A stretch of 33,989 nt of DNA from Candidatus Iainarchaeum sp. GTDB lineage: Archaea > Iainarchaeota > Iainarchaeia > JAGGVJ01. Of the stretch, positions 1 through 33,989 are shown piece by piece. The notes under the pieces were generated by a model that searched no databases, was not told where the DNA came from, and saw nothing but the letters and a program-made list of their open reading frames with translations. A program made the position numbers and the translations under genes. Position 1 is the first letter of the stretch; every line of letters starts with the position of its first letter. Location of the stretch: positions 1 through 33,989 of the forward strand of contig JAGGVJ010000010.1 of assembly GCA_021158055.1 (NCBI GenBank), written 5' to 3'.

Positions 1-89
1 AGCAACCAGTTTAAACCAGCAATCAGTGTTAAATCAACAGTCAACGTCAAACTCAGTCAACGTCAAACTTAAAAAATCACGGTCAGCGT

Positions 90-953
90 ATGGATTCCCT
101 TTCAAAAGAACTGCAAAAACTCATGATCGAATACTTTTTCTCGCCGAAAAAAAAGCTTGACCAAAACTACTTAATCAGTAAAAAAGCAATCCGGAAACTC
201 GTTGACACAGCTGACATCAACAAAAACGACACGATCCTTGAAATAGGGCCCGGTTGCGGTTTTTTGACCACTGAAATCGTTTCCCGTGCAAAAAAAACCA
301 TAGCCGTAGAAAAAGATCCTTTGATGGTGAAAATTCTAAAAGACAAATTTAAAAACGAAAAAAACCTGGAAATCATAGAAGGAGACATATTAAAAACAAA
401 ACTTCCAAAATTCAACAAAGTGGTTTCAAGCCCGCCTTTTTCAATCTCATCCAAAATAGTTGAACTCACGCTTGAACACCCTGTTGAACAAGCGGTTTTT
501 TTGTTCCAGAAAGAATTTGTCAACAAGCTCGACGCATTTTCGTCCCTAAAAGACTACACATTTATCTCAGCGCTTGCGCAGAGTTTAAGCAAAGTAAAAA
601 TAATCCAAAAAGTGCCAAAAAGCGCTTTCTTCCCCCCACCGCCAATAGACTGCGCCATCGTAAGCTTTGACTGCACAAAACAGCTCACCAAAGAAAAAGC
701 ATTTCACAAAAAATTCTTGAAAGCAGCCTTTCGCCACAAAAACAAAAAAATAAAAAAAGCATTGCTGCATTCTGCTTCTGACAGGTCTGCCCAAAAAGGA
801 AGCTTTTTATCAAAAGCGCAGCTTAAAAAAGTTTTTGAAAACAAAACCGGTGACAAAAACATAAAAACCCTGCTTGAAAAAAAAGCAGTCCACTGCGAAC
901 CGGAAGAACTTGCCAAATTAAGCGATTTTTTGTTTAAGCAAATCAAAAAATAA
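90..953 (+). CDS. ksgA: Ribosomal RNA small subunit dimethyladenosine transferase (KsgA/Dim1/RsmA family)
   Basis: SAM-binding motif ILEIGPGCGFLTTEI, downstream VEKDPLMVKIL and C-terminal domain typical of KsgA/Dim1; motif IV is SPPF rather than NLPY. Confidence 0.88.
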   Translation: MDSLSKELQKLMIEYFFSPKKKLDQNYLISKKAIRKLVDTADINKNDTILEIGPGCGFLTTEIVSRAKKTIAVEKDPLMVKILKDKFKNEKNLEIIEGDILKTKLPKFNKVVSSPPFSISSKIVELTLEHPVEQAVFLFQKEFVNKLDAFSSLKDYTFISALAQSLSKVKIIQKVPKSAFFPPPPIDCAIVSFDCTKQLTKEKAFHKKFLKAAFRHKNKKIKKALLHSASDRSAQKGSFLSKAQLKKVFENKTGDKNIKTLLEKKAVHCEPEELAKLSDFLFKQIKK

Positions 954-1030
954 GCGCAACACATATCAATGCAAATATAACGCACATCTCAATGCAGACA
1001 TATCAGGAATAACTCCTTATTTTGCATCCG

Positions 1031-1369
1031 TTACTTTCTCAAGGCAGATTTGGTTTCAGCATGTGTTTGCTTGGTTTTGGCGCCTGTGTTTTCAGGACTG
1101 AAAGACAACGCTGAAAACCTGCACACCCTCACACAGTTTGCGCACATTACACACCTGTCAAAGTCAAAAACCGCTTTTTTTGTTTTTCTGTCAAGTCTGC
1201 AGGCGCCGGCAGGGCACACCTTCACACAGCTTCCGCAACCAACGCATTTTTCAGGGTCAAAAACCAGCGAGCCCCTGAAAGAATCCCCGTGCCTGTGGGG
1301 TTTTCTCTGCGTTGCAGGTCCCCTTAAAAACGATTTCAGCACTTCGGTTATCACCTCAAAAACCATCAA
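1031..1369 (-). CDS. 2x[4Fe-4S] ferredoxin-like subunit of membrane-bound hydrogenase / complex I-like enzyme (NuoI/HycF/MbhN type)
   Basis: CVGCGSCVKVCPAG and CVMCANCVRVC motifs; overlaps end of NuoH-like gene in the operon. Confidence 0.8.
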   Translation of the reverse strand: MMVFEVITEVLKSFLRGPATQRKPHRHGDSFRGSLVFDPEKCVGCGSCVKVCPAGACRLDRKTKKAVFDFDRCVMCANCVRVCRFSALSFSPENTGAKTKQTHAETKSALRK

Positions 1370-2280
1370 AACACCGCCGTCAACAAACCAATCAATGACA
1401 GGGCAAGCAGAACCGTCCAGCTGACCCTGAAAAACTGGTCAATCCTGAGCCTTGCAAAGGAAAGGTCCAAAAGGCAAACCAAAGCAACCACCGCGAACAT
1501 CGAAGCCAGCAAAAAAACATCCGACAACGCCCCTGCAAAAACGACCAGAAAAAGCCCTGCCATAAAAAAAGTCATGAGCCAGTCAGCCATTTCAAAAAAC
1601 GCAAGAAGTATTCCGCTGTATTCTGTTTTTGCCCCTGCGATTATCTCCTGGTGGGCTTCGCCTACATCAAACGGGGACTTCCTGAGCTTTGCAATCAAAA
1701 CCAGGAAAAACACCAGTGCACTAAAGGGAAGAAACATTGCAAGAGGTCCGTTTGAAGCCTGCCACGCGCTGATTGCCCCCAGGTCAAAGGAGCCGACTTT
1801 TACAACCACTGAAAAGATGCTGACAATAAAGGGAACCTCATAGGCAATGAAAGCAGTCAGTTCCCTTGACGCGCCAATTGCCCCAAATATGGATTTTCCC
1901 GCAAACCCTGCGACAGCGTCAAACATCACGACCATTAAAAGAAGAAACACAATCACCAGCAAATCAAGGTCGCTTGAAACCGCATCCCCAGCAAAAACAG
2001 GCAAAACAATAACCAATACAAGCGCTGACGCAAACACCGCGACTGGACTTAACACAAAAAAAACCAGGTTGGCTGATTTCGGAAAAAGCGTCTGCTTTGA
2101 AAAAAGTTTGAAAACATCAAGCGCCGGCTGAAAAACCGGCGGACCCCTCCTGCTCTGCCCCCACGCAACCATCTTCCTGCCAAAACCCACTAAAAGCATG
2201 CCAAACAAAAACGCAAGAAATACCTTTAATACCAGCATGGGCAAAAACACCGCTTCCTGCACAGCAACAGACAAAAACAT
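1366..2280 (-). CDS. NuoH/EchB/HycD-like membrane subunit; the ORF extends to 2397, but the likely start is near 2280-2292
   Basis: Multi-TM protein with GPPVFQPALDVFKLFSKQ and FDVGEAHQEIIAGAKTEYSG motifs typical of the subunit; the ORF-track N-terminus overlaps the upstream gene and is probably over-extended. Confidence 0.8.
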   Translation of the reverse strand: MFLSVAVQEAVFLPMLVLKVFLAFLFGMLLVGFGRKMVAWGQSRRGPPVFQPALDVFKLFSKQTLFPKSANLVFFVLSPVAVFASALVLVIVLPVFAGDAVSSDLDLLVIVFLLLMVVMFDAVAGFAGKSIFGAIGASRELTAFIAYEVPFIVSIFSVVVKVGSFDLGAISAWQASNGPLAMFLPFSALVFFLVLIAKLRKSPFDVGEAHQEIIAGAKTEYSGILLAFFEMADWLMTFFMAGLFLVVFAGALSDVFLLASMFAVVALVCLLDLSFARLRIDQFFRVSWTVLLALSLIGLLTAVF

Positions 2281-2305
2281 CGCTTCATTCACAGCATCAC
2301 CAAAA

Positions 2306-2722
2306 TCATTTGTTTTCAGCTCCTTTTCTCCCGACTGCCTCAAGTATGCCTGCCAGTATAGCATCCGGATTGGGCGGGCAGCCCGGCACAAACACATCCA
2401 CTTTGATTTCCGACATCACTCCCTTGCTAAGCGAAGGCGAATCAAAAAACACTCCCTTGCTTTTTGCACACGTGCCGACGGCAACTATCTTTTTGGGCTC
2501 CGGCACCTGCGAAAGAACCCTTTTCACCCTTGGAAGCATTTGTTTTGTAAGCGCCCCGGTTATCAGCACCACATCCGCGTGCTTTGGCGAGCTTACAAGC
2601 TTGCACCCGAACCTTTCCATGTCATACCGGGGAGTAACGCACGCAAACGCCTCTATGCTGCAGCCGTTGCATGAACCTGCTTCAATATGGTAAACCCACG
2701 GTGAATATTTCAGCCAGTTCAG
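2306..2722 (-). CDS. NuoB/EchC/MbhJ-like [NiFe]-hydrogenase small subunit; the ORF track lists only the internal ATG form, 2306-2620
   Basis: The open frame extends upstream as (L)NWLKYSPWVYHIEAGSCNGCSIEAFACVTPRYDMERFGCKL, containing the expected CNGC motif; later GTCAKSKG and VPGCPPNPDAI; putative CTG start overlapping the upstream TGA. Confidence 0.75.
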   Translation of the reverse strand: MNWLKYSPWVYHIEAGSCNGCSIEAFACVTPRYDMERFGCKLVSSPKHADVVLITGALTKQMLPRVKRVLSQVPEPKKIVAVGTCAKSKGVFFDSPSLSKGVMSEIKVDVFVPGCPPNPDAILAGILEAVGRKGAENK

Positions 2723-4014
2723 CTGATCACCTCAAGCACCTGCGGGTAAAACAGCCCAAGCAGGATTATAAGAGCCGAAAGCAAAAGCATTGAAATAAAA
2801 CTTGCGCGGCACCCTGTCACTTTGGTTCTTCTCCCGCTGAAAACATAATTGTCTATCTCCCTTATCGCCGCCACAAAAACCAAAAACAGCAAAAGCATCA
2901 CGGGAACAGACCACGGGTAAATGGTCGTCAGTATAAGAAATTTCCCTGCAAACCCGCCTGTAGGAGGGACCCCGACAAGCGAAAACACGGCGACAATGAA
3001 CGCAAAGGCAGCCACGGGAACCACTTTCACTGCGTTTTTGTTTTCCACAAACGCCCCGGCAAGAAACGCCAGGCTTTTCGCCAGAGTCTGCGCAAAAATA
3101 AGATAAAGCGCACCGGCTGTCGACATAAACGCAATCCCAAGAAGTATAAACCCGTTGTCAAAAATCGAAATATAGGATATAACCTTGCGCCATCCTTTTT
3201 CCTTCATCACCACGACACCTACATAAACCATGGTCGCAAGCCCCAAAAACACCACCATGAACGGAATAAGGGAATGGTTTGTCATAAACGCGGAGTGAAC
3301 CTTGTAAAAAGCAAAAACAGACACCAGTGACTGGGCTGAAAGAATTGACGCCACGGGTATGGTGGACTTGGTGTAGGAAGGCACCACCCACATGTGAAAC
3401 GGAAACACACCCATTTTTATTGCAAACCCTATGAACAGCAAAACCAGCGCGTAAACTGAAGAAGGCCCTTCAGGCACTGAATCAAAAGACGTCGAACCCG
3501 TAACTGAAATAAAAAACATCAGACCGCCCATGAAAAAAAGCGAACCGATAATGTTAGAAAACACAAAAGTAAATGCGGCGGAAAGGGCATTGTCCCCGAA
3601 ACGGATCAAATACCCTGCGCTGAAAATTGACAGGTCAAGAAACAGCAGTACAGAAAGCAGGTTTCCGGAGTAGATCGTGCACTGTATGCTTGCAAGCGCC
3701 AGCATGAAAAACACATCGTAGTTTATGTGCTCAGCGTACTTGTGGCTGACAGAATAAAAAGCAACTGAAAAAGCAACTATTGAAGTCAAAAAACCGTAAA
3801 AGGAATTAACTTTGTTCAACTCGAAATCAAGGGACAAAAACGACAGGTCAACTGTATTTCCGTTGATTGTCTCAAGAAGAACCGCAAACGACAAAACAAG
3901 AACCAGAAAAAGGAAAAGCAAATATATCATGTCCCTGTGTTTTTTATCCCTGCTAAGCAAAAAAAACGGTATTGAAACAAAGGGAAGTACCAGCAAAAGC
4001 ACAAACTCAAACAT
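2719..4014 (-). CDS. Proton-translocating antiporter-like subunit (NuoN/HyfF/MrpD family)
   Basis: Multi-TM protein with SVFAFYKVHSAF, KVISYISIFDNGFILLG and LVGVPPTGGFAGKFLIL motifs. Confidence 0.8.
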   Translation of the reverse strand: MFEFVLLLVLPFVSIPFFLLSRDKKHRDMIYLLFLFLVLVLSFAVLLETINGNTVDLSFLSLDFELNKVNSFYGFLTSIVAFSVAFYSVSHKYAEHINYDVFFMLALASIQCTIYSGNLLSVLLFLDLSIFSAGYLIRFGDNALSAAFTFVFSNIIGSLFFMGGLMFFISVTGSTSFDSVPEGPSSVYALVLLFIGFAIKMGVFPFHMWVVPSYTKSTIPVASILSAQSLVSVFAFYKVHSAFMTNHSLIPFMVVFLGLATMVYVGVVVMKEKGWRKVISYISIFDNGFILLGIAFMSTAGALYLIFAQTLAKSLAFLAGAFVENKNAVKVVPVAAFAFIVAVFSLVGVPPTGGFAGKFLILTTIYPWSVPVMLLLFLVFVAAIREIDNYVFSGRRTKVTGCRASFISMLLLSALIILLGLFYPQVLEVIS

Positions 4015-4597
4015 TGTCAGCCACCTTTAACGAGCCTGTTTTTTTATACATCTTTATTGACAGCGAAGCAAGGACAAAAAGAGGAAGGATCAGCCCGACA
4101 GAAAGCCAGATCTCTATAAATGTGTTGCTGGCAAGCAAATCAAAAAACTTCGGGACAAGGATTATAAACGCGTTTTCAATCGCGATAAGCGCAAGAAAAA
4201 TTTTCACGAAATTCTTTTCAATGACAAGAAGCAAAAGAGACAAACACACAAACAAAAACGACAAAGTCTGTTCAACTGAAAAACCCGCATACTGAAGAAC
4301 AGCACACATAAGCGCAACTAACACAAAAAGGAGCACCGCAAGATTTTTCTTTGTGTAAACAAGTTCTGATTCTTTTTCTGTGGATGAAATAAGCCAGTAA
4401 CCCATGGCAGGCATCAACACCACTGTTGAGATAAAATGCACGGCAATCGACATCGTGCTCGCAAAATTCAGGAAAAGAAATACCGTGGACACCACTGAAA
4501 TCACCATCAGGGTAAAAAGGGCCCTGACAAAGTTTTTTTCAAGGTATATGAGGGAAATAAGTGCGACTTCAATCAAAAGCAAAAGCTCATTCAACAT
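4007..4597 (-). CDS. Two-part membrane protein resembling NuoJ/MrpB-like plus NuoK/HyfE-like modules
   Basis: Multi-TM; second half FVKIFLALIAIENAFIIL resembles NuoK/MrpC-type subunits; operon context. Confidence 0.6.
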   Translation of the reverse strand: MLNELLLLIEVALISLIYLEKNFVRALFTLMVISVVSTVFLFLNFASTMSIAVHFISTVVLMPAMGYWLISSTEKESELVYTKKNLAVLLFVLVALMCAVLQYAGFSVEQTLSFLFVCLSLLLLVIEKNFVKIFLALIAIENAFIILVPKFFDLLASNTFIEIWLSVGLILPLFVLASLSIKMYKKTGSLKVADNV

Positions 4598-5832
4598 AAT
4601 CTGACCCCTCCCTTGTTTGTCTTTTCGTGCTTCTCCGGTTTATCCGGTTTGCCTGATTCGCATGATTCGCATGATTCGCATGATTCGCATGATTTTTTGT
4701 CAAAACTCATTCTTTCTCTTTTCCCTGTCTTTCTGTCAATAACCATCACCCTGTCAAGACACGCAAAACACGGGTCGATTGAATTCACTATCACTGGAAC
4801 ATCGGCAATGGTATGGTCAACAATTATTTCTTTCAGTGAATAAATATTTGAATAAGTCGGGGGTTTTATCCTGACACTCTTGGGGCCTGTTTGACCCATT
4901 CTTACAAAATGCAGGTTTTCCCCCCTTGGAGCCTCCACAAGAAACGTAACTTCGGATTCCGGAAACTGCGCGTTTGTCTTTTCGCAAAGCGTTCCTTCAG
5001 GCATCCAGTCAAGGCACTGTTCTATTATTGATATTGACTGGTCTATCTCAAGAACGCGCGCAACAGCCCGTGCCAAAGCATCCCCTTCAGTCAGGATCAC
5101 TTTTTCAAAATCAAGCTTGCTGTAGGCGGCGTAAGGAAAATCAGATCTGACATCGTACTTTATCCCTGAAGCCCTTGCAACCGGGCCGACCACCCCGTTT
5201 TTTTTCGCTTTCCTGCGGGAAAGAACAGCAATGCCTTCAAGCCTTGCTTTTATAAAAACATCTGATTTAAAGGCAGAAACAAGCACTTTGTTGAACCTGC
5301 TTACCTTACCAAGATTTTTCCTGATGTTTTCTGCAAGGGCTTCTGAAATATCACAGTTTACTCCCCCAATTGAATTAAACGAGTAATGCACTCTGTTTCC
5401 GCTTATTTTTTCAAAAAGATCCATCACTTTTTCCCTTTCCCGCCAGATGTGCATGAAAAGCGATTCCAGCCCTATTGAATCGCACATCACGCCTGCCCAA
5501 AGCATATGCGAATGAATTCTTTCAAGTTCTGCGAGAATCGTTCTCAAAAACTTTGCCCGCTCACTGATTTCTATCTGCGACGCGGACTCGATTGCACTGA
5601 CAAAACACATTGTGTGGCAATGCGAACAAATCCCGCAGATCCTTTCAATCAAAGGGATTGCCTGTGCATAACTGCGGTTTTCAACCAGCTTCTCCACCCC
5701 GCGAAAATTATAGCCCATATTTATATTCACGTCAAGTATTTTTTCCCTGCTGACCGTGAATTCAAAAAACTCCGGTTCTTTCAAAGACGGGTGCACTGGC
5801 CCAAGCGGAAATTTCAGGTTATCCAAAGACAA
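4591..5832 (-). CDS. Group-4-type [NiFe]-hydrogenase large subunit (NuoD/EchE/HycE-like)
   Basis: L1 motif RICGICSHCHTMCF and L2 motif DPCFACLDRV both present; C-terminal tail with SCE repeats. Confidence 0.85.
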   Translation of the reverse strand: MSLDNLKFPLGPVHPSLKEPEFFEFTVSREKILDVNINMGYNFRGVEKLVENRSYAQAIPLIERICGICSHCHTMCFVSAIESASQIEISERAKFLRTILAELERIHSHMLWAGVMCDSIGLESLFMHIWREREKVMDLFEKISGNRVHYSFNSIGGVNCDISEALAENIRKNLGKVSRFNKVLVSAFKSDVFIKARLEGIAVLSRRKAKKNGVVGPVARASGIKYDVRSDFPYAAYSKLDFEKVILTEGDALARAVARVLEIDQSISIIEQCLDWMPEGTLCEKTNAQFPESEVTFLVEAPRGENLHFVRMGQTGPKSVRIKPPTYSNIYSLKEIIVDHTIADVPVIVNSIDPCFACLDRVMVIDRKTGKRERMSFDKKSCESCESCESCESGKPDKPEKHEKTNKGGVRLC

Positions 5833-7606
5833 TCACCGCCAAAACTATTGCAATAGAAGAAATTACCGTGACTGAAACAAAATGCTTCAGGACATGTTCT
5901 TCAACGCGGTCGAAAAAAAGGCTGATTTTCGCACCGGCATAACCTATTTTTTCGTAAATTCTATTCACGTCAATTAACTGCGACTTTTGCAGGCAACCTG
6001 CTCCAAAATAAAAATTCCCGGCGTCAAAATCAAGCTCCCCAAGAGGAATCTGCTCGCCGCCGGTAAAAGAGGAAACGCGTTTTGAAGACCTGTTTCTTGT
6101 AAAAAACAAATATATCAAAAATCCCGCGATAAACGAGCCCAGCAAAAGCATGTCAAGAAACAGGATATCCCACCTTCCGATGGTTGTTATTATGCTCCAC
6201 CCGACCACCTGCGGGACCATCTTTGAGGAAATGTCAAGCACGGCAGGGTTAACTATGTTATTGAGTACAAAAGGAGACAAAACACCAAGCGCAACGGTTG
6301 CAAGGGCAAGGGACACAAGCGGAAAAGTAATTTCAAACGGCACCTTGAACTTCTTTACCTTCAAAGGGTAGTTTGATAAAAAAACCGAGTTGAACATCTT
6401 CAGGTAAACCCCGAAAGCAAGCGTTATGCTTACAAAAACAAGCAGCACGTAACTCATGTTCTGGTTCAGGAGCGACTCAAGGATCATCCACTTGCTTACC
6501 GAGCCGCTGAACGGGGGAACCCCTGCAACCGCAAGCAACGCAACAATCATCGCCCCTGACACCAGAGGCAAAAATCTGGCTGCCCCACCCATTTTTGTTA
6601 TGTCCCTTGTAACAAACTTGTGGATCAAGATTCCTGCGCCGAGAAAAAGAAGGGACTTGAAAAACGCGTGGTTTAAGGTATGGAAAAGGGCAGCCGACAT
6701 TGAAAGCGGGTTAAGGGAAAATATGCTCACAAAAATTATTGAAACATTTGCTATTGTTGAATACGCCAGGATTCTTTTTATGTCTTTTTCAAAAAACGCA
6801 TAGCACATTACAATTATCGCAGAAAACGCAGCCAGGTAACCGAAAGCAAGACACATTTGCGGGAAAAATGAGATCATTGGGAAAAACCTCATCAAAAGAA
6901 ACACCCCTGCCTTGACCATTACAGCCGAGTGAAGAAGAGCCGACGCCGGTGCTGGAGCTTCCATTGCGTCAGGAAGCCAGATGTGAAACGGAAAAATCGC
7001 GGACTTTGCAAACGCGGCAACCGACAGCATGAAAACCACAAAAAAAAGTGCGTCAACAGGTATTTCAGAAACCATGTTCAGTGAATTGCGTATGCTTTGG
7101 TCAGGGACAAAAAACAACAGCACGATAAAAGCAGTCATCAAAAAAATGGAGCCAAAATGAGTTATTATAAAACACTTTTTCGCCGCAGCCACCGCGTGCG
7201 TGTCTGTGTAGTGGTACAATATCAGAAGGTAAGAGCAAATAGTTATGATCTCCCAGAACATGATAAACATAAAAAAGCTGTCTGCCATCACCATTGCGTT
7301 CATTGAACCCACAAAAGTCATGATCACCATGTAAAAACGCGCCGGGGTTTCTTTCACATACCTTGAAGAATAGACAATTACAAAAAAAGCAATCACTGAA
7401 GCTATTAACGTGAAAAATGACGAAAGGTGGTCGCGAAACAGCAGACCCGGAATCCACGCGGTTTCATTGAATGCAAGCAGGGAAACCACTGCTGTTGCAA
7501 GCGAAAAAAGTATCGCTGAAACTTTAATGTATTGTTCCGCAACTCTTTTCAGGACAGGAAAAAAAACAACTGCTGCAAACGGCAGGTAAATCAACAGTTC
7601 AAACAT
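5819..7606 (-). CDS. NuoL/HyfB/MrpA-like antiporter subunit
   Basis: Multi-TM, FPFHIWLPDAMEAPAPASALLHSAVMVKAGVFLLMRF and RILAYSTIANVSIIF motifs. Confidence 0.85.
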   Translation of the reverse strand: MFELLIYLPFAAVVFFPVLKRVAEQYIKVSAILFSLATAVVSLLAFNETAWIPGLLFRDHLSSFFTLIASVIAFFVIVYSSRYVKETPARFYMVIMTFVGSMNAMVMADSFFMFIMFWEIITICSYLLILYHYTDTHAVAAAKKCFIITHFGSIFLMTAFIVLLFFVPDQSIRNSLNMVSEIPVDALFFVVFMLSVAAFAKSAIFPFHIWLPDAMEAPAPASALLHSAVMVKAGVFLLMRFFPMISFFPQMCLAFGYLAAFSAIIVMCYAFFEKDIKRILAYSTIANVSIIFVSIFSLNPLSMSAALFHTLNHAFFKSLLFLGAGILIHKFVTRDITKMGGAARFLPLVSGAMIVALLAVAGVPPFSGSVSKWMILESLLNQNMSYVLLVFVSITLAFGVYLKMFNSVFLSNYPLKVKKFKVPFEITFPLVSLALATVALGVLSPFVLNNIVNPAVLDISSKMVPQVVGWSIITTIGRWDILFLDMLLLGSFIAGFLIYLFFTRNRSSKRVSSFTGGEQIPLGELDFDAGNFYFGAGCLQKSQLIDVNRIYEKIGYAGAKISLFFDRVEEHVLKHFVSVTVISSIAIVLAVIVFG

Positions 7607-7694
7607 GAAAAAAAGAAGTGGAATGGATTAATTATATGTTCCTTTTAAACATAAAAACGTCATTTGAGCAGTACAAACCCATTGTTCCTGAAAC

Positions 7695-8987
7695 CTAAAG
7701 CAGGTGCTTTTTTGTTTCCTGTTGCTTTGTCCAGTTTCCTGCCCAGCCGATTTCAACAGTGTGGGCAATCTTTTCAGCCCGCCTCTTTGCTTCTTCAACC
7801 GTGTCAGCCAAAACGATTGCAACACCCATTCTCCTGTTCACGTGTGCTTCGGGTTTGCCGAAAAACCTCACGTTTGACTCGGGAAACGCGTTCATTGCAC
7901 TGTGAACATTGTTAAAATTCACATCCCAGCCACTCACAGGCGAAAGTATAGCGTGGGACGCTCCCGGCTTAAGCATCGGCACCTGGCTTACTCCGTTTTC
8001 CTCTACCGTCGGGATCGAAAGACCTGTAACTGCCCGCACATGAAGACCCATTTCAGAATAACCTGCTGCATGAGTCATCATAGTGACCATTCCTGTGTCA
8101 TGCGGTCTCGGGCTTATTTCGTTTGCGTACACTTCACCGTCTTTGCCGACAAAAAGCTCGCAGCCGAAAAGCCCGACTCCGCCAAGGCAATCAGTTATTT
8201 TCTTTGTAACCTGATAGATTTCTCTCTCAACGCTTTCGCTGACTTCCGCCATCTGCCAGCTTGAATGATAATCCCCGTCTATCTGGTAATGACCGACCGG
8301 TTTTGGAAAGCTGGTTTTCACACTGCCGTTTTCGTCCAGATGGCGAACCGCAAGCTCTGTTATCTCTATGTCAAAATCAATATGCTCTTCAACGATTATT
8401 TGGTCAGCGCTTCCCCTCGCGTTTTCAACTGCAACCCTAAATGCTTTTTCAACGTCCTGCGGTCCCTCCACAAAAAACGACCCTTGCCCGGAAGACGACT
8501 GAATCGCTTTTGTCCAGCACGGGTAGCCTATCTTCTCGCACGCGTCTTTGAGCTCGTCAAGGTTTGCTGCGTAAGCATATTTTGAGGTTTTAACTCCCGC
8601 TTCCTTCACAAACATCTCTCTTGTCCGCTCGCGGTGCATTGCAATGTGGGTTGCGCGCGCGTTGGGGATCACATTGAGCCCTTCTTTTTCAAGCTCAAAC
8701 AACACGTCAAGGTTTATCGCCTCGATTTCAGGTATTATCGCATCCGGCTTTTCCCTTGCAATTATCGATTTCAGGGCACCGCCGTCTTTCATGTTCACCG
8801 TGTATGACCTGTGCGCCACCTGCTGCCCAGGCGCGTTCTCATACCTGTCCACCGCAACGGTCTCTATTCCGAGGCGCTGGGCTTCAATGATTATTTCTTT
8901 TCCGATTTCCCCTGCTCCAAGAAGCAATATCTTGCACGCCTTGCTTGAAAGCGGTGTCGCCAACACCTCTCTTTTCAGAACAACCAT
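7695..8987 (-). CDS. purT: Phosphoribosylglycinamide formyltransferase 2 (ATP-grasp)
   Basis: ILLLGAGEIGKEIIIEAQRLGIETVAVDRYENAPGQQVAHRSY, EISPRPHDTGMVTM; full-length match to PurT family as recognised by eye. Confidence 0.92.
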   Translation of the reverse strand: MVVLKREVLATPLSSKACKILLLGAGEIGKEIIIEAQRLGIETVAVDRYENAPGQQVAHRSYTVNMKDGGALKSIIAREKPDAIIPEIEAINLDVLFELEKEGLNVIPNARATHIAMHRERTREMFVKEAGVKTSKYAYAANLDELKDACEKIGYPCWTKAIQSSSGQGSFFVEGPQDVEKAFRVAVENARGSADQIIVEEHIDFDIEITELAVRHLDENGSVKTSFPKPVGHYQIDGDYHSSWQMAEVSESVEREIYQVTKKITDCLGGVGLFGCELFVGKDGEVYANEISPRPHDTGMVTMMTHAAGYSEMGLHVRAVTGLSIPTVEENGVSQVPMLKPGASHAILSPVSGWDVNFNNVHSAMNAFPESNVRFFGKPEAHVNRRMGVAIVLADTVEEAKRRAEKIAHTVEIGWAGNWTKQQETKKHLL

Positions 8988-9086
8988 TTCTTTCCCCCCT
9001 AAACCAAATCCAATTTCCCTGTAAAAATTAGCTCAATGAATTCTTTTAATTATTTTGATTAGGCAAAAAAACTGCAAATAATAAAA

Positions 9087-10082
9087 TCAGCTTCGCCACG
9101 GGACTTCAACGGCATCTGTTCTCCAATTAGAAATAGGTTGGGATTCTTTAATGGGTGTCTGAAACCCGCTTTTCAGGGCGAGGATTCCGGTCCATGCAAT
9201 CATCGCACCGTTGTCGCCCAAAGTAAAATCAGGGGGAACCGCAAACCTGCAGCCCCGCTCTTTCGCCATCACGGAAAGCTTTTCCCGCAGTCTTTTCGAG
9301 CGCCCGACCCCTCCCGTAAGCAAAAGCTCTGTTTTGCCTGTGTGGGAAAGCGCTCTTTCCGCGGCTTCGGCAAGCATGCAAAACGCGGTTTCCTCAAGTG
9401 AAAAACACACGTCTTCAAGAGTGTTTTCTTTTTTTGCTGCTTGTTTCAGCGCTTCAGTTGCGAGTCCGCTGAACACAAAATCCATCCCTTTGACAGTGTA
9501 AGGCAATTCAATGAACCTTTTTCCTTTTTCCGCAAGCGCTGACACTTTCGGAAAACCCGGGTGTCCGAAACCAAGGTCTCTTGCAAAAGAATCAACAGCG
9601 TTTCCAAGGCCGACATCAAGGGTTTCGCCAAGCACTCTGTATTTTTTGTCTTCAAAAGATATTATCTGCGTGTTTCCGCCTGAAACATACACGACCACAG
9701 AATCAGACATTCCGCAAAGAAGGTTTGCTATTTCTATGTGCGCAACGCAATGGTTCACTCCTATCAAAGGAACATCAAGCAAAACGGAAATTGCTCTTGA
9801 AGCAACCGCTGTTGTTTCAAGGCACGGCCCCAATCCGGGCCCCTGGGAAAAAGCAACTGCATCAATACGGTTTCTTGATGCTTTTGACCCTTCAAAAAGC
9901 GAATTTAAAAGGTCTCCGAACGACGCGCTGATCATTTGCGCTGCTTCGCGCGGGTGGATTCCGCCGGTTTTTGTCGTGTACGTCTTTTTTTTCTCGCACA
10001 ATATGTTTCCTTTGTCGTCCACAAGGGAAAGCCCAAGGGTGTGCGCTGTTCCTTCAATTCCAAGGCAGATCATTTCAACCAA
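9087..10082 (-). CDS. kae1: tRNA N6-threonylcarbamoyladenosine biosynthesis protein Kae1/TsaD (no Bud32 fusion); start perhaps at internal MICLGIEG
   Basis: GIEGTAHTLGLSL, GLGPCLETTAVASR, NHCVAHIEIA, GDNGAMIAW motifs. Confidence 0.92.
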   Translation of the reverse strand: MVEMICLGIEGTAHTLGLSLVDDKGNILCEKKKTYTTKTGGIHPREAAQMISASFGDLLNSLFEGSKASRNRIDAVAFSQGPGLGPCLETTAVASRAISVLLDVPLIGVNHCVAHIEIANLLCGMSDSVVVYVSGGNTQIISFEDKKYRVLGETLDVGLGNAVDSFARDLGFGHPGFPKVSALAEKGKRFIELPYTVKGMDFVFSGLATEALKQAAKKENTLEDVCFSLEETAFCMLAEAAERALSHTGKTELLLTGGVGRSKRLREKLSVMAKERGCRFAVPPDFTLGDNGAMIAWTGILALKSGFQTPIKESQPISNWRTDAVEVPWRS

Positions 10083-10112
10083 ACACGCTCAAAATTTAAT
10101 TAATCCATTGAA

Positions 10113-10688
10113 TTATAAAAGAATCACAGTTATCACAATTGCGTTGTATAGCATGTGGGCGACTATCGAAACAACCAAACTGTTTCTTTTCAGGTAGACG
10201 TAACCCAAAACAAACCCAAGCGCCATTGCACCCATCACTTCAAAGAAAGAGCCGTAAGTAATGTGGGCAAATGCAAATATAATTGATGCAAAAAGCAATC
10301 CGAGCCACTTTATTCCCGTCTTTTTGAACGTGGCTTCTTCAAGCTTTTTTGCCAGGAATCCCCTGAAAAAAATTTCTTCTGTGACAACGCGCACAAAAAG
10401 CACGTAAATCAAAAAGAGCGGTGAAAGTGATTTTATGGTTTCTGCCACGAGTTCCAGGTCATTTGAAACAAAAGAAGACAGCATAAGGGCAAGGATGATC
10501 TGCACAGCAAACATTGCCGGAACAGTCAAAATGCCGAAAAAAATGTTTTTAAAAAATGAGTTAAAATGAAGCCCAAGGTACTTAATGCTCTTTGAAAACG
10601 TTTTTTTGTTCACGTACATTAAGTAAGTCAGCGGAGTGAGAAAAAGAAGCAGATCCAAACTCAGGTTTGCAAAGATTTCAAAATACAT
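10113..10688 (-). CDS. CPBP family intramembrane metalloprotease (Abi/CaaX-like)
   Basis: VTEEIFFRGFLAKKLEE, FAFAHITYGSFFEVMGAMALGFVLGYVYLK, VAHMLYN motifs. Confidence 0.85.
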   Translation of the reverse strand: MYFEIFANLSLDLLLFLTPLTYLMYVNKKTFSKSIKYLGLHFNSFFKNIFFGILTVPAMFAVQIILALMLSSFVSNDLELVAETIKSLSPLFLIYVLFVRVVTEEIFFRGFLAKKLEEATFKKTGIKWLGLLFASIIFAFAHITYGSFFEVMGAMALGFVLGYVYLKRNSLVVSIVAHMLYNAIVITVILL

Positions 10689-10703
10689 TGCAATTACTTC
10701 TTT

Positions 10704-10850
10704 TTACTTCTTTTCCATGTACCCACATTTTCCGCAGGAGCGCCTGTCTTTGTGTTCAGCCAAAAACACGCCTTCCCCGCATTTCGGGCACGGCTTGTTT
10801 TTTCTTGTCAACTGATTGTTTTCTATTGTATAACTGTCTTTTTTTGCCAC
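10704..10850 (-). CDS. rps27ae: Ribosomal protein S27ae (small zinc-ribbon protein, GTG start)
   Basis: Manual translation VAKKDSYTIENNQLTRKNKPCPKCGEGVFLAEHKDRRSCGKCGYMEKK; two CxxC pairs; next to S24e; absent from supplied ORF track because of size/start. Confidence 0.85.
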   Translation of the reverse strand: MAKKDSYTIENNQLTRKNKPCPKCGEGVFLAEHKDRRSCGKCGYMEKK

Positions 10851-10867
10851 AAAATCACCTTTGATTC

Positions 10868-11260
10868 TTACTCTGATTTTTCTTTTGCTTCTTCCTTGGA
10901 TTCTTTTTCAGTTTCCTTTGCAGGGGCTTTTTTTGCTTCTTCTTTCGGAAGTTCTTTTGCCTGTTCTTTTGAGTCCTCTTTTGCTTCAAAAGTGTTTCTT
11001 TTTATTTTGTACTCGGGTTCTATTTCTTTCATGGATTCTTCCGAGTCATACACTTTTGCGTATCCGCTTGATTCTTTTTTTCCGCTTTCCTGTTTCACGT
11101 TGTCAACAATGACTCTTGAAGGGTCAGCGTTCTTCAAAGCAATTATTTTCTTTTTGACATCCAGCCTTTTCGGCGTTGCCGGGGAATCAACTACTGTAAA
11201 GTACACGTCTGTCCTGTGAAGAAGCGGGTTTTTCACTTCTCTTGTAATTTCAACGTTCAT
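10868..11260 (-). CDS. rps24e: Ribosomal protein S24e with K/E-rich C-terminal extension
   Basis: MNVEITREVKNPLLHRTDVYFTVVDSPATPKRLDVKKKIIALKNADPSRVIVDNVKQESGK is S24e-like; followed by a low-complexity tail. Confidence 0.88.
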   Translation of the reverse strand: MNVEITREVKNPLLHRTDVYFTVVDSPATPKRLDVKKKIIALKNADPSRVIVDNVKQESGKKESSGYAKVYDSEESMKEIEPEYKIKRNTFEAKEDSKEQAKELPKEEAKKAPAKETEKESKEEAKEKSE

Positions 11261-11273
11261 TTTTTCACCTCAA

Positions 11274-11345
11274 TTTACTTCAACTTACCTGCTCAACAGT
11301 TTACTTCAACTTACCTGCTCAACAGTTTACTTCAACTTACCTGCT
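11274..11345. repeat. 26-bp tandem repeat, about 2.8 copies (caacttacctgctcaacagtttactt)
   Basis: Direct reading; spans the S24e/Spt4 intergenic region and the last codons of spt4. Confidence 0.95.
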
Positions 11346-11531
11346 GAGCCTGATGGCATATTTGCCTGGTATTTCAATGTTTAATTCTTTGGATATCTCT
11401 GATTTTTCAGGATCAATGATTGAAACAAACCCTCTCCAGTATTCTGTGAGGTTCGTGCTTTTGCAAACAGGGCACACATTGCTATCTGCAACAAGCCTGT
11501 GGCAGTCCTTGCAGGCCTTTATCTTGCTCAT
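11337..11531 (-). CDS. spt4: Transcription elongation factor Spt4 / RpoE2
   Basis: MSKIKACKDCHRLVADSNVCPVCKSTNLTEYWRGFVSIIDPEKSEISKELNIEIPGKYAIRLSR; zinc ribbon and Spt4 signature. Confidence 0.92.
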   Translation of the reverse strand: MSKIKACKDCHRLVADSNVCPVCKSTNLTEYWRGFVSIIDPEKSEISKELNIEIPGKYAIRLSR

Positions 11532-12613
11532 TTCTTTTCACCGCCTTTTGTTTTCTGTTCTTCATCTTTCTCTTCAGCAACATTTTGGATTTCAGCGGGT
11601 TCCTTTTCCTGCAGTTCAACAGGTCCCTTCACTCCCACATCAACAGATTCCACCACTTTTACTTCAGCAGATTCCTTCACTCCCACATCAGTAGACTCCT
11701 TCACTTTTACTTCAGCGGGTTCCTTCACTCCCACATCAACAGATTCCACCACTTTTACTTCAGCAGGTTCCTTCACTTCCACATCAGTAGACTCCTTCAC
11801 TTTTACTTCAGCAGATTCCTTCACTTCCACATCAGTAGACTCCTTCACTTTTACTTCAGCAGATTCCTTTTCCTGCAATTCAACAGGTTCCTTCACTTCC
11901 GCCTCGGTTGAATCCTTGGGTTTTTCCTCTGCTGTTTTTTCAGCAACTGTTTCTTCAGCAGCAGGTTCTTCAGATTCACCTTCTTTCTGCTCTTTTATTT
12001 CTGCTCTCAAGTTTACCCTGAGTTCGGAAGGAACAGATGCTGTCTTCAAAGCTGTTTTACCTGACCATTCGCTTTTGCCAAGGCACGGTTGCCTCATGGT
12101 CAAACCGATTTTGCTTTCCGAAAGCATTTTCTTTAACGAAATCGAAACTATTCTTGACTTCACAATGTCCCCCACAGCAAGCATCTTGTTTGAATCTTTT
12201 GCCACAAGCATTGTTTTTTGCGGGTCATAGCTTATGAACTCGTCCATGAGCTGTGAAACGTGAACAAGCCCTTCAATTGGACCTATCCTCACAAATGCCC
12301 CGAATTCAAGTATTTCTGAAACGCGGCCGTCAACAACTTCCTGCAGTTCAGGAAGGTAAGTAAGCGCTTCAAAAACAATGTGATAATAAGCGCTTCCGTC
12401 TCCCGGAACCACAACTCCTTCACCGATTTCCTTAACAGCATTTATGCTTAAGATAATACCGTGGTCTTCATCAAAAATCCCTTCATACCTGTTTCTCAAC
12501 AATTCAAGAGACACTTCTTTTATGTCATCGCCAAACTTTCTTGGAGGAATTCCAATCGTGTCCATCACTGAAATCAATTTATACATTTGCTCGACCTCAA
12601 TTGTTTGTTTCAA
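11528..12613 (-). CDS. rpo7: RNA polymerase subunit Rpo7 (RpoE1/Rpb7) with an approx. 150-aa repetitive C-terminal extension
   Basis: MYKLISVMDTIGIPPRKFGDDIKEVSLELLRNRYEGIFDEDHGIILSINAVKEIGEG plus S1 domain GRVSEILEFGAFVRIGPIEGLVHVSQLMDEFI; C-terminal octapeptide repeats. Confidence 0.9.
   Translation of the reverse strand: MKQTIEVEQMYKLISVMDTIGIPPRKFGDDIKEVSLELLRNRYEGIFDEDHGIILSINAVKEIGEGVVVPGDGSAYYHIVFEALTYLPELQEVVDGRVSEILEFGAFVRIGPIEGLVHVSQLMDEFISYDPQKTMLVAKDSNKMLAVGDIVKSRIVSISLKKMLSESKIGLTMRQPCLGKSEWSGKTALKTASVPSELRVNLRAEIKEQKEGESEEPAAEETVAEKTAEEKPKDSTEAEVKEPVELQEKESAEVKVKESTDVEVKESAEVKVKESTDVEVKEPAEVKVVESVDVGVKEPAEVKVKESTDVGVKESAEVKVVESVDVGVKGPVELQEKEPAEIQNVAEEKDEEQKTKGGEKK
11612..11900. 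repeat. Coding tandem repeat, 24/48-bp period, encoding [KV]E[SP][ATV][ED]V[KEG]V octapeptides in the Rpo7 tail
   Basis: Repeated cttcactcccacatcaacagattccaccacttttacttcagcagattc units; boundaries approximate. Confidence 0.9.
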
Positions 12614-12690
12614 TTGCCTGTTAATTCAACTAATATCAAACGTTTTTTTACTGCATTTAAATTTTAGAACATTTAAACCTTTATCTTTTG

Positions 12691-13110
12691 TTATTCTATC
12701 TCAATAAACTTTTTCGAACGCAAAAAAGCACATCTTATTCCTTTTTTCCTTAATTTTGCGCGAAGCTCTTTATCATTTGTCGCTACAATCCCGTGCATTT
12801 CCAAAGCATATTGAATGATTGCGTCATCTGTGGGTCCAAAAAACATTTTCGGCCCGTCTAAGGCAACAACGTCTTCTTTTTTCATTATTTTTCTTGTAAG
12901 CTCAACTATTTTTTTGTATTTCGGAGACTTAGCTGAAATCTTTTCAAGTTCTTCCTCTACTGCACCTATTGTCACAAACCTTGTTTTTGAGGACAGTTTT
13001 TGTTTTATCTGCGTGAAAACATCAATCCCAAATTGAGCCGGCACAAGAAGCATGTTTGTGTCAAAAATCACAACCAAAGCGCCGGGTTCAGCCGACGACA
13101 CCATAACCAA
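12691..13110 (-). CDS. PIN-domain nuclease-like protein (Fcf1/Utp24-like)
   Basis: VVIFDTNMLLVPAQFGIDVF, TDDAIIQYALEMHGIVATNDKELRAKLRKKGI; located between Rpo7 and aIF2-gamma. Confidence 0.85.
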   Translation of the reverse strand: MVMVSSAEPGALVVIFDTNMLLVPAQFGIDVFTQIKQKLSSKTRFVTIGAVEEELEKISAKSPKYKKIVELTRKIMKKEDVVALDGPKMFFGPTDDAIIQYALEMHGIVATNDKELRAKLRKKGIRCAFLRSKKFIEIE

Positions 13111-14413
13111 TAAGCCTCCACCGGTTGTTTACTCTCTTGCTTAAGGCAACCTTGCTACCTTCTTCAACACACACAGATCTCTTTAATGCGATTTCTGCTT
13201 CATCGCCCCTGATTGACAGAATTGTTCCCACTGAAACAGCAGTTCCAACTGATACCACAAGCGGTTCGTTCACGAAAAGTTTTAGTGCGGAATCTGCCGA
13301 AACACCGACCACTCTTTTCAGCATAGTTATCTTCAGGGAAAGCTTGTCTTTGTTTTCAGGCAAAGTGCCTGGGTGCCCGAGCAAGCTGCCTATAAGATTG
13401 TCTGCTTTTGAAATGAACGGGTCAAGGGTTGTGCCTATTGCAATCAGACCTCCGGGAGACACTGATTCAAGCTGGCCTTCTCTTATCCCTAAAGTGACAA
13501 TTTTTGTGGTTATAGGTTCCCACACTTCTTTATTGCTCACGGTTTTTTTGAATCCCGGTTTTATTTCTACTTCGTCGCCTACTTTCAGTGTTCCTGAAAT
13601 AAGCGATCCGCCAATCACACTCCCAATGAGATCAATGGCTTTTTTGCCCGGCTTATTGATGTCAAACGAGCGCGCCACATACATTCTGGCGCTTTTGGAA
13701 GAATCCCTTTTCGGGTTTGGAATGTATTTTTCAACTGCTTCAATCAAGGCATCAATATTTGTTCCAAAATGAGCTGCCATCGGAATTATCGGAACGTCTT
13801 TGTAACCGAATTTGTTGAGAAATTCCCTTATTTGCTCGTGGCTTTTTTTTGCTTCTTCAACTGACACGAGATCTATCTTGTTTTGCACCACGACGATGTT
13901 TTCGACACCTGTCACGCTTAAAGCCATTAAATGTTCTTCTGTTTGCGGCTGCGGGCAGGTTTCGTTTGCAGCAACTACAAGCACTGCCCCGTCCATTAAT
14001 GCTGCTCCGGAAAGCATGGTTGCCATGAGTGTTTCGTGACCCGGAGAGTCAACAAATGACACTTTTCGAAGCATTTCTGTCTGCGTTCCGCACACAGGGC
14101 ATTTTTTTTCAATTGTGAATGCCTGGGTTCCGCTGCACTTGGGGCATTTTCTGAAAACCGAGTCAGCGTACCCGAGTTTTATTGATATTCCTCTTTTGAG
14201 TTCTTCTGAATGCTGGTCAGTCCATACTCCAGTAAGTGCTTTTGTAAGGGTTGTTTTTCCGTGGTCAACATGGCCGATCATTCCAATGTTTATCCCAGCC
14301 TGCCTCGGCTTAACATCTTCTTTTTCCGGCTTTTTCGTTTTCTTGGCAGAAACTGCCTCTTGTTTTTTTGTTTTTTCAGGCATTTTTCTCAAATCTTTAT
14401 TTTTTATCATCAC
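13088..14413 (-). CDS. eif2g: Translation initiation factor aIF2 subunit gamma
   Basis: INIGMIGHVDHGKTTLTKALTGVWTDQHSEELKRGISIKLGYAD, zinc-knuckle CPKCSG...CPVCGT, FVDSPGHETLMATMLSGAALMDGA. Confidence 0.95.
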   Translation of the reverse strand: MMIKNKDLRKMPEKTKKQEAVSAKKTKKPEKEDVKPRQAGINIGMIGHVDHGKTTLTKALTGVWTDQHSEELKRGISIKLGYADSVFRKCPKCSGTQAFTIEKKCPVCGTQTEMLRKVSFVDSPGHETLMATMLSGAALMDGAVLVVAANETCPQPQTEEHLMALSVTGVENIVVVQNKIDLVSVEEAKKSHEQIREFLNKFGYKDVPIIPMAAHFGTNIDALIEAVEKYIPNPKRDSSKSARMYVARSFDINKPGKKAIDLIGSVIGGSLISGTLKVGDEVEIKPGFKKTVSNKEVWEPITTKIVTLGIREGQLESVSPGGLIAIGTTLDPFISKADNLIGSLLGHPGTLPENKDKLSLKITMLKRVVGVSADSALKLFVNEPLVVSVGTAVSVGTILSIRGDEAEIALKRSVCVEEGSKVALSKRVNNRWRLIGYGVVG

Positions 14414-15116
14414 TTATTTCTTTCTTTTCCTCTGCAGGCGCTTCATTCTTTTCCTCTGCAGGCGCTTCATTCTTTTCCTCTGCAGGCGCTTCATTCTTTT
14501 CCTCTGCAGGAACTTCTTTTGACTCCTCTTCAGCCCCTTCCTTCTTCTCTTCTACATGCACATCTTCTGCTTTCTCTTTCACTTCTTCCTTCGGAACTTC
14601 CTTTTTTTCTTCTGAAGGAACTTCTTCTTTTGGAACTTCTTTAACTTCTTCTTTTGGAACTTCTTTAACTTCTTCTTTCACTTCTTCCTTCACATCTTCT
14701 TTTGGAACTTCCTTTGCTTCCTCTTTCGGAGCCTCTTCTGTTCCTGTTATTCCGAGAAGTGACGCGATTGTTTTCTTGCCTTCTTCAACAACTTTTGTGT
14801 TGAGCTGTTCCGTATCAATTGAAACAACTTCCCCTCTCAGGCTTTTCCTGCGCCTCAAACCGTGTCTTTTCGGGTTGAAACCGACTCCGCCTGAAATAAG
14901 CACTTTTTTTCTTGCCGCACCGTGAAGGTTTTTCCTCATCGGAAATCCCTGTTTGTCCGAACCACCGGTTATCTGCAGGCTGTAACCCGGAAGCCCCACG
15001 GGGGTAGCGTCAACTTTGTCACCTATTTTCCTGTTCACAAAAGCAACTGACTTTTCACTGTCAATCTCTGTCTGGTAAGTTTTACCTTCTTTCGGGTTTC
15101 CGATAATCAATTTCAC
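14397..15116 (-). CDS. rps6e: Ribosomal protein S6e with long K/E/P/A-rich C-terminal extension
   Basis: MKLIIGNPKEGKTYQTEID, GGSDKQGFPMRKNLHGAARKKVLISGGVGFNPKRHGLRRRKSLRGEVVS; the tail consists of KEE(A/V)KEVPKEE and NEAPAEEK repeats. Confidence 0.93.
   Translation of the reverse strand: MKLIIGNPKEGKTYQTEIDSEKSVAFVNRKIGDKVDATPVGLPGYSLQITGGSDKQGFPMRKNLHGAARKKVLISGGVGFNPKRHGLRRRKSLRGEVVSIDTEQLNTKVVEEGKKTIASLLGITGTEEAPKEEAKEVPKEDVKEEVKEEVKEVPKEEVKEVPKEEVPSEEKKEVPKEEVKEKAEDVHVEEKKEGAEEESKEVPAEEKNEAPAEEKNEAPAEEKNEAPAEEKKEISDDKK
14415..14745. repeat. Coding tandem repeats in the S6e tail, including 24-bp cttcattcttttcctctgcaggcg units
   Basis: Direct reading; NEAPAEEK repeated at least 3 times and V-P-K-E-E repeated. 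Confidence 0.9.
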
Positions 15117-16876
15117 TGTAAATCACCTTTTCTTTTTTTCTTTGCCTCTTCCAATAACTCAATGTCTTCAGGACTTATCAAATCCTTGAATTCAAAAAAC
15201 ATTGATTTTTCCTGCTCTGCAGGAATATAATTGTAAAGCTCGTCTCCCTCGTGTATCTGCCTGCCGACAGTCACACCGTCAATACTGACAGCAACCTGAG
15301 CGCCGACACCCGCTTCATCAACTGTTTCTTGCCTTATCTGAATGAGTTTTATTTTCCCGACCATTTTACCGTCGGGTTTAGCCAGAAAATAATTCGGTTT
15401 TATTCTTCCGGCAAGCACTTCAACGCCGACTATGGCAGGTTTGCTTGCGCGAAAAACTGTTCCCGGAATCAGCTTTATTTTGCCTGGAAGAGTAAGTTTT
15501 GAAAGCTGTTCTTCCCTTTCTTTTGCCTTTTCCTCTTTCAGCCAAACTTCATATGACTCCACTAAATTATAGACCACATCTTCTTTAAATAACTTTACAC
15601 CGCGCGCTTCTGCTTCTTTTATCACTGAATCGTCAACCGGAACATTGAATGCAAAAATAATTCCCTTATACCTATCCGACTCCATAATTGTTTCCGCTTC
15701 AAACACCTCTTTTTTAGTCACACGCCCGATATCTGCCCTTCTCAGCGACAGGCCGATATCTTTGAAAAGCACCGCGATCGCTTCAAGGCTTCCGAGAGTA
15801 TCGGCTTTGAGTATGGGACCGATTGACTGGTTGTCAACCCTGACCTCACCAACTTCTGCCTCTACTTTTTTCATGGTCTCTTTCAGGTTTTCACTGTCTG
15901 CCACGTAAACAGGCGCTCCTGCAACGGCTTCCTCAAGCCCGGGAGCTGCAATCTTCACACCCGACGCCGCGTGGACGCTTTGCATATTAAGGAATTTTTC
16001 CTTTGAATCACGTATTTCTTCAAGAGGCTTTGGCTTCAAAAGCGCTTTTACTTTCGCGGTTCCGCAACCGCTCATTGCACCAAAGACGATTGTGTCCCCT
16101 CTTTCAATCTTCCCGTTGTAAAGAATCACATCAATTGTTTTTCCAAGGCCCTTCTCTTCCTTGACCTCAAGAATCGTGCCTTCCCCTGCATCTGTTTCGT
16201 GGGCTTCAAGTTTTTCCTGCATGAATTTTTGGGAAAGCCCTGCAAGAAACATCAGCAACTCTGAAATCCCTTCCCCTGTTTTTGCGCTCACAGGGACCAC
16301 AAGAACCTCTTTTGTGAAATCGTTTACATCACAGTAAATATTTGAATTTATGCCGTGCTCGCTCAGCTTCCCGACAAGCTCATACAGCTTTGTCTCAAGA
16401 AACGCCTGCGTATCCTGTCTTTGAGCCGCTTTTGACTCTGAAAAACACGTGGTGTCCTGGGATTTCCACCCTGTCAGGACATCAACCTTGTTTGCGGCGA
16501 CTATGAAAGGCGTCTTGTGGTGCCGGAGTATTTCAAGGGCTTCAATTGTCTGCGGCTGCAGTCCCTGGTTTATGTCAACCACAAGCACCGCGATGTCTGC
16601 AACGCTTCCCCCGCGTCTCCGAAGGTTTGAAAAAGCCGCGTGACCCGGAGTGTCAATGAATAATAACCCGGGAATTTCAAGGCCGATTCCGAACGAATCC
16701 ATCAGCTTGCCGCAAATGTCTTTTATTTTCTGCAGCGGCACTTCCGTGGCGCCGACGTGCTGAGTTATCCTCCCTGCTTCCTTTTCCGCAAGCCTGCTGC
16801 TCCTGATAAAATCAAGAAGCGTTGTCTTGCCGTGGTCGACGTGACCCATTACCGTGACTATTGGCTGCCGAATCAT
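15113..16876 (-). CDS. infB: Translation initiation factor aIF5B (InfB/IF-2); ORF track start at 16960 probably over-extended
   Basis: MIRQPIVTVMGHVDHGKTTLLDFIRSSRLAEKEAGRITQHVGATEVP; LLFIDTPGHAAFSNLRRRGGSVADIAVLVVDINQG. Confidence 0.94.
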   Translation of the reverse strand: MIRQPIVTVMGHVDHGKTTLLDFIRSSRLAEKEAGRITQHVGATEVPLQKIKDICGKLMDSFGIGLEIPGLLFIDTPGHAAFSNLRRRGGSVADIAVLVVDINQGLQPQTIEALEILRHHKTPFIVAANKVDVLTGWKSQDTTCFSESKAAQRQDTQAFLETKLYELVGKLSEHGINSNIYCDVNDFTKEVLVVPVSAKTGEGISELLMFLAGLSQKFMQEKLEAHETDAGEGTILEVKEEKGLGKTIDVILYNGKIERGDTIVFGAMSGCGTAKVKALLKPKPLEEIRDSKEKFLNMQSVHAASGVKIAAPGLEEAVAGAPVYVADSENLKETMKKVEAEVGEVRVDNQSIGPILKADTLGSLEAIAVLFKDIGLSLRRADIGRVTKKEVFEAETIMESDRYKGIIFAFNVPVDDSVIKEAEARGVKLFKEDVVYNLVESYEVWLKEEKAKEREEQLSKLTLPGKIKLIPGTVFRASKPAIVGVEVLAGRIKPNYFLAKPDGKMVGKIKLIQIRQETVDEAGVGAQVAVSIDGVTVGRQIHEGDELYNYIPAEQEKSMFFEFKDLISPEDIELLEEAKKKRKGDLQ

Positions 16877-16884
16877 TTTTTCCC

Positions 16885-17406
16885 TCAGTCGGTGTTTTCT
16901 CCCTTGTATACACCGTTGTAAAGGTCTTTCACATTCTCTGAAAGCCTGACAAAAGCCCATTTAATTATCCTTGCGTTTTTCTTCAGCCTCAAACCATTCC
17001 CGTTATGCACATTTAAAAGAGAAGTCATTCTCCCGCAGTAACCGGGATCAACAAACCCAAGACCCATCGTGCACCCGTTTCTTACCATTGAACTCCTGGG
17101 CATTCCAAGCATCATCAGGTCAGCTGAAAGATTCACATGCTCGTTGTAGACAACACAATAAGCGCCTTTCGGCAGAAAAACCCAACCTTCACTGTCAAAC
17201 TCAAGCGGAGTGGATTTGCAGTTCACCCGCTCCTCATTTGAAAAATCAATGCTTCCCGCGCCCTCAAGCCTTTCAATCCTGTTTACCGTAAAATCTATTC
17301 CGACTTGCTGTACCTGAATATCCGCGTCAATCAAGCCGCTGACTATCGGCGGGTTTTTTTCAAGCATTTCCTTTAGCTCGACGTCTGACAAAAACAACAC
17401 AAGCAC
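16885..17406 (-). CDS. dCTP deaminase / dUTPase family protein
   Basis: FLPKGAYCVVYNEHVNLSADLMMLGMPRSSMVRNGCTMGLGFVDPGYCGRMT matches the Dcd/Dut trimeric dUTPase-fold signature. Confidence 0.82.
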   Translation of the reverse strand: MLVLFLSDVELKEMLEKNPPIVSGLIDADIQVQQVGIDFTVNRIERLEGAGSIDFSNEERVNCKSTPLEFDSEGWVFLPKGAYCVVYNEHVNLSADLMMLGMPRSSMVRNGCTMGLGFVDPGYCGRMTSLLNVHNGNGLRLKKNARIIKWAFVRLSENVKDLYNGVYKGENTD

Positions 17407-17429
17407 CCTTGCAGATCAACCGTGAAAAA

Positions 17430-17996
17430 TCACTCTTTTATCACGTGTTTTTCGTCCGCGCGCTTGTAGTTGAACAATTCGTCGACGCTGAACCAAAGCG
17501 CAATTTCCTTTTCCGCTTCTTCCTTGTTACCTGAAGCATGAATAAGATTCCTGCCGCCCATTCCTTCAATTGTGCAGTGGCCCATGCTCAAGTGGGCGTA
17601 GTCCCCGCGGATCGTGCCAGCCGGTGCAACGTGAGGTGAAGTCGGGCCAACCATCTTCCTTATTGCCTTGACTGCGTGAACCCCTTCAAAAACCATTGCA
17701 ACAACAGGGCTCTCTGTCGTAAACTTGAGGAGGTCTTCCCGCGCGGATTCTCCAAGCTCTTCCCTTGTCTTGTCTGTTTCTATGCCGAATTCCTTGAAAT
17801 TGTCAAGGGACTTTCCCCCGAGAATCGGAATCATATTTGCAGGATAATGCTTTTCTGCGAAGTCACGGCTCACCCAAAGCATTTTCATGCCAACTATCTT
17901 CAACCCTCTTTTTTCAAATCTTGAAATAAGCTCTCCGATAATCCCTCTTTGAACTCCGTCCGGTTTTATTACAACAAGGCTTCTTTCAATAGTCAT
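17430..17996 (-). CDS. ndk: Nucleoside diphosphate kinase (extended, 188 aa)
   Basis: MTIERSLVVIKPDGVQRGIIGELISRFEKRGLKIVGMKML, GPTSPHVAPAGTIRGDYA, LIHASG. Confidence 0.92.
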   Translation of the reverse strand: MTIERSLVVIKPDGVQRGIIGELISRFEKRGLKIVGMKMLWVSRDFAEKHYPANMIPILGGKSLDNFKEFGIETDKTREELGESAREDLLKFTTESPVVAMVFEGVHAVKAIRKMVGPTSPHVAPAGTIRGDYAHLSMGHCTIEGMGGRNLIHASGNKEEAEKEIALWFSVDELFNYKRADEKHVIKE

Positions 17997-18111
17997 TTCC
18001 TCACCTGCTTCCTTTTTGTTTTTTGTTTTTAAAATATTGCTTTAGCTGTTAAAAGTTAATAAATCCAGCTGAAAACAACTAACTAATCCTGTTTTAAACA
18101 CAGTCTGTCAG

Positions 18112-18774
18112 TTAAATGTAATTCAGTGCGCTCAGGAACAGCCTCGGGGTTTCTCCTGCATCATATGAAAAATACACTACTTTTCCAAGCCCGTTTTCCC
18201 CTTCAATAACTGCGTTGTATCCTCTTGCGGTGTCAACGGTGTTTCTTTCAATCAATGCAATTTCTTTTCCCTTTGAAATCACTTCAAATAAAATGTACTT
18301 CTTTGCGCTGCGCTCAAATCCGGCAAGCATCGGGTGGTTCAATTCCATCGCTTTTATTTTTCCTTCAACTTCCACCTTCTTCGAGTTTTTTCCGCTTAAA
18401 GGTTCCACAAAACGCGCCGGCACATAACCCATGCAATATGCCCAGCCGACTGTCAAGTTGGCGTCCCTTGTTGCCGCGTCCCCCACAACTATAAGCCCTG
18501 CCCCTTCCTGCACACGTTCTCCGATTTTATCCCTGAACCTGCGCGGCAGGTTCGGGTCTCCCTGCAGGACTATTCTTCCTGCAGCGCCGATGTCTGCAAT
18601 GTCAAGTTCACTGACTGACTTTACAGTGCAATTGAAATCATTTAAAAAATCAGTGGAATTGAAAAGTTCTTCGACCCCCTCGCTTGGCATCCCTATCAAA
18701 AGAACACCTGTGCCCTTGTCTATGGGTTCGGCTGCTTCTTCAACGCATCCGAAAAGCAGCAAACTCAAAAACAA
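18112..18774 (-). CDS. Hypothetical lipoprotein-like secreted protein
   Basis: N-terminal hydrophobic segment ending LLLFGC (lipobox-like); no family recognised. Confidence 0.6.
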   Translation of the reverse strand: MFLSLLLFGCVEEAAEPIDKGTGVLLIGMPSEGVEELFNSTDFLNDFNCTVKSVSELDIADIGAAGRIVLQGDPNLPRRFRDKIGERVQEGAGLIVVGDAATRDANLTVGWAYCMGYVPARFVEPLSGKNSKKVEVEGKIKAMELNHPMLAGFERSAKKYILFEVISKGKEIALIERNTVDTARGYNAVIEGENGLGKVVYFSYDAGETPRLFLSALNYI

Positions 18775-18799
18775 TACAAAAACTAGACCAGGTTTCAGG

Positions 18800-18988
18800 T
18801 TATTCCCCCTTGCCCTGTCCTTTTGCAGTCCACTTTACCTTGTGCGGCCTTCGCTTTAGTTTAAACATGTTCTTTTCACATTTCATCGAGCAGATATTAA
18901 CAAAAGAGCCGTCTTTTTTGACAATTATTTTTCCCTTGCCTTTCTCGATTTCTTTTCCGCAGAACGTACACTCAACCAATTTTTTCAC
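18800..18988 (-). CDS. rpl24e: Ribosomal protein L24e
   Basis: [48 protein letters not shown]. Confidence 0.93.
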
Positions 18989-19194
18989 CTTGCCCTGATT
19001 TCTTTTGCTTCCCGTTCTGTTTCCATCAGGATTACCTTGTCACCCACTTTAATCGGACCCTTGATATTTCTTCGAATAATCTGGCCCCTGTCGCGGCCTT
19101 CAAGAATCTTACACATTACCTGAATGACTTCTCCGTAAATGCCGGTTCGCCCTATTACCTTGACGACTTCAGCCAAATAGCCTTCATCTGACAT
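18985..19194 (-). CDS. rps28e: Ribosomal protein S28e
   Basis: [62 protein letters not shown]. Confidence 0.95.
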
Positions 19195-19201
19195 TTACAA
19201 A

Positions 19202-19570
19202 TCACCCTTTGAGTTCAGCTAATTTTTTAACAAGTCCCTTGAGCTGTTCCGGAGAACCGCCTTCTGCAACAACCGCAATGCTTGCTGCCGGAACACCCAT
19301 TCCTGCTGCTACGCCAAGTTCTTTTTTTGACGGGACATAAATGAACGGGATGTCTTTTTCCTCGCACAGGATCGGCAGGTGCATCACCACTTCTTCAGGC
19401 TCGACATCTGAAGCGATTGCAACAAGCTTTGCTTCAGCGCGCTCTATTGCCTTTGTGGCTTCATTTGTTCCTTTCCTGATCTTTCCGTTGTCTCTTGCAG
19501 ATTCAATAATCTGGTACGCGGAATCAGCAACTTCTTTCGGTACTTCGAATTTAACATATGATTTTGCCAT
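19202..19570 (-). CDS. rpl7ae: Ribosomal protein L7ae
   Basis: [57 protein letters not shown]. Confidence 0.95.
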
Positions 19571-19844
19571 TTAGTCAACCTCCAACAATATCATCAGCAA
19601 AACTAGCAATATACAGCAGTTTAAAAACCAGCATGTTTGCGTATTCATGCATAAATTATACTTTTTATATATTTACATTTCATGTCTTATATAAATCATG
19701 CACCAATTACACGCAAACTTCACATCTGCACATCATGCGTCATTTGCAAAAATTTAATAGATTTTGATTGCATCATCAAACTTTTTACTTCATTTATCAA
19801 ACTTCTTTATTTTATATTGCAATCATACATGAATGTAATCAAAA

Positions 19845-19963
19845 TTATATAAATAACCCTACTATCACTCCACTGCCACTCACCCCACCACCCACTCCAC
19901 TACCACTTGCTCAACATCAAAACATTTTTATCAATGCAAAAACCACTTCTTTAAGGTGCAATC
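19845..19963 (+). promoter_or_regulatory. TATA-like promoter (aattatataaataa) followed by a long C-rich, G-depleted 5' leader
   Basis: aaccctactatcactccactgccactcaccccaccacccactccactaccacttgc contains very few G on the plus strand. Confidence 0.5.
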
Positions 19964-20737
19964 TTGAAAACTGCTTTTTCCATATTGATTATCTGCGTTT
20001 TTCTCGCCGGACTGGCAATCGTTGTCCTGAACAACCCGAAACTTGGCGGTTCAACCGGTCAGTTAAGTGAAAACCAGCCCGACTCAAATCATGAAACAGA
20101 AAACAACCCTGTCAAACAAGATACACTTGCCGGCTCTGGCGGCAATCCAACCAGGATAAATCAAACAGATGAACCATCTGAAAAAGAATCCGCGGAAAAC
20201 ACTGTTTCCGAAACAAAAGCAACAGAAAACACAGGAACAGACCTGCCAGAACAACCCGACTCAAAAGATTATACAAACGACAAGTACGGGTTTTCACTGG
20301 ATCTTGCCGACGGGTGGGAAGAATTTGAACTGCCTGAAAACGCTCAAAGCGAAATAATAGTTGCGTCGTTTAGATTGCTGCTGTGGGAAAAAGAAATCCC
20401 CACCAGCTTAAATGTTGCTGTTCAGCCTACTGAACTTCCGCCTGATTTTGAATCGCTGGAAATCAAAGATGTTTCTCCTTTAATAGAGGTGCAGATTTCA
20501 GAACTGGTTCCGGAATATCAAAAAGAAACCTCAAAAAGCATAACTTTGAACGGAAAAGACGCTTTTGAACTGACTTATTCTTTCTACAACACCGCGATGA
20601 AAACCCGCATAAAGCAAAAGTTGATTACTGTAATTTCAGGCGACTTTTTTATCTCGTTCAGTTTTACCTCAAGCGAAGCCGACTTTGAGTCAAACAAAAG
20701 CGACTTTGAATTCATTGCCAGTTCAATAACAATGTAA
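19964..20737 (+). CDS. Membrane-anchored extracytoplasmic protein with PsbP/DcrB-like C-terminal region (TTG start)
   Basis: N-terminal TM LKTAFSILIICVFLAGLAIVVL, Ser/Glu/Thr-rich linker, YTNDKYGFSLDLADGWEEFELP. Confidence 0.6.
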   Translation: MKTAFSILIICVFLAGLAIVVLNNPKLGGSTGQLSENQPDSNHETENNPVKQDTLAGSGGNPTRINQTDEPSEKESAENTVSETKATENTGTDLPEQPDSKDYTNDKYGFSLDLADGWEEFELPENAQSEIIVASFRLLLWEKEIPTSLNVAVQPTELPPDFESLEIKDVSPLIEVQISELVPEYQKETSKSITLNGKDAFELTYSFYNTAMKTRIKQKLITVISGDFFISFSFTSSEADFESNKSDFEFIASSITM

Positions 20738-20869
20738 AAACCGTGCTGCACAAAACGCCATGAAAACACAAATCACCGCGAAAACACAAACCGCCAGGCA
20801 ACAATCAAAAAAGCACCGCGTCACCAAAACACTTTTAAACAATATTTCTCTTTCTTGTTTCTGATTCAC

Positions 20870-22117
20870 ATGCTCAGCGATGAAAACACGTCCGCGATAA
20901 TTGCCATGCTTAAAAGACTGCGCGAAGCCGGAAAAACAGAAACTGAAATAAAGGAAATCTTAAAACACGCAGGTTTCATTGAAAGCGAAATAGAAAGCAT
21001 AATAAACTTAAACTCGATAATCGAGCCCCAAAGCACCGAACCAAAGCAGGAAACCCAAACAATTCCGCTGACTGAACCACAAACCCCACAGCCCGTGCTT
21101 GAAAAAACAAGCACTGTAAACGGATTTTCTGACAGCCGAACCGGCAGTGAATTTGACCAAAGCAACTCAAGCGAACCGGTCAACACTGCAGAAGAAAAAG
21201 ATAATCCCCCTGAACAAACCAACGATTCTCCGGAACAAAACAACAATCCCCCTGAACAAAAAAAAGAAGATAAACCACCCTTGGAAAACAAAATTTCTGA
21301 ACCGCAAGGCATGGCATTTTCCCCGCCTCCGCTTGACAAAAAAGTGTTTGGAAACGAATCAGAAAAAGACATTCCAAAAGACAACTTCTTGAAAGATATT
21401 CACCGGGAACAAAGGAAAAACGAAAACCCAACCCCAGGATTCATCCTGGATTCTTCTTCAACACACACCGAACCCGGCGCAGAAAGCCAGCCAGGCAAAT
21501 ATACCGTGGAAAAAACGGAAAAACCAAACACGCTTGAAAAATCACCAAACCCTGTTCTCCAGCAAAACACAAATTCAAAAGCACCAGAAGACCCCTTTGA
21601 CAGCTACAAAAAACGGGAAATGGCATTCAAAGATAAAAACAAATCACTCAACAAAAATAATTTTGTGAAAATCGGCTTAATTGCGGTTGTTGCAGTAGTT
21701 ATTCTCGGTGCAATTGCAATAAGCGGTCTTTTGACCGCGGGCGCAGACACCGAAAACCCTGCCCTTGCAAAAAACGCTGAAACCACAGAAGACAGCCAAG
21801 CAAAACTAACACTTGAAATCGAGTCAAACATCTCACTCGCTGATTTTTTCAATGACTACAAACCAAAAATGGCTGTCCGAAACAACAGCGAAAACATTAT
21901 TGAAAGCGACATCTACTCACTCTACATTGACGAAAACCACTGCTCTGACACGCTGTCAACAGTAAAGGAAATCAAAAAAGACGAAAACCTCACTCTTTAC
22001 TTCAACAACATTTCGCAAGCATGCCAGTTTGCAGACAATCCCGACTTTGACATGAGCGCAAACCACGAAATAAAAATAACCAGTCCAAACGGCGTGGAAA
22101 TAATCCAGAGCATCTGA
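20870..22117 (+). CDS. Hypothetical protein: N-terminal helical domain, long P/E/N/Q-rich linker, single TM, extracytoplasmic domain
   Basis: MLSDENTSAIIAMLKRLREAGKTETEIKEILKHAGF; TM FVKIGLIAVVAVVILGAIAISGLL. Confidence 0.65.
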   Translation: MLSDENTSAIIAMLKRLREAGKTETEIKEILKHAGFIESEIESIINLNSIIEPQSTEPKQETQTIPLTEPQTPQPVLEKTSTVNGFSDSRTGSEFDQSNSSEPVNTAEEKDNPPEQTNDSPEQNNNPPEQKKEDKPPLENKISEPQGMAFSPPPLDKKVFGNESEKDIPKDNFLKDIHREQRKNENPTPGFILDSSSTHTEPGAESQPGKYTVEKTEKPNTLEKSPNPVLQQNTNSKAPEDPFDSYKKREMAFKDKNKSLNKNNFVKIGLIAVVAVVILGAIAISGLLTAGADTENPALAKNAETTEDSQAKLTLEIESNISLADFFNDYKPKMAVRNNSENIIESDIYSLYIDENHCSDTLSTVKEIKKDENLTLYFNNISQACQFADNPDFDMSANHEIKITSPNGVEIIQSI

Positions 22118-22200
22118 TGCACGCCAATTCCTGGAAACAAAAAACTGTTATTTGTCATTCTTACACGCAAAACAGCAAAAACAACAGCATAACCCACAAA

Positions 22201-22238
22201 TACGTCATCTGACTAACTAAAGATATATAAATGACGTA
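22201..22238 (+). promoter_or_regulatory. TATA box enclosed by a perfect 8-bp inverted repeat (TACGTCAT...ATGACGTA)
   Basis: tacgtcatctgactaactaaagatatataaatgacgta; start codon at 22254 is about 25-30 nt past the TATA, compatible with a leaderless transcript. Confidence 0.6.
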
Positions 22239-22253
22239 ATACATCGTTTTTTT

Positions 22254-23294
22254 ATGGCACACTCCATACAAAACAACACACCAGTAACAGCAAGCAATTC
22301 AAAACCCTTAGACATCCTTATAATCGGAGCAGGGCCTGCCGGCATTTCGTGCGCATCAAGGGCAAAAGAACTGAACCTAACTGCGACTGTAGTAGACGCA
22401 AACACCATTCTGCACACAATCAAACAATACCCCAAACACAAAATTTTGTTTGGTGTTCCCGGTTACTATGGAAAAACATGGGAAAAATTTGTTGCCGGAA
22501 TGGAAAAAAACGTTTTGGACTTCGGGCTGAAAGTGTTTGAAAACACAGACATAAAATCAATTAAAAAAAACAGCGAATTATTTGTTTCAACAACAAGGAA
22601 CGGTAAAAAGTTTCATTCAAAAAAAGTTGTGGTTGCAACCGGCATAAACGACAACCCGAAAAAGCTGGCGGTTCCCATTAAAGACGACAAGCTTGTAAAA
22701 TACCAGCTAAAAGACGCGTCCAAATACAAAAACAAAAAAATAACTATTATCGGCGGAGGCGACTGCGCAATTGAAGCCGCGCTGCAGCTCGACGAATGCA
22801 ATGCACAAGTAACGCTTTGCCATCGAAAATTAAAATTCACCGGAAACGCAAACCCCTCAAACATTCAAAAACTTCTTGACTCAGACATAAAAATTATTTT
22901 CAACTGCAACACTACCCAGATAACTAAAAAATGTGTTCACCTTGCAGACAAAAAAACCGGTAAAACAACAAAGTTACCTGCCGAGCGCGTATTTGTATTC
23001 ATCGGAAAAAGGGCAAACTCTGATTTTTTAAACTCCATCGGGCTTGAACTGCAGGAAAACAGCAAACCTAAATGCAACGAAAAACTTGAATCAAACGTCC
23101 CGGGAATTTACGTAGCAGGCGACCTGACCAACGAGCCGCTGATTCTGCCTGCCGTTTACCAGGGGTTCAAAATCGCCGGCACAATAAAAAAAGAAATCAA
23201 CAAAGAAGCCATGCAAGAATCACAAGACACAGTTTCATCCCCTTCCAAAATAAACGCAGTTTCAAAAAATGCAAGTGCGGCTACGGGGATTTGA
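22254..23294 (+). CDS. Thioredoxin-reductase-like FAD-dependent oxidoreductase, probably ferredoxin/NADP-type (no CxxC active site)
   Basis: DILIIGAGPAGISCASRAKEL, ITIIGGGDCAIEAALQL (no CxxC), GIYVAGDLTNEPLILPAVYQGFKIAGTI. Confidence 0.78.
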   Translation: MAHSIQNNTPVTASNSKPLDILIIGAGPAGISCASRAKELNLTATVVDANTILHTIKQYPKHKILFGVPGYYGKTWEKFVAGMEKNVLDFGLKVFENTDIKSIKKNSELFVSTTRNGKKFHSKKVVVATGINDNPKKLAVPIKDDKLVKYQLKDASKYKNKKITIIGGGDCAIEAALQLDECNAQVTLCHRKLKFTGNANPSNIQKLLDSDIKIIFNCNTTQITKKCVHLADKKTGKTTKLPAERVFVFIGKRANSDFLNSIGLELQENSKPKCNEKLESNVPGIYVAGDLTNEPLILPAVYQGFKIAGTIKKEINKEAMQESQDTVSSPSKINAVSKNASAATGI

Positions 23295-23346
23295 ACCCCG
23301 GCAACAAGCTTGGGAAGCTTGCGTCATGCCACTAGACCATAGCCGC
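23276..23346 (-). tRNA. tRNA-Gly (anticodon CCC)
   Basis: Reverse complement GCGGCTATGGTCTAGTGGCATGACGCAAGCTTCCCAAGCTTGTTGCCGGGGTTCAAATCCCCGTAGCCGCA folds as a canonical cloverleaf; anticodon loop TTCCCAA. Confidence 0.95.
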
Positions 23347-23383
23347 TTCAAAACAAGAGGTAAGCCAACAGACTATTACTTCA

Positions 23384-25147
23384 TCACTTATGCGTGCAGA
23401 TTAATTTAAGTTTTTCACCTGGTTGTTCAACGCGCGCAAAAAACAACCGCTCGAGCTGGATAATCTGACCCTGTCTGATATTTTTTGCTTCTGCCTCGGT
23501 TTTCCCGAGAAGAAGTGTTGAATCAGGAAGCAGTATTTCACAAGGCATTGACCGGCCCTGCAAAACCCACTGGATCTTTTTTGTTTTTGGCTGAAGTTCA
23601 AAATCAACAAACTCCGCTTCAACTTCAAAACCATCTTGAGTTGAAACAGAAACAACCCTGAAATTAAACGCATCCTTGAGCCGGATCACCTGCCCGGCCT
23701 CAAACAAGTCAGCATCGGTTTTTGAAACAAAAAACTCTGCGTTTCCTTGTTCAAGACTGTAAGTTCTTTTACCCCTTTCAGGAAAATCAGGGTGTACTTT
23801 AAGCGAAAGTTCACACTTGGGCGTGTTTTTCACAACCAGCTTCACCGGGTCGGCTGCAAAAAAGAACCTGTCCGCATCTTTTTCAATGAACCCCTTGTTG
23901 ACTGCTTCAAGTGTCTCAAGCGACGCTGAAATGTCTTTCTCGCTCAAACCGATTTGCGTCCAAAACTCAATTATTGCCTGCGGCTGAAAACCCCTTCTTC
24001 TCAAAGCGCAAAGCGTTGGCAGGCGCGGGTCATCCCACCCGGAAAACTCACCTTCTTTTATCCCTGCTGAAATACCGCTCGTGCTCAACTTACCAAACCC
24101 GTGAACCGCTACCCGCCCCCAGTATTTAACACTTGGATATGTCCAGCCAAAATAATCATAAACAAACTGCTGTTTAAAAGTACTGTCGCGCAAATCCTTT
24201 CCCCTTATTATGTGCGTGACACCGCGGACATGGTCCTCTATTGCACTCTCAAAATCAAGAAGCGGCCACACAACGTATTTTGAACCCGCAAGGGGGTGGT
24301 CTTCCCGGATTATGCGAAAGGCAATCCAGTCACGAAGCGCCGGGTTCCTGTGATCAACCCGCGTTTTAACCTTCAACACTGCCTGCCCTTCTTCAAACCC
24401 GCCTTCAATCATTTTTTCAAACAATGCCTTGTTTTCTCCAACTGACTGGTTCCTGTGCGGGCAAGGTTTTCCTGCGCTTCGAAACCCCCTGTTTTCCTCA
24501 ACTCCGCACTTGCACACGTATGCGCCGTTAAGTTCAATGAGTTTTTTTGCGTGCTCATAGTAATTTTCAATATTTCCTGACGCAATGACTACCTCGTCTG
24601 CCTTGAACCCGAGCCATTCAAGGTCTTCAAGATACCACTTGTAGGCTTCAACCATTGGCCGTTTTGTCCTCGGGTCAGTGTCATCAAACCTGACAATCAG
24701 TTTTCCACCATACTCTTTTGCAAGAACCGCATTGGTAACCATTCCGCGGGAGCTTCCAAGAGTAGACGGGCCGTTCGGGTTCGGGGCAAACCTGAAAACC
24801 GGTTTTTGCCCTTCTTTCACGCTTATTCCTGAAAAACCTTTCTTTTCATCTTTCCTTTTTTCATGTTTTTCAGGAAACATGCCCTGAAAGTCGCGTTCAA
24901 ACTCTGCTTTTGCTTCTCCTGCAGGCATTGAGTTGACTTCCACGCAAACCTTCGCTATTTGTTCTGCTGTCTCGCCGGGATTTGAGCGAAGCTTTGGAAA
25001 CTTTCCAAAAACCCTGCCCATTATCGCTTTCGGGTCTGCAGAACCGAAATCAACGGCATTTTTAAGTGCTGCTGCCCTGACAAACTTATTTGCTTCTTCA
25101 TTCATCAAATCACTGTCCCGTAACACTGTTTCCGTAAAATAACACAA
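23384..25147 (-). CDS. gltX: Glutamyl-tRNA synthetase, archaeal type
   Basis: FRFAPNPNGPSTLGSSRGMVTNAVLAKEYGGKLIVRFDDTDPRTKRPMVEAY; KLSTSGISAGIKEGEFSGWDDPRLPTLCALRRRG. Confidence 0.93.
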   Translation of the reverse strand: MCYFTETVLRDSDLMNEEANKFVRAAALKNAVDFGSADPKAIMGRVFGKFPKLRSNPGETAEQIAKVCVEVNSMPAGEAKAEFERDFQGMFPEKHEKRKDEKKGFSGISVKEGQKPVFRFAPNPNGPSTLGSSRGMVTNAVLAKEYGGKLIVRFDDTDPRTKRPMVEAYKWYLEDLEWLGFKADEVVIASGNIENYYEHAKKLIELNGAYVCKCGVEENRGFRSAGKPCPHRNQSVGENKALFEKMIEGGFEEGQAVLKVKTRVDHRNPALRDWIAFRIIREDHPLAGSKYVVWPLLDFESAIEDHVRGVTHIIRGKDLRDSTFKQQFVYDYFGWTYPSVKYWGRVAVHGFGKLSTSGISAGIKEGEFSGWDDPRLPTLCALRRRGFQPQAIIEFWTQIGLSEKDISASLETLEAVNKGFIEKDADRFFFAADPVKLVVKNTPKCELSLKVHPDFPERGKRTYSLEQGNAEFFVSKTDADLFEAGQVIRLKDAFNFRVVSVSTQDGFEVEAEFVDFELQPKTKKIQWVLQGRSMPCEILLPDSTLLLGKTEAEAKNIRQGQIIQLERLFFARVEQPGEKLKLICTHK

Positions 25148-25214
25148 TCAACATAATTAATCAATGTAATTGTACAGTCACTGGTATGAATGGAGGCAGG
25201 CTAAAAAACCTCAA

Positions 25215-26510
25215 TTAATCCTTGTTTCTAAGGTCCTCCAATATCTCCTTTGCGCGCTCCATTCTCACGTCTTTTTCCTCAACCATCTTCGCGGACACAG
25301 CACCCACCTCGCCCCCTGTGGCTCCCGCAGTTATCGCAATATTCCTTGAGTGAAGGGCCATGTGCCCCCTCTGGATCCCTTCGGTTGAAAGCGCCCGCAA
25401 TGCAGCAAAGTTTTGCGCAAGGCCGACTGAAGCAATCACCTGCGAGAGTTCTGAAGCCGTCTTCACACCCAGTATTTTGACTGCCGCTTTTGCAACCGGA
25501 TGCACTCTTGTAGCGCCACCTACAAGACCGACTGCCATAGGAAGCTCGACTGATGCCTCAAGATCCCCGTTTTCGTTCTTCCAGTATTTTGCAAGGGGCT
25601 TATAACTGCCGTTTGTAGCCGCGTATGAATGCGCCCCTGCTTCAACTGCCCTTGTGTCGTTCCCGGTTGCAAGAACCACTGCCGTTATGCCGTTCATTAT
25701 TCCCTTATTGTGTGTTGAGGCGCGGTATTTGTCGTTTGCCGCCAGTTCATACGATTCTATTATAGCGTCAACTACTTCTTCTCCGCCAAGCGATTCTTTC
25801 AAAAACACTGCCTTTGCCCTGGCAAGGCGCAAATCCGCAAGGTTTGAAATGATTTTCAGCCGCGCGTGACCCCCCGTAATTTCAACTATTGCAGGTGCTA
25901 CTGCTTCTGCCATCGTGTTCACTGCATTTGCGCCCATTGCGTCCCTGCAGTCCACAAGCAGGTGTATGGAAAGCATCCTGCCGACAACTTGCGACTCAAT
26001 CACATGGACTTCAAGGTCTTTTGCCCCTCCACCGTACTTCACAAGCATTGGGTCTTTCTGGTTTGCCATTTCAAGAATTTCGCCTTTTTTGTCAAGAAGC
26101 TTTTGTTTCGCTGATTCCGCATCAGGCGAACCGACAACCTGTATCTGCCCGCGCATGACACAGCCGGTGGTCTCTGCACTGAACCCGCCTGACCCGCGCG
26201 CAAGTTTGGCTGCGTTGCTTGCGGCCGCAATAACTGACGGCTCTTCAGTTGCCATGGGTACAAGGTAATCTTTTCCGTTTACCTTGAAATTAACTGCGAT
26301 CCCAAGCGGAATTTCCATTGAACCGATTACATTTTCAACCATTTTATCAGCCTGTTCCAATCCAAGCGCCCCGTGCGCGCTCAACGCACCACACTCTTCC
26401 TCTGAAAGACCTGTAAGCTCAGCCACTTTCAAAAGCCTTTCAGCAGACGACAACTTGTAAAAACCGGAAATTCCTGAACTACCATCCATAACAATCAACT
26501 CCAAATTCAA
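25215..26510 (-). CDS. Hydroxymethylglutaryl-CoA reductase, class II-like
   Basis: [68 protein letters not shown]. Confidence 0.9.
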
Positions 26511-26759
26511 AATGCTAAATCAAAACTACCATAATAACTGTCAAACAAAACAAAATCACTTGACAAACAAAAACATTTCTTTAAAGGAAAATGCGCAAAA
26601 GAACAAAACGACAAAACAACACACAAAATGCAACTGTTGTTTACAAACATTTGTATGTGTGTTGTTTTTTGTTTATTTATTGTTAACTTAAAAACACCGC
26701 CAATTTAAAATACACAACAATAAATATTGTTGTCTTTTGTTTTTGTTTATTTAAAACGC

Positions 26760-27542
26760 TCAACCAATAATTATATCCTGTGCCCTGATTGACTTTTCCT
26801 CTTGTTGCTTGGAATCGTTGCCTGAATCATCAGCTGAATCATCACGATCTTTACCTGAGCCATCAGTTGAATCACCGTGATCCCCATCCGGCCCGCCGCC
26901 TCCTGAACCGCCTTGGTCACTGCCCGAGTGGCCTGATTTGCCGACAAAGCTTTTATTGAGCTTGTATCTTCCTTTTTCAACACGCACAATAAACCCTTCC
27001 CTGGAAAACTTGGGCACGACAAACCTCATCCTTCTTTTCAGCTCCTTAAAGGGGACTTCGCCAAACACATTTTTCTTGTCTATCAGATCTGTCAGCTCGC
27101 GGACATTGAAATCTTTTTCTGAAAAATTTTCTTTCATGAAATCCATGAGTTTTTTTGTGTCAATTATCTTTGACCTGAAAAACTTTTCCTCAAAAGAACT
27201 GTAATCCCGTTCTTTTCCTGCAGAACCAAAAACCTTGCTTTCAAGCTCAAAAACCCTTTTTTCAAGCAGCGCAACAGCATCTGACTGCATGCCTTCAGGC
27301 ACACTGTTTCCACCGGCTGTTTTTGAGGACACGGCAGCGAGTTTTTCCCGAAACCGGTTGTTTTCAAGTTCAAGAGCCTGCTTTTGAGCCGAAAACTCCT
27401 CTTTTTCTTTTTTCAGTGCAGCATTCTCTTCTGCAAGGAATCCTTTTTCTTTCACGACCTTATCATTCAACTCCTTGAGCTTCAGACACACCTGGTAATA
27501 CTGCTTTGCCTTTTCAGTCATTTCATCTGACATTTCACACAC
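26760..27542 (-). CDS. Hypothetical coiled-coil protein with winged-helix-like middle domain and Gly/Asp/Ser-rich tail
   Basis: N-terminal heptad-like helix; KRRMRFVVPKFSREGFIVRVEKGRYKLNK; tail GSDQGGSGGGGPDGDHGDSTDGSGKDRDDSADDSGNDSK. Confidence 0.6.
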   Translation of the reverse strand: MCEMSDEMTEKAKQYYQVCLKLKELNDKVVKEKGFLAEENAALKKEKEEFSAQKQALELENNRFREKLAAVSSKTAGGNSVPEGMQSDAVALLEKRVFELESKVFGSAGKERDYSSFEEKFFRSKIIDTKKLMDFMKENFSEKDFNVRELTDLIDKKNVFGEVPFKELKRRMRFVVPKFSREGFIVRVEKGRYKLNKSFVGKSGHSGSDQGGSGGGGPDGDHGDSTDGSGKDRDDSADDSGNDSKQQEEKSIRAQDIIIG

Positions 27543-27830
27543 CTCACTTTCACTTAAAAAAATTCAGGTTCTGCCTGTTTAACTTCTGTCTGCTAATCTT
27601 ACACTTATTTAACTTTTAGAGATAAATAAGTATTTTTGTTTATTTTTATTTAAAGTTTTTGTTTTATATCTGCAGGTTTAAATGTTTAAATGCAGTTAAA
27701 TAGTTTTGGCAATGGTTAAATTGCGTTTCAACTATGGTAATATTATGTTTCAACTGCAGTTAAATAGTGTTATGCGCAATTAAAAATGAGCTATAAATTT
27801 ATAAAGACCCGCTGCCAACTACAAAATATG

Positions 27831-28217
27831 AACATAAAGTTGCATCATTTTGCATATAACACCACACCAAATAATCTGGAATTAGTTTTAGAACTTCTGG
27901 AAAAATTGGGCTGCACACTTGCTTACAGAAAAGAAAATGCACGATGGTGCATGATAGAGCAAAAGCCGATTCCCATTGACATTCAAATAATTGAAACTAC
28001 AGATCAGCCAATCTCCATTGAGAAAAAAACTAACACCCACATTGCTTTTTTATCAGACACCCCTAAAGAAGACATTGAAGAGATTAAACAATTTCTGAAA
28101 GATAAAAGTGTGAAATTCAGACAAGGCAGCTGGTCTGACAAAGAACTGTGGTTTGATTTACCTGATATATCTGTCAACTTTGCAATTGAGATAATACATA
28201 CTTCAATGGTTGAATAG
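27831..28217 (+). CDS. VOC/glyoxalase-fold-like small protein
   Basis: MNIKLHHFAYNTTPNNLELVLELLEKLGCTLAYRKENARWCMI...THIAFLSDTPKEDIEEIKQFLKDKSVKFRQG. Confidence 0.6.
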   Translation, partial: NIKLHHFAYNTTPNNLELVLELLEKLGCTLAYRKENARWCMIEQKPIPIDIQIIETTDQPISIEKKTNTHIAFLSDTPKEDIEEIKQFLKDKSVKFRQGSWSDKELWFDLPDISVNFAIEIIHTSMVE

Positions 28218-28316
28218 TTCATTCGTGAACTACCCCACCCTTACGGATGGGGCTTCCTGATTAAATTACAACTGAATCACAACCGAAAAACACCAAAACA
28301 CACCAATCCGACAATA

Positions 28317-29648
28317 ATGTTAAATAACCGTGCGTGCTTTCCTTTAATTGTGAAATTAATTGTCTTGCAGGTCGGGCTTGGAAGCTTTGGAAAAAAAGCG
28401 CTTGAAAAATGGTGCGAGCTGGACGGCCAGGTAATAGAAAACACAAAAATAGAGTTTTTAGGGGCGTGCGACAAAAACGAATACTCAAGAGAAAAAGCGC
28501 TCAACATATGCAATGATAAAAACGTGTTTCCCGCGCTGTTTTCAACAAGAAAAGCAATGTTTGAGCACATTGCAAAAACCAGAAAAAAATATGACCTTGT
28601 TCTGGTCTACGACGCAAGTTCCTCAAGCGACCACGCAAGGCACATTCAAGAATGCATAAAACTCGGGTTTTTCTGCCTTGTCGAATCACCCCCCTATACA
28701 AGTTTCAGTGAAGAAAAACAGGTAATGGATCTAATTCACTTTGTTCACGTGTCAAACGAAAACAATTTTTACAACAAGTGGCTTTGCTGCCAGACAGAAT
28801 CGGAAAACCCCGTCGTTCTAACGGTCTTGGATCTTTTGAAAAAGGAAAACCAAAAAATAAAAAGCATAGAAACCTGCCGGTTTTCTTCAATCGGGCTTGA
28901 AAAATCAGCTGCACCATTGTTTCGCGAGGGAGTGACCGGCGGAGACCTGCTTGACCTTTTGCCTGAAGAATCATACATCCTGAGGTTTTTTACCGACAAC
29001 CCTGCAAAACTGGACATCTTTCTTGAAAACGCCAAATCAGACTATTTAATGGTCTCAAACACGCAAGACCAACCCAGCCTGATGAACTGTTCAGGACAGG
29101 AAATCACAAGGGCAAACATGAAAGAAAACCCACCCGCAAGCGCGCAGACAAAAGTAATGCTGAAAATCAACAACACACCCGTAACGCTTAACTCCGGGTG
29201 GCTTGGACTGCCAAAAGAAATAAAGGAAAAAACAGAGTCAATCGGCAGGCAGGCAAAACACAACTTTATTTCCTCAGGCAAGACGGCAATGTACCTTGAA
29301 GAACCCGTGCTTAAAGGAATCCGCCTGCTCCACATAAAACTTGAAAAAAGCGAACTCATCGGCGACTTGACCCACAACGCTCTTTTTTCAAGGCACGGTA
29401 AAAGCTGGACAAAGAAAAAACTGGTGAAAACTGAAGGCGACGGGCTTTCAAGAGTATTTTCAAAAACCGTCTCGCACATCCTCGGCAAAGGAAAACCAAG
29501 CACAAGCAGGATTGAAACCGAGCACTTCATGCACCAGATCCTCCTGGCAAAAAAAATGATTTTCTTGAAAAAAATGTACTCAGACCCGAAATATGAAGCA
29601 AACAAAACAATTGAAAAAATAAAGCGGGAAATCAACCCAGGCAACTGA
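28317..29648 (+). CDS. Gfo/Idh/MocA-like NAD(P)-binding oxidoreductase (distant)
   Basis: LQVGLGSFGKKALEKWCEL; VLVYDASSSSDHARHIQECIKLGFFCLVESPPYTSFSEEKQVMDL resembles the EKP-type region; real start may be internal. Confidence 0.6.
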   Translation: MLNNRACFPLIVKLIVLQVGLGSFGKKALEKWCELDGQVIENTKIEFLGACDKNEYSREKALNICNDKNVFPALFSTRKAMFEHIAKTRKKYDLVLVYDASSSSDHARHIQECIKLGFFCLVESPPYTSFSEEKQVMDLIHFVHVSNENNFYNKWLCCQTESENPVVLTVLDLLKKENQKIKSIETCRFSSIGLEKSAAPLFREGVTGGDLLDLLPEESYILRFFTDNPAKLDIFLENAKSDYLMVSNTQDQPSLMNCSGQEITRANMKENPPASAQTKVMLKINNTPVTLNSGWLGLPKEIKEKTESIGRQAKHNFISSGKTAMYLEEPVLKGIRLLHIKLEKSELIGDLTHNALFSRHGKSWTKKKLVKTEGDGLSRVFSKTVSHILGKGKPSTSRIETEHFMHQILLAKKMIFLKKMYSDPKYEANKTIEKIKREINPGN

Positions 29649-29767
29649 TTGCAAAAACAGATCCTATTCCTGGTTAAACACCACACGCAATTTAATTACA
29701 TTGCCCACAGTGCTTCTTTTATATTATAAAAAAACTTATAGTACTTCCAAAAATTTTTTAATAATCA

Positions 29768-29873
29768 TTTAAATAAATTCCAGCAGTAAATAATGCATCA
29801 TTCTCTATTCTCAAATTCTTCAACGCCCTTGTCTGCTTCAAAGACACAACCCCGAGCCGGCACTCTAAAAGCC
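29768..29873 (+). ncRNA. Candidate structured RNA copy 1 (TATA-like TTTAAATA, pyrimidine box, two small hairpins)
   Basis: TTCTCTATTCTCAAATTCTTCAA at 29801; TGTC/GACA hairpin 29830-29846; GGC/GCC hairpin 29859-29873; collinear with a second copy at 30898-31006. Confidence 0.45.
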
Positions 29874-30109
29874 ACCAAAGAGACCTTACTCTTCAAAAGA
29901 AAAAACACTACAATAACTCAAAAAACTCAATTCCCACCCCTAACCCCTATCAAACAAATTTTATCACCCCCATTGCATTCACCTGGATTTACCCGCATGA
30001 ACTGCAAACCAATAACAACAATAACACATAAAAAATCATAAAAAAATAAACAAAGACTGTAAAAAGTAAACAAACAGTCAAAACTATTTCACGCACACTT
30101 TAACAACGC

Positions 30110-30180
30110 AGCAGTGTGTCAAAGGCACCTTATTGGGTTCGAGTCCCAAAACTGCAATCAGCTTTGCAGACCGGCAAAGC
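30110..30180 (+). repeat. tRNA-like element copy A with 3' hairpin
   Basis: GCAGT(30111-30115)/ACTGC(30151-30155); T-arm TTGGG-TTCGAGT-CCCAA 30133-30149; GCTTTGC(30161-30167)/GCAAAGC(30174-30180). Confidence 0.75.
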
Positions 30181-30286
30181 ACGTACTGACCCCTAAACTC
30201 GGATGAGCATAAGGGAAACACCACATTGGGGCTGCTTAATAACCAAGCAGAGGTAAATCCAACAAAAATAATGGAAGGCAATAAGA

Positions 30287-30484
30287 ATGAGCGAAGAAAT
30301 TCCAGAAAAAGAAGATGAACAATTTACATTGACAGACATAGACACGGGCGAAAGCGTAGTTTGTACTGTGCCGATGCTGTTAGGGATAGGCCCCGAAAAA
30401 AATAAGTTCGGAGCACCTAAGAAACCATTGACAAAAAAACAAAAATTAGTTTCTCTGCTGAGGAAATTAATCAAAAAAATATAA
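30287..30484 (+). CDS. Small hypothetical protein following element A
   Basis: MSEEIPEKEDEQFTLTDIDTGESVVCTVPMLLGIGPEKNKFGAPKKPLTKKQKLVSLLRKLIKKI; plausible composition. Confidence 0.55.
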   Translation: MSEEIPEKEDEQFTLTDIDTGESVVCTVPMLLGIGPEKNKFGAPKKPLTKKQKLVSLLRKLIKKI

Positions 30485-30589
30485 ATATAGTGGATTTTCT
30501 GCTTAATGCACCTTGATTTTTGGGGCGAATAGCAGAAAATTTCATATTTTTTAGCCACCAATCAGAGAAATGTCAAAAACCAACAAAAA

Positions 30590-30662
30590 AGCAGTTGCAC
30601 AAACTGGTGCTTTTCTCAGGTTCAAACCCTGAAACTGCGATCGCTTTGCAAACCGGCAAAGC
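30590..30662 (+). repeat. tRNA-like element copy B with 3' hairpin
   Basis: GCAGTT(30591-30596)/AACTGC(30633-30638); GCAC/GTGC hairpin 30597-30610; T-arm TCAGG-TTCAAAC-CCTGA 30616-30632; GCTTTGC(30643-30649)/GCAAAGC(30656-30662). Confidence 0.8.
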
Positions 30663-30890
30663 AACTAGTCAGAATAACAGAACAGAATACAACATTATGG
30701 AAAATAACATGATTAAATTGTATTGTTTTGTTTATTTTCATTTATCAAACTGTTTACTACTATTTATTGTTTGCTTATTGTTTATTTACTAACTGTTTAT
30801 TATTTGTTTATTTTTGTTTACTAAATATTTATTACCTGCTTAATTACTTACTGCCCTGAATACACAAACCGAAAAAATGAATCTTTTTTG

Positions 30891-30906
30891 CGAAAGGTTT
30901 ATATAG
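30891..30906 (+). promoter_or_regulatory. Strong BRE/TATA-like archaeal promoter (cgaaaggtttatatag)
   Basis: BRE-like GAAA followed by TTTATATA; no convincing ORF downstream until 31844. Confidence 0.6.
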
Positions 30907-30930
30907 TTTGTTTGCAATAAATATTGTATC

Positions 30931-31270
30931 TTTTCTATTCTCTCATTCTTCAAACATTTGTCCATGTTCACGGACACACCAACAGACATAGCAGTCTTAA
31001 AATGCTAAAAACGAGATTCAACTCGCCAAAACACTTACTCATTATCCTCACTACTCACTTACCCTACTCATTATCCTCACTACTTACTATTACACTAGTA
31101 TCACACCATTACACTTTCAATTTTTGATTTTTAAATCTTAAAAAATCACATCTGAACTAATTCTTCTTCAGATTAAAGCAGTTTTCCCTGCACACCCCTT
31201 TTTCTTAAACAATTCCTTAATGTTCACTGCAAAGAACAAAGAACTAAACGCAGTAAACATTCCATTGGTT
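30931..31270 (+). ncRNA. Candidate structured RNA copy 2, possibly extending to about 31270
   Basis: TTTTCTATTCTCTCATTCTTCAA at 30931; TGTCC/GGACA 30959-30976; AGCA/TGCT 30990-31006; further hairpin AATGTTCACTGC/GCAGTAAACATT 31219-31261; no credible ORF. Confidence 0.45.
31036..31084 (+). repeat. 20-bp direct repeat TACTCATTATCCTCACTACT, two perfect copies 29 bp apart
   Basis: 31036-31055 and 31065-31084. Confidence 0.95.
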
Positions 31271-31334
31271 GATCCGAAAAAACAACCATAATTCAATCAC
31301 TTCTACTTATATGATACATAACAATAAACTTCTT

Positions 31335-31523
31335 CTAAAATGAAAGGACCCCCATCATACGGAACCCACTTTTTAACTCAATTGGGTCCTTTCGCTTCCC
31401 GTCACGTTTACCCCTGGACAGGATAAAAACAAACTCTTTTTTAAAAACAATTACAGAGCACTCATCAGGCGCATTGGATAAAACGCCCAAAACTCTTTTT
31501 AGGTAAACCCGCTCTTCCTCCAT
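31335..31523 (-). CDS. Possible small orphan ORF (62 aa)
   Basis: MEEERVYLKRVLGVLSNAPDECSVIVFKKEFVFILSRGKRDGKRKDPIELKSGFRMMGVLSF; acceptable composition, no homology recognised. Confidence 0.3.
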   Translation of the reverse strand: MEEERVYLKRVLGVLSNAPDECSVIVFKKEFVFILSRGKRDGKRKDPIELKSGFRMMGVLSF

Positions 31524-31725
31524 CCATCACGTCAGCAAATCACAAAAACGCTGATAAAAACACATACTATGTAAAAAATTATGTAGTAAAAAATTCCGGT
31601 TAACCACAATTGGAAACAAAACTAATCGGTTACAAATACCAACATAGCTGTTTAGGCGTTCCCTAACATCTTCTGAGTACCCGCTCAAACCACCAAAATT
31701 ATTTGGTGCTACATCAAATCAAACA

Positions 31726-31818
31726 AGCAACTCTGCATACACAGGGTATACTAAGCGAAAGCTTAACAGGGTTCAAATCCCGCAGTTGCAATCGCTTTAC
31801 CAAAGCAACCGGCAAAGC
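31726..31818 (+). repeat. tRNA-like element copy C (four-arm form) with 3' hairpin
   Basis: GCAACT(31727-31732)/AGTTGC(31784-31789); ATAC/GTAT 31737-31749; TAAGC-GAAA-GCTTA 31752-31765; T-arm GGG-TTCAAAT-CCC 31769-31781; GCTTTACC(31794-31801)/GGCAAAGC(31811-31818). Confidence 0.82.
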
Positions 31819-31843
31819 AACAAAAACATGGGAGTGGAACAAC

Positions 31844-32161
31844 ATGCACAACAACACAACACCAGAAAACAAAGAACTTCAAAAGGCGGAAAAAACGCCA
31901 AGAGAGACATATAAGGCATGGCAAAAATGGCAAAAGTACTTTAAGGAAAAACTGTACAGGCAACCCGCATCGTCACACGAAGACTATTACAATCTGGCGA
32001 TACTTACTGCAAGGTCACCGCAACAGGCGATTGCAATGATCAGGAAAGCGCAGAGGATTGATCCAAGTAGTATGGGAATCGACCTCGCAGAGGATTTCAG
32101 GTTGCTGTACAATAGGACGGAACACGACTATGAAAGGCAACACATCTCTGCTTTACGGTAG
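31844..32161 (+). CDS. Small orphan protein (MHNNTTPENKELQ...) following element C
   Basis: SD-like ggagtgg upstream; leader and N-terminus shared with the ORF at 33114. Confidence 0.7.
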   Translation: MHNNTTPENKELQKAEKTPRETYKAWQKWQKYFKEKLYRQPASSHEDYYNLAILTARSPQQAIAMIRKAQRIDPSSMGIDLAEDFRLLYNRTEHDYERQHISALR

Positions 32162-32166
32162 TGAAT

Positions 32167-32186
32167 TGGCTTCTTTTTTTACGCCA
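32167..32186 (+). terminator. Repeated U-tract hairpin TGGC-ttctttttttac-GCCA
   Basis: Just 3' of the ORF ending at 32161; same motif at 32950 and 33562. Confidence 0.7.
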
Positions 32187-32207
32187 CCCGCCCCCGTGAA
32201 ACACAGC

Positions 32208-32294
32208 AGTGGCAAGAAACGCAATTACTGCGTTGTCTTAGCGAGCATCAAAACCGCAGCCGCCAATTACTTTGCCAAAAAAACCAAGGCAAGG
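32208..32294 (+). repeat. tRNA-like element copy D (degenerate) with 3' hairpin
   Basis: GTGGC(32209-32213)/GCCGC(32259-32263); ACGCA-attac-TGCGT 32219-32233; degenerate T-loop atcaaaa; CTTTGCC(32270-32276)/GGCAAGG(32288-32294). Confidence 0.6.
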
Positions 32295-32337
32295 TAAAAA
32301 AAGCATATTAGAGATAAAAACAAAGGAGTTGAAAACT

Positions 32338-32943
32338 ATGAAATTAATAACATTCGTGGTGCTTGGCATGATCATCATGATAAGTGTAGTCAGCGTAGGA
32401 GCTTACGCGTTTGTAAAATCCGCTGACTTTGGATACATCTCCGGAACCACCGAAGACTACTCTGTGGCTAAAGAGGATTTTCGACTGGAAGTCAATGGTG
32501 AAATCGCCACCATCCAGGACGGCAAACTTGCCTCACCCGGAGATACATTTGTAGTTCCCATCAAGGGAAAGTACAAGACAAGCGGAACGGTCAAAATCAC
32601 CAACACCGAAAATAACAAAGGGATTATCATATATAATCTCGGAGTTGGCACAGGTGATTATGCTAAAGCCAGCACCAAGTGGTCATTTAACAGGAATAGT
32701 GGGTGGTTTTCGTGGAGATCACCTGATTCCCTAATATTTGGGAAGGGAACTGGACTACATGTGTTAAGCGGAAGCCCGGAGATGAACGCAGCTCTTGAGT
32801 CAATCAGGGTCGGAGATGAAATCGTGATAAGCGGCTATGACGGAGAAAAAATAATTCTCTACGAAAACGGGAAAAAGCTCACGCGTGGCCTCAAAGGATG
32901 CCATTACGTAGTGGTCACAGACCTGAAAATAAAGAAAAAATAA
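32338..32943 (+). CDS. Orphan secreted or membrane-anchored protein following element D
   Basis: SD aaaggagtt; N-terminal TM MKLITFVVLGMIIMISVVSVGAYAFV; balanced globular composition. Confidence 0.75.
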   Translation: MKLITFVVLGMIIMISVVSVGAYAFVKSADFGYISGTTEDYSVAKEDFRLEVNGEIATIQDGKLASPGDTFVVPIKGKYKTSGTVKITNTENNKGIIIYNLGVGTGDYAKASTKWSFNRNSGWFSWRSPDSLIFGKGTGLHVLSGSPEMNAALESIRVGDEIVISGYDGEKIILYENGKKLTRGLKGCHYVVVTDLKIKKK

Positions 32944-32949
32944 AATTCA

Positions 32950-32973
32950 GTCGGCTTCTTTTTTTACGCCGAC
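32950..32973 (+). terminator. Repeated U-tract hairpin GTCGGC-ttctttttttac-GCCGAC
   Basis: Same 12-nt loop as at 32167 and 33562, stem changed compensatorily (CGGC/GCCG versus TGGC/GCCA). Confidence 0.75.
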
Positions 32974-32991
32974 CTATTTCTTTGCAGGAGT

Positions 32992-33090
32992 AGCATCTGA
33001 GCGCTGGACGGAGCGCAGGCACTGAAAAAAGTGTTCAACCGGCTCAAAACCGGCAGTTGCCATAGCTTTGCCAAAAAAGCAACGGCAAAG
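32992..33090 (+). repeat. tRNA-like element copy E (four-arm form) with 3' hairpin
   Basis: GCATCT(32993-32998)/AGTTGC(33055-33060, one mismatch); GCGC-tggacgga-GCGC 33001-33016; CACT-gaaaaa-AGTG 33020-33033; CCGG-CTCAAAA-CCGG 33039-33053; GCTTTGCC(33065-33072)/GGCAAAG(33084-33090). Confidence 0.82.
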
Positions 33091-33113
33091 TGAACAACCA
33101 GGAGTGAAACAAC

Positions 33114-33545
33114 ATGCACAACACAACACAAGAAACCGAAGAACTTCAACAAATCGAAATGGAACTCTTTGGAACAACCCAAAGAACCGAACGATTCATA
33201 GAAGAAACCGCAGCATCCAACAGCAAGAGCACAACAGGCACCCTGACAGCGGAAAACATACTTTCCTTCCTCAGAACCAAGGATACCGCAACATTGTTCA
33301 AAACACTAAGATCAGTGTCGTCACCAGGATGTATGTGCGACACCCCTAAGTTAACAGAACAACTATGCAAAGCAATCACTTTGAGATTGTTCAACGGCAA
33401 CCCGAGGATTTCCGAAAGCATGACAAACATGCTCATAATCGGAAAACACAGGTACGCATGGTCATTCACTGAACTTGTGAACGTTTTCAAGTTCAACGAA
33501 GAATGCATCAGCCTGATTGAACGCACTGCACAGCAAACCACCTAA
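33114..33545 (+). CDS. Small orphan protein (MHNTTQETEELQ...) following element E
   Basis: SD aggagtg; leader and N-terminus shared with the ORF at 31844. Confidence 0.72.
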   Translation: MHNTTQETEELQQIEMELFGTTQRTERFIEETAASNSKSTTGTLTAENILSFLRTKDTATLFKTLRSVSSPGCMCDTPKLTEQLCKAITLRLFNGNPRISESMTNMLIIGKHRYAWSFTELVNVFKFNEECISLIERTAQQTT

Positions 33546-33561
33546 AGCATTGACAGTAAAT

Positions 33562-33581
33562 TGGCTTCTTTTTTTACGCCA
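33562..33581 (+). terminator. Repeated U-tract hairpin TGGC-ttctttttttac-GCCA
   Basis: 17 nt past the ORF ending at 33545; identical loop to the two other copies. Confidence 0.7.
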
Positions 33582-33626
33582 CTTACTGCCGTGATTAACA
33601 AATCACAAATAAGGAATCACTTCCTT

Positions 33627-33714
33627 AGCAGTTGAACACGCACACCGGGTGCAACTAACTCCTCGGGTTCAAATCCCGCAACTGCAATCGCTTTGTCAAA
33701 AGCAACCGGCAAAG
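33627..33714 (+). repeat. tRNA-like element copy F with 3' hairpin
   Basis: GCAGTTG(33628-33634)/CAACTGC(33679-33685) 7 bp; GCAC-accgg-GTGC 33640-33652; CGGG-TTCAAAT-CCCG 33664-33678; GCTTTGTC(33690-33697)/GGCAAAG(33708-33714). Confidence 0.85.
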
Positions 33715-33811
33715 TAAGAACAAGCAGGACAAGATACTGCTTGTAACACCTCAACTGCTCCAGCGAAAGCGGGAAGCGTTGAGTAGAACAACCTATAAGG
33801 AGAGAAACAAT

Positions 33812-33989
33812 ATGCCAGAAGGCAACACAAATGGAACGTCAGAAAATGACGAACACAGAACCCCTAGAAACTGGAAGAGAATAGGGAAAATAGGCACCGG
33901 ACTAGTAACAATAATTGCAGTCCTTGCCTTAATATCGTGGCTAAGAGATCCAATCCTAAGCTGGATAACAAACCACTGGCTGGTGACAG
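33812..33989 (+). CDS. Small TM-containing orphan protein, truncated by the window edge
   Basis: SD aaggag; MPEGNTNGTSENDEHRTPRNWKRIGKIGTGLVTIIAVLALISWLRDPILSWITNHWLVT. Confidence 0.65.
   Translation, partial: MPEGNTNGTSENDEHRTPRNWKRIGKIGTGLVTIIAVLALISWLRDPILSWITNHWLVT

Follow-up and report, generated by a model that had tools for sequence, protein, structure and literature searches.

What do the repeated tRNA-like sequences between the genes at one end of this archaeal contig do, and has their fold been kept by selection? The window, i.e., the whole stretch of 33,989 nucleotides that was analysed, is the complete contig JAGGVJ010000010.1 (C20) of assembly GCA_021158055.1 (Candidatus Iainarchaeum sp.), the end of which falls within the ORF of unit F.

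A repeated tRNA-like element on two contigs

All six elements that a sequence-only reading had described were found on the forward strand where it had placed them (A, 30111-30180; B, 30591-30662; C, 31727-31818; D, 32206-32298; E, 32993-33091; F, 33628-33715). They combine an acceptor-like stem, a small D-like hairpin, a 7-nt T-loop (TTCRAAT in most copies) and a second hairpin (GCTTTGC...GCAAAGC), and lie among the following features of C20:

30111..30155 (+), element A, tRNA-like part: acceptor GCAGT/ACTGC, D-like GTGTC/GGCAC, T-arm TTGGG-TTCGAGT-CCCAA
30161..30180 (+), hairpin of element A: GCTTTGC/GCAAAGC
30287..30484 (+), unit A ORF, 65 aa, no named relative
30591..30638 (+), element B, tRNA-like part: acceptor GCAGTT/AACTGC, D-like GCAC/GTGC, T-arm TCAGG-TTCAAAC-CCTGA
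30643..30662 (+), hairpin of element B
30878..30905 (+), promoter-like site: TGAATCTTTTTTGC, GCGAAAGG (BRE-like) and TTTATATA
31727..31789 (+), element C, tRNA-like part: acceptor GCAACT/AGTTGC, anticodon-position hairpin TAAGC-GAAA-GCTTA
31794..31818 (+), hairpin of element C
31844..32161 (+), unit C ORF, 105 aa, SD-like GGAG upstream, no Pfam family
32167..32186 (+), T-rich-loop hairpin TGGC...GCCA at the end of unit C, repeat family D2
32206..32263 (+), element D, tRNA-like part: shifted acceptor register GTGGC/GCCGC, D-like AACGCA/TGCGTT, T-arm degenerate
32268..32297 (+), hairpin of element D
32338..32943 (+), unit D ORF, 201 aa, hydrophobic N-terminal segment, SD-like GGAG upstream, no Pfam family
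32950..32973 (+), T-rich-loop hairpin GTCGGC...GCCGAC at the end of unit D
32993..33060 (+), element E, tRNA-like part: acceptor GCATCTG/CAGTTGC, D-like GCGCT/AGCGC, anticodon-position hairpin, T-arm CCGG-CTCAAAA-CCGG
33065..33091 (+), hairpin of element E
33114..33545 (+), unit E ORF, 143 aa, no Pfam family, first ~17 codons like those of unit C
33562..33581 (+), T-rich-loop hairpin TGGC...GCCA at the end of unit E, repeat family D2
33628..33685 (+), element F, tRNA-like part: acceptor GCAGTTG/CAACTGC, D-like GCAC-ACCGG-GTGC, T-arm CGGG-TTCAAAT-CCCG
33690..33715 (+), hairpin of element F
33812..33989 (+), unit F ORF (MPEGNTNGTSENDEH...), incomplete at the contig end

A covariance model built from the window copies only, the kind of search that the same reading had proposed for copies past the window, identified seven more on a second contig of this genome (C23), on the same strand, with E values of 2e-8 to 2e-15. 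Overall, at least 13 copies are present on the two contigs, which are probably neighbours in the genome; all are on the forward strand, along the direction of the genes, and all 13 are intergenic, although about 82% of C23:4.8-18.4 kb is coding by ORF count. The model found no element in the rest of the 1.15 Mb genome, outside the C20 and C23 arrays. The exact GCTTTGC/GCAAAGC hairpin likewise occurs nowhere in the genome apart from the element, in which tRNA-like part and hairpin are always together, and other T-arm-like sites of the genome were rejected as coding sequence or tRNAs, save one ambiguous site at C28:6964. None of the 4227 models of Rfam 15 matched any element, and the tRNA model matched no copy (E<=1; E<=5).

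Searches of 86 other genomes from the phylum, of 85k species genomes in GTDB and of viral contigs gave no convincing relative of the element. Weak model matches in six genomes of the phylum were discarded as chance-like, as tRNA-Pro or as an apparently intron-split tRNA, and disappeared with a structured model. A pattern scan of GTDB returned 16 single matches, mostly bacterial, which were taken as chance; in the four that were checked the locus contained tRNA genes every time, the archaeal match being a tRNA-Thr with a hairpin after it. A provirus or plasmid origin was rejected, with no DNA match among phage or plasmid records, and three array proteins had no relative in viral contigs; for the uS3 paralogue of the array the only match was a phage-listed rpsC at 25% identity.

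Fold of the elements and selection on it

Each of the elements A-F folds better than dinucleotide-shuffled sequence (z -2.1 to -3.5). The tRNA geometry proposed earlier for the stack does not hold strictly: in 13 of 13 copies 11 nt lead from the T-loop to the 3' end of the acceptor, compared to 12 in ordinary host tRNAs, and the canonical acceptor/T stack of 7 + 5 = 12 bp is absent from every copy. A third hairpin, at the anticodon position, is found in C and E only, the other copies being without this arm, while the D-like hairpin forms in most copies (combined p 1e-4, the copies not being independent) and has GG in its loop in roughly ten of the 13, comparable to the tRNA elbow. The A said to precede the acceptor turned out not to be general, as the C23 copies G, H, I and J have G, C, C and T at this position, and we confirmed that the T-arm of copy D is degenerate; D and H are the poorly folded copies. 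No CCA is encoded in the elements, which suits RNase Z. On the top strand, G-U pairs and C-A mismatches are about equal, so that G-U pairs are uninformative for the choice of strand.

Within the stems, 91.4% of the cells were paired, compared to 27-42% when the partners were slid by 1-3 columns, and nine both-sided compensated cells were observed versus 2.5 under a tree-aware null (p about 0.001). Acceptor, T-stem and hairpin covary (tree-aware p 0.001-0.008), and the acceptor of element C carries two compensatory pairs relative to the consensus. The stems thus differ in sequence yet stay complementary, as had been noted for the six window copies, and this covariation, together with the seven further copies, supports the view that the array consists of tRNA-like, structured junctions whose fold is under selection. 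Two of the refutations set out earlier, a lack of covarying pairs and a lack of copies past the window, did not come about.

Gene row and a proposed punctuation model

The units between the elements can be as small as one 33-aa ORF or as large as a multi-gene block of 7.5 kb. An ORF start lies 23-107 nt downstream of 11 of the 13 elements, mostly with an SD-like motif; no convincing ORF follows B. TATA-like boxes are moderately depleted along the row (3 observed vs 9.8 expected over 20.9 kb, p about 0.01), in a stretch that comes after a strong promoter at 30898, and none lies in any element spacer from C onwards; they are also few just downstream (2 vs 5.9). Strong TATA-like boxes were found at 30898 and at C23:18547-18868, and a 14-mer of the 30878..30905 site recurs with TTTATATA at the far end of the array (C23:18849-18875). 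An internal promoter in the T-rich D-to-T linker (CTATTTTT) was considered and rejected, being confined to C23 copies. Many units end in a hairpin with a T-rich loop, the T-runs at unit ends resemble archaeal terminators, and two boundaries (C23:5486 and 9520-9560) have a terminator-like hairpin without an element.

We propose that the elements are tRNA-like punctuation marks at which a long polycistronic RNA is cut into mRNAs, a tentative model to which we would give slightly less than an even chance. Transcription of the same-strand gene row would yield mainly one polycistronic RNA, probably starting at the promoter near 30898 and continuing into C23. The spacer RNA would fold as a minimal tRNA mimic, with the acceptor stem stacked on the T-arm, a D-like hairpin and, in most cases, no anticodon arm, and host RNase P would cut on its 5' side and RNase Z on its 3' side; the host encodes both an RNase P RNA (E 8e-33) and an RNase Z (341 bits, above the cut-off). 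A released mRNA would begin with the GCTTTGC/GCAAAGC hairpin, followed by the SD and start codon, and many would finish with the T-rich-loop hairpin, so that both ends would be structured and presumably protected. Counted against punctuation are the stack of 11 instead of 12, the poor folds of D and H, the boundaries without an element and a TATA depletion that is moderate; moreover, operons normally do without such cuts, and the elements are not seen to be conserved in any relative. Should the T-runs work as terminators, the array would be transcribed in more than one piece, and there would be less need for punctuation. A fuller version, in which a dedicated module of tRNA mimic and hairpin cuts an archaeal transcript of at least 20 kb into hairpin-protected mRNAs, possibly co-controlled with the second ribosomal protein uS3 of the genome, which the array encodes, appears somewhat unlikely. 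If punctuation is true, mRNA maturation in a prokaryote can draw on the enzymes that process tRNA, by way of a chromosomal array of purpose-made archaeal tRNA mimics, and the 13 natural variants, with no anticodon arm and an 11-bp stack, would form a test set for the substrate needs of RNase P and RNase Z.

Alternative explanations

An alternative explanation, which we consider unlikely as a whole, is that element and hairpin form a cis-regulatory leader RNA, a protein-binding 5' UTR module through which one regulator (for example, the second uS3 or a tRNA-binding enzyme) governs the translation of the next ORF across the gene set. The elements do lie shortly before an SD and start codon, the leader sequence up to the start codon is common to units, and tRNA-like part and hairpin are never separated. 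A uS3 paralogue is encoded within the row (C23:1080-1742), the ordinary uS3 being elsewhere. However, this link is one of proximity only, the distance from element to ATG varies from 23 to 107 nt, and no switch-like pairing of the SD with an alternative partner proved to be conserved. Copy G has an SD downstream and has apparently lost its start codon; B has none.

Under neutral spread, unequal crossing-over would have copied a tRNA-like spacer along with the genes around it, and the fold would be no more than a legacy; this would explain why neighbouring flanks are alike (the C/E leaders, and upstream of H/I and L/M), as well as the gene duplicates in the row and the degraded copies B, D and H. 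This reading is already disfavoured, and we regard it as improbable: compensatory changes exceed the tree-aware null, and the 11-nt spacing is invariant in all 13 copies though some are just 36% identical over the alignment.

Integrons have been reported from archaeal MAGs (PMC9668308), and repeated folded sites in one orientation between ORFs of unassigned function could likewise be structure-specific DNA sites that let an integrase add, remove and reorder units. This was one of two functions suggested earlier; the other, RNA-processing punctuation, fits the evidence, whereas recombination of the integron kind does not and is very improbable. The attC core pair RYYYAAC...GTTRRRY is absent from the 13 copies on both strands, and the one tyrosine recombinase found in a genome that is 95% complete (272 aa, on C21) is Xer-like as judged by its size. 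The "cassettes" reach 7.5 kb with several genes, and adjacent copies are slightly more alike overall (p 0.016, with no such trend within contigs), which suits local duplication.

Finally, tRNA genes are common integration sites and the T-arm and acceptor resemble tRNA, but decayed tRNA genes, or tRNA-derived attachment-site remnants of serial integrations, are the most doubtful origin, because the acceptor is not found in any recovered host tRNA (so that the decayed duplicates of one ordinary tRNA considered earlier have no parent in the genome), the tRNA model does not recognise the copies, most of which keep both acceptor halves, their extra hairpin is unique to them in this genome, no integrase is nearby, and no tRNA gene with a GCAGTTG/CAACTGC acceptor followed by the same hairpin was found in the 86 phylum genomes.

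Comparison with known systems

Punctuation by tRNA is known mainly from organelles, and single tRNA mimics are known from human lncRNAs. Similar to archaeal integrons and CALINs, the array is a row of folded sites between same-orientation ORFs of unassigned function (PMC9668308); unlike them, it has no attC core, apparently no IntI-like recombinase, and long multi-gene units. The mascRNA and menRNA of MALAT1 and MEN-beta, tRNA mimics recognised by RNase P and RNase Z (PMC11693755), share the acceptor, T-arm and reduced D-arm; however, they are single human nuclear elements at lncRNA 3' ends and have the anticodon-position stem that most of the 13 copies here are without. In animal mitochondria, tRNAs in a long polycistron are cut by RNase P and RNase Z, freeing the mRNAs (PMC9181182). 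There, too, a tRNA-shaped unit stands between genes, but the marks are real tRNAs, whereas those described here are non-coding mimics, mostly without an anticodon arm and unmatched by tRNA models, in a row that may be co-transcribed.

The array is also like the t-elements of plant mitochondria, tRNA-like structures at gene borders that are not functional tRNAs and that are reported to mark intergenic cleavage, setting mRNA 5' and 3' ends (PMC8003010). Those are organellar, whereas the present array, known from sequence, lies in an archaeal chromosome and is made up of 13 related copies along a single gene row, all of them coupled to a second hairpin, with cleavage that we infer. Overall, punctuation that would work like these t-elements is the best reading of the array.

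Element copies and gene context

The sequence-only reading had placed six tRNA-like elements (A-F) on the + strand of the window (the whole of contig C20), and all six were present at 30111-33715, each folding better than shuffled sequence (6/6). From 5' to 3', an element opens with an acceptor-like stem, followed by a small D-like hairpin and then a T-arm whose loop is 7 nt long; a second hairpin (GCTTTGC/GCAAAGC) begins approximately 4-5 nt past this tRNA-like part. With only these six copies as its input, a covariance model matched seven more beyond the window, all on contig C23 of the same genome (E 2e-8 to 2e-15), with no other match better than E 0.1 in the rest of the 1.15 Mb genome.

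Elements and associated hairpins
Window 30111-33715, + strand: six elements, A-F
C23 starts 4845, 6201, 6520, 7602, 8375, 16009 and 16917, + strand: seven elements, G-M (covariance model)
Window 32167, 32950 and 33562; C23 6446 and 18446: T-rich-loop hairpins at the ends of many units

C20 terminates within the unit F ORF and the first C23 copy lies 4.8 kb into C23; the two may be neighbouring contigs. What may be a 14th copy, in degenerate form, lies ahead of an ORF at C23:222-295, with GCAGC...GCTGC enclosing a GGGC/GCCT hairpin; it gave no covariance-model match at E<=5.

All 13 copies are intergenic and oriented with the genes. The proposed downstream ORF was present for 11/13 copies, 23-107 nt away and mostly with an SD-like motif; in B and G it has apparently been lost. 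That the elements are regulatory leader RNAs is unlikely, though the least so among the alternatives.

The genes of the row are mostly orphans, with few exceptions. A second, complete archaeal uS3 (C23:1080-1742; 152 bits, above one equivalog cut-off) lies in the row, the ordinary uS3 being at C23:51388-51642. A CDC48-like double AAA ATPase (C23:11090-13252; 570 bits, below the CDC48 cut-off of 803) adjoins AN1-finger-like and archaemetzincin-like genes, both weak matches. Two paralogous orphan pairs, C23:3557-4252/6668-7378 (E 5e-12) and 17031-17945/17970-18392 (E 4e-7), point to local duplication. Directly past the array, ahead of isoprenoid-pathway-like genes, C23:19535-22153 encodes an 872-aa ATPase, distantly CedD/HerA/TraC-like.

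Selection on the fold

Pairing was tested on an alignment of the 13 copies (7-bp acceptor, 4-bp T-stem, 7-bp hairpin), in which 91.4% of cells were paired compared to 27-42% with slid partners, and both-sided changes occurred in six pairs compared to 2.1 in shuffles. Because kinship among copies can mimic covariation, we used a tree-aware null in which each column's parsimony substitutions were reassigned to randomly chosen branches of a FastTree phylogeny. Both-sided cells (9 observed vs 2.5 expected, p 0.001) and paired cells (91.4% vs 83.7%, p 0.008) exceeded it, and this excess covariation supports the claim that the paired stems are under selection; neutral spread is an improbable origin. 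The D-like hairpin, whose sequences differ and are not alignable, was tested copy by copy (combined p 1e-4 across copies, which are not independent). Its loop carries GG in ~10 of the 13 copies, from which we infer a resemblance to the D-loop/T-loop contact of the tRNA elbow.

Relation to recombination sites and tRNAs

The suggestion of integron-like recombination sites fared poorly: the attC core is absent and the one tyrosine recombinase found, of Xer size, lies on a different contig, which makes this reading quite improbable.

The elements are not tRNAs. Neither ARAGORN nor the Rfam tRNA model reported any of the 13 copies, most lack an anticodon arm, and the T-loop lies 11 nt from the acceptor end in 13/13 (12 in ordinary tRNAs). 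No element encodes CCA or shares its acceptor with any host tRNA recovered, and in an exact-pattern search the extra hairpin was confined to these elements; tRNA or attachment-site remnants are very unlikely.

Distribution

No copy was found in 86 other genomes of the phylum, none from the host's family, or in viral contigs, phages and plasmids. Scanning 85k GTDB species genomes gave isolated matches only, with a pattern exact in the hairpin that diverged relatives could escape; the matches checked lie with ordinary tRNA genes and were rejected as relatives. An open-access literature search of limited coverage found no archaeal counterpart. In another genome of the phylum, an apparent tRNA gene (locus L029, 701-930) is split by a long insert bordered by repeated TAGC-TTTTT hairpins.

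Transcription and proposed processing

TATA-like boxes are frequent directly upstream of the array (strong BRE/TATA at 30898), depleted across the following 20.9 kb (3 observed vs 9.8 expected; none in its element spacers) and reappear at C23:18547-18868. This pattern would suit a long transcription unit, with moderate statistical support, and T-runs could terminate it. Both array ends carry matching promoter-like sites, TGAATCTTTTTTGC then TTTATATA (window 30878-30905; C23:18849-18875).

The host encodes both RNase P RNA and RNase Z, and we tentatively favour tRNA-like punctuation processed by these enzymes. A minimal acceptor/T-arm mimic sits between genes, followed directly on the 3' side by a hairpin and in many cases preceded on the 5' side by one with a T-rich loop. 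This layout is how such punctuation would be expected to look; excising the mimic would leave mRNAs with structured ends. The punctuation reading has its nearest precedents in plant-mitochondrial t-elements (PMC8003010), mitochondrial tRNA punctuation (PMC9181182) and mascRNA (PMC11693755).
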